A stretch of DNA of 64,000 nucleotides from assembly GCA_034231615.1 (NCBI GenBank), contig CM067298.1:3415834-3479833 (forward strand), read 5' to 3'. Shown here in pieces: positions 1-64,000 of the stretch. A program made the position numbers and the translations under genes. The notes beneath the pieces were generated by a model, which made no database searches, had not been told where the DNA came from, and saw nothing but the letters and a program-made list of their open reading frames with translations. This DNA comes from Meghimatium bilineatum (lineage: Eukaryota; Mollusca; Gastropoda; Stylommatophora; Philomycidae). The first letter of the stretch is position 1; every line of letters begins with the position of its first letter.

Positions 1-1918
1 GCTATTTTATCAAGAGCTCAGAGCCTTAATCCAAGAACCGTGATCTTAAAGCCTTGATTCTAGTGATCCTAGATCCTTGATCCTAGAGCCTTGATCCCTG
101 AACAGTGATCTTAAAGCCTTGAATCTAGAGACTTGATCCTAGAGCCTTGGTCCCAGAACCGTGATATTAAAGCCTTGAAACTAGTGATCCTAGATCCTTG
201 ATCCTAGAGCCTTGATCCCTGAACAGTGATCTTAAAGCCTTGAATCTAGAGCCTTGATCCCAGAACCGTGATCTGAAAGCCTTGAATCTAGAGACGTGAT
301 CCTCGAGCCTTGATCCTAGAGCCTTGATCCCTGAACAGTGATCTTAAAGCCTTAAATCTCGAGCCTTGATCCTATAGCCTTGATCCTAGAGCTTTGATCA
401 CTGAACAGTGATCTTAAAGCCTTGAATCTAGAACCTTGCTCCTAGAGCCTTGATCCTAAGGCCTTGATCGTAGAGCCTTGATCACTGAACAGTGATCTTA
501 AATCCTTCAATCTAGAGCCGATCCTAGAGCATTGATCACTGAACAGTGATCCTAAAGCATTGAATCTAGAGACTTCATCCTAGAACCTTGATCCCTGAAC
601 AGTTATCTTAAAGCCTTGAATCTAGAGCCTTGATCCTAGAGCCTTGATCCTAGAGCCTTGATCCCTGAACAGTGATCTTAAAGCCTTGAATCTAGAGCCT
701 TGATCCTAGAGCCTTGATCCCTGAACAGTGATCTTAAAGCCTTGAATCTAGAACCTTGATCCTAGAGCCTTGATCCTAAGGCCTTGATCGTAGAGCCTTG
801 ATCACTGAACAGTGATCTTAAATCCTTCAATCTAGAGCCGATCCTAGAGCATTGATCACTGAACAGTGATCCTAAAGCATTGAATCTAGAGACTTCATCC
901 TAGAACCTTGATCCCTGAACAGTTATCTTAAAGCCTTGAATCTAGAGCCTTGATCCTAGAGCCTTGATCCTAGAGCCTTGATCCCTGAACAGTGATCTTA
1001 AAGCCTTGAATCTAGAGCCTTGATCCTAGAGCCTTGATCCCTGAACAGTGATCTTAAAGCCTTGAATCTAGAGCCTTGATCCTAGATCCTTGATTCTAGA
1101 GCCTTGATCCTAAAGCCTTGATCCTAGAGCCTTGATCATATAACCTTGATCCAAGAGCCTTGATCCCTGAACAGTGATCTTAAAGGCTTGAATCTAGAGC
1201 CTTGATCCTAGAGCCTTGATCCTAGAGCCTTGATCCCGGAACAGTGATCAAAGCCTTGATCCTAGAGCCTTGATCCCAGAACCGTGATATTAAAGCCTTG
1301 AATCTAGTGACTTGATCCTAGAGTCTTGATCCCTGAACAGTGATCTTAAAGCCTTGAATCTAGAGCCTTGATCCTAGATCCTTGATTCTAGAGCCTTGAT
1401 CCTAAAGCCTTGATCCTAGAGCCTTGATCATATAACCTTGATCCAAGAGCCTTGATCCCTGAACAGTGATCTTAAAGGCTTGAATCTAGAGCCTTGATCC
1501 TAGAGCCTTGATCCTAGAGCCTTGATCCCGGAACAGTGATCAAAGCCTTGATCCTAGAGCCTTGATCCCAGAACCGTGATATTAAAGCCTTGAATCTAGT
1601 GACTTGATCCTAGAGCCTTGATCCCTGAACAGTGATCTTAAAGCCTTGATCCCAGAACCGTAATCTTAAAGCCTTTAATCTAGAGACGTGATCCTAGAGC
1701 CTTGATCCTAGAGCCTTGATCCCTGAACAGTGATCTTAAAGCCTTGAACCTAGAGCCTTGATCCTAGAGCCTTGATCCCAGAACCGTGATATTAAAGCCT
1801 TGAATCTAGTGACTTGATCCTAGAGCCTTGATCCTAGAGCCTTGATCCCTGAACAGTGATCTTAAAGCCTTGAATCTAGAGCCTTGATCCTAGAGCCTTT
1901 AACTTAGATCCTTTTGTC
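1..1918. repeat. Composite satellite built on CCTTGATCCTAGAG
   Basis: A 14-bp unit (AGCCTTGATCCTAG) alternates with a longer unit containing CCCTGAACAGTGATCTTAAA. Longer blocks are duplicated: TGATCCTAAG recurs at 451 and 771 (320 bp apart) and TGATTCTAGA at 1091 and 1383 (292 bp apart), so higher-order repeats are present. The array runs off the left edge. Confidence 0.95.
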
Positions 1919-1987
1919 TAGAACCTTAAAAGTAGATCAAAACGTCATCATGTTAAAACGGAACCAGAGAAAGAAATAGATAGATAA

Positions 1988-2101
1988 TATCACATCCATG
2001 TTGAACTATCACATCCATGTTGAACTATCACAGACATGTTGAACTATCACAGACATGTTGAACTATCACAGACATGTTGAACTATCACAGACATGGTGAA
2101 C
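1988..2101. repeat. 19-bp tandem repeat, 6 units
   Basis: Unit TATCACAGACATGTTGAAC, with CATCC variants in the first two copies. Confidence 0.95.
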
Positions 2102-2390
2102 CAACATGGATTTAGCATTTTAGAGACGACACATCTAGCATTGGAAATAAAACTAGAGAAAACAAAATATCCCGTATACGGTGCTTCCGTGCCCAGTCAA
2201 TGTCGTTTAATCACAAGCATCATTTCACAATTACGTTACATTCAATATGAATCTCGCTGTTCAACTTTAAGAAATTATCTAACTGAAACAACAATCTGCA
2301 TGGCTACAAAACGACAATTTATAAACAGTATTTGTGTACCAACTCGGTGTTACAAATGCCAGATATGAACGTTGATAAAAAATAATAGCG
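2102..2390. other. Unassigned; 91-codon open frame 2093-2368 (+)
   Basis: The open frame has no recognised domain, splice context or repeat similarity. It could be chance or a decayed element. Confidence 0.3.
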
Positions 2391-2635
2391 AAAAGGATCA
2401 CAGTGTATGAAATGAGATGTTTGAGAAAAGGATCACAATGTATGAAATGAGATGTTTGATAAAAGGATCACAGTGTGTGAAATGAGATGTTTGAGAAAAG
2501 GATCACAGTGTGTGAAATGAGATGTTTGAGAAAAGGATCACAGTGTGTGAAATGAGATGTTTGAGAAAAGGATCACAGTGTGTGAAATGAGATGTTTGAG
2601 AAAAGGATCACAGTGTGTGAAATGAGATGTTTGAG
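2391..2635. repeat. 35-bp tandem repeat, 7 units
   Basis: The unit begins AAAAGGATCACAGTGTGTGA and ends ATGAGATGTTTGAG. It directly abuts the LINE tail that follows. Confidence 0.95.
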
Positions 2636-2960
2636 AAAAGCTATAAATGTTGCCAGAAAAATCCCACGGAGAAATGAAGATGTCAAGAAAGAAAGAAAAT
2701 CTCAAGCCAAGACTACATCGAGAGACAGCAAACCTGATGGTTTGGCTACGTCATGAGAATGGAACCAACAGCAGAAGCTAAAAACATCAAGCTAAAACAC
2801 GAGGAAAATCAAGAACTTGATGGGTCGAAACAATCAAAGAAACCTTCTACAGAGCAGGAGTAAGACCAAGAACTAGATGGGTGGAGGAAACCTTAGAGAG
2901 TAACGGACTGACCATTACCAATGCGACCGAAATGGCCAAAGATAGACACCTCCCCCACGA
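2636..2960 (+). pseudogene. LINE reverse transcriptase C-terminal fragment
   Basis: One frame reads WFGYVMRMEPTAEAKNIKLK, the conserved 'W-F-G-H-V-x-R-M' tail segment found near the C-terminus of many non-LTR retrotransposon RT proteins. A degenerate 'RPRTRW' neighbour follows (TRWVEETL near 2870) in a shifted frame. Several stops and frameshifts show it is dead. Only about the last 90 codons survive, as expected from 5' truncation. Confidence 0.65.
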
Positions 2961-3160
2961 CGCTTAACGGCGCAAGTGGAATTAACAATAGATAGATTTA
3001 AATATGTAACTGAACACCACATAATGTTTGTGTATTTACTGTCCTTGACTCCTGACCGTAATAAACCGAAAATGTGCGTTATTTTCCAAAATATTGGAAT
3101 ATGTAAGAGTGTATGTATATTATAGATGTATATTTTTCTATTTGTATGTATGCCATACTC

Positions 3161-3600
3161 CTATGTTATTCCATCATTATCATATGGTAGTGAAATATGG
3201 ATATCAACACAGGCAACGGACCAAAAGTTAAATAGTTTATAAAACAAATGTCTTCGAAAATTGTTGAACATAAAATGGAGCGCTTTCATCATAAATAGCG
3301 ATCTAAGAAATAAAACACACCAAGAATATTTTTCAAATATTATAGGAAAATACAGATGGAAATACCTGGGACACGTCCGTAGACTAGATAAAAACAGACT
3401 GAACCAGCAAGCCATTATGTGGACACCTGAGGGGAAAAGAAAAAGAAGAAGACCCAAAATTACCCTAAAAAGCACCAAACTTAATGAAGGAGAAATAATA
3501 GGTTGCAAGTCCATACAAGAAATTAAGTACAGGCAGTGGACGGCAACACATGGAGAATCAAAACTTCTGCTCTTTGAAAGGAACTAACTAACTAATGTAT
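3161..3600 (+). pseudogene. RTE-like LINE C-terminal fragment
   Basis: The frame opens with YGSEIWISTQ, crosses one stop near 3240 and continues as KCLRKLLNIKW, YLGHVRRLDKNRLNQQA, WTPEGKRKRRRPK and RQWTATHGES. This is the usual thumb and C-terminal tail of an RTE-like non-LTR RT: 'YG-S-E-T-W', 'LGHVLRM', 'GKRxRGRPK', 'RxxWR'. The copy ends in AACTAACTAACTAA, a short-repeat tail typical of RTE-type elements and also seen at 26850. It is 5'-truncated and inactive. Confidence 0.75.
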
Positions 3601-4184
3601 GTGTATGTGGTGTAGTTAATATGTGTATGTGGTGTAGTTAAAATGTGTTGTATCCAGAATTATTCTAACTGTCCGCCCACACTGGTGGCCATATTATATT
3701 CTTGTCCGCCAAAAGATCGACAGATGGATGAAGTGCGTTACGCTTAATGTCTATTGCGTGTTTGGTATTTGCATTAACTGCTTTCTCTTATCTGGCCGAA
3801 ACCGATAGCATGTTGAGAAAGAAGAGGAAGGAACTGATCGTGATAGTAGTGCCGCCATCATCAGACAGCTTGACTTAATACCACTCATTACTTCAACGGA
3901 TGATCAACACAATGGATGAATGAACGGAATAATTCTGGTGAACATGAAGATGGAGAGACAAGACGTAAACATATAGAACTTGATCAGAGATAACTTTAAC
4001 AACAGGTAGATACACTGTCCAGTTTGGTGGTCGGATGATACAGCACGCATCTGTGACGGCTAAGATACTGGGTTCGGATGCCACCACAAGCAATTGTGCA
4101 TCTGGACCGTTCAGAAAGAAATGAAAAACTTTTGAACGTATTTATATAGCCTACAAAATCACTAAAACCAAAAAATTTGGGGTG
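3601..4184. other. Intergenic, no gene seen
   Basis: It starts with two copies of a 24-bp GTATGTGGTGTAGTTAA-type sequence. A B-box-like GGTTCGGATGCC near 4074 hints at an old tRNA-derived fragment. Nothing else is recognised. Confidence 0.4.
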
Positions 4185-4345
4185 ATTGTCGGATGTGTCG
4201 AGCCATTGGTGCTAATAAAATGGCGACACAGCGGATTTTTATTCTTTGGAGTACATCCTGTTGGAAATCTAGTAAGATAATTGTCCTTCTACTTGAGAGA
4301 TGCAGTGGGAGTTTGAGAATTAACGTTGGAGAAGCAGAATAGAAC
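4185..4345 (+). mobile_element. Short GAA-tailed retroposon, family D (copy 1)
   Basis: It shares blocks with the copies at 49668 and 60031: GATGTGTC, GGAAATCTAGTA and a GTTTGAGAAT 3' segment. TGTGTCG (4194-4200) pairs perfectly with CGACACA (4224-4230), and GCCATT (4202-4207) with AATGGC (4219-4224) inside it. No open frame. The tail is degenerate (GGAGAAGCAGAA) and runs straight into the 10-bp array. Confidence 0.65.
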
Positions 4346-4373
4346 ACGGTATCAATGTTTTAGATACAGACAT

Positions 4374-5752
4374 ACAGCAACGTGCAGCATACAGACATAC
4401 AACATACAGACATACAACATACAGACATACAACATACAGACATACAACATACAGACATACAACATACAGACATACAACATACAGACATACAACATACAGA
4501 CATACAACATACAGACATACAACATACAAACATACTGCAGCATACAGACATACAGACACAATGCAACATACAACATAGAGACATACAGACATACATCACC
4601 AAACAGACGTAAATACATACAGACATACAACATACAGACATACATACATACAGCAACATACAGACATACAGACATACAGCATCATACACCATACAAACAT
4701 AAAACATACAAACATAAAACATACAGACATACAGCATCATGCATAAAAATACAGACATACAGCATCATACAATATACAGACATACACCATACAGACATAC
4801 AGCATACAGACATACAGCATACAGACATACAACATACAGACATACAGCATACAGACATACAGCATACATGCATACAACATACAGATATACAGCAACATAC
4901 AGACATACAACATACAGACATACAACATACAGACATACAACATACAGACATACAACATACAGACATACAGCATCATGCATAAAAATACAGACATACAGCA
5001 TACAGACATACAGCATACAGACATACAGCATACAGACATACAGCATCATGCATAAAAATACAGACATACAGCATACAGACATACAGCATACAGACATACA
5101 GCATACAAACATACAGCATACAGACATACAGCATACAGACATACAACACACAGATATACAGCAACATACAGACATACAACATACAGACATACAACATACA
5201 GACATACAACATACAGACATACAACATACAGACATACAACATACAGACATACAACATCCAGACATACAACATACAGACTTACAGACATACAGCAACATAC
5301 AGACATACAGACATACAACATACAGACATACAACATCCAGACATACAACATACAGCAACATACAGACATACAACATCCAGACATACAACATACAGACATA
5401 CAACATCCAGACATACAACATACAGACATACATACATACAGCAACATACAGACATACAACATAGAGCAACATACAAACATACAGACATACAACATACAGA
5501 GATACAACATACAGACATACACATATGCAACATACAGACATACAACATACAGACATACAGACATACAGACATAAAACATACAGATATACAACATACAGAC
5601 AAACACCATACAGACATATAGCAACATACTGACATACAGACATACGGAGATACAACATACAAACATACAACATACAGACATACAACATACAGACATACAA
5701 CATACAGACATACAACATACAGACATACAACATACAGACATACAACATCGTG
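4374..5752. repeat. Minisatellite of ACATACAGAC units, about 1.4 kb
   Basis: Simple 10- to 14-bp units (CATACAGACATACAGC / AACATACAGA) with interspersed CATAAAAATACAGACATAC variants. All open frames crossing it on either strand are repeat artefacts. Confidence 0.97.
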
Positions 5753-5814
5753 CAATAGTCAATAACTCTGTTACAGTTTCTGATTGCCACACATTATATA
5801 TAGTCTGTATGTTG

Positions 5815-5818
5815 TATG

Positions 5819-5854
<36 letters not shown>
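5815..5854. repeat. (TA)n microsatellite
   Basis: Uninterrupted alternating TA following TGTCTGTATA. The stretch up to 6047 holds no recognised gene. Confidence 0.95.
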
Positions 5855-5856
<2 letters not shown>

Positions 5857-6047
5857 TCACTAAGAAGGAGGCAGAGGTTGGGGTTTAGCTGAAAAAAATG
5901 AAGATCTTTCCCTTTCTTAACATTATATATTTTATAACTTTGGTTTAACCCCCCTACACCCCCGCCCTCCTCAAGTACTTTTCAGAATCTTGAAATAAAC
6001 TGATATTTGAAATAAAAAATTGATATAAAATTATATCATCGGACTGA

Positions 6048-6290
6048 TGGGGACCGCCTTAGAGTAGTGGTTAAGCTGTTGGCCTTGTGTTCAAGAGGTC
6101 ATGAGGTCATACTCTCGGCCGGCGACATGCTGCTTCGTTGAGAGCCACAGGGCACAACCGACACAACCCGAACCTAAAAACATGCGATTTTTCGCCAAGA
6201 CTCAAAATCAGTCTTTCTCAGGCTAACTATGAAAATATGGGTAAATCCAATTAGGAAGCATGGGGATAAATTAAAATAATTCTAACTTGT
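6048..6290 (+). mobile_element. tRNA-derived SINE
   Basis: An A-box-like TTAGAGTAGTGGTTAAGC is followed by a decayed B box (GAGGTCATGAGGTCATACTC). The body contains GCTTCGTTGAGAG, shared with the SINEs at 9188 and about 40236. No coding potential. Confidence 0.7.
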
Positions 6291-6390
6291 GACTGGATTT
6301 GAACTACGTCTGTTCTGGCGGCACCGAATCGCCTTGCAACTCAAGTAAACAGGTTCTCTGTACTTGACCAACCACACCCCCCCCCCAAAT
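6291..6390 (-). mobile_element. Possible second SINE in reverse orientation
   Basis: Read on the minus strand it has GTTCAAATCCAGTC, a B-box-like sequence, preceded by GGTGCCGCCAGAACAGAC. A similar string occurs near 17150 (+). Boundaries are uncertain. Confidence 0.4.
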
Positions 6391-6604
6391 GTGATCTCGT
6401 CAAGACATTCAAACTGTGTACTCAAGTCACTGAGAAAGGACCAATCGAGACTAGAACTATTACAACATCAATGAACATCCCGTATAAGTATTTAAGTATC
6501 CTCTGGAACACAAATATCGAACATTCATATTAGTACTACAAGGACCTACAGGCCTTCTTGTAAACATAAATAATATATAAATAAGGTTGATTCAGAACAG
6601 TAAA

Positions 6605-7762
6605 TGGATAATATAAGACGGCCAAACAAACTTCAAACTGTGGAGACAATATAAGACAGTCAAACAAACTTCAAACTCTGGAAACAATATAAGACGGTCA
6701 AACATACTTCAAACTCTGGAGACAATATAAGACGGTCAAACAAACTTCAAACTGTGGAGACAATATAAGACGGTCAAACAAACTTCAAACTGTGGAGACA
6801 ATATAAGACGGTCAAACAAACTTCAAACTCTGGAAACAATATAAGACGGTCAAACAAACTTCAAACTCTGGAAACAATATAAGATGGTCGAACAAACTTC
6901 AAACTCTGGAAACAATATAAGACGGTCAAACAAACTTCAAACTCTGGAAACAATATAAGACGGTCAAACAAACTTCAAACTCTGGAAACAATATAAGATG
7001 GTCGAACAAACTTCAAACTCTGGAAACAATATAAGATGGTCGAACAAACTTCAAACTCTGGAAACAATATAAGACGGTCAAACAAACTTCAAACTCTGGA
7101 AACAATATAAGACGGTCAAACAAACTTCAAACTCTGGAAACAATATAAGACGGTCAAACAAACTTCAAACTGTGGAGACAATATAAGACGGTCAAACAAA
7201 CTTCAAACTCTGGAAACAATATAAGATGGTCGAACAAACTTCAAACTGTGGAGACAATATAAGACGGTCAAACAAACTTCAAACTCTGGAAACAATATAA
7301 GACGGTCAAACAAACTTCAAACTCTGGAAACAATATAAGACGGTCAAACAAACTTCAAACTCTGGAAACAATATAAGACGGTCAAACAAACTTCAAACTC
7401 TGGAAACAATATAAGATGGTCGAACAAACTTCAAACTCTGGAAACAATATAAGACGGTCAAACAAACTTCAAACTCTGGAAACAATATAAGACGGTCAAA
7501 CAAACTTCAAACTCTGGAAACAATATAAGATGGTCGAACAAACTTCAAACTCTGGAAACAATATAAGATGGTCGAACAAACTTCAAACTCTGGAAACAAT
7601 ATAAGACGGTCAAACAAACTTCAAACTCTGGAAACAATATAAGACGGTCAAACAAACTTCAAACTGTGGAGACAATATAAGACGGTCAAACAAACTTCAA
7701 ACTCTGGAAACAATATAAGATGGTCGAACAAACTTCAAACTCTGGAAACAATATAAGACACA
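6605..7762. repeat. 38-bp minisatellite, about 30 units
   Basis: The unit contains CAATATAAGACGGTCAAACA and CTTCAAACTCTGGAAA. Variants (GACGGTCAA/GATGGTCGA, CTCTGGAAA/CTGTGGAGA) recur in mixed order. It ends where a LINE (GAA)n tail begins. Confidence 0.97.
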
Positions 7763-7769
7763 CAAAATA

Positions 7770-8283
7770 CATTCTTCTTCTTCTTGTTCAGAGTTTGACA
7801 TGTCTACACAGCAAGTTCTGCTTCCCTAATAAATGCTGCTGTATTTGAAAGCTTCTCAATGCTCCCATACATCTTTCTGTGGATATCCATCTCTGTGGAC
7901 CAGTGTTCTTCCCTTAACTGGTTTAGTGTACTGCAGTCTTGCAGGATATGTTCAGTGGTCTGTGCTGCCTGCCCACAAGGACACGGTGGTGATGGGACTA
8001 ATCTTAGCCTATTTAAGTGGCTGTTTAATCTGTTGTGTCCTGTTCTGAGGCCGAAGATAATAACCTGCTCTGCTCTGTCGAGATAGTGGTAATTGTCTTT
8101 TGGGTGAATAGACAATAGCTTTGATGAGGGTCTTCTTTTCTTGTTAGGTGATTTCTTGGTCTTTTTGTTCCTGTGTTGCTCCATCCTTTGCCAGTCTGTC
8201 TGCCTCTTCATTTCCTGGTATGCCACAGTGGGGGGTGGTATCCACTGTAGTACTACCCTTCTTTGGATGCTCACTTCTCGCAT
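7770..8283 (-). pseudogene. LINE RNase H/C-terminal fragment, 5'-truncated
   Basis: The minus-strand frame has RAEQVIIFGLRTGHNRLNSH, then CPCGQAAQTTEHILQDCS (a Cys-His knuckle-like tail) and a C-terminus ending EAELAV. This matches the last segment of the LINE at 42338, which has MNRSEQVIILRLRTGHNRL and CTCGQAVQSAKHILQEC. Upstream, the RNase H end PHCGIPGNEEADRLAK lies in a neighbouring frame, so at least two frameshifts are present. The 3' end is GACATGTCAAACTCTGAA plus (GAA)n at 7772-7790. Confidence 0.8.
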
Positions 8284-8412
8284 GGCTTTCTTCTTCTTCT
8301 TCTCGTTCGGAGTTTGACATGTCTACACAGCCATTCGAAAACAAACAAGATAACTTCCAAATCCTAGTCGTCTTCAGCTGCCGTCTCAGCAGCGAAGGTT
8401 GGCTGTGACTCA
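8284..8412 (-). mobile_element. Very short LINE 3' end abutting the previous copy
   Basis: Minus strand: GACATGTCAAACTCCGAACG plus (GAA)n at 8284-8330, nearly identical to the 3' end of the 7770-8283 copy. About 45 bp clearly match; sequence up to 8412 is unassigned. The two 3' ends therefore lie head to tail. Confidence 0.6.
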
Positions 8413-8535
8413 CCTCCTACATTCCTGTTTCTTTCCTTGGTGGTGCACTCTGCTAAACTGCAACAATCTATCTCGTGATATTTCTCCCTAATATATGGGC
8501 CCCTATGGTTTATTAAGGTATCAAATCGTAAATGT

Positions 8536-8673
8536 ATTATATAGTAGACATATCAATGTTTATATAGTAGACATATCGATGTTTATATAGTAGACATATG
8601 AATGTTTATATAGTAGACATATGAATGTTTATATAGTAGACATATCAATGTTTATATAGTAGTCATGTCGATG
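8536..8673. repeat. 23-bp tandem repeat, 6 units
   Basis: Unit TTTATATAGTAGACATATCA plus ATG. Confidence 0.95.
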
Positions 8674-9187
8674 TTTATATTTGAAAGGAAGTGATCACTT
8701 CCTGGTACATGACAGGTAAAGGAAATGCGATTGCTATAAATAATTTACGCTTGTTCTCTACAACCTTTCAAGCAGGATCATGAGGTTATGAATTACCTCA
8801 ACCGCAACCTCCACAAATAAACCAAAATGGAATAACGTCCGCAGTTGAAAGTAGCGTACCTCAGTATAGAAGTCACAATTTACTTAACAAAAGCAAACAG
8901 TTCAAGAACAAATTTGGCGGCGATGATACTAGACAATGGCGGAACAGTACAACTCCGCAGGTGTGTGCAATGAGGTATACATACGCACGGACACAAAGTA
9001 GTTACGTCAATATCAAGCTAGCAACAAGTATTTATTCAAAGCTAGTGTTCTGTGTTAACATAAAGATCTGTACTCAGTAATCCATGCCAAATTTATTTTC
9101 TATAACCCCCCACCCCCCCCCCCATTCCTTCCTCTATGCCAGAGGGGAATGTATAGACACGTGTGTAAGCAACAAATGATTGAGTCT
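8674..9187. other. Intergenic, no gene seen
   Basis: Unique-looking AT-rich DNA with a poly-C run near 9107-9122. Confidence 0.5.
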
Positions 9188-9400
9188 TCGGGGATCTTCC
9201 TGGCGTAGAGGTTCATCCGTTAGCTTCAGTTCAAAAGGTCGCGAATTCCAATCCTTGGATTTTTTTCAGAGATCCCTGTGATTATCCCTTGAACCTACGG
9301 GTACGTGCTCTATGTGGTACTCTCTTGAAGAGGCCGCTTTGTTGAGAGGGACCGAATACATATTGTAACATTAACAGGCTTGAGAGTAGCTATGTTTAAC
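9188..9400 (+). mobile_element. tRNA-derived SINE
   Basis: A-box-like TGGCGTAGAGGTTCATCC and a decayed B box AAGGTCGCGAATTCCAATCC. The 3' body carries GCCGCTTTGTTGAGAGGGAC, closely matched at about 40236. Confidence 0.75.
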
Positions 9401-11103
9401 TTGTTATTAACTGTCATATTGTACTAATCACTATTTATCTTTTGTACTTCTCTTGTTCTTTATTTGTTCTCTCTGAGTTTTACATAAATCCTGGAGAATT
9501 GCACAGTCTTTCTGATTCACGTGGACGCGATCATGCACTCTCTTATTAGTACTTCCGCGACAACGTGTTGTATAATCTAAGAAATTAGAGAAGATGAGAA
9601 CAAAGATAATTGATAACAACTGAAGTCAACTTCAAATAATATTTTCCTATTTATTCATTCTTTCTGACATGGCACAAGAGTATATTATTGATTATTCTAT
9701 AAGACAACATCCGACATTTAGACAACACTAACAATTTATACTCACAATTTATGAAACAGTGATTGACTGATTTGGAAAACAAGAGGGGTTGGCAAAATCC
9801 ACTTCCCGAATCTTACTCTCTATCAAAAAATGGTACACAAACTATTTCATTGTCTCTTCTCGTGAACGTCTCTTGAGGGACAGTCAATTGGTTTAGTTAC
9901 CGAATAACAATGTCGCTGTTTAAATAAGATAAACACTATTGTCCTTGAAAGTTCCAGGCAGGTGGCAATCTACCCTGTTATGATCTAGAGCCTTCTATAG
10001 GACCGCTTCTCCCTACGTTTTTTTCTCAATCATAGTTCTTGCAAGTAGTTTCAATGAAGGACATCTGCTCAAGGGTTGGCTGACCAGTTCAACCTTCACA
10101 GTGAAGATTCAGTGATGGGAAACAATTCAAACTGTGTTCGCTAACTGTAAACACAGCGGTAAATCTGCAACAATGATCAACAATGCAAGCAGCGTGTGAT
10201 GTGTAAACACATCAGTAAAGCTCCAATAATGATCAACAATGCAGCAGATGTTCGACAAGGGTAAACACATCAATATGCCTACCTTGAGACTCAATGGTGA
10301 TTGATTACCATAAAATATCTGGTCTTGAAGATCAACTCTCATTGACTATAGTTTGTCAAAATCAAATTTCGGTGTTCAAGATGTAGTCATCTTGATTCAA
10401 AGTTCATTTCTACCCAACTACACTAGTTAACTTTAGTCACATGACAAATTTCTTCATAACCTTGCTGATGTCTTCCATATTTGCCAGTCACTTCACGATT
10501 CACCGCAGGGAGATCACTTCCTGTCATGATTATGTAGTTCATAACAGACGACGAGGTAATAACAAAATAGTGAGATTTTCTCCAGTTGTATTACTGGATG
10601 TTGTTAGATTCTCTCCAGTTGTATTACTGGAGGTTGTTAGATTTATGAACGACAGCACATGAATATTGTTGAGCTATACCAGTGGGACCGTCTTGGTGAC
10701 GTTAACATGGAAGATTTATTCTAAATAACTGATCGATAAATGATCTAGTCACACAAAGCTCCACGTGCTGTATGATCTATGTCAGTGCTTCTGTTCGTGG
10801 GCTATGAGACCCCCAGGGGGAAACGGCGATATTTGAGGACCACATAGAAGAATATTATAAATGTGATAATATGCCTATATAAGAATAAACCTTGAAGAAT
10901 TTCGATAACCATGTTTAGTGCCACATTGTCATCTCGAAATGGAACGTGTTCCAAAAAAAGGAAAGAGGGATCACAGAAGAACAATATATTGAGAACCGTT
11001 GATGTATGTAATCTGATCCGATCACAATAATAACCCTGTGATTTATTCCGACAATGGTTAGTTTTATAAACAAGATATTCCCAAACGGTATGTTGCAAGA
11101 TTT
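9401..11103. other. Intergenic with two small duplications, no gene seen
   Basis: A block of about 62 bp containing GTAAACACATCAGTAAAGCT is repeated 2-3 times at 10135-10290. A 35-bp block containing CTCCAGTTGTATTACTGGA occurs twice at 10567-10640. Short open frames show no recognised domain. Confidence 0.5.
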
Positions 11104-11222
<119 letters not shown>

Positions 11223-11559
11223 CTGCTCTGTATGGAACTGAACATCTCCCTAGAATAGCTTTTCTTAAATCTAAATTAACTTGTGCTCTTTCCGATCCCC
11301 CCCCCCCCCCCCGCGGTATTTTACAAACAATTACTAAACATCTCCCCCGATCCCTAACATAACAAATTCGACTTCCCTATAAAAATCAATGAATTCGAAT
11401 AGTTTTCAGCAAAGTTCGATTAACTAATACCTGTAACTGAGTGTAACTATCAAATTCACATAGAAAGCAGCAAACGGGGTCTGAAGCTATGAAACTAGAA
11501 GAAAGATGTGGGGTTTGAAACTATAAAATCACAAGTGATATGAAGCGTATTGATTATGT

Positions 11560-12245
11560 TTGAGACCACATAGCTTGAGACCACAATGTTTGAGACCACA
11601 TAGCTTGAGACCACAATGTTTGAAACCACATAGCTTGAGACCACAATGTTTGAAACCACATAGCTTGAAACCACAATGTTTGAAACCACATAGCTTGAGA
11701 CCACAATGTTTGAGACCACATAGCTTGAGACCACAATGTTTGAAACCACATAGCTTGAGACCACAATGTTTTAAACCACATAGCTTGAAACCACAATGTT
11801 TGAAACCACATAGCTTGAGACCACAATGTTTGAAACCACATAGCTTGAAACCACAATGTTTGAAACCACATAGCTTGAAACCACAATGTTTGAAACCACA
11901 TAGCTTGAAACCACAATGTTTGAAACCACATAGCTTGAGACCACAATGTTTGAAACCACATAGCTTGAAACCACAATGTTTGAAACCACATAGCTTGAGA
12001 CCACAATGTTTGAAACCACATAGCTTGAAACCACAATGTTTGAAACCACATAGCTTGAAACCACAATGTTTGAAACCACATAGCTTGAGACCACAATGTT
12101 TGAAACCACAATGTTTGAAACCACATAGCTTGAGACCACAATGTTTGAAACCACATAGCTTGAGACCACATAGCTTGAGACCACAATGTTTGAAACCACA
12201 TAGCTTGAGACCATATAGCTTGAGACCACAATGCATTAGACCACA
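11560..12245. repeat. 15/30-bp minisatellite, about 46 half-units
   Basis: Two related 15-mers, ACCACATAGCTTGAG and ACCACAATGTTTGAA, mostly alternate to give a 30-bp dimer. Because the length divides by three, long open frames run through both strands; they are artefacts. Confidence 0.97.
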
Positions 12246-12261
12246 ATGTTTTCTAAAAGTA

Positions 12262-12345
12262 GCCTTGGCGGTCGTATTGGCGTAGTTGTTAAACAATTTG
12301 CTTTTTTCTCCAGAGTACGGGGAAAATTGGAAATAAGATTTGTTG
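12262..12345 (+). mobile_element. SINE 5' fragment
   Basis: A-box-like TTGGCGTAGTTGTTAAAC follows the array directly. The B box is not convincing. Confidence 0.45.
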
Positions 12346-12858
12346 ACATTCGTGATTACTGTTGTGAATGGTGAAGCTAATGATGGTGATGATGTTAATG
12401 ATGATGATGTTAATGGTGATGTTGTTGATGATGATGGTGTAAATGATTATGGTAATGATAGAGGTAGTGATGATACTAATGATTATGACATTGATGGTGA
12501 AAATAATAATGACGGTGATGAGGATGTTCATGGTGATGAGGATGTTCATGGTGATGAGGATGTTCATGGTGATGAGGATGTTCATGGTGATGTTGGTGGT
12601 GGTAATGATGGTGATGAGGATGTTCATGGTGATGAGGATGTTCATGGTGATGAGGATGTTCATGGTGATGAGGATGTTCATGGTGATGTTGGTGGTGGTA
12701 ATACTGATAACGATGATTCCGACGATGGTGCACGTTCTTATTCTTTAAGGGCCCGATCAAAGCAGAGCGTGGAAATTTTAACAAAAATTATTGATGGCAA
12801 CAAACAGTTGTCACTCGATGAACCAAGAACTACAGTACACGGGAGAGTTCGCCGTTAA
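12340..12858 (+). other. Asp-rich open frame over an 18-bp repeat
   Basis: A 172-codon frame made largely of GAT/GGT codons. An 18-bp unit (GATGAGGATGTTCATGGT) occurs in two blocks of four at about 12520-12590 and 12610-12690, each followed by GTTGGTGGTGGTAA. The last 42 or so codons (after DDSDDGARSY) are not repetitive but match no domain I know. No splice signals were identified. Repeat artefact is the default explanation. Confidence 0.3.
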
Positions 12859-13365
12859 TATGCAATGACATCGGTCTAGATTTATCATAATCAAACAGGG
12901 ATATTTTCTGAAATAATGCAAGCGCACTACAAACTCGTCTACTTGCACACACATCCTGCACATAGAAATTAATCTGTGCCAAGAAAGTTCTGAGACATGA
13001 GACCAATCAAACAAGAAAGCACTACGAATATCAACTTTGTGAATACCAAGTATTTGGAATTTTGTTTTTTGTACTCGTGGAATACTGCAGGAAATGTTGG
13101 GTTTACAAAAAGGCAATTTTACAGGTGTTGAATTATGTCATAGAACATTGTTGCAAGCATTTAACTTGTGTTGTTACATCATATCATGCGTCATCCTGGC
13201 AGCGGAAGTGAGCTGTAATAGTTGTCTCTCCATAGCCTTGGTAGTGCACTGTGATAAACTGTAGTCTTTCACTTTGGTGATGTTTCCTTTGCACTGAAAT
13301 CGCCACTTCCTACTCGAAATCTTCAACTTACCCTCCAGTATGGTCTTAGACCGAATAGTATTTCT
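12859..13365. other. Intergenic, no gene seen
   Basis: No recognised repeat or coding signature. Confidence 0.5.
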
Positions 13366-14355
13366 TTATAACGTGTCTAAAATACGTTGTTTGTCTTGTT
13401 ATAACGTGTCTAAAATACGTTGTTTGTCTTGTTATAACGTGTCTAAAATACGTTGTTTGTCTTGTTATAACGTGTCTAAAATACGTTGTTTGTCTTGTTA
13501 TAACGTGTCTAAAATACGTTGTTTGTCTTGTTATAACGTGTCTAAAATACGTTGTTTGTCTTGTTATAACGTGTCTAAAATACGTTGTTTGTCTTGTTAT
13601 AACGTGTCTAAAATACGTTGTTTGTCTTGTTATAACGTGTCTAAAATACGTTGTTTGTCTTGTTATAACGTGTCTAAAATACGTTGTTTGTCTTGTTATA
13701 ACGTGTCTAAAATACGTTGTTTGTCTTGTTATAACGTGTCTAAAATGCGTTGTTTGTCTTGTTATAACGTGTCTAAAATACGTTGTTTGTCTTGTTATAA
13801 CGTGTCTAAAATATGTTGTTTGTCTTGTTATAACGTGTCTAAAATACGTTGTTTGTCTTGTTATAACGTGTCTAAAATATGTTGCTTGTCTTGTTATAAC
13901 GTGTCTAAAATACGTTGTTGGTCTTGTTATAACGTGTCTAAAATACGTTGTTTGTCTTGTTATAACGTGTCTAAAATATGTTGTTTGTCTTGTTATAACG
14001 TGTCTAAAATACGTTGTTTGTCTTGTTATAACGTGTCTAAAATATGTTGTTTGTCTTGTTATAACGTGTCTAAAATATGTTGTTTGTCTTGTTATAACGT
14101 GTCTAAAATACGTTGTTTGTCTTGTTATAACGTGTCTAAAATACGTTGTTTGTCTTGTTATAACGTGTCTAAAATACGTTGTTTGTCTTGTTATAACGTG
14201 TCTAAAATACGTTGTTTGTCTTGTTATAACGTGTCTAAAATACATTGTTTGTCTTGTTATAACGTGTCTAAAATATTTCGTTTTTCTTGTTATAACGTGT
14301 CTAAAATATGTTGTTCGTCTTGTTATAACGTGTCTAAAATATGTTGTTTGTCTTG
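13366..14355. repeat. 33-bp minisatellite, 30 units
   Basis: The unit starts TTATAACGTGTCTAAAATAC and ends GTTGTTTGTCTTG. The array measures 990 bp, exactly 30 units without a length change; variation is limited to point substitutions. Frames are open on both strands (YNVSKIRCLSC per unit on plus), consistent with unit length rather than coding. Confidence 0.97.
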
Positions 14356-14361
14356 TTATGG

Positions 14362-14456
14362 GTGTCACATTAGGACATTACTCGCCCGTGTTGTAGGGGT
14401 GTCACATTGAGACATAACTCGTGCGTGTTGTAGGGGTGTCACGTTGAGACATCTGG
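14362..14456. repeat. 37-bp repeat, about 2.5 units
   Basis: The unit contains GTGTTGTAGGGGTGTCAC and follows the 33-bp array. Confidence 0.85.
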
Positions 14457-14599
14457 TTCATAAAGATCTTCACGAATCTCTATTGTCTACCTTCCTGACA
14501 AGTTTGGTAACTTGACACCCTGTCTGCGCCTTGATTATTACCCTACCACGTCTTCTGAACGAATTATACAGAAAGACGAACTGAGTAATGTGATTTATA

Positions 14600-14830
14600 T
14601 TCATATTTTGTTTATATTCATGTGTTTATATCCATAATTTGTTTATATTCATAATGTATTTATTTTCATGTGTTTATAGTCATAATTTATTTATATTCAT
14701 GTGTTTATAGTCATAATTTGTTTATATTCATAATGTGTTTATATTCATAGTTTGTTTATATCCATAATTTGTTTATTTTTATAGTTTGTTTATATTCATA
14801 ATTCGTTTATATTCATAATTTGCGTCTTTT
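14600..14830. repeat. Degenerate 17-bp AT-rich repeat
   Basis: TTTATATTCATAATTTG-type units, loosely repeated. Confidence 0.85.
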
Positions 14831-16300
14831 TATAATTTTATGTTCATATCCTAAATTTTTATTTTGTTTAGTTTCTGTATTTAATATTGAGTCGGTCGGA
14901 CATCCATATTGCCATCGACTCTTGAAATCACTCCACCAAACTATTGCCACCAACTTACGAAATCACTTCACTAAACTACTTTGACTATTCCCCAATAAAA
15001 CATTTTAGTCGTCTTGACCAGTTCGATCACAATCATTCCTGGGCAATTTACGGAGAATTACTTGAATAAAGACAGAAATGACCAGCAGAAATGATCGCCA
15101 TGATGAGGCGAAAGAGCTGAACCATTTTTGTCTATTCCTGAGTACCTCTAGACACATGAAGTTGAGCATGGTCTGGGTAATTGAAGGATTAGACAGTAAA
15201 TATAAAGCTAAAGCAGAGTTTAATATTTCCTTGACAGTTTCTTTCTATATTTAAGGAGACCGGCTTGTAGAATATATTTGATCTGTCCTACTGGTTGCCG
15301 CCAAATCTCTATCAATCATTGCTATTGTACGGTATCGATTTTATGTTCCTATTCGTCACAAAATTCTTTCGGCAAAAGAAATCGTACGTAAATGAATGTG
15401 TTTCTCATCTCGAAGGAACCTTGCATAGCAGACGAGAAATCGTTTATTCTTATCTTCCGATCTTTCTTTCTTGGGCGTGATCTAACTTTTTCTTACACTG
15501 ACAATATATAGAAATCGAATTTGATGTCCTGGATTTGAGTGCAGGAGAGTTTCATTTCTTTTCACAAATCACTTGGGCTTCCTTTCTGCATCCAAACGAT
15601 ACTTCCTAATTACCAGAGCCCCCCTCATGAAAAATCAGAAGCTGCTGATATATGTAATTAAGTGGTGAAGAAGTGGACATTATTGTAGGGCATGGAGAGT
15701 TACAGGAAGCGGGTAAGAAGGTACTGGGAAATAAAAATGAGTAGCTGGGGAATCTACACGAAACAAATACATCCTTAAAGCTTACGAGTGTTCAGATATG
15801 AATTATCGTTTAGAAAATCTCACGGATGTTTTTCAAAAGCTCGTCCAGAAAGTAAGATTAAATAACAAAAACACATTATACATTTGAATATATACAAAAT
15901 ATGTCCGTGCTGGGGTGGGTGTTATACATGCGGTGTTGTCTTTTTTTTTTAAATAGTGATTCATCCCTGAGTTTTTTTTACGACGATGCAAGCGAGAGGG
16001 CACATGATAATTACTTCCGCAATTAGAAACTTATTGATTGCATTATCATACCTAGAACACAAAGATCATGCACTAATTTTGTTGTTGCGATTTTCTAATC
16101 TAGTTTAATACAGTTGAGTATGTGGTCTGTGCATTTTTAAATGGTCCGATTGTAAACTATGTGTGGCTAATTTGTTGCAAGCGGTGAAGTTGGGATTGTG
16201 AGTCAGGAGGAACATTATCAACTCTCCTGTCTTCAGGTAGTGAACATGCAACATCATTTTTCAGAACCTTATTCTCAGATTTGTTTCCTTTGACAAGAAC
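14831..16300. other. Intergenic, no gene seen
   Basis: No recognised domain, repeat or RNA gene in this 1.5 kb. Confidence 0.5.
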
Positions 16301-16308
16301 ATTTCCAG

Positions 16309-16495
16309 TTGGTCATTGTAAGTTTGACAGTCAGTTCTGAAATAAATACTCGTGTAGGTCAACAAGATAATCTCACGTTTGGCTATTCTTGCTCCCCTAT
16401 CCCACCCGGCGACACATGCGTGATATTTTTGAAGTATGCATTATTTAAAGCTGTCGATACTGCAATTTCCCCGTTAGAAAGTTACATGGAGATTG
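16309..16495 (+). other. Candidate exon, possible extracellular (Ig-like) segment
   Basis: A pyrimidine-containing tract ending in TTTCCAG precedes 16309, and GTAAGT follows at about 16496, so the block has plausible splice sites. The frame between them is open and non-repetitive: NTRVGQQDNLTFGYSC then SPIPPGDTC. The spacing vaguely resembles the start of an immunoglobulin-like domain. No second exon was found and the 3' edge is already part of a tandem duplication. It may be chance. Confidence 0.22.
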
Positions 16496-17030
16496 TAAGT
16501 TGCTTGTATGATAAAGTTACATGAAGATTGTAAGTTGCTTGTTGCCAGTAGCTTGTAAGATACAATTTCATGGAGACTGCAGCTGACTTGTACGATAAAG
16601 TTACATGGAGATTGCTAATGGCTTGTATGGTTGCTTCATGCTGAAGGCGGATGATAATCTCCAGGAGTTTGAGAACGAACGCAGAAGAAGAAGAAGTATG
16701 GTTGCTTGTATGGTTGCTTGTATGGTGGCTTGTACGATAAAGTTACATGGAGATTGCTAGTGGCTTGTATGGTGGCCTGTATGGTTGCTTGTATGGTTGC
16801 TTGTATGGTTGCTTGTATGCTTGCTTGTAAGGTTGCTTGTATGGTTGCTTGTATGGTGGCTTGTGTTGTTCCTTGTATGGTTGCTTGTAAGGTTGCTTGT
16901 ATGGTGGCCTGTATGGTTGCTTGTATGGTTGCTTGTATGGTTGCTTGTATGCTTGCTTGTATGGTTGCTTGTATGGTTGCTTGTATGGTGGCTTGTATTG
17001 TTCCTTGTATTGTTGCTTGTATGACAGAGT
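16486..17030. repeat. 12-bp minisatellite (TTGCTTGTATGG) and related duplications
   Basis: 16486-16625 holds loose copies of GATAAAGTTACATGGAGATT. From about 16697 the 12-bp unit dominates with GGTGGC, TTCC and TTGT variants. Open frames through it are artefacts. Confidence 0.95.
16630..16700 (+). mobile_element. Mini GAA-tailed retroposon (hairpin type)
   Basis: CTCCAGGAGTTTGAGAACGA followed by ACGCAGAAGAAGAAGAAG. The same 3' segment appears at 35056, 35594 and 57706 in reverse. It interrupts the 12-bp repeat region. Confidence 0.6.
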
Positions 17031-17380
17031 TGTGATAGTAATAAAGAAAAATCATGCAGCAAACGTGGTTGAACCAGGTATGTTCAAAAGGCACCCACTC
17101 GCCTCGCAACTTGTGTCAACACGTTTTTCGTCTTCGAACGTTGAGAGGCGGGTAGGTGCCACTTGAGCGGACCTGATTCAAATTCAATTTTGTGATTGAT
17201 TTTTCTTCATGAATAAATCCTGGATGCTTGTATATTTATGTGATATTGGCAGTAACTTTCGCAAATAGAGGGCCTACCCAGCACAATTCAATCAAGTCAT
17301 TTATGTCATGTGTTTCTGCTGTTGTGTCTAGTTTGGAGATTGGTCGCGTTTTATGTTGATAATGTTCACCACAGAAGTGT
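17031..17380. other. Intergenic with possible SINE remnant
   Basis: GGTGCCACTTGAGCGGACC followed by TGATTCAAATTCAA near 17150 resembles the SINE-like block at 6291-6390 in opposite orientation. No gene. Confidence 0.35.
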
Positions 17381-17507
17381 GATATGTTACACAACATAAT
17401 GATATGTTACACAATATAATGATATGTTACACAACATAATGATATGTTACACAACATAATGATATGTTACACAACATAATGATATGTTACACAACATAAT
17501 GATATGT
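17381..17507. repeat. 20-bp tandem repeat, 6 units
   Basis: Unit GATATGTTACACAACATAAT; a TATGTT..AACATA inverted pair lies in every unit. Confidence 0.97.
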
Positions 17508-17567
17508 CTTGTAAACATGGCCAGTGAACAGGCATTAGGAGGACAGAATTCATGTTTGTAAATTATT

Positions 17568-18556
17568 GACATTCTAACAGCCTCACAAGCTGTGAAGTTA
17601 TCACTCTATCAGTCTCACAAGCTGTGACGTTATCATTCTATCAGCCTCACAAGCTGTGAAGTTATCATTCTATCAGTCTCACAAGCTGTGATGTTATCAT
17701 TCTATCAGTCTCACAAGATGTGAAGTTATCATTCTATCAGCATCACAAGCTATGATGTTATCACTCTATCAGCATCACAAGCTGTGAAGTTATCATTCTA
17801 TCAGTCTCACAAGCTGTGATGTTATCATTCTAACAGCCTCACAAGCTGTGATGTTATCATTCTATTAGCCTCACAAGCTGTGAAGTTATCATTCTAACAG
17901 CCTCACAAGCTGTGATGTTATCATTCTAACAGCCTCACAAGCTGTGAAGTTATCATTCTATCAGCATCACAAGCTGTGATGTTATCACTCTATCAGCATC
18001 ACAAGCTGTGAAGTTATCACTCTATCAGCATCACAAGCTGTGAAGTTATCACTCTATCAGCATCACAAGCTGTGAAGTTATCATTCTATCAGTCTCACAA
18101 GCTGTGATGTTATCATTCTAACAGCCTCACAAGCTGTGATGTTATCATTCTATTAGCCTCACAAGCTGTGAAGTTATCATTCTAGCAGCCTCACAAGCTG
18201 TGAAGTTATCATTCTAACAGCCTCACAAGCTGTGAAGTTATCATTCTAACAGCCTCACAAGCTGTGAAGTTATCATTCTAACAGCCTCACAAGCTGTGAA
18301 GTTATCATTCTAACAGCCTCACAAGCTGTGAAGTTATCATTCTAACAGCCTCACAAGCTGTGAAGTTATCATTCAATCAGCCTCACAAGCTGTGATGTTA
18401 TCATTCTATCAGCCTCAAAAGCTCTGGTTATCATTCTAACAGCCTCAAAAGCTCTGAAGTTATCGTTATATCAGCCTCAAAAGCTCTGGTTATCATTCTA
18501 ACAGCCTCAAAAGCTCGAAGTTATCACTCTATCAGCATCACAAGCTGTGAAGTTGT
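17568..18556. repeat. 32-bp minisatellite, about 31 units
   Basis: The unit contains CTCACAAGCTGTGAAGTTAT and CATTCTAACAG, with AAG/ATG and CTATCAG/CTAACAG variants. It degenerates after 18400. Confidence 0.97.
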
Positions 18557-20044
18557 CACCAATTTGAGAACGTAGAATATGTCCCCAACATTCACTCCTC
18601 CCCACCCCTCAAACCACCTTCCCGTCTATTGACAGCTGTCTGCCGTAGGTAAGACTATTATTCAGTACATAGATGCTATACATTTTGCACATTGGATAAT
18701 TCTGTTGATGTTATAACAGCGTTGCCAATAAGAGTAGTACAATTTTAGATTTGAATATTGCCCATGTTATTTTCTTGTTATATTTTATTCAGTTACTGCA
18801 GTTCTTATGTCCGAGTATTTCTGTGATTTCAAATCAAATTTCACTGAGGTGTTGTCAATGCAGTGACCAATAAAAATCACGAATATGTTCATGACAACAG
18901 GAGTGACGCAGTCAATGATGTTGCCTTGATAACTTCAGTTAATTGTGATAATATTGATGATGTTGGTAGCTTGTCGTTGTTTTGATGGTGTTTTTGTGAG
19001 TGCTTAACAGATTCAGTGTTGCAGTTCGTTTCGTCAAAGTATCGCTAGTCTCGGGTTTAAAAACCACTTGAAAGCACTAACCCATTTTTTTAAAAGCACA
19101 AGAAAAAGCACTAACCCATTTTTCATGACTATGTCACAAGATATATTATAATTTATTCATTTCATTTAATGTTATAATTATTATTATTCCACATATGTCA
19201 AATCACAGTCAGACAATACTTATAAAATTATCTGTGCATGTTGTCTGTTGTATTTACTCTTCCTAATATTTATTTTTTAGATCTACTAAATCATACTAAA
19301 AAAAAAATTATTAAAATTCACGAAGAAAAAAACATTATAAAAAAAGGTGCTGGCTGTATTCATAAAATTGTAACGAGATTCCACATTAAAATCCCCCAGT
19401 ATTGGTTACTATGAGAAATATGTTTATGTCAGGTGTAGCAAGTTCTAGTCAAAAGCTCACCTTATACAGCACTTTCTGGGTGTACGTACAAGCTATACAA
19501 CGATGTTGATGTTGATGGGTGAAACAAACTTGTAAAAGCCTTATGTGATCTTTTTAGGCAACACACATAGAGCTTCTAGACTATAGAGTTTTTTCCCATG
19601 CTTCACTGTTACCAAATTCTGTCTTATTGAGTTTACGTAAATAATTATACATATGTCCGGAACAATGTCCAGTTACACAGATATGCATGCACACTTTTGT
19701 TGATTATATGTTGATATTTTTGTCTGTATACTTTTGTTGATTATATGTTGATATTTTTGTCTGTATACTTTTGTTGATTATATGTTGATATTTTATATGC
19801 ATGCTTTTGTTAATTATATATATATATATATATATATATGCATATTTCTGTTGATTTTACGAGATTCCGAAGAAAGAGTCTCGTTTTGATTTACTATCAG
19901 AATGGGTGTTCAAATTTCTTATGTTATTGTAATAAAAAATATTACAATTCCTTTAGTGCCATCTATGTCTACAGTTATCCATTTTAATTACTTGCAATCA
20001 TTGAGCCACCGACATATTGGATGCTGAAGATAATTATTATTCCT
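18557..20044. other. Intergenic, no gene seen; small 37-bp repeat
   Basis: A TTTTGTTGATTATATGTTGA repeat occurs three times at about 19719-19800, followed by a (TA)n run. Nothing else is recognised. Confidence 0.5.
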
Positions 20045-20060
20045 ACTAAAGAAGCAGTAA

Positions 20061-20612
20061 GTGTACAGTAAATTAGAGTGCAGTCGCAACGAAGATGCTG
20101 GAGCTTTTCCAGCTCCACCTCTTGTGGCTTTCCGTCGAGACAGGAACCTACGCGATACTCTGGTTCACTCTCACCTTCGGCCGGCGGGATCTCCTATCGG
20201 CACCTCCCCGTGTCAGCGCCCGTGCCTCACGTGCCCTTTTGTCTTTCGGACCACCTCTATCCGATTCCCTAAGTCGGTATTCCATATCCACCACTCTTTT
20301 TCTTGTGTCTCTCGTAACGTTGTGTACGTTATCACTTGCAAACGCTGCAACCTGATGTACATTGGTGAAACGGGCAGATTCTTAGCCACTAGGTTTGCCG
20401 AACACTTACGGGACATCCGTAACTATGGATCTTCCCCGGTGGCTCTCCACTTCAACACCAATTCTCACCGTGGTGTGCTGGACATTCAGGTCACTGGCTT
20501 AGTCTCTTGCCACTCAGGTGACCGGCAACGTTTCTCATTAGAAAACCGCCTCATTCTTAATCTTGGCACTCTTAAGCCCCATGGCATCAATGACCAGCTA
20601 TACTTTCAATAA
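20061..20612 (+). pseudogene. Penelope-like RT/GIY-YIG endonuclease, C-terminal part
   Basis: The 183-codon frame ends the polyprotein of a Penelope-like retroelement. Residues 20-40 carry PLVAFRRDRNLRDTLVHS, the linker typical of this class. Cys51, Cys55 and Cys58 form a CX3CX2C cluster. Residues 86-120 are the GIY-YIG nuclease core: VVY at 87-89, YIGETG at 100-105, Arg111 and His115 following. Glu161 sits where the family's metal-binding Glu is expected. The nuclease would nick the target for reverse transcription. The upstream RT domain is missing, and the first methionine is internal, not a true start. The frame itself is intact, suggesting a relatively young copy. Confidence 0.85.
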
Positions 20613-21262
20613 TCTCTATACCTCCCCCCCCCCATTTGTGTGTGTGTGTGTCTCCCTTGCTATGCCTCCCTGCTGCTCCTACATTCCTTCCTTCTGCCAC
20701 CCCCCTATCCTCATTTTGTCTTACTCCTCTCCTTGCTACTGTTCCTCTCCATTGTGGTGGATCGGCTTGGGCCCCACCCAGGGGTTGGGGCTACGGTGAC
20801 CCGCCACGTTGCTATTGATGTGTTGGTGGGTTGTTACGCCTTGGGACTGGGACCGGCAGGATTTCATCCGGGGTGGGCCTAGTGCGGCTTTGCGCGTCGA
20901 TTCTATGCCTCATCTGTATCTCTTGCTATCACACTCCACTCTCTTTCTACGGGTTGTTTTACCCAGGCTTCATTATCCACTTCCCCGTTCGATTCTTCGT
21001 CCTACTCTGTCTACTTTCTCCATTCCCACTACTTGAGGCTGTGTCCTCTGTTTCTTCTGTGCCATTCTCTGTGGCCCGTGGGCGCCACCACGTACCTATC
21101 ATCTTATTACTTTTTGCCTTTTGCCACTCTCTGGTTGTCCTTCTTTGGTCTTGTTGGGTCGGCTACCCTTACAGCTACTTAGCATGCCGAGGCTGGGAGA
21201 CCTTTACACCGACTACATATATATATATATTTATTTATTTAGAATATACATATATATTTATT

Positions 21263-21295
<33 letters not shown>

Positions 21296-23173
21296 CCACA
21301 CGACTTGGATGGCTCGGATACAGGGGTCCCCTATGTATATTTATGGAGCCAGCGTGCGGTACGGGCAACACCTCCAGTGGGTTGTAATGTACGGTTGGTC
21401 TCACTCAACTACGAACATCGTTTCATCTGACATGTTTCTCACCATGGTACATGGCCTGGACTAAGGGATCGTGTATCGGTGGCTCGAGGTTCTGTCCGTT
21501 GATCGTTGTTCCCATAGATGGGCTAGTGTACAGTGCGGGCAATACCCACATAGGGATTGTGACGTGCGGCTAGTCCATCCTCTTATCATCTTCGGTTGAT
21601 GCGACAGGTCTCACTTCCGAACACGGGGCCTAGAAGGTACTTGTCGTTGCGGTTGTGACCTTGGTCCATCTTCCGCAATATTTATTTTATCGGAACCTCT
21701 GTTACACCGACCTCCAACTACAACGACATTATGGACTGATGACCCTTACTTGGTCACATACGACCCCCCACCACCTCACATGCTTTGGCTGTAGTTCTGG
21801 GTCTGCCTCCATCTGACATTGCCTCCTTTCCCCTTTTCTCTCCTACTCTGGTACCCTTCTCTTCTGCACCTTCTTTCTTTATCAGCCTGATACCTTCGCA
21901 CGACGCGCCTCCCCGTGTTAGTCCCCCACCCTACCTTGCTGTGTCCGGTAGGCTCCTTCCTACTTCCACATCCCGTCCTTGCGTGGCGTATTTCCGGCTC
22001 GGGGCCCACGTCTATCCACCGTTTTCTTCTTCTTTTTTCTTTTTTTCTTCCTTTTTTTTTTTTTCTTTTTTTTTCTTTCTCTTTTCTTTCTTTCTCTTCT
22101 TCTTCTCTCTTTTCTTGTTCTTCTCCTCTGCATTCCTCTCATCCCTTTTTTTTATCTGTCTCTATGACTATTTGTAGGAGTCACGGTTTTAACTTTTACC
22201 CGCCTCGGGTTTCTCTCTACGGCCCTGCCTATTATTTCAGTCGGTCTCTCGTCATAATACTGGACCTTTATACTTATCGCTCAATCTTCCCTGCGGCCAT
22301 TTCTGTAGTCCTCTTAGTTTCCTGTAGTTTCCTGTGGTGTGACAATCTGGCATGTTGGTACTTTATTGACGCTACTTGCCTACTAGCTTTCATTGTCCAT
22401 TGACCCTGACCCACCAGTGTGACTGTTGGTTTCAAGCTAGCCAGTTCTCCACGTATCAGATAAGTTCTTTTTTATATATTATCACCTATATTTTATATTT
22501 TACTCTCACTTACATACATCATTGTATTATCACTGTATTTTCTTCCCACCATTATCTACTCCTACTTATAGTCTCTCTCCACTGCCTATATCTGCTCGGT
22601 CGTTTCTTTCTTTTCTCCCCTTTTTTCTCTACTTTATTCTTCATCTCCATCTCTCTCTCTCCCTCATCTGATCTCTCCTACCATCCTCTTTTGCGTTTCC
22701 ATGACGACTGTATGCTAATACTCATTGCCTGTTGCCATTTCAGGTAAGTATCTGAATTTATCCTCATTTATCTTAGTTTACTTGCTATTACACCTTAACT
22801 ATTTTCACTCATCTCCTTCTGTGCACTTTCCCCTCCTCACTTCTTCCCATACCCTCTTCCTCCCTGCTAGGCTGCTCCATCTCTGCTTCCTCTGCTATCT
22901 ATTCGTTATACTCATTGCGTGTTGCCACTTTTGAGGTATCTTAATTTAACCTTATCTATTTTACTTACTACCACACCTTATCCATTTTCGCTCCTCACCT
23001 CCTTCCGTGCACTTTCTCTCCTCACTTCTTCTCCCCATACTCTCTTCCTCCCCAATATGCCGCTCCTTATTTACTTCCTCCACTATCTATTCACTATCTC
23101 TCCTCCTCTTTCCTTCCTATCAACCACGTTTGTTTCCATGTAAGATTCGTTGTACCGTTGTCTTTCGTTTGTC

Positions 23174-23204
23174 CTGATGAAGGCTTAATAGTCGAAACGT
23201 CGTC
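23174..23204 (+). ncRNA. Hammerhead-ribozyme-like core
   Basis: CTGATGA (23174-23180), GAAA (23194-23197) and GTC (23202-23204) occur in the order and spacing of a minimal hammerhead. GGC/GTC could form a 3-bp stem II around TTAATA, with an unpaired A. AC/GT gives a 2-bp stem III with a 3-nt loop. I see no convincing stem I. Penelope-like elements are known to carry minimal hammerheads with short stem III. Confidence 0.5.
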
Positions 23205-23447
23205 TGTCCCTGTATCTCGTTGTTAGGTTGTGTTATGTTTTATTTTGGTAACACATCTACCTATTTTTGTTTATCTTGACATTTGGAACGAATGTTCATG
23301 TTTCAATAGACGATAGCAGTCACATGATAGCCATCACGTGATTGCAGTCACGTGTACACACTATCGTTTAACTCTTGTGTACGAGTAAGATTATTGCAAT
23401 AGCTCAATGACGTCATATGTATCTCAATATTGTCTGGTTAGTTTACC

Positions 23448-23590
23448 GATTGGCACATGGTTGAGAGGTTAGAGAGTTGGTCTCACAATAGCGAGGTCCA
23501 GAATTAGATCCTCGATAGGGAATATGTTTTGTTTCTGTCAGAGAGTAAATTTAAAAACTCACCCTGTACATGACGTGGAGACAGCAAGAC
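23448..23590 (+). mobile_element. tRNA-derived SINE or tRNA pseudogene
   Basis: TGGTTGAGAGGTTAGAGAG (A-box-like) then GAGGTCCAGAATTAGATCC (decayed B box). No clean cloverleaf, so not a functional tRNA. Confidence 0.5.
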
Positions 23591-25050
23591 CATGCAACTT
23601 TAATCACACAGCTACAAATCCCTCCCTGCAACCCCTTAACGAGATATTTGACATTAAACCGACCACAATTTCATTTCTATCATATTCACAAATTGAATAG
23701 AGATCTTTTTTTACAAATGTGTTCGACGACCTAAAAGTACTAGACAGCATTAAAACGTGAAGAAGGCACTAAAAAGCAGGAGATATTTTTAGGAAAAAAA
23801 AATAAAAAAATAAATGCGTCAGCACTATTTCAGAAATGTTGGCACCAATGACGGAAAAATTACCATATCTGAGGCGAAAAGCACCAAAATGGCAACTATC
23901 ATGATTTCCAGAAAGCCTACAGAAAATTAACCAAGGTTTCCACACTGCAATATAAAATGTAGTGTCACAAATTCGTTTTGAGAATTAATGAGAAAGTTGA
24001 CATTATTCAAATTCTTTGACATGCCATGAAGAAATCACTGCGCGGGAGATGATGTGCGTGCGTACTTGATATTTGTACTCTGCAAAAATTACATGATTCA
24101 ATCAGTTATGGCGCGGAGTGTTGGAATATTCATTCAGGAATTTCTTTAAGAATTAAAAAGTATTCCCTTTTCACTGCCATTCAGGCGTATGGAGACACGG
24201 TTGTTACGCCAGGTTATCATATTTTGGTTTAAATTTTGGTCACTTCTGGAATGAAGTAGATGTAGGCAGACATTATTTTCCCAGATTTTGTTCTTGTGTC
24301 CAATTTCTGAAACTGCATTAGTTCTAAAGCTGTTTATGCATTTTAAAAAATCATCCATCAACTTTGACTCTAATCCTGGGTCTATTTTTTATATTTTTTT
24401 TTAGAAATCAGCCTACCAGGTCGGCGTTAATGTGTGTAGATATAAAAAAAAATATGGGTGTCAACTGGGGGAGGGGGCAGTACAAATGCGTAAACGTAGA
24501 TAAGGGCGATCTAGGTAGCCGGTGAGTCTGTGGTGCCCAGAGAGTACATGAACATGCAAGTTGTGGGGGTGGGTCGGTCTGAGTCTACACAAGTGTTTGT
24601 TGAGTTTGTTGTGCCTTATACTTTACACAAACAGTAAAAGTTACAAATCGTAGATAAGGGGGAAGGTGTGTGGTTCAAAACCACCCACCCCCACCCCCTT
24701 AGGAAATCAAAACATTTCTGTTAGCGCCAATGGTTTAAACACACAAAAATGTATCACGAAAAGAGAATCGCTCAGTAAACAGGACGAGTTGGGTTTTTTT
24801 AATGTAACCCATCCCCCCCCCCTTAAACTGAAGACACAACTACGCTTCTGGATCATTTTCTCTTATGTAATCCTCTTCTCATTGAAAACGCATCTACGCC
24901 TCTGCATAGTTGCCTCTTATATAATCGAGAAGTGAATGTTTTTGATGAAAATTTTCTGTACTTGTTAAGTGATTGCTTGTTCTTTATTGTTCCCGCGTTC
25001 CCCCGTGTTCTGGTGGGATGTCTTCTATTTCATTTACTGGTTACCACAGT
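23591..25050. other. Intergenic; one dispersed element at about 24640-24915
   Basis: CGTAGATAAGGGGGAAGG plus CCACCCCC-rich sequence near 24650, and ACGCTTCTGGATCA near 24842, parallel blocks at 33097-33345. No gene seen. Confidence 0.4.
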
Positions 25051-25200
25051 CAGATGGTATGTGCCACCGTGAGATGGTATGTGCCACCGTGAGATGGTAT
25101 GTGCCACCGTGAGATGGTATGTGCCACCGTGAGATGGTATGTGCCACCGTGAGATGGTATGTGCCACCGTGAGATGGTATGTGCCACCGTGAGATGGTAA
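25051..25200. repeat. 20-bp tandem repeat, 7.5 units (left side of LINE)
   Basis: Unit GAGATGGTATGTGCCACCGT. GTGAGATGGTATGTG resumes immediately right of the LINE at 26866. Confidence 0.97.
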
Positions 25201-26865
25201 TCAAATATTAGCCCTGGTCTGCCACAGGGATCGTCTCATCTCCTGTACTTTTCAATATATACACAGTACATATCGCTGGCAATTAAATCACAGGTGTTGG
25301 CAGAACGATGTCATATGCCGATGATATCCTGGTGTATAGACAGGGCAGAAATCGAGAAGAGTACGTCGTGGAACTACAGAAGGAGCTGGACAGACTTGAC
25401 AAATTGGTGTCGAGATACGGGAGCAGTGGTTAATCCGTCTAAGGCATTCGTGACGTGGTTTTCCATGAACAATCACATGGTAAAGACACCCATGCCACAA
25501 GTTTCGTTGTCCGGGAAAAGTTTAGAAAGAACAAGCACGATTAGATACCTGGGTATGTTTTTTGACAGAATTCTGGGTTTCAGGGAACATGTTGACCACA
25601 TTATCATAATGGCAGGCAAAGGCGTAGCAGCGATGAAGGTTACGGCTGCTGCGCAGTGTGAGCAGATGTTGTTATTTCTATTGTACCAAGATTTGGTTGT
25701 GGCTGTGGTGGAATATGCACTTGCAATTCTGACTTTTAGCCAAACTCAGATCGAAAGACTGGATAGAGTCCAGAATGCAGCAATACGTATCATTCTGGGA
25801 TGTACAAGAGACACATCGACAAGAGCTATGCGATACCTACTTGACTGCCCAACAGCTGAGCATAGATTACAGTATTGCCGTGCACAGGCGTACCTTCAAA
25901 TATATGCAGATAAGGAACACCCGTTGCATTCCGAAATACAGAAAGTTAAAGGCAGCAGACTCAAGAGAGGAAGGTCGTGGATGGGACGTGCTGAGGATGT
26001 CATACAAAGCGTATGCAGATTGCAGGATGTGGCAGTAGGTGCAGAATGGATAAGTCTACCCACAGATTTCGAAACTTGTTTGAGAGTAGTAATATCACTT
26101 AGCAGGGAATGCAGAGAATGGTGTCCCACAGCTGTTTAGAAAGAAGTGCAGGCTTTGGTCAGTGAGAATACCAAAGAGTTGGATGTGATTATATACACTG
26201 ATGGATCTGTGATTAGGCAAGGTTCGCAGTGCTTGGGCCTTCACAGCTCAGTGTGCAGGTAAAACGATCAAGGAGGAGAGTGGTGCCTTTGCGGTCACTA
26301 CGAGTAGTATGACCATGGAGACTATGGCGGTGACCAGGGCATTTGAGTGGCTACTCACACAGAAGGTAACGCAGGTCTGCATCTTGAGTGACTCTATGAG
26401 TATGATTAAAAAGGTACAAGTGGGTATCGTTCGCGAACAGTGGATTGAGGTCTTGAGAAAGGCGAGCCTGAAAGTGGTTACATTTATTTTCGTGTCGGGA
26501 CATGTGGGCGTTCGAGGCAATGAAAGAGCGGATCAACTGGCATCATACGCGATTGTGGCACAGGACGATGGGGCAATAGATCGCGCTGACTATTTGAATT
26601 CCTTAAGAGATATAACACGCGAGAGTGAGACTAATGTGGATGATGATTCCTTTTTAATGGCCAGGATTAAAGATCAGGGATTGAAATTCGGTGTTGCTAG
26701 AAATGAACATTTTGATTGGCGCAGAAGAATGATGGTCAACCAGCATAGGACCGGTACTGTCAGAAGAAGTGTAATGGCGGATACACTCAAGGAGAGATCG
26801 GAGCAACTATGGACGTGTCCAGTTTGCAGTGATGATGATCCGGCGACTAACTAACTAACTAACAG
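25201..26865 (+). pseudogene. LINE RT-RNase H fragment inserted in a 20-bp array
   Basis: The RT palm is recognisable: YADDILVY at 25314-25337, with frameshifts before 25294 and near 25395. The thumb follows (YLGMFFDRILGFREHVDHI, then LDRVQNAAIRIILG). An RNase H domain starts IIYTDGS at about 26188 and, after a frameshift, runs through TSSMTMETMAVTRAFEWL, ILSDSMSM and GHVGVRGNERADQLA. The C-terminal tail is NQHRTGTVRRSV..WTCPVC. The copy ends in (TAAC)n at 26850-26863. It lacks the endonuclease and the 5' half of RT. Array sequence on both sides marks insertion into the repeat. Confidence 0.85.
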
Positions 26866-26957
26866 TGAGATGGTATGTGACACAATGAAATCGTATCTAC
26901 TGAAGCGCTAGTGAGATGGTATGTGACACAATGAAATCGTATCTACTGAAGCGCTAT
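26866..26957. repeat. 46-bp duplication, right side of LINE
   Basis: Two copies of a unit starting GTGAGATGGTATGTGACACA. The first 15 bases equal the left-hand 20-bp array. Confidence 0.9.
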
Positions 26958-27025
26958 CTTCTTTGAAGAATTACATTTCGTAGTGTTTCTTGCATTTCTG
27001 GCAGTTTAGCGTCTTTAAAAGTTTG

Positions 27026-27251
27026 TAGGATGGACGGTGTGTAGGATGGACGGTGTGTAGGATGGACGGTGTGTAGGATGGACGGTGTGTAGGATGGACG
27101 GTGTGTAGGATGGACGGTGTGTAGGGTGGACGGTGTGTAGGATGGACGGTGTGTAGGATGGACGGTGTGTAGGATGGACGGTGTGTAGGATGGACGGTGT
27201 GTAGGATGGATGGTGTGTAGGATGGACGGTGTGTAGGATGGACGGTGTGTA
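27026..27251. repeat. 16-bp tandem repeat, 14 units
   Basis: Unit GTGTAGGATGGACGGT with a single GGGTGG and a single GATGGT variant. Confidence 0.97.
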
Positions 27252-27369
27252 GCTTAGGTTTGCTCTGTTTATTTGTAATGAATTATTTCTGTAGGCAATG
27301 CTAGGGCCTAGTAATTTGAGCAGTAGTTGGAAAAGAAAAATAGGTGGCAAACAATTTGTCTTTCTCTTG

Positions 27370-27424
27370 GGGATGATGATGTTGATGATGATGATGATGA
27401 TGTTGATGATGATGATGATGAGGA
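27370..27424. repeat. (GAT)n microsatellite
   Basis: GATGATGTT/GAT interrupted run. Sequence 27425-27941 shows no gene. Confidence 0.95.
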
Positions 27425-27941
27425 TGGCATCCTTGCAGCCGGCTGTCAGCGGATAACTCTTGACAGCACCATAGTTTTTTTTTAGACAAATTCACAGGTT
27501 GTTTTTGTTTTGTAGTTAAGTAACTGAGATGACACACGAGTCGTTCTGTTTTTCGTCCATCTCATGATGATGATGACCATTTGTTGCGTCCACTTTTGAA
27601 ATTCATTTAGAGTTATGTCCTTGACTATGATTTCGTAGATAGCTAATAAGTCAAACTCTGACCGCAAGTGTGGTTTGTCAGTTAGGACATAGAATGTGCA
27701 ATGTAGATGGTTTTTTTTTATTACCTGCGACTTTCTAGCTACTCTCCGCTGTTGAGCTGCTGCATGTCTCCCCTGTTCACAAGATTTTCCTTTTTATTTA
27801 ACTGTAGATCGTCATGTAGATCTATTGTGTGCAAGTTTTTTCCCTTGCATCATTATCTTGTAACAAAGCTTTCAGAGAGATCTTCAACCAGTCTACATAG
27901 CGCTTATGTTGACCACCTTGAGAACTTAATACCCTTTTACA

Positions 27942-28012
27942 TCTCACCATAGAAAAGGATCTTTTACATCTCACCATAGAAAAGTATCTTTTACATCTCA
28001 CCATAGAAAAGT
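27942..28012. repeat. 27-bp repeat, left part (3 units)
   Basis: The unit starts ATCTTTTACATCTCACCATA and ends GAAAAGT. It resumes at 29504 after an inserted retroposon. Confidence 0.95.
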
Positions 28013-29503
28013 GATTTAATGTTTAGATTAATTATCCCTAAAATAAACAGGTGGGCATCTGATATGGGACTGGACCTTTATTTCTATATAATCTACTAAT
28101 TCCAGGAACTCTTTTGAAAATATCCAGTATAACAACATCAATATAATATAACATTTATAGTATAAAAACATCAATACAATATAACATTGGGGTGCAAAGG
28201 GAACGCATTGCTCTAGGCGGACCCAGGGTTAGCAGATAACCAAGATCCCAAATGTACCTCCACGCGGTGCACCCTGGAAACAGAAATACAGCAGCTCGAG
28301 CTGATTCTGGCCAAATCTTTTGGGGATCGTGTCCGAGAATGTGGAGGTAGCAGATGGAAAGAGATTTGACTGCACAAGAGACAATATCTCCGACACCACC
28401 ATCAGCACCACATATAGCGACACTGTCGACATGCAGTGAAGCTAGTCAGTCCAGTCCAAACATTGGAGGGGCGGCCAATGTAAAATGCACGTAAAGGTAG
28501 ATGCATGGCGAGAGACAAATAGATTTCATACTGAGTACGGCAGAACAGCGCTAGAGGGCAGCGCGAACTGCAAATAGAAAGTGAAAAGTCCCTAGGAAAG
28601 GGGGAGCTACAAGCTCCGTCAGCTCGAGACGGGCTTCTAGTTACCTGAGTTCCTTACAGGCAGAGACCCAGACCCATCCACTGGCGTTTGGTAAAGCAAG
28701 AAGACCTAACCCAACTCTAATGTCGAGCCTTCCTAAACCGGAAATATGCTCGCGAAGAGAAAGGGTTCTGTACCCAATGGGCTTAGGCAAGAAAGGGACA
28801 ACGATGGTAGTCCTGGCCCAACTCTACTGTCAAGGTTTCCTATACCGGAAGTACACTTGCAGAGAGAAAGGGTTCCGTACTCGATTCGCTCAGGCACAAA
28901 AGGGACAAGATTTAGCCCTGGCCCAACTCTACTGTCAAGTTTCCTACACCGGAAATACACTTGAAGAGAGAAAGGGTTCAGTACCTGATGGGCTCAGGCG
29001 CTATTGGGACAAGGACGCTCAGCTCGAGAACGCCTTGATCTCAAACGCGTGGTGTGAGACTCGAACTTGGACAAGGGGTACACGATGTCGGTGAATGACA
29101 CCTCGGCTAAGAGGGCGAAAGAGCCAGGGTCCAACTCCTCTGTTGAGTTCTTCCCCTTAAGGAACCAGGCTCACTGATGAGAAACGGTTCGGTACCCAAT
29201 GGGCACAGGCACAGCACGTCCAATTACACGAGGCAAGTTCATAGACAGTGGAACACCTCGTTCGAGTCAGACGAGAGCAAAACATCGTCTGGGCGAAGAG
29301 TCTCCACTACGCGTGCCTGGAGACAGATATAGAGGCTGTCACAGGCTAAGGGTAGCACACCCGAATGGCAAGGCATGCCGAAATCGGATGTGCTAGGCCT
29401 ACAAGGCGCATAACGGTGGCACAACGTAATCACGCTCCCGGTGGAAATCGCACGGATATCCGTGATGGTTACAATGGAGCGAACGAAAAACAAAAACAAA
29501 CAA
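28013..29503 (+). mobile_element. Non-coding retroposon, long form, inserted in the 27-bp array
   Basis: The core 28189-29503 is homologous to the minus-strand element 53880-55157 along its length, starting GGGGTGCAAAGGGAACGC. The 5' extension 28013-28188 matches the 5' flank of that other copy (55613-55730 and two units of its 33-bp array). The core contains about three degenerate 125-bp repeats (28720-29030), each with GAGAAAGGGTTC and GGCCCAACTCTACTGTCAAG. The 3' end is GGAGCGAACG plus an A-rich tail. No convincing protein. GGGTGCA near 28190 and TGCACCC near 28270 could pair at the 5' end. Confidence 0.75.
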
Positions 29504-29853
29504 ACATCTCACCATAGAAAAGTATCTTTTACATCTCACCATAGAAAAGTATCTTTTACATCTCACCATAGAAAAGTATCTTTTACATCTCACCATAGAA
29601 AAGTATCTTTTACATCTCACCATAGAAAAGTATCTTTTACATCTCACCATAGAAAAGTATCTTTTACATCTCACCATAGAAAAGTATCTTTTACATCTCA
29701 CCATAGAAAAGGATCTTTTACATCTCACCATAGAAAAGTATCTTTTACATCTCACCATAGAAAAGGATCTTTTACATCTCACCATAGAAAAGTATCTTTT
29801 ACATCTCACCATAGAAAAGTATCTTTTACATCTCACCATAGAAAAGTATCTTT
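29504..29853. repeat. 27-bp repeat, right part (13 units)
   Basis: Same unit as 27942-28012, proving the retroposon between them landed in an array. Open frames are artefacts. Confidence 0.97.
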
Positions 29854-29855
29854 GA

Positions 29856-30416
29856 TAGTCGAGGATCAGGCATACGTACCAGATGGCCTGCCCAATGAAT
29901 CTGAGTCTGCATCAGAATAGTGTCAATGCTAAGGAATATGTCAGAGACAGTGGTATCCCTAATATTGTTTTGCCATCTGATATCCATAAATGTTCTGAGA
30001 CAAGTCGTGCGAAATTAATTGAGTTTCCTCATATGTCGCGTATACACTGTCAAAATTTCAACAGCGTATAGCATCACTGGAGGTACCACTGCTCTGTAAA
30101 TTGTCAGTTTAGTCTGTAGGCTAATGCCATTTCATTGCCACACATTTGCATACAATCTTCCGAAACAATCTGCAGTTCTTGCCTTGGATGTCCTGCTATA
30201 CACTCCATCAGGTGTCAGGTTGTAACATGACTTCTGTTTCTTTGTGTAATAGTAAGTCCAAAGTTGGTAGAGGCTTTGGAGAATGTGTCTATAATAATGT
30301 GTAGATCAGTCTCAGGGTTGACATTTAGGGCACAGTCATCAGCAAATAGGAGATCCCTGATTGTGTGTGATTTGACTTTGGTTTTTGCTCTGAGCCGCCG
30401 AAAGTTGAAGACTGTG
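29856..30416 (-). pseudogene. LINE RT fragment
   Basis: Minus strand: FNFRRLRAKTKVKSHTIRDL leads into LLFADDCALNVNPETDLH, the palm motif with FADD at 30336-30347. FGLTITQR follows. Later, in shifted frames, YSRTSKARTADCFGRL, LTIYRAVVPPVMLYAVEILT and GHLVRMPDPR match palm, thumb and tail of a non-LTR RT. Multiple stops show decay. It abuts the 27-bp array at its 3' end. Confidence 0.75.
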
Positions 30417-30554
30417 GCGTTATCTCTTGTCTACTCTCAAGTCCAGACCCCTGACAGCATACTTCTACAATGATACCTACTCTCAAATCCAGATCCTTCT
30501 ACAATGATGCCTTCAGAGATATAAGATACACGAAAAGACATAAATCCGCACTGA
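30417..30554. repeat. Imperfect duplication of about 48 bp
   Basis: CTACTCTCAAGTCCAGACC and CTACTCTCAAATCCAGATCC blocks, each with CTTCTACAATGAT. Confidence 0.6.
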
Positions 30555-30656
30555 ACTGAAACTGTCGGACTCTACACTGCGATGGATTTGTTGAAACGGG
30601 GATCGAAGCACATATGGCCTTGCCCGGAGTGCGCTGATGATAACTTGCGGTCATAA
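30555..30656 (+). pseudogene. LINE C-terminal scrap
   Basis: Reads TVGLYTAMDLLKRGSKHIWP then CPECADDN, parallel to the last residues of the LINEs at 25201 (QLWTCPVCSDDDP) and 47102 (HIWTCLVCEEDN). Only about 30 codons remain. Confidence 0.65.
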
Positions 30657-31195
30657 CTCAATATTTGTAACAATTACCATATAAATGTATGTTAACAATC
30701 AGCTTTGTTAAAAACTATTTAACCTGAAAATAATCGTGCATACCTTGTCACTTATATATAATTCATAGTAATTCAGCTATAAATTCAACAATGACAGTGT
30801 CTATAATTGTGTTATCCACTTGTTTATATTTGTCTACCGAATCTGAAATATTCAGTCTTATATTAAATTATATTATTGCGTTGTGACGTTACCAGCGTCT
30901 GTGAATGCCAGAAAATTGATAACTGTAAGTAAATTAAATTTCAGAGTTCTTAGAACACGATTCTTGGCGTGATACGGTTAGTGAAATTATTCACAAATAA
31001 TTCCAATATTTAACATTGCAATCTGATCTGTGTCAAGTCTTCAACGTTATGTGCTGTATTGTGTTTTCCTCGAGCCATTAGCAAAGAGTCAAGATCCCGT
31101 TTTCTATTTGTGTCTGTCGAATTACAGTTTTTCTGCAGTTCTAAATTATTATGAATTAATTCAGTATGATGAATTGTATAACTAACGGTATCTTC
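30657..31195. other. Intergenic, no gene seen
   Basis: AT-rich, no recognised signature. Confidence 0.5.
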
Positions 31196-31815
31196 ACATG
31201 AACACATTACACAAACACACATGTTACACACACAAATACAAACACATTACACAAACACACATGTTACACACACAAATACAAACACTTTACGCACACATAC
31301 ATGTTACACACACAAATGCAAACACATTTAAGAAACAGACATTACACAAACACACACATTACACAAACACACACATTACATAAACACACATATTATACAA
31401 GCTCACACATTGCACAAAGACACACACACACATTGCACAAACACACGCACATTGCACAAACACACGTACATTAAACAAACACGAATATTGCACAAACACA
31501 CACACATTGCACAAACACACGCACATTAAACAAACACACATATTGCACAAACACACACACACATTACAAAAACAGACATATTACACAAAAACACATACAT
31601 AGACATAAACATTACACAAACACACACACGTTTCACACACACACATTTCACAGACACATTTCAAAGCACAAATACACAAACTCGCACATTACACAAAAAT
31701 ACACATTACACAAACATACACATTACACAAACATACACATTACACAAACATACACATTACACAAACATACACATTACACAAACATACACAAACACAAACA
31801 TACACATTACACAAA
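31196..31815. repeat. CA-rich degenerate minisatellite
   Basis: ACACAAACACACACATT-type units of variable length. Confidence 0.95.
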
Positions 31816-32779
31816 CACGCAGTGATTAAGAAATGAAGGATTAAATATAAATAGTGGCTGGAGTCCTTTGCTAATTGTACAGTCCTGTGGACTCATTGTG
31901 AATCTTCCTTCTAGTGAATCTATTTGACTTTCACTGTGGTAGTGATTGACTGTCAACATAAAGTATACACAAAGCGACCAGTGAAAATCTCTATAAAGTT
32001 AAATAATGACACCTTTGAAGGATGCTTCTGGACTCTATAACCTCAAGCAGGACCGTAGAGTATAATTTGTTAAAGGAGAAGGTGTGTTTACCTAAAACGA
32101 AAAGAAAGGTAGTTTTGTTTTGGGGGCGGGGTATTGGGGACCTTTTTAATAACAAATGGTCACTTTATCATAACACAATGGGCAAGCGGTTTTTTTTTAA
32201 TGAGGACAATTCATGAATATCCGTATTAAGGGTAATCTGAGAAGATGCCGACAGAACATTATACAGTCGGCACTTATTATATTTATTCTACAGAGTGTCT
32301 TTTGTCATGGTTGAGTATAGATATTATACAAACAGCAGTATGATTCACGAAAACTCTCCGTTAGATTTGTTAAAAACATTCTCAAATTAATTATTCCCAA
32401 ACAAGAAGAAATACACATTGAATTCTAGAACACTTTCTCCTGTTGGACACTAGATTCAGTTTACAAATTGCATTTCCATGTTTCTCTGCACCTGTAAACC
32501 AACGTTTGCTGTCGTTGAAATATTTTAAGGTTATGTTCCTTTTAAGACAGTAGGACAACTTTTGGCAGAAGCTTGTAACTGGTCTCAATATAATTAGATG
32601 GACAGAGTTTCAGAAAGAGTTCAATTAATTGTCTACTGTCATTTCCCAGGTGAATGATGGTTGATGGTATCCACACTTGCCGTTTTGCTTTTAATGATGG
32701 TTGATGGTATCCATCAGTGCTTCTATAAGTATGTGTGGGATTATCAGCTGTCGTGTCAAGGCCAAAGTGTCGCCATGGT
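31816..32779. other. Intergenic, no gene seen
   Basis: GATGGTTGATGGTATCCA occurs twice near 32656 and 32697. Otherwise unremarkable. Confidence 0.45.
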
Positions 32780-32890
32780 TCTGTTGAGCACATGTGTGTT
32801 CCAGGTTGTCGTGATGTTTTCTATCCACTGTTTTGTTGGTCTCCCTTTGACTTTATGTCCGGATATTCTTTTGTTATATGCTCTTATTGG
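32780..32890 (-). pseudogene. LINE C-terminal scrap
   Basis: Minus strand reads KRISGHKVKGRPTKQWIENI, resembling the basic GRPxxRW tail of LINE RT proteins. Very short. Confidence 0.4.
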
Positions 32891-34287
32891 TATCTGGTTC
32901 AAGTAATATTAACGATACAATATCCTGTTTTATTGTACATACACAATATAATAACAAATTTATATATATAAATTTGTTTATATATAAACGCCCCCCCCCC
33001 AACTCTTTTACTGCCCGTAGTGGGCATTATGTCACACTTGTAGCACAGAAAATTTATGTGCTAGAACAAGAAACAGTGAAGTGAGTGATTGTGCTATAAC
33101 AAACCCGTAGATAAGGAGGTGTGGGTTTAACCCCCTCCCCTACCCATTCCCAGAAAATCAGAACATACTACTCGAAATCTAGCTAAACGCAATTCTCCCC
33201 CCCCCCCCCCCCGCCCTTTCCTGTTACGATTTTCCGCAAAGAGGTCGTCACATTTCTCATTAGAAAGATGGAATTTCACAAGAAAGCCAGCGAATTACCT
33301 TTGGGGGGGGGGGGGCTCCCTCCTAACAGAAAACATGTCTACGGATCTGGACCACATTACATCAGTTCACAATTTGACTAACATGATGAGGATGATGATG
33401 AGGATGATAATGGGGATGATGATTGTAGTGATATTGATAATGATGATGTTTGATCAAATCTAAATAAATACAATGTTAAAATATGAATTTCAATATTAGA
33501 TAATGACGATACGTGAAATAATTCTTGCATTATTCAGTTAACTAATGTTTATATTGATGATAATTGTTACATTCAAGTTCAAGTTTCTAGAAAAATTATC
33601 GCCTTTGTATAATTCCAACTTGAGACTTCTGGAACTCAACTAAAGAAAGTACTCACCAAACAATTGTCCTGAGTGAACTTCAGCTGTAGCTATTCCAGTC
33701 ACGTCCATAAACTTCGCATTGTAATAATTGAGTCCACGAAATTCACATTATAATCAGTGTGGTATGATATAGGATAATTAAAAAGTTGGGAAAACTTCAA
33801 AATATGAACGGAATAGAGGTGAGAAATCAAAATGTTCTGTCAAAAGCCAGCCTTGCTCAGTTCGCACAACTCCCTTGAAAATCTGGCATCGTACGCCGTG
33901 CCACTAGCGCCGTTGAGCGCCTCGACAGACTCGACTCTCCCTAGAGGGTGATCTTTCAAAAAGCCTTAAGCACAGCGGTAATGAAAAAACGAACCTTGTA
34001 ATTTAGGTGCCTGATCAAATGTGAATAATCGGTCGATATAATTTGTTTTCGTTTAAGGGCACTGTTAAATGATACTGTACATTTTTGCGAATCACAATTA
34101 CTAACTACATTTTCAAAGGTTTTTAAAAAATAGAACTCAATCTCTGTGGACTGTCTGCTTGTAGGATGTGTAACACATTCTATCAAATTTTGCGTTGCCG
34201 TTCTCATCACTTATTTTGTCGTTCATTTTGACTTGCAACGACCTCTAGTGATATATTATTAATAATAGTTATACTTGAGACAACATA
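32891..34287. other. Intergenic; dispersed element at about 33097-33345
   Basis: CCGTAGATAAGG at about 33104 and its partial inverse TCTACGG near 33340 bracket a block with C16 (33198) and G12 (33303) runs and short GGGTTTAACCCC-like pairs. A related block is at 24640. The rest shows no gene; a GAT-rich run is at about 33385-33450. Confidence 0.4.
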
Positions 34288-34800
34288 CAAGGTAGCTTCA
34301 TAAAGTTCCCGGAAATTGAAGGAAATGTAATGTAGATAATTCTATTTTTACTTATTTCTAAATAATCTATTATTTTCGAGAACTATTTCCCTTCAGCAAC
34401 AACACACTATTGCCAACGTGCATATGCCCTATAGCTGCTGAACACATTCGTGGAATTCATTAGGTGTCACCTCTCTCAGCTGTCTTGTCGCTATGGTGAT
34501 AAAGCCATCTGCATCCTTGAATTGCTGTCCTTTCAGTGCTGATTTTAGTCTAGGGAACAACATAAAATTAGTTGGTGCAAAGTCGAGAGAATATGAAAGC
34601 TGTTCCAAGGTAATCACATTGTGTTGTTCGAGGTAGACCTTCTACTTTAGCAGTAAGGATCGATGTGTCCGGGGCATTGCCTCCTTGCAGTGTAATCCAA
34701 CTGTGTGGATTAACAGCGTAATCTTCATGGAAACGTTTGTGCTACACAAATACTTGCGAATACTTCATTGCTGTATCACTGTATTAGCAATGTTTTTGTC
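34288..34800 (-). pseudogene. mariner-type transposase C-terminal remnant
   Basis: Minus strand: SLDFAPTNFMLFPRLKSALK continues into GQQFKDADG and ATRQLREVTPNEFHECVQQL, the order expected at the end of mariner transposases (YSPDLAPxDFxLFP, LK..L.G..F, C-terminal helix). The upstream NAPDTSILTAKV resembles DNAxAHxSxxV. The third catalytic Asp would fall in the S-L-D-F-A-P motif and is present, but stops and frameshifts upstream make it inactive. CAAGGTAGCTTCATAAAGTT near 34290 may be a terminal inverted repeat. Confidence 0.65.
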
Positions 34801-35055
34801 TCTGAGGGTGACTTCTCAAACATAACACAGAATTTGACATTTGTACATTGTTCATTCAATCCATGACATTTTCTACTTCGACGATTCATCTAGCACAATA
34901 CACAAACAGTCATCTGTGTCGTGGCTTCGAGATTATATGTGAAGGTCACGTCTATCATGTCCTTTCGGCAAGGTCATACCAACTTGTAAACATATAATCT
35001 CCATAACATCATCTTTCATTTAAACACTAGTTGGTTATTTCAGGAAGTTTTCATT
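34801..35055. other. Probable upstream mariner sequence
   Basis: Shares long matches with 57000-57150 (CTACACAAATACTTGCGAAT and the following 100 bp), so both copies extend further than the recognised protein. Confidence 0.5.
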
Positions 35056-35128
35056 CTTCTTCTTCTACTGCGTTCGTTCTCAAACTCCTGCAGATTAGCA
35101 GGAGTTAGTCCGCCACCAGTCGGCTATT
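35056..35128 (-). mobile_element. Mini GAA-tailed retroposon with target duplication
   Basis: Minus strand: CTCCTGC-TAATCT-GCAGGAG forms a perfect 7-bp hairpin, followed by TTTGAGAACGAACGCAG and a (GAA)n tail. The flanks repeat CAGGAAGTTTTCATTC on both sides (about 35040 and 35129), a target-site duplication. Total insert about 73 bp. Confidence 0.7.
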
Positions 35129-35407
35129 CCAGGAAGTTTTCATTCAAACATTAGTTGGCTATTCCAGGAATTATTTGAAATTAGGTAACATATACATATA
35201 TTATGTTTACTAAACGATTACTACAATTTATACGAATATACAATATATACGATTACTACAATATATACCATTACTACAATATATACAATTACTACAATAT
35301 GATGTTAATATGGGAAATGCTCAAAGTTTTACCAGAGATTTCCTGTTCTTTCAGAATTAATACACGACAATAGGACAGATAATCTACGTATTATCTCTAT
35401 GTGATGT

Positions 35408-35590
35408 TATTTAATATGTTCTAGTATCTATGTGTGATGTTACCTTGTATGTTCTAGTATCTATGTGTGATGTTACCTTGTATGTTCTAGTATCTATGTG
35501 TGATGTTACCTTGTATGTTCTAGTATCTATGTGTGATGTTACCTTGTATGTTCTAATATCTATGTGTGATATTACAATGTAGATGATGTT
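35408..35590. repeat. 33-bp tandem repeat, about 5.5 units
   Basis: The unit starts TATCTATGTGTGATGTTACC. Confidence 0.95.
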
Positions 35591-35593
35591 TGA

Positions 35594-35640
35594 ATCTTCT
35601 GTCTTCCTTCTCAAACTCCTGCAGATTAGCGCGACATGAG
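35594..35640 (-). mobile_element. Mini retroposon fragment
   Basis: CTTCTCAAACTCCTGCAGAT on plus matches the 35056 copy, without the full tail. Confidence 0.5.
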
Positions 35641-36489
35641 AACGACTGAGAACCTGTGACATATTGTATTAGTAATATCCGGATACAATCGCTTCAATCA
35701 ATATAAACAATAATGAAAGAGGCACGCATACATTCTCACAGAAACTTAAAATATAAATTAAATTTCTGCTTAATTCTAACACATAGATGGCAGGCACGAA
35801 GAAGAAGCGACAGAACTTCCAGACAGCTTACGGGAATTTGTGAGAACATGTCTAAAAGGAAATCATTCGATTTGAAAACACAGAAATTATTTCATGCAGA
35901 AATTAGTGAACGGGAACTCGCTAACAACAGCAAGAAATTAGTGACATTATTGTGTTAGCTGGATGTAGCAACAAGAACTGAATGAACAGATCTTACCTTG
36001 GACGCTTCCATATACGCTCAATTATTTTCTGCAACACGTCAGTGTATTGTCAGAGACCCGAAGTGGGAGCAAAGAATAGAGACACTATTGCCTGCCACGA
36101 AGATCATAAGATGCGACTAAGGAGGTCTGCGGATGGACTTGGCTGCCCCATCTCATGGAGGATCAAAGTCACCCACGATTAATTATGAATTCGGATGTGT
36201 CAGGTCTAAAGGTACAAATATCGCAGCAAATGATGTAAAGCATGACACAAAGCGTTGTATTCTTGCAACCAAATCTTGTCCATCTACAGTAATCAATAGA
36301 AGGTGGTACTGCTAGTAGAACATAATGGAAAATAATACTCACGTGAAAGACAGGTAATGAAGTCCTACTGAATGACGACTAACACACTACCACTAACGGA
36401 TGTAAATATGGTACATGCAACAAAACAAAACACAGAATATAATCATACAAATAACAATACACAGGACAAAGTCAAAGTCTCTCTGCAGG
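35641..36489. other. Intergenic; possible decayed family D copy near 36192
   Basis: GGATGTGTCAGGTC at about 36194 and TGACACA near 36243 recall the family D core at 49668. The rest shows no recognised gene; open frames are short. Confidence 0.3.
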
Positions 36490-37132
36490 AGAGTCTTTCC
36501 ATCTACAGTAGCGTGTCCTGCCAGTCTGCAGGAGTGTTTCCTGCCCATCTACAGTAGTGTGTCCTGCCAGTCTGCAGGAGTGTTGCCCGCCCATCTACAG
36601 TAGTGTGTCCTGCCAGTCTGCAGGAGTGTTTCCTGCCCATCTACGGTAGTGTGTCCTGCTAGTCTGCAGGAGTGTTTCCTGCCCATCTACAGTAGTGTGT
36701 CCTGCCAGTCTGCAGGAGTGTTTCCTGCCCATCTACAGTAGTGTGTACTGCCAGTCTGCAGGAGTGTTTCCTGCCCATCTACAGTAGTGTGTCCTGCCAG
36801 TCTGCAGGAGTGTTTCCTGCCCATCTACAGTAGTGTGTACTGCCAGTCTGCAGGAGTGTTTCCTGCCCATCTACAGTAGTGTGTCCTGCCAGTCTGCAGG
36901 AGTGTTTCCTGCCCATTTACAGTAGTGTGTCCTGCCAGTCTGCAGGAGTGTTTCCTGCCCATTTACAGTAGTGTGTCCTGCCAGTCTGCAGGAGTGTTTC
37001 CTGCCCATCTACAGTTGTGTGTCCTGCCAGTCTGCAGGAGTGTTTCCTGCCCATCTACAGTTGTGTGTCCTGCCAGTCTGCAGGAGTGTTTCCTGCCCAT
37101 CTACAGTAGTGTGTACTGCCAGTCTGCAAGAG
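36490..37132. repeat. 46-bp minisatellite, about 14 units
   Basis: The unit contains CAGTCTGCAGGAGTGTTTCC and CATCTACAGTAGTGTGTCC. It directly abuts a LINE tail on its right. Confidence 0.97.
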
Positions 37133-37159
37133 TGTGATATCAAACGTACAAGAACAAAA

Positions 37160-37400
37160 TATATTCAAGAAAAGGTTTCATCTTCCAGACGGCAATTCGT
37201 CTCACTGCAACTCTGTAAGCCTCTCAGTTCTGCGCAAGCTGTCCAGTCTCTTCTGGCGTCAATGTTGAGAAGGTCTTGGATACCTTTTGTCCATTTTAGT
37301 CATGTTCTGCCTCTTGTTCTCTTCTTTTGGAACTTTTCCCTCCATGATTCATCTTTGAAAACCAATGTATGTGCCCAAAATATGTTAGTTTGCGGTTTAT
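37160..37400 (-). pseudogene. LINE C-terminal fragment
   Basis: Minus strand: KLTYFGHIH, then EETGQLAQN and EAYRVAV in shifted frames, matching the fragment at 38921-39178. Typical LINE tail. Confidence 0.55.
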
Positions 37401-38254
37401 CGATATTTAGTGTTTTTTTTAATTTTGTTTTTTTTTATTTATTTTTTTGTGTTAGTTTTTAAGAGCCTGTCTTTTGTCTTAAAACTTAGAACAGGATAAT
37501 GATGTTTTTTTAGTCACTGGAAACACACATAATAATTCACGCAAACTGACGTTTCCACAAAAAGGTCTTTCTTAAGAACACATTCACTGATGACCTGATG
37601 AGACATGCGCTTGAGAACCGTTATATATATCAAAATCGCACGACTGAGCACTTTGAGGTCAATGCCCGTCAGTCCTGTGGATTGATCATGTTGTTCCGTC
37701 ATGTCTCAGTTTATGTTTTGTTTCACCGATATTTGAGTGAGTTTTATCTATTATCTGTTTGAGTTATTTCACCTCTGACCTTCGAGTTTTAACTTTTCCG
37801 GTGAACGTTGAAAGTGTCGACGTATAATACGACGTTCGTACTCGTCGTATTATGTTGTAAAAGTGTTCTTGATAAAGACTTATTGGTCGGAATGGCTATT
37901 TATGTATGTTATTATGTGTGTTCCTATTATTACAAGAATGTCATTACCCTGTTCCAAATTCGACACGTTGGATTTCAGTTTTGCTGCAGTCAGTACATAT
38001 TATCGATGTAGTTCCATGTTAAGATATCTCCAGGCATCTATATTGATTCAACAAATACTAGAAAAATTAATTTTGCCAAGAAATGCATATCAATACATGA
38101 ACAATTTCCTAATAGGAAACACGGTCTTTCTTAATCGGAAATATAGTTTCCTGCAAAATCAACAAATTGACTCAATGCTGACTTCTAGTTAAAACTATAT
38201 ATAAAAAATAATTGGTAGGTTAAAGTGAATATTCTACCCCCACTCTCAAGTGAA
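37401..38254. other. Intergenic, no gene seen
   Basis: AT-rich with a poly-T stretch near 37410-37450. Confidence 0.5.
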
Positions 38255-38768
38255 ACATGTACACGGTACATGGAAACAAAGTCAAGTAAAGCATGTACAC
38301 GGTACATGGAAACAAAGTCAAGTAAAGCATGTACATGGAAACAAAGTCAAGTAAAGCATGTACATGGAAACAAAGTCAATTAAAGCATGTACAATGGTAC
38401 ATGGAAACAAAGTCAAGTAAAGCATGTACACGGTACATGGAAACAAAGTCAAGTAAAGCATGTACACGGTACATGGAAACAAAGTCAAGTAAAGCATGTA
38501 CACGGTACATGGAAACAAAGTCAAGTAAAGCATGTACACGGTACATGGAAACAAAGTCAAGTAAAGCATGTACACGGTACATGGAAACACGGTACATGGA
38601 AACACGGTACATGGAAAAACGGTACATGGAAACACGGTACATGGAAACACGGTACATGGAAACACGGTACATGGAAACACGGTACATGGAAACACGGTAC
38701 ATGGAAAAACGGTACATGGAAACACGGTACATGGAAACACGGTACATGGAAACACGGTACATGGAAAC
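38255..38768. repeat. Two-stage minisatellite (36-bp then 15-bp units)
   Basis: The left part repeats ACACGGTACATGGAAACAAA plus GTCAAGTAAAGCATGT. From about 38575 only the ACGGTACATGGAAAC core continues (about 13 units). The 15-mer lies inside the 36-mer, so one array arose from the other. Confidence 0.95.
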
Positions 38769-38920
38769 AGCATTTCTGCTGTTATAATTGAGCTTTACAA
38801 TCTAAACAAGTCATAAGCGATGACTAGCAAATCATAGGTCTATACACAGTAGCCCATAGATTAATCAACAAGGCCATATTTGACCTAATAGATGACAACT
38901 TACTATGTGAAGTGTCCTTT

Positions 38921-39178
38921 TCAGAACGTTGTCCTCACTGCTACTCTGTAAGCCTCTCGATTCTGGGCAAATTGCCCATCTTCTTCCGGTATCATGTTCA
39001 GAAAGTTTTCAATATCCTGTTGCCATCGCAGTCTACGTCTGCCTCTTGTTCTCTTTCCTGAATTCACCGACAACACATTTCTTGGATACAAGTCCGTCTG
39101 CCTTCTCATTATCGTCAGCACCAGCGTTGCCTGCTCATACTTAATACTACACATGAAGTGTTGCACATATACACACAC
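38921..39178 (-). pseudogene. LINE C-terminal fragment
   Basis: An 85-codon minus frame with GKRTRGRRRLRWQQDIENFL, then FAQNREAYRVAV. The GKRxRGRxRxRW and AxxRxxWR-like pattern is typical of non-LTR RT tails. No catalytic region. Confidence 0.7.
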
Positions 39179-39489
39179 AATAAAAACATGGCAGAAATCA
39201 ATATCCCAACATGCAGTGCAGCTTCGGTGAGACCAAAGAGTAAATTATAGAAACCTCATTCATGTCACGAAATTCAAACACGTGACTCTTTGTTATTTAA
39301 TTCTAGCTATTTACTGCGGTCCTTTCTTGTAATAAATTAGCCTTAACATGTCCTGCACATTAGGCAGGACACAGCCTCTGTGCTGTCTATTGATTAGTCG
39401 TACAACAGTACTTCATAGTGTATTTGTGCCAGTAGCGCAGCAAGATTCACGGTTCACATTCTCCATTTCAAGGGTCTGACGTTTTTATA

Positions 39490-39692
39490 GTTTACATGGC
39501 TTAGGTGGGTGTATAGCCTAGGTGGGTATATAGCTTAGGTGGGTATATAGCTTAGGTAGGTGTATAGCTTAGATGGGTGTATAGCTTAGATGGGTGTATA
39601 GCTTAGATGGGTGTATAGCTTAGGTGGGTGTATAGCTTAGGTGGGTGTATAGCTTAGGTGGGTGTATAGCTTAGGTGGGTGTATAGCTTGAT
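39490..39692. repeat. 17-bp tandem repeat, about 12 units
   Basis: Unit TTAGGTGGGTGTATAGC. Confidence 0.95.
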
Positions 39693-39777
39693 TTGATGGT
39701 TTGTATTGAAACCCATAAAAATTAGATTTTCGTGTAGGCCTTGACCTTGTCAGTAAAACAAATAGACAATGTCAGAT

Positions 39778-40050
39778 ACTGATGGGAGCCGCGTTAGCGC
39801 AGTGGTTAGCTCACTGGCTTCGTATATGAGTGGTGCTGAGTTCATTCCCCATTTGAGGCGGAAATGTTTTTCAGATCGCAACGACTCCCAGGTCGATCCA
39901 GCCTTAAATAGGTACCGGATTAATCTGGCAAGTAAAGACTGCGAGGGAGAGGAGATGGCTACCGCCCTCATTTGCAGAGCCTCTGAAATGTGAGATCGCT
40001 AACATCTCACACCTCTACGGCATCAATAAATGCTATGGGTTACTTTACTT
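39778..40050 (+). mobile_element. tRNA-derived SINE, near full length
   Basis: A box in GCGTTAGCGCAGTGGTTAGC, B-box-like GGTGCTGAGTTCATTCCC. The body contains GGATTAATCTGGCAAGTAAA and GAGGGAGAGGAGATGGCTAC, and ends with AAATGCTATGGGTTAC and a T-rich tail. The 3' half recurs in reverse at 57178-57325. Confidence 0.85.
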
Positions 40051-40359
40051 TTTTTTTACTGACACTGAAATCAAGAGACCAGATATAAACATATACCAAA
40101 CCAGTAATTGAAAATGTCAAGACAAATATCATATATGCACAAGTCAATTATAAGGCTACATTAAATTCTACTTCTTACACATCGATTCAGCTACGGAGTT
40201 ACGTGCTATCAGTGATACTATCAGCAGACAGTGTGCCGCTACGCTGAGAGGGACGGAGTACATATAGGATAACTCTAGCACAATTAAGTCAATTCTCTAC
40301 GTGTTTTGAAACCTTTGTTTTTGGAGTCTTGACAGCAATTGTTATTCCATATGTATTTC
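40051..40359. other. Intergenic with SINE-body scrap at about 40236
   Basis: GCTGAGAGGGACGGAGTACA matches the 3' body of the 9188 SINE. No gene. Confidence 0.5.
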
Positions 40360-40562
40360 CTTTGTGTATCTGCATATCTCTGTGAGAATGGGGAGTTTTT
40401 AACTCTGTGTATCTGCATATCTCTGTGAGAGTGAGTTTTTAATTCTGTGTATCTGCATATCTCTGTGAGAGTGAGTTTATAATTCTGTGTATCTGCATAT
40501 CTCTGTGAGAGTGAGTTTATAATTCTGTGTATCTGCATATCTCTGTGAGAGTGGGTTCTTAA
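40360..40562. repeat. 40-bp tandem repeat, 5 units
   Basis: The unit contains TCTGTGTATCTGCATATCTC and TGTGAGAGTGAGTT. Confidence 0.95.
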
Positions 40563-41412
40563 CTCTTCATCATTTGAAAACCAAAATAAGACAAAAATGT
40601 TGACACATGAGATTGTTTTCATTAACGAAAGCGTAACCGCAATTTGCATATCCTAAATAAAGTAAACATGTAACTGAGAATACCTAACTATCGATATATA
40701 AAACAATAATAAATAACAATAAAACATTGAGCAAGAACAATTATCAACTATTGGGAAATTTGTCAAGAAATAATTAACTATTAAGAAAACACACTTGTAA
40801 AATAAATTAATAACCAAGATAACTGGGACAATGGTTTACTCACCAAAAATCATTTGCGATTTGTGAAGCTTTTCAATGAGTTATAATTTCAATATTTCGC
40901 ATGAAATATATCGTAAGTTAATACAATATTGAATGATATTATACTGAAATAAATTCATTATGTTTTAACAGTTTTTTTTTTAATTGGTGTCACTTTGTAT
41001 CTGTGAATGGGTCGGAACTCGAAAAAGTTGGGGACCTTTGTGTTAGAGGAAGTCAAGTATCGACCAATCGATATTCTAAAAAGTAATGAAATGACACCAT
41101 GAAAATTCCACCCATCAGAGAGTGTAAATAGGAATATATCTGTAGATCCGTGGCCGAAGCTATGAATAATCCATGAAACAATCACGCACGAGGAAAGATA
41201 GACTGGTTAGTGAATGATTTTCAACTGGAAATCAAAATTGTTTTAATTGTTGTGAAACACGTTATATCTGTTCTTCATGTCTGGTGTGTACTCACAACGG
41301 TACGGCGTCGTTTCCCACTTAAGTCGACATAGGATAACAATTTGCAAATGCAGCTAGAAAATAACAATTACGGTTTTAAAATAAGGGTTTCCATATCCAC
41401 CTTATAAACAAG
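40563..41412. other. Intergenic, no gene seen
   Basis: AT-rich; no recognised signature. Confidence 0.5.
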
Positions 41413-41492
41413 ACGACACGAGCCGGATTCGAACCCGTGACCTCTAGAACACAAGGCGAACAGCTTAACCACTACGCCAGGGAGAAAGGTGG
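41413..41492 (-). mobile_element. tRNA-derived SINE head with intact promoter boxes
   Basis: Minus strand: TGGCGTAGTGGTTAAGC (A box) and GGTTCGAATCC (perfect B box), 35-40 nt apart. The best-preserved pol III promoter in the window, but acceptor and anticodon arms do not make a normal tRNA. Confidence 0.8.
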
Positions 41493-41595
41493 GTCACTTA
41501 ATGAATGGCGAGCACATACGGCTGGGGGGGGGTCTGAGTGTATGGAGCGAATAGCGCCGAATACGGCAGCCATCGTCGTAACTTTAACAGAATTG

Positions 41596-41682
41596 TACAT
41601 CTCTAATGTACGATTACGGTAGTCCTACCTATTTTGTACATCTCTAACACACGATTACGGTAGGACTACCTATTTTGTATCT
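41596..41682. repeat. 45-bp duplication
   Basis: GTACATCTCTAATGTACGAT and GTACATCTCTAACACACGAT copies, each followed by TACGGTAG. Sequence 41683-42017 shows no gene. Confidence 0.85.
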
Positions 41683-42017
41683 ATGGCTAAGCAGACATTA
41701 AATGACGTAACACATAACTAGAAACTTCGAATCTGGGCAGAATTTTTAAAGTGTGATTTATCATTTAAGACAGGCCCAAGATATGGTACAGAACAAAACT
41801 TAATCATCATTCTTGCTAGATTTTTGCTAATAAGTTCTACACTTCAAGAGCCAGAGTTCGAGCAGGAGTTCCATTTTTTGTGATGGTCATATCTCTCATT
41901 TTCTAATAATTATAGAAAAAGTGAAACTGTTCCACAAAATCTAGCAACAATCCTCCAATAGCCATTGGGGCATTTCTCTGCTGTAACCCATCGCATGGAA
42001 GTTATTTTTCAGAATCC

Positions 42018-42337
42018 TATTGAATCATCTTTCCTCTCGCTTTATATCCCTTTATTGAATCATCTTACATTCCTCTCGCTTTATATCCCTTTATTGAATC
42101 ATCTTTCCTCTCGCTTTATACTCCTTTATTGAATCATCTTACTTTCCTCTCGCTTTATATCCCTTTATTGAATCATCTTACTTTCCTCTCGCTTTATATC
42201 CCTTTATTGAATCATCTTACTTTCCTCTCGCTTTATATCCCTTTATTGAATCATCTTACTTTCCTCTCGCTTTATATCCCTTTATTGAATCATCTTACTT
42301 TCCTCTCGCTTTATATCCCTTTATTAAATCATCTTAC
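42018..42337. repeat. 39-bp minisatellite, left part (about 8 units)
   Basis: The unit starts TGAATCATCTTACTTTCCTC. The last partial unit ends AATCATCTTAC (42327-42337), which is repeated at 46385-46395 as the LINE's target duplication. Confidence 0.97.
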
Positions 42338-42411
42338 CCCATCAAGGCCAGCACCGTGCAGTGGTGATGGGGCTTAGTTCAGCCATCAGGGGCTGGAAAC
42401 TAAGACTGGTC
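42338..42411 (+). ncRNA. HDV-like self-cleaving ribozyme candidate at the LINE 5' terminus
   Basis: The nested double pseudoknot order can be drawn by eye. P1: CCCATCA (42338-42344) with TGATGGG (42365-42371). P2: GGCCAG (42346-42351) with CTGGTC (42406-42411, one G-U). P3: CAC with GTG (42352-54/42361-63), or ACC with GGT. P4: TTCAGCC (42378-84) with GGCTGGAA (42391-98, one bulge). The joining strand CTAAGA starts at C42400, the position of the catalytic cytosine in this class. Cleavage would fall exactly at the element's first base. R2, RTE, L1Tc and other LINEs are known to start this way. Confidence 0.6.
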
Positions 42412-42490
42412 GGGCAGTCCCATTCGAGCAGGACCATAGTCCTGCCCAAGTAAGCAGAGTGCTGAAGACGGAGGCATTCAGATAATCAGG

Positions 42491-45274
42491 ATGCCACGCA
42501 CAAAACACAATGGAAACATGTCTACATCTATAAAAAGTTATGGTGCCTGCTCTGTGGCGGACGTTCAGGCAGGGACGGTGCCGGGCCCTATACCTCGAAA
42601 GGGCCCAACCTCAGTTACTGAAAGTCCTTCTCAATTTCCTCGAGGAGCCAGGAGGCAAGGGAATAGAGCTACTGGTCAAACAAACAAACGACCAATAAAA
42701 ATAATGCACTGGAATGCTGAGAGTGTCAACAGTAAAAGAGATGGAAACAGCAAAAAATTGGAATTTGAAAATGTCCTCAGTGAAGAACAAGTTAATATAT
42801 GCTGTATCCAAGAAACACATCTCAGCAGCGACATAGCCTTCAAAATCAGAGGCTACCAGTGCTACCGATCTGATCGAAAGGACAGGCGAAAGGGTGGAAT
42901 TCTGACACTTGTTAAAAACAATATCAGCGCATGTCAGCTGGAAGTATATATGGAAGGGGCAGAATACCAGATGCTCCACCTAAAAACAGACAGTGCAGAA
43001 TTCCATCTCCTGAACTACTACTGCCCAAATGATAAACCATTGGCACTAGACACAATTCCAGATAAAGAGAGACTTATGGTGTGTGGTGACTTCAACAGCC
43101 ACTCTCAGAGCTGGGGCTACGATCATATCGACAAGAGAGGTGAGGAACTTGAGAGCTGGCAGGATGAAAATAATCTCATCCTTATTAACCAGCCAATAGA
43201 CTCACCAACATTCTACTCGAGAGCATGGCACACCACCTCTACACCAGACCTGGCATTCCACTCACCAGGCCTGGAATGGAACATCACACGTGGCGTTGGA
43301 AAGCAGCTTGGGGGTAGTGACCACAGACCAGTATTTCTGGAAATCCACAATGAATTTACCAAGGACAGCAGCACGCTCACTAGGTGGAACTATAAGAGGG
43401 CAGACTGGAAAATGTACCAGCATTTAACCAGTGTTCTAGCTAAGGACACGAACTTGGACAAAGACATCAATAGAGCAGTGAGTGAATTTAATAGATGTAT
43501 ACTACATGCTGCTAGTAAAACCATACCCAGGGGGGCTCGCAAAAACTACAAACCCTACTGGAATGATGAACTGGAAAAGCTGCAAAATGAGATGGAAACA
43601 TCTAGACAGCAGGCTGAGAACAGACCTAGCCAAGAACATCACAACAAATATCAGCAAACAAAGGCTAAATTTCAAAGAGCCAAGTTACAAGCCAGACGGA
43701 GCAGCTGGAAAGAAAAAACAGAGTCGCTGAACCTAGAAAGAGATGCTAGGAAATTATGGAAAATTGTAAAACAACTAAATGATGAAGGTACAGGGAGAAA
43801 TACCAGGATCACACTTTATAAAGATAGAAACATTTTAACAGGTAAACATGCACCTGATTATTTTGCAGATTCCTTTGCAGAAGACAATAACGTCAAAGTC
43901 AGCCCAGACAAACAACAGGAGGTTCGAGAGAACCAGCAAAACATTGGACAAGGCGAACCTATACCTGAAGTCATGGAGGCACCAATCACAATGAGAGAAC
44001 TGGAGCATGCAATATCCAAATTGAAAATGAAAAAGTCCCCTAGAGCTGATGGAGTGTCCAATGAAATGATTAGAAACCTGGGAATTGCAGCAAGAGCAAA
44101 GCTACTGCAGATCTTTAACACAAGCTGGTCCACAGGTAATGTACCACAGGCGTGGAGAGAAGCAATAATGATACCACTCCTCAAATCAGGAAAAGATGGC
44201 AACACAGTCTCCAACTACAGGCCCATCAGCCTCACAAGCTGTCTATGCAAAACAATGGAACGCATTATCAATCTTAGGATGCAGTGGTACCTAGAAAGTG
44301 AAAACCTTCTGGTATCACAACAAGCAGGTTTCAGACAGTGCTACTCTACTGAAGATCAGGCAACCTACCTCTCCCAAGAGATTGAGGATGCCTTCCAAGA
44401 AAATAAACTGGTACTAGCAACATGGATAGATCTCAGGAAAGCATTTGATAAGGTCTGGAAAGAAGGGCCCCTAAAGAAATTGCGAAATTGCAGGGTTAGC
44501 TCAAGAATGTACAAATGGGTAAAAGCATACCTGCATAATAGAAGAGCCAGGGTACAATTAGATGGTCGCAAGAGCAAGAAAGTTCTACTGCGTCATGGAG
44601 TCCCCCAAGGAGGAGTCCTGTCACCCACACTTTTCTTGGTTTACATCAATGACCTAGTTGCTGAACTACCACATGGGATCAAAGTGGCAATGTATGCTGA
44701 CGACCTGGTGATCTGGTGCACGGAAGAACATGCGACAGTGGCCACTAAACAAATACAAAGAGCTATCGATGCTCTAACCTTATGGGCAAATAGATGGTGC
44801 GTCAGCATTAACACAGATAAGTGCAGCACTACACTCTTTACCCTCTCACCAAAACAAAACGCCGGTCATATCAAGATAGACGGAGAGCTCTTGAAAGAAG
44901 ACAAACAACCCACATACCTCGGAGTTACTTTTGATGATAAGCTGACATGGAAGCAGCACATAAACAAAACAACAACAAAAGCCAGGAGGAAGTTAGCTAT
45001 CCTGAGAAAACTAAGTGGAACCACATGGGGAGCCAGTGGGAATATACTCAGTAAAGTTTACCAGCAAGGTATAAGACCACACCTGGAATATCGTTCAGCT
45101 GTATGGTGTTCTGCATCAAACACCACATTACAAGATCTAGATAAAGTGCAAAACCAGGTACTTAGAATAATGTTGGGAGCAATGAAATCAACACCCATAG
45201 CAGAGATGCAGAAAATGGGAAGAATGCAAACACTTGGCGAACGCAGAGACACAAAAGTACTAATTCGGGCATGA
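42491..45274 (+). CDS. LINE endonuclease-reverse transcriptase
   Basis: A 927-codon frame, the longest in the window. Residues 1-69 have no recognised domain. Residues 70-285 form an APE-type endonuclease: HWNAESVNSK, QETHL (107-111), GDFNSHS (199-205) and SDHRPV (276-281) supply the metal and catalytic residues that nick target DNA. Residues of about 500-790 are the RT: YRPISLTSCLCKTMERIIN, QQAGFRQ, DLRKAFDKVW, GVPQGGVLSPTLF, YADD (735-738), YLGVTFDDKLTWKQHI. The thumb ends near MLGAMKSTPIAEM. The start follows a 153-nt UTR and suits the truncation-free 5' end. The stop at 45272 is premature, because RNase H sequence continues downstream in another frame. Confidence 0.92.
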   Translation: MPRTKHNGNMSTSIKSYGACSVADVQAGTVPGPIPRKGPTSVTESPSQFPRGARRQGNRATGQTNKRPIKIMHWNAESVNSKRDGNSKKLEFENVLSEEQVNICCIQETHLSSDIAFKIRGYQCYRSDRKDRRKGGILTLVKNNISACQLEVYMEGAEYQMLHLKTDSAEFHLLNYYCPNDKPLALDTIPDKERLMVCGDFNSHSQSWGYDHIDKRGEELESWQDENNLILINQPIDSPTFYSRAWHTTSTPDLAFHSPGLEWNITRGVGKQLGGSDHRPVFLEIHNEFTKDSSTLTRWNYKRADWKMYQHLTSVLAKDTNLDKDINRAVSEFNRCILHAASKTIPRGARKNYKPYWNDELEKLQNEMETSRQQAENRPSQEHHNKYQQTKAKFQRAKLQARRSSWKEKTESLNLERDARKLWKIVKQLNDEGTGRNTRITLYKDRNILTGKHAPDYFADSFAEDNNVKVSPDKQQEVRENQQNIGQGEPIPEVMEAPITMRELEHAISKLKMKKSPRADGVSNEMIRNLGIAARAKLLQIFNTSWSTGNVPQAWREAIMIPLLKSGKDGNTVSNYRPISLTSCLCKTMERIINLRMQWYLESENLLVSQQAGFRQCYSTEDQATYLSQEIEDAFQENKLVLATWIDLRKAFDKVWKEGPLKKLRNCRVSSRMYKWVKAYLHNRRARVQLDGRKSKKVLLRHGVPQGGVLSPTLFLVYINDLVAELPHGIKVAMYADDLVIWCTEEHATVATKQIQRAIDALTLWANRWCVSINTDKCSTTLFTLSPKQNAGHIKIDGELLKEDKQPTYLGVTFDDKLTWKQHINKTTTKARRKLAILRKLSGTTWGASGNILSKVYQQGIRPHLEYRSAVWCSASNTTLQDLDKVQNQVLRIMLGAMKSTPIAEMQKMGRMQTLGERRDTKVLIRA

Positions 45275-46347
45275 AAAGTTTCAGTGTATGCCAAGTCATC
45301 CAATGAAGGAAAGATTCCAAAATCTAGCAATGGGGTGACTGAAAAGAAGCAGCTTTATCCATCAAGCTAAACGACTCCGCAGACAACTTACCGACCTACC
45401 TGAAGTTGACAGCCCCTTAAGGCATGTACCAGAACAAACCCCGTGGAGTGAAAGGCATGGAATGCCAATGTACATTCAGACCCACGTGAAAGGAATACTA
45501 AGCGAGGACGAACAGAACAGTGTGCAGCGAAGGACAGTCACCCTCAGTTACCTGGATGAGGAATATCCACAAGATATATGGGTCAGAGTATACACAGATG
45601 GGTCAGCACAGAATGCCGTGAGGAATGGAGGTGCAGGTGTATATATAGAATATCCACACAAGCCTAGAGATACAATCAGAACACCGACAGGAAAATTCTG
45701 CAATAATTATGATGCAGAAATCCAGGCAATTACTGTGGCAGCTAAAAAAACTGCTGAACTCCAACTCTGACCTACAGCCTGTGGTATTCCTGACAGATGC
45801 AAGGTCAGTGCTTCAAGCTCTCCAGTCTGGAAAACTAACAGACTTAAAAAAAACTACTTAGCGAATTGTCTTACCAGTATAGGGTAACCATGCAGTGGAT
45901 ACCCTCTCACTGTGGAATACCAGGAAATGAAAAAGCAGACCAACTGGCTAAGGAAGGTGCTGCCGAAGACCAACCAGATATACCAATCACCTACCATCAT
46001 AAAAAAAACAGATGATAAAGTCAATAAGAAAGCCACAAACAACAACACAAGATGACTATCACATTATGAACAGATCAGAACAAGTTATAATTCTACGTCT
46101 CAGAACAGGACACAACCGACTCCGCAGTCACATGTATACAATGTTCAAGATTGGCAACATAGCCATGTGTACATGTGGACAGGCAGTACAGAGTGCCAAA
46201 CATATACTTCAAGAGTGTTCTGAGCATGAAACGATGAGGCAGACATATTGGCCAGAAGAAACAACACTGGAATCAAAACTCTATGGGACACTGTATGAAC
46301 TACAAAAGACAGTGAGTTTTATTAAGGAGAGAGAATTACAGATATAG
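45275..46347 (+). pseudogene. LINE RNase H and Cys-His tail, frameshifted
   Basis: Continues the LINE protein in several frames. 45462-45770 holds the first RNase H motifs, VYTDGSAQN (Asp) and YDAEIQAI (Glu). A stop and shift follow; FLTDARSVLQAL (Asp) and WIPSHCGIPGNEKADQLAK (45893-45950) complete the fold in other frames. 46012-46347 encodes MNRSEQVIILRLRTGHNRL and the CTCGQAVQSAKHILQEC tail, ending at 46347. RNase H removes the RNA from the hybrid. At least three lesions mean this copy cannot make the full protein. Confidence 0.88.
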
Positions 46348-46384
46348 ACATGTTTCAAGTGAACAGAAGAAGAAGAAGAAGAAG

Positions 46385-46535
46385 AATCATCTTACTTTCC
46401 TCTCCCTTTATATCCCTTTATTGAATCATCTTACTTTCCTCTCGCTTTATATCCCTTTATTGAATCATCTTACTTTCCTCTCGCTTTATATCCCTTTATT
46501 GAATCATCTTACTTTCCTCTCGCTATATACCCCTT
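46385..46535. repeat. 39-bp minisatellite, right part (about 4 units)
   Basis: Same unit as 42018-42337, resuming with the duplicated AATCATCTTAC. Confidence 0.97.
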
Positions 46536-46544
46536 TATGTCTTG

Positions 46545-46690
46545 CAGCGTCAGGAATAGAAGAGTTCTGGACAATGCTTTTTGTGTGCTTCATTTATGTT
46601 TGTTTTCATGGGCTCTTTTATTTCTTTTATTCAACTTTTGCACGGTCTGCCCCTGGCTTCGTATCTCAATGTATCAAATTGTAACCCGTG
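46545..46690 (-). mobile_element. Possible LINE 3' scrap
   Basis: GCGTCAGGAATAGAAGAGTT resembles GCGTCAGGGGTAGAAGAGTT at 50350, the tail end of another LINE family. Confidence 0.4.
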
Positions 46691-47101
46691 TATCAAATAC
46701 TACTCAAAAGTGAGCTGCACTGAGGCATATGATCTCAAGGTAGCCAAGAGATACAATAACTCGTTAAAGACCTCCCTGAAGTAGACCAATATAGGTCCCC
46801 TACATGGGAGGAACTTTGACAAAATAAAAATGCGTGCGTGACGCTCTACAGTCAAAAGCGTCGCAGCATCTTGTGAAATGTCCAAGGATAAGAATAGGGG
46901 ACGTATTATACATCTACGAACTCATAACCAAGGACATTAGTCTAACTGAATTTCAAACGTTTGTGTGGCAAATGGTTATCATCAAATTGGACTAACGTCT
47001 GCTGTTGACAGGAGGTTTCCTCACCACAAGAGGTAGGTCTAAATTAATTAAGAGAGAAATTTAGTATTAGGTACTAGGTATTAGATATTAGATATTAGGT
47101 A
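46691..47101. other. Intergenic, no gene seen
   Basis: Short ATTAGGTACTAG repeats at 47070-47105; otherwise unremarkable. Confidence 0.45.
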
Positions 47102-48110
47102 CTAGGTATGTTGATTATCCTCTTCGCACACCAGACATGTCCATATGTGCTCAGATCTCTGTTTCAGTAAATCTCTCAGGGTATAACGGCTGATGGTTCC
47201 GGTTCTATGTTGGTTCACTGCTCTTTTTGAAATCTTTGTCAGGGGTTCTCTACTGGCCACGCCCATATTCACTCCCAATTCGCGCATTCTCATTATTGAG
47301 TAATGCTCATTCATCTCAAAATCAACTGATCGTGTCGACTCACGTGGGTATGTCTGCTCTGTGCACGTGCTGACCGTCTGTTATGGTGGTGCGGCCAGCT
47401 AATTGGTGGGCCCGTTCTTATCCCTCCACACCCGCGTGCCCGGGGACAAAGTAAAGCGTGATTTTTCTCAGGCAGGCAATTAAGTAATTAGCTAAAATAC
47501 GGATTTTATCTGTCTAATTGCCCCACCCATTCCATACATTTCATCTGTTTTTACTTTCTGAATCATATTCATTGACTTAGTATGCACGCATAAAATAAGC
47601 TTTTGATTCCATCCAGTTAAATGCCTGGGTTACGACAAATACCTCCTTATTAGACTGCTTGTTGTTACGACAAATAATTCCTTGTTAGACTGCTTGTTGT
47701 TACGACAAATAATTCCTTGTTAGACTGCTTGTTGTTACGACAAATAATTCCTTTTTAGACTGCTTGTTGTTACGACAAATACCTCCTTGTTAGACTGCTT
47801 GTTGTTACGACAAATACCTCCTTGTTAGACTGCTTGTTGTTACGACAAATACTTCCTTGTTAGGCTGCTTGTTGCAACGGTAAATGTTTCACTGGCTTCG
47901 TGTACTGTTCTTCCTAGTAGTCTGGTAGTAGAGGCCCATGTGGATCGCTGATGGCGGATGATCGATCCGTCCGTGTAAATCACAACATTTGTCATCGGTA
48001 TTCTCGCATATGAGCGCCTTGAACTCAGCATCCGCGATCACAGGGGTATGTTCCCTGCATTTTCTATAAAGTGTAATGACGATTTTGACTAAATCCTGAA
48101 CGATCATATG
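47102..48110 (-). pseudogene. LINE RNase H fragment split by an internal minisatellite
   Basis: Minus strand, in order: LVKIVITLYRKCREHTPVI (48107 down), NVVIYTDGSIIRHQ, TFTVATSSLTRK (to about 47876), a 35-bp array, then AFNWMES, KSMNMIQKVKT, ITLYFVPGHAGVEGN and NQHRTGTISRYTLRDLLKQ..HIWTCLVC (to 47105). This is the same order as in the 25201-26865 LINE, so one LINE copy surrounds the array. Frameshifts and stops are frequent. Confidence 0.8.
47629..47875. repeat. 35-bp minisatellite made from LINE RNase H codons
   Basis: Seven units of TTGTTACGACAAATACCTCC plus TTGTTAGACTGCTTG. The right edge, TTGCAACGGTAAATGTTTCA preceded by GGCTGC, is the unamplified LINE version encoding TFTVATSSL on minus. 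The unit is therefore LINE-derived. Confidence 0.85.
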
Positions 48111-48232
48111 AATAGGTATCCATTACTCTCCAGATGTTTTGCCTTCGAGGTGGGGGGAGGAGAATCTGATCAACGTTATCCTTGGTACGAAACATCCAAA
48201 ATTTCCCACTCATGGTCATGCTTTCCTTCACT

Positions 48233-48360
48233 TCTCACTGTGTAGTGGGTTGTCTATGTCAGATCTCACTGTGTAGTGGGTTGTCTATGTCAAATCTCAC
48301 TGTGTAGTGGGTTGTCTATGTCAGATCTCACTGTGTAGTGGGTTGTCTATGTCAGAACTC
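48233..48360. repeat. 31-bp tandem repeat, 4 units
   Basis: The unit starts TCTCACTGTGTAGTGGGTTG. Confidence 0.95.
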
Positions 48361-48536
48361 ACTCTGAGGTATAGGCTTGCACAGACATGCCACATATCAA
48401 TTCTGTGAGATGCTCGGAAATCAAGGAGGAACCTCATAGCCACACAGGGCGTGTCCCTGGATAAATATAGTAATTGCCGGAAAGATAAAGGAGAGAAGAG
48501 AAAGATGATGATACATAGATGAACTGCTGGTTAGTT

Positions 48537-48838
48537 TCTTATCATAAACTGTGAGATGTCGGATTGTTATCATAAACTGTGAGATGTTGGATTGTTATCA
48601 TAAACTGTGAGATGTTGGATTGTTATCATAAACTGTGAGATGTTGGATTGTTATCATGAACTGTGAGATGTCGGATTGTTATCATGAACTGTGAGATGTC
48701 GGATTGCTATCATGAACTGTGAGATGTCGGATTGCTATCATTAACTGTGAGATGTCGGATTGCTATCATGAACTGTGAGATGTTGGATTGCTATCATGAA
48801 CTGTGAGATGTCGGATTGTTATCAATAACTGTGAGATA
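48537..48838. repeat. 28-bp tandem repeat, about 10 units
   Basis: The unit starts TGAGATGTCGGATTGTTATC. Confidence 0.97.
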
Positions 48839-49667
48839 GTCACGTGCTAAACCTAGAAATACTAGCCAAAATGTCAGAGTATATCAGCGTGATGCAGTGT
48901 ACTACAGCAGCACGTTTAAGAAGCGATACTAAGTGTTAGGCCTATAAAGTCCTTATTCCATTAACAAAATGTTCTCAATGATGTTATTTGTTATTTATTA
49001 GTTATATACAGTGACAATAATACTTTATCGAAGGTATTACCCCTAAACCTATTAACACAAAGAGGCAGGGAGTTGTGAAGGATGACAGCCTACGCCAATC
49101 GCCATGGCGCATGATGATGGATTTCAAGGTACAGAACCGCGAAATATTTATATTTCATTCCAGATCTTACATTGTTTCCCATTATAACAGCTTAAATATC
49201 ATCGGGTGCCGTGCAGACTGGCAAAGGAAATAATAAATTCCCACAATTCGTTATTTCCAATATCTTTTACTAGGATTGTTGCTGGCTCATTTCATTCAGG
49301 CGTGTATGTTTCAACTTTTATGATTATTGTTTGTTGATGGTTACAAGAACTGTTGGAACAACATCTGTGCTCTAGTATATTGAAAAAAAGACTGAAATGG
49401 TTCAGCCACCTAATGAGAATGAAACCATCTCAAAAATGTGTGTGAGATGTGTGTTGACAAGTTGATTTTTCATTTATATCGCATGTAACTGAAAATTGAA
49501 ACCAATGACTGCATTTTAAGGAAAACTTTACTTCATAGGGATTACACTATTTCAAATTCACACACAAAATTTCATTTATATGCGATATATTTGCTGAGAT
49601 ACATCAGTTTGAAGTTGGACAAAGCTGGTGTAACGTGCTATAAAATATTCATTATCACTGCCGAAGT
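48839..49667. other. Intergenic, no gene seen
   Basis: A fragment AAATGGTTCAGCCACCTAATG near 49396 (WFSHLMRM-like) may be a LINE scrap. Otherwise nothing. Confidence 0.4.
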
Positions 49668-49800
49668 CAGATGTGTCAGGTCGCCAAAAACAACATAGAC
49701 AGTGCATTTCCATTAACTGAACCACATCCTACTTGAAATCTAGTAAGATCATTATCTTGCAATAAGAGAGAGCCAGTGGGATTTTCAGAATGAACACATA
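49668..49800 (+). mobile_element. Short retroposon, family D (copy 2)
   Basis: GATGTGTCAGGTC, GTGCATTTCC, TTGAAATCTAGTAAGATC and a degraded TTTCAGAATGA tail. Pairings: TGTC (49674-77)/GACA (49698-701), GGTC (49679-82)/GATC (49747-50, one G-U), ATTTC (49706-10)/GAAAT (49735-39), followed by CTAG at 49740. Non-coding. Confidence 0.6.
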
Positions 49801-50325
49801 AAAAAGCAAACTACTAAACATGTCTTATAATGAAACAAAACACACGATTTTCTCTTTCTCATCAGAGCTTTTATTGTAAGGATTAAAAATAAACAAAGTT
49901 AAGAAGAACATTTGTCACTTGTGACAAGAAGCAAAGGCAAACATTCTGTCAAACCTACACCAATAAAGAATGTAAAAAAACCGGACAATTAATAAATATC
50001 TGAAGACTTCTATTTCTACAGAAATATTCAGAGAAAAACTACTCTTCAAACAGAATAAATCTGCAACACAAAATATCAATAATTATATTGTTATTCAATA
50101 AATCATACCAAAGTATTGAGCAATAACCTTGTCATGAAATCTTGATCAGAAAACATTACCCAGCTCATTTGACCATACATGGGAAATAGAACAACAGAAC
50201 CTTGGAACACACAACACAAGCACAATAATTGTCAAAATCAATTGATCACATGAATTAATTTTTAATAAAGATGTGGTTGAATTAATTTTCTACAATTGTA
50301 TACCTTACAGGTCTATCTATCTATT
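49801..50325. other. Intergenic, no gene seen
   Basis: AT-rich. Confidence 0.5.
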
Positions 50326-50329
50326 CGCT

Positions 50330-50757
50330 AAACCCTTTGTTGCCTTTCGGCGTCAGGGGTAGAAGAGTTTTCTGGAGATGGCCCTCTTGTGTGCTGAGTA
50401 TATTGTTGAGTTATCACCTCATTTATGTCGGTGGTCCATCGTATTCATGGTCTGCCTCTAGGTCTGCCTTCACTGTATCTGTGTAGCGTAGCTTGCTGTG
50501 ATATGCTGTCTGGTGGTAGTCTGCTGATGTGTGCAAACCATTTGATCTGTTGGCTCTTAATACACTCCAAGATTGGTGCCAGTTCTTTGTCTAATGTCCC
50601 CATTCCTCACTCTGTCTGTGAGCGATATTCCTAAGATTCTGCGCAAGCATGCCATTTCAGCTGTCACAAGTTTACATTTGTCTTGTGCTGTCATTATCCA
50701 TGTTTGGCATTGGTAGCACAGCATTGGCATAATAAAGTGCGCAGTATGTACATACAC
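50330..50757 (-). pseudogene. LINE RT C-terminal fragment
   Basis: Minus strand: MLCYQCQTWIMTAQDKCKLV, then TAEMACLRRILGISLTDRVR and NGDIRQRTGTNLGV. In shifted frames IKSQQIKWFAHISRLPPDS and GRPRGRP follow, a standard thumb and tail of a non-LTR RT. It ends near AAAGGCAAC at 50340. 5'-truncated and frameshifted. Confidence 0.8.
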
Positions 50758-50888
50758 CTTACAGGTCTACGTAGAAACTGGCTGTCAGTTTCCTGAATAC
50801 ACCTTACAGGTGTACATAGAAACTGGCTGTCAGTTTCCTGAATACACCTTACAGTTGTATGTAGAACTGGCTGTCAGTTTCCTGAATG
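50752..50888. repeat. 45-bp tandem repeat, 3 units
   Basis: The unit contains TACACCTTACAGGTGTACAT and CTGGCTGTCAGTTTCCTGAA. ACCTTACAGG also occurs at 50302, left of the LINE fragment. Confidence 0.9.
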
Positions 50889-51144
50889 ATTTATCTTCAA
50901 TCAATTGATGATGATCAATTATCTAAACAAAGTCATTTTTGGAAATCTGTCATAACTTGACCAGGTCTAAATCTTCTCTATGTTAAGTTGAACATCCAAT
51001 TATATGGACACAGTGATTGGATGTATTTTACAGCATACAACGATAATTTAAACACAATGTTGTAGGGCCTATACAAGATATGCTTCTAAAACATATTATT
51101 ATTATATATACACACAAAATATATGTATTCTTCTTCTTCTGAAA

Positions 51145-51600
51145 TCAATAGTTAATCATTCAGTACTAGTATTGATCATGTATAGAGCTGTTTGTTTTAT
51201 ATCATCTTGGGTTCCTGATACTACACAACAACTGATGACGTGTCTATGAAACTACACAACAACTGATGACGTGTCTATGATACTACACAGCAACTGATGA
51301 CGTGTCTATGATACTACACAACTTCTGTGATTAGCTGTTAAACATCCAGTCCAATATTGATCATGTATAGAGCAGTTTGTTTAGGTCATCTTGGGTTCCC
51401 GACAACTTATTTTCCAGAGAATCTCCTGTGTACCAGATTGTCATTTTGTGAACAGCAAAACTGAGACACTTCTATAGTATATGTTCTGGTGACTGCGTTG
51501 CTGCTCCACAAATGGAGACCCCAGAATTGTTGATGCTGATTCAGTGTAAGTGTGCTGTTAGACAGAAGTGTCCTGTTCTCATATTAATAACGAATAAATC
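51145..51600 (-). pseudogene. LINE C-terminal tail with internal duplication
   Basis: Minus strand of 51330-51600: MRTGQFCLTAHLH-like start, NNSGVSICGAATQSPEHILQ then KCLSF and WYTGDSLENKL, matching the Cys-His tail of the 42338 LINE. A segment of about 70 bp (TTGATCATGTATAGAGC onward) is duplicated at 51172 and 51358, separated by three 31-bp units (ACTACACAACAACTGATGAC at 51222-51318). Confidence 0.75.
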
Positions 51601-51837
51601 ACACTCTAAACCTTATCTTTGTATTTGTTAACAAGTTTGAGAACTCACCTGCGTCCATAAATACATTTTTTGCAAATATAACTGATTGTAACTTTTCTGC
51701 TGACTAAAGTCTTATTCTATGAATATGTACCGTGTATCTCACAGACAATCAGTGATGTATATCACATCTTCTCATACAATTTATGATGTCCACTTAAATT
51801 CTCTCATAGACAGTCTATGATGTAACCACATCTTTTC

Positions 51838-51950
51838 ATAGACAGCCTATCATAGACAGCCTATCATAGACAGCCTATCATAGACAGCCTATCATAGACA
51901 GCCTATCATAGACAGCCTATCATAGACAGCCTATCATAGACAGAATATCA
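51838..51950. repeat. 14-bp tandem repeat, about 8 units
   Basis: Unit AGCCTATCATAGAC. Confidence 0.95.
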
Positions 51951-52074
51951 TAGACAACAAATGATATGTTTACAAAAATTATCTTCTTACAAACAGTTTA
52001 TGAACACAAAATTAATGCACAAATTATACAATTCTTTTCAACAAAACAAATTAAAATATCAGTCATTCTTGTTT

Positions 52075-52160
52075 GAGCATTTCTTTGTTCAAAGTGTTAT
52101 TCTTATTTCTTTGTTCAAAGTGTTATTCTTATTTCTGTGTTCAAAGTGTTATTCTTTTTT
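52075..52160. repeat. 26-bp tandem repeat, 3 units
   Basis: The unit contains TTTGTTCAAAGTGTTATTCT. Confidence 0.9.
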
Positions 52161-52274
52161 GTTTTTTTTATTCAGGTTCAATATTCCTGAAATTCAAACA
52201 CTGAAGATATTTAACAAAAAGGGAATGATATGTACATATTTATCAATGATTCACTGATAGTAACTTGATATATA

Positions 52275-53302
52275 GGGTAGTCCGTGGTAGAGTGTCGCAC
52301 TAGGTAAAATGTCGAAGCGGGTTTTTTCCGAGCCTATTGGTTTTCCGGTAGAACACCTTACTAGGTCAGATGCCAACAATGCAATCTTTGACACAGCGAA
52401 GTTTGATAAGTCAAGGAAGAGTCAATTTTCAATAATGCGAAATAATATTTTTTTCATTATGCTCAATCAATTATTTTTTTCAACATCTCGTACTCTGATT
52501 GCTGTTATTATTAATAAAGTTATTTTTTTTTATTTTTAAACTGAAATTTATGTTGTGTTGTTCAGTAATTAAGCACATTATATTATCTGGTCTCAGGCTG
52601 CTTTGTTTTTTTCATTGCAAGTCATGATGGATGCTAACAATGTGATTTGGGGTAAAGTGTCCACAAGATTATTGGGGGAAAAATGTTGCATTCAAAATGT
52701 ATTTGTAAAATTCTGATGTCATGAGGAAGTTTCAGATTCTGATAGAAAGCTAGGAGACACAGATATATATATATATATATGGTTAAAATGATCACCCAAC
52801 CTTACAAAAACATTGTTAGATTTAAAAGGGAACTTACAAACTATTTCTTTATTGAAACTTTTTTTTCAGAGTAAGTTACGAAACTAAGTCTATCTATTTA
52901 TTCAATACGACAATCAATATAAGGTAATTTATTTAATCTATTCTTAACACACATTTACACACTGTCAGTGTGTTAGACCTGTCGCAGATGCAATCTGCCT
53001 CAATTTTATAATGGTTTGTATCACCTTTTTGCCTGTGTTACTTTGCTCCAAAAAGTGGGGCAAAGTGATTTTTTTTTACATATGCTCATAAATTCTCATT
53101 CTACTGTCTACACGTAGCTATATGTTTTCAATACTCTGACTAATGATAGTCTACACGTAGCTATATGTTTTCAATACTCTGACTAATGATAGATGTATGG
53201 ATAAGGCTTATACACTGATGGGAGTTTTGTCTCTCAAAGTTAAGTCTAGTTGTCAGAATACACTAAAATGTGAAAAGTGTGACACTTTGACCCAGGCTAC
53301 CC
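52275..53302. mobile_element. TA-flanked inverted-repeat DNA transposon (non-autonomous)
   Basis: The termini are imperfect inverted repeats, 19 of 26 matching: GGGTAGTCCGTGGTAGAGTG at 52275 versus GGGTAGCCTGGGTCAAAGTG on minus from 53302. TA lies on both sides (52273-52274, 53303-53304). Interior GGGTAAAGTGTCC and GGGGCAAAGTG recall the ends of Tc1/mariner-like families. No transposase. A 43-bp duplication (TCTACACGTAGCTATATG) lies at 53107-53195. It splits a 36-bp tandem repeat: one diverged unit on the left, six on the right. Confidence 0.7.
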
Positions 53303-53305
53303 TAT

Positions 53306-53515
53306 TGATCAATAATTCTCTGATGGTAACTTGACACATATTGATCAATAATTCTCTGATGGTAACTTGACACATATTGATCAATAATTCTCTGATGGTA
53401 ACTTGACACATATTGATCAAATATTTCTCTGATGGTAACTTGACACATATTGACTATTTCTCTGATGGTAACTTGACACATATTGATCACTAATTCTCTG
53501 ATGGTAACTTGAAAA
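53306..53515. repeat. 36-bp tandem repeat next to the GALC stop
   Basis: The unit contains TATTGATCAATAATTCTCTG and ATGGTAACTTGACACA. It begins about 8 bp downstream of the GALC stop codon (minus strand), so it probably lies in the 3' UTR. Confidence 0.95.
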
Positions 53516-53522
53516 CACAAAT

Positions 53523-53741
53523 TCATATATTCTCATTAACAAAATATAAAGTTTTATCTGCATCGTTTTTCTCTGTAAAAATTACAGGTGTTTGACCTGT
53601 AGCGTTAGTCAGTCGAACATTATCAAAGTCTGCATATCCATAGACATCAGTGCCGACTCCAACAAAACCATTGGCAGGTGTGGCTGGGACATTCACTTTA
53701 AACAGGACTACACCGTTACATGTTCCAGTAGCTACCGTTCC
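53523..53741 (-). CDS. GALC: Galactosylceramidase, terminal coding exon
   Basis: This exon encodes the last 72 residues of a lysosomal beta-galactosylceramidase, which hydrolyses galactosylceramide and related lipids. It starts after a good acceptor (ACATTTGTCTACTTCTCAG) with GTVATGTCNGVVLFKVNVP and contains NGFVGVGTDVYGYADFDNV. This parallels the family's C-terminal lectin-like domain signature, 'NGW-A-x-GT-x-x-F-x-x-A-x-FDNF'. The frame ends at TGA 53525-53523. Phase 0 at its start fits the phase-0 donor at 58130. The C-terminal tail after the FDN motif is not conserved with anything I recall. Family assignment rests on all three exons. Confidence 0.75.
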   Translation of the reverse strand, partial: GTVATGTCNGVVLFKVNVPATPANGFVGVGTDVYGYADFDNVRLTNATGQTPVIFTEKNDADKTLYFVNENI

Positions 53742-53782
53742 CTGAGAAGTAGACAAATGTGTGACCATATAAATGTTATAAG

Positions 53783-53879
53783 TTATATTGATGCTGCTAT
53801 ACTATAAATGTTATCTTATATTGTTGTTATTCTACTATAAATGTTATCTTATATTGTTGTTATACTATAAATGTTATAT
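53783..53879. repeat. 33-bp repeat, left remnant
   Basis: ACTATAAATGTTAT units ending in AATGTTATAT (53870-53879), duplicated at 55158-55167 on the far side of the retroposon. Confidence 0.85.
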
Positions 53880-55157
53880 CTTCTTCTTCTTCAGCATTCG
53901 CTCACATATAACCACAACGAACATGTGATTTTCACCAGGGAGCATGAAGTACGTTGTGCTGCAGGTTCCACAGTAAGACTGTGCTATTTGCACCTCGGTT
54001 GGCCACTCTGTGGTCTGAACATCAGAGGTCCAGCACATCCATTTTCATCATGCCTTTACTTCGGGTAGTATGCTTCCCTAGTTCATGACAACCTGTCTAT
54101 CTGTTGCCGGGCACGCAGGTGTATAGTGACTTTTCACTGAGACAATTGTCGTTCACGTCTATCTCGCATGAGGTGTTCTGTCTATGAACTTGCCTCGTGT
54201 AATTGGACGTACTCTGCCCTGCCCATCAGGTACTGAACCGTTTCTCATCTGTGAGCCTGGTTTCGTATGAGGAAGAACTCAACAGAAGAGTTGGACCCTA
54301 GCTCTTTTGCCTTCTTAGTCGAGGTGTTGTTCACCGACATCGTGAACCCCTCGCCCAAGTTCGAGTCTCACACCACGCATTTGAGAGTAAGGTGTTCTCA
54401 AGCTGAGCGACCTTGTCCCAGTAGCACCTGAGCCCATCGGGTACTGAATCCTTTCTCTCTCCAAGTGTATTTTCGGTTTAGGAAGCTTGACAGTAGAGTT
54501 GGACCAGAGACAAAATTGTTGCTCCTTTTGTGCCTGAGCTCATTGGGTACGGAACCCTGTCTCTTCACGAGCATGTTTCTGGTATAGGAAGGCTCGACAT
54601 TAGAGTTAAGCCTGGTCTTCTTGCTTTGCTAGGCACCCATGATTGGGTCTGGGTCTCTGCCCATAAGGATCACAGGTAACTAGAAGCTCGACTCGAGCTA
54701 ACAGAGCTCGACTCGAGCTAATAGTTCTGATTTCCTTGGAACGTTTTCACTTTCTATTTGCAGTTGGCGCTGTCCATTGATGCTGTTCTGCCCTTTTCAT
54801 TGTACTCAGTATATGAAATCTATTTGTCTCTCGCCATGCATCTACTTTTTCATGCCTTTGTTATTGGCTGCCCCTCTAATGTTCAGACTGGACTGACTAA
54901 CGTCACTGTGTGTTGACAGTGCCGTTGCATGTGTTGGTACTGGTGGTGTCGGAGATATTGTCTGTCTCTCATGCATTCAAATCTCCTTCCATCTGCTACC
55001 TTCACATTCTTGGACACGATCCCTAAATGATTTGGCCAGAATCAGCACAAGCTGCTGTATTTCTGTTTCCAGGGTGCACCGCGAGGAGGTACATTTATGA
55101 TCTTGGTTATCTGCTAACCCTGGGTCCGCCGATAGCAATGCGTTCCCTTTGCACCCC
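53880..55157 (-). mobile_element. Non-coding 1.28-kb retroposon with 10-bp target duplication
   Basis: Minus strand: begins GGGGTGCAAAGGGAACGC (55157) and ends GAGCGAATGCTGAAGAAGAAG (53880), a (GAA)n tail like the LINEs here. Target duplication AATGTTATAT on both sides, within the 33-bp array. It is homologous to 28189-29503, with the same three degenerate internal repeats. One minus frame is partly shared by the two copies (LADNQDxKCTSxRCTLETEI), but both are broken soon after. It lies in the last GALC intron, 139 bp upstream of the final exon. Confidence 0.85.
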
Positions 55158-55167
55158 AATGTTATAT

Positions 55168-55612
55168 TGTATTGATGTTTTATACTATAAATGTTATATT
55201 ATATTGTTGTTGTTATACTATAAATGTTATATTATATTGTTGTTGTTATACTATAAATGTTATATTATATTGTTGTTGTTATACTATAAATGTTAAATTA
55301 TATTGTTGTTGTTATACTATAAATGTTATATTATATTGTTGTTGTTATACTATAAATGTTATATTATATTGTTGTTGTTATACTATAAATGTTAAATTAT
55401 ATTGTTGTTGTTATACTATAAATGTTATATTATATTGTTGTTGTTATACTATAAATGTTAAATTATATTGTTGTTATACTATAAATGTTATATTATATTG
55501 TTGTTGTTATACTATAAATGTTATATTATATTGTTGTTGTTATACTATAAATGTTATATTATATTGTTGTTTTTATACTATAAATGTTATATTATATTGT
55601 TGTTATACTGGA
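55168..55612. repeat. 33-bp minisatellite, right part (about 13 units)
   Basis: The unit starts TACTATAAATGTTATATTAT. Two units of it were carried along 5' of the 28189 copy (28110-28188). Confidence 0.97.
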
Positions 55613-55730
55613 TATTTTCAAAAGAGTTCCTGGAATTAGTAGATTATATAGAAATAAAGGTACAGTCCCATATCAGATGCCCACCTGTTTATTTTAGGGA
55701 TAATTAATCTAAACATTATATCAATCATTA
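55613..55730 (+). mobile_element. mariner 3'-end-like fragment
   Basis: CCCATATCAGATGCCCACCT also occurs (reverse) at 28013-28110 and, diverged, at 56605. At 56605 it follows a mariner transposase remnant, suggesting this is the 3' end of that family. Confidence 0.45.
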
Positions 55731-55859
55731 ATTTAAATATTAATTTATTTAGAGCCATGGTTAGGAGAGTTTTGATTTACATAACTAAACCTAATCCTAA
55801 ATAAATTAATATGTAAATTATTACTTTTGAAATATAGGTTGCCTAGTTGCCTTTAAATA

Positions 55860-56553
55860 TAGATGCAACGAGGAGTCAATCTTGACCAAGTTGCGAAAAC
55901 TGGCATGGCAAAGAAATACAGTGAGGCCAAATATACGATAACCCCCATTGTGGACTGAAGAGATAGAGTCTGCATGGATAAAGAAGAAGCAAAGTGTCAG
56001 GGAGTGGCAACATAATAGACGACAGACACAAATCACCATGGAAAGCAAAAAAGAGCCGGAGCATACTATGAAGAAGATCACTGATGCTTTTCAACAAATC
56101 GTAAAGGAAGCTAAGAAAGAACGCTGGGATAATTTCACACAAGATATGGCAGCAGACAGTGCCCTATACAAATTTTGGAAATTACACAAGGCAATGAATC
56201 GAAAAACTGACACAAAATTAAACTTGTGCTTGAAGGATGAGTCAGGGCTTATACTAACTACAGATGAGCAGAAGGGCAGCCCTTTCTTCGGCAGATATCT
56301 CCAACAATCAGACCTGAACAATATTGATAAATGTAAGACTATAGTGGACACTTTAACAGCACCACTGGTAACAAACGATATCGCTGATGAGGAACTGTTC
56401 TCGTTGGAGAATGTAAAAGAGACCATAAAGAAAACATCAGATGGCACACCAGTGCATGATGGAATACGCTACAGGCTCCTGAAAGATATTGTAGATGACC
56501 AACTTAAAACAATCGTTGATGATTTCAACACAAGTCTGAAAATTAATAAATGA
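55860..56553 (+). pseudogene. LINE fragment, EN-RT linker to RT start
   Basis: A 201-codon frame from 55948: PLWTEEIESAWIKKKQSVRE, KKERWDNFTQDMAADSALY, FWKLHKAMNRKTDT, then TIKKTSDGTPVHDGIRYRLL, the segment where the RT fingers begin. The family order (linker with W..E.. and 'KxxW', then 'K..K..G.DGI') supports a LINE. EN and RT palm are both missing. It lies in the GALC intron, antisense to the gene. Confidence 0.7.
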
Positions 56554-56589
56554 TAAACATAAATTGATCAACATAGCCAAGGGAAATAA

Positions 56590-57150
56590 TAAAATGAGGT
56601 AGGTATCTGATCTGGGATTGAACAGAAAATAAGGAACAAAAGAATTATCTACATCACATTCCTGTCTACATTCCCTTCAGGAAATACACACTTTTGCCGA
56701 CGTGCGCACAGCTGTTGGAAATGTTTGTGGAACACACTCTTTGAAACCTCTCCCAGCTGTCTTGTCGAGTTAGTGATAACATCATCTGCATCTTTGAATC
56801 TCTGTCACTACAGAGCTGATTTTGAGTCAAGGGAACAAGAAAAAATAAGCCGGTGCATGGTTGGGAGAATATGGAGGCTGTTTTAAGGTAATCATATTGT
56901 GTTTTACAAGGTACTGCTTTACCAGTAGGGATCGATGTGCAGACACATTGTCATACAGTATAATCCAACTGTGTGATGATCTTCATGGAAACGTTTGTGC
57001 TACACAAATACTTGCGAATACTTCATTGCTGTATCACTGTATGAGCAATGTTAGTATCTCTTAGGGTGACTTCTCAAACAAAACACAGAATTTGACATTT
57101 GTACATTGTTCATTCAATCGAGGACATTTTCTACTTAGATGATGCAACTA
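56590..57150 (-). pseudogene. mariner-type transposase remnant
   Basis: Minus strand: LYDNVSAHRSLLVKQYLVKH, then NMITLKQPPYSPNHAPAYFF and LFP. These are the second (DN.SAH) and third (PPYSPxxAPxxxxLFP) catalytic blocks of a DD34D-type mariner transposase. The third Asp, normally in YSPDLAP, is His here, so this copy is catalytically dead as well as frameshifted. Close relative of the 34288 copy. Confidence 0.75.
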
Positions 57151-57177
57151 GCACAACACAGAAAAGTTAAAATTAAC

Positions 57178-57325
57178 GCATAGCATTTAGTAACGTTGTT
57201 GGATTGTAAGATGTTAGCGATCTCATATTTTCAGTGGCTCTGCAAATGAGGGCAGTAGCCATCTCCTCTCCCTCTCAGTCTTTACTTCCCAGATTAATCC
57301 AGTACCCATTTATGGCTGGGTCAAC
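57178..57325 (-). mobile_element. SINE 3' half
   Basis: Reverse complement of the 39778 SINE body: GGATTAATCTGGGAAGTAAA, then GAGATGGCTACTGCCCTCAT and ATGAGATCGCTAACATC. 5' half absent. Confidence 0.8.
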
Positions 57326-57705
57326 ACAGAAACAAACATCTGTGTCTTCAAGAGTATATGCCATTTTCTTTCATCAAGATTATGTCCAACTTGTAAATAT
57401 ATCTTCTCCATAACATCATCTTTCATCCAAATACTAGTTTATTATGACTACTCTGCAAGCTTTTGAAGTTACCTGGTAAATGTTATATATTATATTGATG
57501 CTGTTATAAAGATATTCATTGTGTTGTTTCATTATCTGTTTGCTCATAGTTTTCTATTGATTTCTCATATTTTTTCATTATTGTAGGTACTAAATGTTCA
57601 CGATTTGATCTTCTCATCACATGCTCTAAAAATCTGAACTGTCTGTTTCAAATTTTTGCTATAATATGTATTTTTACTCCAGAATCTCAGGAGGATTTCC
57701 ACATT

Positions 57706-57768
57706 TTTCTTCTTCTTCTTCTGCATTCGTTTCTCAAACTCCTGTATATTAGCAGGATGAAGTCCAGA
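57706..57768 (-). mobile_element. Mini GAA-tailed retroposon
   Basis: Minus strand: ATCCTGCTAATATACAGGAG, TTTGAGAAACGAATGCAG and a (GAA)n tail. Same family as 35056. Confidence 0.65.
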
Positions 57769-57867
57769 GAATAGAATGTAATGTGTCATGGTTTACATCT
57801 TTGCTGTGACCTGTGTGCCTTTCAGCCTAACTTATGCAATTTCAGCATGGCTTCTGGGTCACTTTGA

Positions 57868-58095
57868 CATTGTAAGACTATTGCACTTAAAATGTAAACT
57901 GTAGTAATATTGCACTAAAATTTAGACTGTAAGATTATTGCACTAAAATGTAGACTGCAAGATTATTGCACTAAAATATAGACTGTAAGATTATTGCACT
58001 AAAATGTAGACTGTAAGATTATTGCACTAAAATGTAGACTAAGATTATTGCACTAAAATGTAGACAAAGATTATTGCACTAAAATGTAGACTGTA
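57868..58095. repeat. 27-28-bp tandem repeat beside a GALC splice donor
   Basis: The unit starts TAAGATTATTGCACTAAAAT. It begins about 30 bp inside the intron from the donor at 58129. Confidence 0.95.
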
Positions 58096-58129
58096 TAAGA
58101 ATAGAAGCTAATAACATCAAGAGACTTAC

Positions 58130-58248
58130 CTTTACAGAAAGTGTGATTGTGTTCCAATCAGACTCAATGGCTAACGACTCACGACCAGATACAATAATAG
58201 ATGCACCTTCTGTGGATGATACAAGATTCGTATTGTTATTCTCCAGAA
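58130..58248 (-). CDS. GALC: Galactosylceramidase, internal exon
   Basis: The 119-bp exon encodes LENNNTNLVSSTEGASIIV, then SGRESLAIESDWNTITLSVK. The 'W-x-T-x-T-L-S-V-K' end matches the family segment just before the last exon (W-Y-T-L-T-L-x-x-K). The donor is strong (AAG|GTAAGT, 58129-58124) and phase 0, fitting the next exon's first codon. The acceptor AATGAAG|TT at 58249 is chosen because it supplies two bases to complete the codon split at 61333. Other AGs nearby break the phase. The polypyrimidine tract is weak, so the 5' edge is provisional. Confidence 0.65.
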
Positions 58249-58378
58249 CTTCATTAGTCAGAAGACTCAAGCTCTTGATGAATGTAAAATTCTTTCAGAT
58301 AAAGCTGCCTACTCGTAGTGGTTAGCATGCACTGAATGTATTTCATACATTGTGGTAATACTGAAACATTTAATTCTT

Positions 58379-58838
58379 TTTCCTGAGAACAGCATGCTCC
58401 TGAATGAGAACAGCATGCTCCTGACTGAGAACAGCATGCTCTTGACTGAGAACAGCATGCTCTTGACTGAGAACAGCATGCTCCTGACTGAGAACAGCAT
58501 GCTCCTGATTGAGAACAGCATGCTCCTGACTGAGAACAGCATGCTCCTGACTGAGAACAGCATACTCCTAACTGAGAACAGCATGCTCCTGATTGAGAAC
58601 AGCATGCTCCTGACTGAGAACAGCATGCTCCTGACTGAGAACAGCATGCTCCTGATTGAGAACAGCATGCTCCTGATTGAGAACAGCATGCTCCTGACTG
58701 AGAACAGCATGCTCCTGACTGAGAACAGCATGCTCCTGACTGAGAACAGCATGCTCCTGACTGAGAACAGCATGCTCCTGACTGAGAACAGCATGCTCCT
58801 AACTGAGAACAGCATGCTCCTGACTGAGAACATTGTCA
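58379..58838. repeat. 21-bp minisatellite, about 22 units
   Basis: Unit CTGAGAACAGCATGCTCCTG plus A, containing GCATGC. Unit length divisible by 3 gives artefact frames on both strands. It lies about 130 bp upstream of a GALC acceptor. Confidence 0.97.
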
Positions 58839-58884
58839 TAACAAAATAAACTGTTCACTGCAATATTATTTTTTCATAGAGAAT

Positions 58885-59572
58885 CATGTTTAGTTCCAAC
58901 AACCCATGAATGTATTACAACTATAGAAAATAACAACCCATGCATGTATTACAACTATAGAAAATAACAACCCATGAATGTATTACAACTATAGAAAATA
59001 ACAACCCATGAATGTATTACAACTATAGAAAATAACAACCCATGCATGTATTACAACTATAGAAAATAACAACCCATGCACGTATTACAACTATAGAAAA
59101 TAACAACCCATGAATGTATTACAACTATAGAAAATAACAACCCATGCATGTATTACAACTATAGAAAATAACAACCCATGCACATATTACAACTATAGAA
59201 AATAACAACCCATGCACGTATTACAACTATAGAAAATAACAACCCATGAATGTATTACAACTATAGAAAATAACAACCCATGAATGTATTACAACTATAG
59301 AAAATAACAACCCATGAATGTATTACAACTATAGAAAATAACAACCCATGCACGTATTACAACTATAGAAAATAACAACCCATGCACGTATTACAACTAT
59401 AGAAAATAACAACCCATGCACGTATTACAACTATAGAAAATAACAACCCATGAATGTATTACAACTATAGAAAATAACAACCCATGCACGTATTACAACT
59501 ATAGAAAATAACAACCCATGAATGTATTACAACTATAGAAAATAACAACCCATGCATGTATTACTATAGAAA
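58885..59572. repeat. 34-bp minisatellite, 20 units
   Basis: The unit contains AACCCATGAATGTATTACAA and CTATAGAAAATAAC; GAATG/GCATG/GCACG variants alternate. Confidence 0.97.
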
Positions 59573-60030
59573 GTAGTGACTTTTTTGCATCTTGTATTAT
59601 ACATACAGACTAAAGTTGTACTCTCTATAACAAAATGTATAGAATTGATGTATTCTTCAAAGAGCCTGTGTCTATCTTTCCATGCCAGCAGTGAAGGCCT
59701 GTATCCATCTTTCCATGTCTGTAATGAGCATTCACATTAATCTACCAATAATTGTGGACGTGACTTAGAAATGTGGATTTTTCACTTTAACAGTGATATT
59801 GCTTTTCCATTTATTTATATTGTGTGTCGCTTTTCCATATTTCTGTTGTGATGTTTCTTTTCCATATTTATGCTGAGATGATGCTTTTCGATATTTATGT
59901 TGAGATTCTCCTGTATAAAATGGGATACAAGATGACATTGGTGTTGGGCAGAAATTGGAACAATAACCTCGAAATTTTCTATTTTCACCACAATATGTCT
60001 TCATATTCTGTATAAACCACAGAAGACAGA
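59573..60030. other. GALC intron, no feature recognised
   Basis: TTTCCATATTTCTGTTGTGATG-like words repeat loosely at 59820-59910. Nothing else. Confidence 0.4.
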
Positions 60031-60240
60031 TGTGTCCGGCCATTGACTCAAATAATATGATGACACAGTGCATTTCCATTCTTCTGACTACATCCTGCTG
60101 GAAATCTAGTAGGACCATTGTCCTGCAACACAAGAGATCTAGCACAAGTTTGAGAATGAGGCTGAAGAAGAAATCTAGTAGGACCATTGTCCTGCAACAC
60201 AAGAGATCTAGCACAAGTTTGAGAATGAGGCTGAAGAATA
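60031..60240 (+). mobile_element. Short GAA-tailed retroposon, family D (copy 3, with tail duplication)
   Basis: Core 60031-60170. Pairings: TGTGTC (60031-36)/GACACA (60062-67), GGCC (60038-41)/GACC (60113-116, one mismatch), CAT/ATG inside, ATTTCC (60072-77)/GGAAAT (60100-105), then CTAGTA from C60106. It ends TTTGAGAATGAGGCTGAAGA. The last 70 bp (GAAATCTAGTAGGACCATTG onward) are tandemly duplicated at 60172-60240. Non-coding. Confidence 0.65.
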
Positions 60241-60395
60241 AAAAGGCTATTCTGTATAAGGAATACTTAACTGAAGATAAATACCAATAGTCATCTCAGT
60301 AGGGATATATTCAATGGAATCTGTATGTAGACATATTCTGTGTAAGGAATACTTTATCAATCATCTACACTGTAGATCTGTATTCAATGGAATCT

Positions 60396-61160
60396 CAACT
60401 AGATAAAGCGTGTCGAAAATGGACGGGTATCAGGGCCAGGTTACAGTGCATGAACTCGCCCAGCTACACTCGAAACCACAAGACATAATTATATACACAG
60501 ATAGCTCCGTTAACAGATACACAAATAAAAGCGGTTGGGGTTTTGTTGCCTACAGAAACGGCATGAAGTTGGTTGTGAAATCTTCAGCATATTCTACTGT
60601 CACATCGAGCATGAGGATGGAGATAGAGGGAGTTACAGCAGCTCTTAATTGATTGATAACTGATACATCAACACACTCCATATTATTCACAGACTCTCAC
60701 TGCATGCTGCGTAAGTTAGAAAATTTCATGCTAAGAAGAGAATGGTGGGACTTATTGAACAACTCAATTTCCAGAGCATTACATGGATATACTGCCCTGA
60801 TCATGCTGGGGTCAGAGGAAACGAGAGAGCTGACTTATTGGCTGGTAATGCGACGATAGATGACCCATTGCTGAGAAAAGATAAAGCAGACTTAATGAAA
60901 GCAGTAATAAATTCATTTCAAGATGAAGATGATGTCAATGAGGCTGAGAACATACACATATGGAGAATTTTAGAAATGGCAATATCTAGAGGTGAAGGAA
61001 GGATTTTTTCGAAAGTTCCTAAGATCACATAATCAACACTTGACTGGGATGCTAAGTCTATATACACTGACATGGCTGCTGGAACGGAAGGCGGAGCACT
61101 TATGGGAATGTCTCACAAGCTATGAAGCCAGTTTCTAATCAAGAATCAAGAAGAGAAGAA
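60396..61160 (+). pseudogene. LINE RNase H fragment with 12-bp target duplication
   Basis: Flanked by TCAATGGAATCT at 60384-60395 and 61161-61172. It encodes, in shifting frames, DKACRKWTG, IIIYTDSSVNRYTNKSGWGF, VTSSMRMEIEGVTAALN, FTDSHCMLRKLENF and HAGVRGNERADLLAGNATI, a complete RNase H fold order. It then has FQDEDDVNEAENIHIW and a 3' end GAAGCCAGTTTCTAATCAAG. In the first motif DGS has become DSS. No RT remains. Confidence 0.82.
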
Positions 61161-61332
61161 TCAATGGAATCTGTGTGCATTCTGTGTTAGGAATACTTGA
61201 CCAATAGTCAATACAGCATATTGATAAAACCTTTGTGTATTCTGCATAAGCAATAAATCATCTGTACTAGTAAGGAACCCTGATACTCATAAAATCTCTA
61301 GACTGAGCTGAAAATTGACAAACAATACTCAC

Positions 61333-61502
61333 TGATGTCATTTGTCAGAAGAAACAAATCGTCATTGGGGAAGATGAAGAAGAATATTCCCTTTGCTTGA
61401 TATGTCGTACATCCTCCATTGTCAATTCGAACTCCCAGGAATACACCATTGGATCCGTTCACTGGGCCCACTTTCACATCCACAGATATGTCTACATCAG
61501 TC
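61333..61502 (-). CDS. GALC: Galactosylceramidase, exon of the C-terminal lectin-like domain
   Basis: The 170-bp exon encodes TDVDISVDVKVG, then GVFLGVRIDNGGCTTYQAKG and IFFFIFPNDDLFLLTNDI. The pattern G-V-F-(L/I)-x-x-R-(V/I)-x-x-GG followed by (A/Q)-x-GIFF-x-IF is the strongest GALC signature here. Acceptor TTGTTATATCAG precedes it with a T-rich tract. The donor ATCA|GTGAGT (61332-61327) is good. It starts with the last base of a split codon and ends with the first base of the next. The preceding exon is not found to 64000; that stretch is filled with retroelements. Confidence 0.8.
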
Positions 61503-61610
61503 CTGATATAACAAAAAACAACTTGGATTCAAACTTCACAACTGACATCAGCAACATTTTATTAAATAACAATTAATTATATCAAGCATTTGATGATTTA
61601 TCACCACAAT

Positions 61611-62271
61611 TTTAAATAACATCTACAACAGTGGCTATATTCCATTAGATATGCTACAATCAATTTTCATAGCCCTACCAAAGAAACCTGGTGCAGTAGA
61701 TTGTGAAGATCACAGAACAATTAGTCTTATGAGTCCGATGACCTAGATTCTACTGTGCATTATAATGAGGCGTATAAAAGGAAAAATAAAACCAGAGATA
61801 GCAGAAGAACAATGCAGATTCGTAGAAGGAAAAGGAACAAGAAATGCCCTATATATAGTAAGAACATTAATGGAGAGGGATAGAAGTACAACAAGACCTT
61901 TATCTGTGCTTCATAGATTACAGCAAAGCATTTGACAAGGTGAAGCGTTCAGAGATGATAAAACTGCTAGAAAATCTGAACGTTAAAAGGAAAGATCTAA
62001 GAATAGAAACAAATATATATTGGAACCAAACGGCTGCGTTGAGAGTTAACAACACTGTAGGAATGTTTCAAAAGATAGAAATGTCTCCAGATCTTTTCTC
62101 CCTGTATACAGAATACATTACGAGAAGTATAGAAGATATGTCAGGAATAAAAGTGGGAGGATGCAATATAAATAACTTGAGATATGCTGATGACACAGTA
62201 TTGATCACAGGAAGCGAACAGGAACTACAAGTCCTATTAGATAAAGTAGTGAAGGAAAGTGAAAACAAAGG
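61611..62271 (+). pseudogene. LINE RT (RTE-like), left part, interrupted
   Basis: Fingers and palm of a non-LTR RT: NNIYNSGYIPLDMLQSIFIA, LPKKPGAVDCEDHRTISLMS, ILLCIIMRRIKGKIKPEIAE, EQCRFVEGKGTRNALYIVRT, then from 61940 KRSEMIKLLENLNVKRKDLR, IYWNQTAALRVNN and LRYADDTVLI (YADD 62183-62194). The sequence breaks at VVKESENKG, where another LINE is inserted. A short deletion removed the conserved 'G-V-R-Q-G-C' block between FQKIEMS and PDLFSLYTEY. No RNase H belongs to this element. Confidence 0.85.
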
Positions 62272-62937
62272 CTTTGAAAAGTCAAAGGGAAAACGAAACA
62301 AGCGTGGCAGAACATGGATGGCAGAAGCTGAAAACACACTGCGAATAGTATGTGAGTTAGAAGAAATAGGAAAGGGCAGTGAATGGGTGGAGGTAGACAC
62401 TGAGAAGAAATCACTGACTAAAGTAATAATACAACTAGATAAAGCATGTCGAAAATGGACAGCAGTCAGGGCTCAGGATACAGTGCACGAACACGCCCAA
62501 CTACACTCGAAACCACAAGACATAATTATATACACAGATGGCTCTGTTAGCAGAAACACAAATAAAAGTGGTTGGGGTTTTGCTGCCTACAGAAACGGTG
62601 TGAAGTTGGTTGAGAAATCTTCAGCATATTCTACTGTCACATCGAGCATGAGAATGGAGATGCAGGAAGATTTAATAAAGGCAGTAATAAATTCATTTCA
62701 AGATGCAGATGATGTCAATGAGGTTGAGAACGTACACATACAGAGAATGTTAGAAATGGGAGTATCAGAGGTGAGGGAAGGAAAAGTAAATTTTTTGGAA
62801 AGTCCCGAAGATCACACAATCAACACCTGACCGGAACTATGAGTCTACATACACTAGGATGGCTGCTGGAGCTGAGGGTGGAGCACTTATGGGAATGTCC
62901 CGCATGCTGTGAAGCCAGTTTCTAATCAAGAATCAAT
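62272..62937 (+). mobile_element. Nested LINE RNase H fragment, internally deleted
   Basis: Inserted in the RT above with a 12-bp duplication TGAAAACAAAGG (62260-62271 and 62938-62949). It encodes GRTWMAEAENTLRIVCELEE, DKACRKWTAV, IIIYTDGSVSRNTNKSGWGF and VTSSMRMEM, then jumps to EDLIKAVINSFQDADDVNEV. Compared with 60396-61160, about 230 bp covering the second half of RNase H are missing. The reading frame stays open through host RT and insert from 61940 to 62830 by chance. It ends GAAGCCAGTTTCTAATCAAG. Confidence 0.88.
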
Positions 62938-63472
62938 TGAAAACAAAGGTCTCAGTTTAAACAAGAAGAAAATAGAAATAATGGTTGTCTCAAAGAGACA
63001 TACACCACCAAGATACAACATAACGATTAATGACACAAAATTAGAACAAGTTGAAAAAGAGAAATATCTTGGCACCCTGTTAACATCAGAAGGTAGATGC
63101 TCAAGTGAGATAAAGAGCCGAGCAGCACAAGTCAAATCAGCATTCCAAAAAATGAGAACTAATTTTTGCACGGAAGTCTATAAATGAAAAACTAAGAAAA
63201 CTAATGCAGATGTTCTCATTGATACTGGCGTAAAAAGATAAATCATAGTCAAGGTTTCTAGGGCATGTGCTGAGAAGAGTACAGCTTGAACACTTAATAA
63301 CCACTGGAAAGGTCAAGGGGAGAAGAGAAAGGGGGCGACAAAGAGAAAAGATACTAGATGGACTAGTATTATGGCATGGTAGAAGTTCATCAACCGAGCT
63401 TATTGACAAAACAAGAGACAGAGAGTCATGGAGAAACATGATCACCTACACCATTCGGCATGGTACTTGATT
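62938..63472 (+). pseudogene. LINE RT (RTE-like), right part
   Basis: Resumes the interrupted RT: ENKGLSLNKKKIEIMVVSKR, NITINDTKLEQVEKEKYLGT, LLTSEGRCSSEIKSRAAQVK, SAFQKMRTN. A deletion follows, then FLGHVLRRVQLEHLITTGKV and GRRERGRQREKILDGLVLWH to a stop near 63470. It is followed by (TA)n at 63474-63497. Confidence 0.85.
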
Positions 63473-63497
63473 TTATATATATATATATATATATATA

Positions 63498-63631
63498 GTT
63501 ACCAATGAAATCTTCCAAGAATATCTGGTGCAGAATGCTAGAGTTCACTGGTCTAGAAAGCTAAAGTTCACTGGTCTAGAATGCTAGAGTTACCAATTAA
63601 AATATCCGATCTAGAATGATAACGTTACCAA
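63498..63631. repeat. Degenerate short repeat
   Basis: TGCTAGAGTTCACTGGTCTAGAA-like units of about 27 bp, three or four copies. Confidence 0.6.
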
Positions 63632-64000
63632 TGGTTGGTTGGTTGGTTGGTTGCTGATCCAGCGTTCTATGGGCTCATGCCCTTTGACTCATATATTGCT
63701 TGGGAGTCTGTGGATTTTCAGCCCACCTGGACCAGAGCCAGAGACTAACTATCACACCTCCAGGAAGGTAGATTTCAACTTATGCACTGCTCTGAGCCAC
63801 TGTAGCCAAGATAGGGTTCACTGTGCTCATTCCCCACCACCAATTGACTACTGGTTATGCCGAACTTTATTGCTCCAGGCATGCACCCAAATGTTCAAAT
63901 CAAAAGGATTGTCATGTTCTGAGTCTGCGAATCTATGATGGACCTCAGCCATAGGAAAACAGTGCTGTCAGTTTCCTCCTCCCCATTGCTGCGCAGTAAA
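63632..64000 (-). mobile_element. Unidentified repeat with (CAAC)n-type tail, runs off the edge
   Basis: Read on minus it ends in ACCAACCAACCAACCAACC (63632-63652), the kind of short-repeat 3' tail seen on LINE/SINE ends. The body has no recognised protein. No GALC exon was seen in it. Confidence 0.4.

Follow-up and report, generated by a model that had tools for sequence, protein, structure and literature searches.

The question raised by this locus is how a LINE inserted in the window, the whole 64,000-nucleotide stretch analysed here, comes to have a defined first base. A sequence-only reading had placed an HDV-like ribozyme at that base, and this proposal is supported by the geometry of the motif, its insertion-defined position, the C that occupies the catalytic position in 55 of 55 copies, and the conservation profile. 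Judged from these features, the first 75 nt of the LINE very probably form an HDV-like double pseudoknot that would cut between 42336 and 42337.

The element and its flanking duplications were located as follows.

42337..46384, forward strand: LINE copy with both ends, comprising an endonuclease-reverse transcriptase ORF, a degraded RNase H region and a tail of (GAA)n
42491..45274, forward strand: endonuclease and reverse transcriptase ORF, 927 aa in the window copy (Pfam)
45462..45770, forward strand: RNase H fragment, with a whole RNase H match seen in copy L055
42327..42336, forward strand: 5' target duplication AATCATCTTA, ambiguous, the flank being a 39-bp tandem array
46385..46394, forward strand: 3' target duplication AATCATCTTA, from the duplication search at the element's ends

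In the less damaged copy L055, matches to Exo_endo_phos (9-215), RVT_1 (507-751) and RNase_H (968-1093) lie in one frame, which gives the domain order AP endonuclease, reverse transcriptase (RT) and RNase H in a single protein. Many other copies of the family have their RT within open frames of about 1305 aa. When the 1.61-Gb genome was queried with the RT, 150 places were scored from 52,762 first-look candidates, all of them with an E value of 3.8e-168 or better and an identity of 98-100%. The exact 75-mer of the motif occurs in 196 copies genome-wide, and its reversed control in none. The LINE family has very many members, is young and is in a recent burst; the 196 exact copies indicate recent amplification with the motif intact and do not speak to its function. 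Among the best 60 of 129 matches in a PDB search, LINE-1 ORF2 ranked at the top, followed by R2, other reverse transcriptases and retroviral RNase H; these matches are uninformative on the clade of the LINE. In a search of genome contigs and viral contigs for relatives of the LINE, none was confirmed. The host genome is that of an animal, as wnt (PF00110), a domain not known outside animals, matches it at 65 places and matches 0 of 14 control genomes.

Older related LINE families are present in the genome, with relatives roughly 64-78% identical to the window LINE. In L035 (1113-1382 and 5700-6000) a copy of the window LINE is inserted into an older relative, about 71% identical, for which 39 further places were scored at 73-81% identity. 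L049 holds a relative of the LINE's 5' UTR. Within the window itself, an old fragment on the minus strand at 7772-8259 is about 64% identical to the LINE's 3' part, and a further ORF fragment with RT and RNase H domains (Pfam RVT_1, RNase_H) lies at 61940-62830. A weak tblastn match to the C-terminal part of the RT (24% identity) at 25216-25839 is perhaps a LINE remnant, and an ORF of 356 aa at 13340-14410 has a weak LRR_Zer-1 match.

The 5' end had been set at 42338 on the basis of an 11-bp duplication, which proved to be off by one. The repeat of the window copy, AATCATCTTAC, also belongs to a 39-bp tandem unit that flanks the element on both sides (window 42018-42336 and 46385-46577), so that this duplication cannot fix the 5' end alone; the last C of the repeat may belong either to the duplication or to the element. 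Among 20 copies covered at both ends, 16 are flanked by exact duplications of at least 10 nt. Twelve of these end immediately 5' of CCCC, three, including that of the window copy, reach one base into the first C, and one (L041) leaves one extra base. Non-exact cases were L040 (11 nt, one mismatch) and L047 (13 nt, one mismatch), while L039 has only 6 nt exact and L046 nothing convincing. The 20-copy count was made without L031, whose 3' end lies beyond its stretch, and the rearranged L044. Where automated scoring favoured a longer inexact match, as in L037 and in L045 (second copy), the exact duplication was counted. The first position is a C in 53 of 55 aligned copies. From the duplications in the 20 copies and this C, the element therefore starts at 42337. 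The flanks of the copies examined look mutually unrelated.

All helices of the HDV-like fold, previously drawn in order by eye, are present in the sequence. Their registers stood in part: P1, P3 and P4 had to be re-read from 42337, with the following result.

42337..42411, forward strand: candidate HDV-like ribozyme, with the cut predicted at 42336/42337
42337..42343, forward strand: P1 5' strand CCCCATC (descriptor, pair table)
42344..42345, forward strand: J1/2 spacer AA, GA in 26 of 55 copies
42346..42351, forward strand: P2 5' strand GGCCAG, GACCAG in 5 of 55 copies
42353..42355, forward strand: P3 5' strand ACC (descriptor, pair table)
42356..42362, forward strand: L3 loop of 7 nt, differing between subfamilies and including the possible P1.1 bases A42360 and G42361
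42363..42365, forward strand: P3 3' strand GGT (descriptor, pair table)
42366..42372, forward strand: P1 3' strand GATGGGG (descriptor, pair table)
42373..42377, forward strand: J1.1/4 CTTAG, with a possible P1.1 of C42373-G42361 and T42374-A42360
42378..42397, forward strand: P4 hairpin TTCAGCC-ATCAGG-GGCTGGA (descriptor, pair table)
42398..42405, forward strand: J4/2 AACTAAGA, with the candidate catalytic C at 42400
42406..42411, forward strand: P2 3' strand CTGGTC (descriptor, pair table)

P1, given earlier as CCCATCA/TGATGGG, is indeed present, and its register becomes CCCCATC/GATGGGG with a 2-nt spacer AA. P3 is read as ACC/GGT instead of CAC/GTG, and P4 forms 7 bp without a bulge, one of them a G-U (TTCAGCC/GGCTGGA). 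Counted from 42337, the parts have the usual sizes, with 7 bp for P1, 2 nt for the spacer, 6 bp for P2, 3 bp for P3 and 7 bp for P4. For one studied HDV-like ribozyme, the spacer-less form is reported to have no activity and the form with a 1-nt spacer little (PMC4908430). Since the register from 42338 leaves a 1-nt spacer between P1 and P2, these activity data favour 42337, and the cleavage point would be at the first base of P1. The C noted in CTAAGA at the catalytic position is found in 55 of 55 aligned copies, and by its position C42400 would be the catalytic C. The columns of the possible P1.1 (A42360-T42374 and G42361-C42373) are kept in 55, 55, 53 and 54 of 55 copies, too constant for a test based on changes.

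Conservation was assessed on 55 aligned copies, which represent 28 distinct rows; cells are not independent, as subfamily changes are shared. Thirty of the loci (L001-L030) were retrieved with the 5' 163 nt as query, and truncated copies thus fall outside the sample. A 56th copy, L068, with an inverted P4, was kept apart from the alignment, the pair table, the segment shuffles and the region counts. Its P4 segment (L068:954-1029, minus strand) is the reverse complement of the usual one and J1.1/4 is lost, which looks like a hairpin inversion. Other copies had been named as the place where a broken P1 or P2 or a missing C would show; in the 28 distinct rows, pairing is retained in 97.4% of pair cells, and the C is invariant across the 55 copies. 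Broken pairs are seen in single copies, most commonly at P1 pair 5 (5 of 28 rows), three of these five rows coming from loci pattern-picked for a change there. When partners were slid by one to three columns, only 27-52% of cells were paired against 97.4%, a control that favours any structure drawn on one of these rows.

The regional counts come from L072-L091, a set of 20 older copies that are the closest relatives of L069 across 155 nt; L069-L071, picked by a pattern requiring a change at P1 pair 5 and an intact P3, do not enter these counts. Relative to the window row, 1 of 260 cells was changed in the core joins and 22 of 920 in the helices, compared with 66 of 320 in the other loops and 77 of 1000 downstream. 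With the majority of the set as reference, so that shared subfamily changes drop out, helices (22/920) and joins (1/260) are still less variable than the downstream sequence (57/1000), and the loops (21/320) are not different from it. The 3' strand of P4 is the weak helix, with 10 of 140 cells changed, about the downstream variability, in part through a G-U/A-U change that keeps the pair. By this regional profile, the motif is conserved as a ribozyme would be.

Covariation is essentially absent, because the readable copies are close relatives. One cell is changed on both sides, a number equalled in 176 of 500 shuffles, and it lies in P4 of L069, whose P1 has a G-G mismatch. A genome-wide pattern with P1 pair 5 changed on both sides gave 7 matches, against 21 for the reversed control; 3 of the 7 are in this LINE family, and none of the 3 pairs at that position. 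A second variant pattern of P1 and spacer had one match, at the L069 place, and one in the control; a third had 32 matches and 5 in the control. Among the 14 listed of these 32, 11 look like family copies in which bases were changed or inserted. The other three of the 14 lie within 0.2 Mb on C8 (8124895, 8211151 and 8316839); they match the 5' half of the motif, are nearly identical to one another and are more diverged.

The same 5' end could be an ordinary structured 5' UTR, in which the P1 hairpin, an inner stem and an extended P4 act as a binding, packaging or translation signal without catalysis. Nested folding of the window copy gives this structure as its energy minimum, and in five of six other copies folded (two identical) P1 and the extended P4 recur with a shorter inner stem. 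At -30.9 kcal/mol, computed without pseudoknots, it compares with -21.6 for the nested part of the ribozyme and -7.4 for P2 alone; the energies are close and do not choose between the folds. Its extended P4 (CTTAGT/ACTAAG below P4) is kept in 98.8% of cells, and since CTTAG/CTAAG are the same conserved bases as in the core joins, conservation cannot separate the folds there. The two folds differ in the remaining parts. The inner stem of the nested fold is only 89.8% paired, with one pair missing from 15 of the 28 rows, below the P2 (98.2%) and P3 (98.8%) of the ribozyme over the same 28 rows, and the 3' strand of P2, unpaired in the nested fold, has 0 of 120 cells changed in the 20 older copies. 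A structured UTR also leaves unexplained why ordered HDV parts with the right spacers lie at the first base, and we regard it as unlikely.

The segments CTTAG at 42373-42377 and CTAAG at 42400-42404 are perfect complements and nearly invariant. Their pairing as an extension of P4 could hide the catalytic C, a possible off state.

Less probable still, and in our view very unlikely, is an internal RNA polymerase II promoter starting at the first C, with conservation acting at the DNA level and the fold a by-product or a dead relic. Pr77 of L1Tc is described as an internal promoter and a ribozyme in one stretch, and its CGTG promoter element, located at +25 to +28, is conserved in most trypanosomatid Pr77 (PMC4748587); the window LINE has AGTG at +24 to +27. 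A promoter, however, needs no complementarity in P1, P2 and P4, and within the segment the helices vary less than the loops.

A pseudoknot descriptor of the HDV-like fold, written after the finding was known, matched the 64-kb window on both strands only at 42337 and in the overlapping 42338 register. Of the one-strand shuffles of the window, a set of 15 gave no site and a set of 200 gave 2, and the first base of the shuffled 75-mer gave 0 in 200,000; these shuffle figures are somewhat generous because the descriptor postdates the finding. The HDV-like fold is rarer than chance. Chance resemblance is hardly credible, for although a descriptor of this kind sometimes matches shuffled sequence, the motif falls on the single position where a ribozyme is expected, segment shuffles never reproduced it and its parts are conserved.

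HDV-type Rfam models gave no match at the gathering threshold, and a permissive search up to E 10 gave none on the LINE's strand; the sole match in that search was drz-agam-1, on the wrong strand (15.1 bits, E 1.6). In general fold the motif resembles drz-agam-1 and the other HDV-type families of Rfam; the difference from them is the lack of a match at the gathering level.

Among LINEs, R2 and L1Tc are the established bearers of an HDV-like ribozyme at the 5' end, and R4, Dong, baggins and L1Tc are named as elements that cleave there (PMC3774820). Self-cleavage at or near the 5' junction is the likeness to R2, R4, Dong and Baggins, described for those elements (PMC3774820) and predicted here. 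R2 differs in its site-specific insertion and in borrowing 28S sequence for P1 in many species, whereas P1 here lies wholly inside the element. Self-cleavage had been noted as not known for this EN-RT-RNase H family; the surprise shrinks, since L1Tc itself is described as encoding endonuclease, RT and RNase H (PMC4035085) and several gastropods are reported to be rich in Ingi elements, though the word ribozyme is absent from the main text of that paper (PMC11203168).

The closest resemblance is to the L1Tc/ingi ribozyme (Pr77, L1TcRz), likewise an HDV-like double pseudoknot in the first ~77 nt of an EN-RT-RNase H LINE. Trypanosomatid ribozymes are said to differ from those of R2 and HDV by the GC orientation in P1 (PMC4035085). 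C residues lie on the 5' strand of P1 in both, with CCCC at 42337-42340 here and CCCTGGC at the start of the published Pr77 primer (PMC4748587). In both, short internally deleted derivatives keep the motif (PMC4035085). The host is a trypanosomatid there and an animal here, the sequence of P1 differs, and the CGTG of Pr77 near +25 is replaced by AGTG in the window LINE. Likened by P1, domain order and derivatives rather than by an RT tree, the motif is likely an animal cousin of the ingi-type ribozyme, and a common origin with the L1Tc/ingi ribozyme is possible. In a literature search of a limited library, none of the matches listed described a ribozyme of this kind for an ingi-type LINE of an animal, and one may still be in print.

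Eight short derivatives were found in 7 of 20 stretches (L033, L034, L036, L041, L043, L045 and L047). They join the first 174-532 nt of the LINE to its last 58-169 nt, with seven different BLAST end pairs, and all eight keep the motif and the LINE's 3' end. Seven sit within exact duplications of 11-12 nt and the remaining one within 13 nt with a mismatch. Retention of the 5' part follows from the construction of the search, which is not the case for the 3' end and the duplications. NARTc and RIME are described as short derivatives that keep the ribozyme of L1Tc and ingi (PMC4035085), and internal deletions that keep a ribozyme 5' end and a 3' end also characterize the R2 SIDEs (PMC3414825); here the form is instead eight derivatives with seven end pairs in 7 of 20 stretches.

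On the preferred reading, the RNA of the first 75 nt would fold into the HDV-like double pseudoknot and cleave between 42336 and 42337. A transcript started upstream in the host, with host read-through as its presumed source, would be trimmed to begin at the first C of the element, and reverse transcription of the trimmed RNA would give the same 5' end at every new insertion. Derivatives that retain the motif would mature by the same cleavage.

The motif most likely represents a new animal case of HDV-like ribozymes at LINE 5' ends, a class that explains how exact RNA ends arise from longer transcripts. Present Rfam models, as the searches suggest, may miss the type whose P1 begins with C. If the ribozyme is real, the mechanism would not be limited to trypanosomatids within EN-RT-RNase H LINEs, and the animal case would be an abundant and recently amplified one. 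It is conceivable, though we lean slightly against it, that the ingi-type LINE ribozyme predates the split between trypanosomatids and animals, or moved with the element, and makes the 5' ends of animal ingi-type LINEs and of their short derivatives. With its many near-identical copies and short derivatives, the family would offer a system for the study of such ribozymes.
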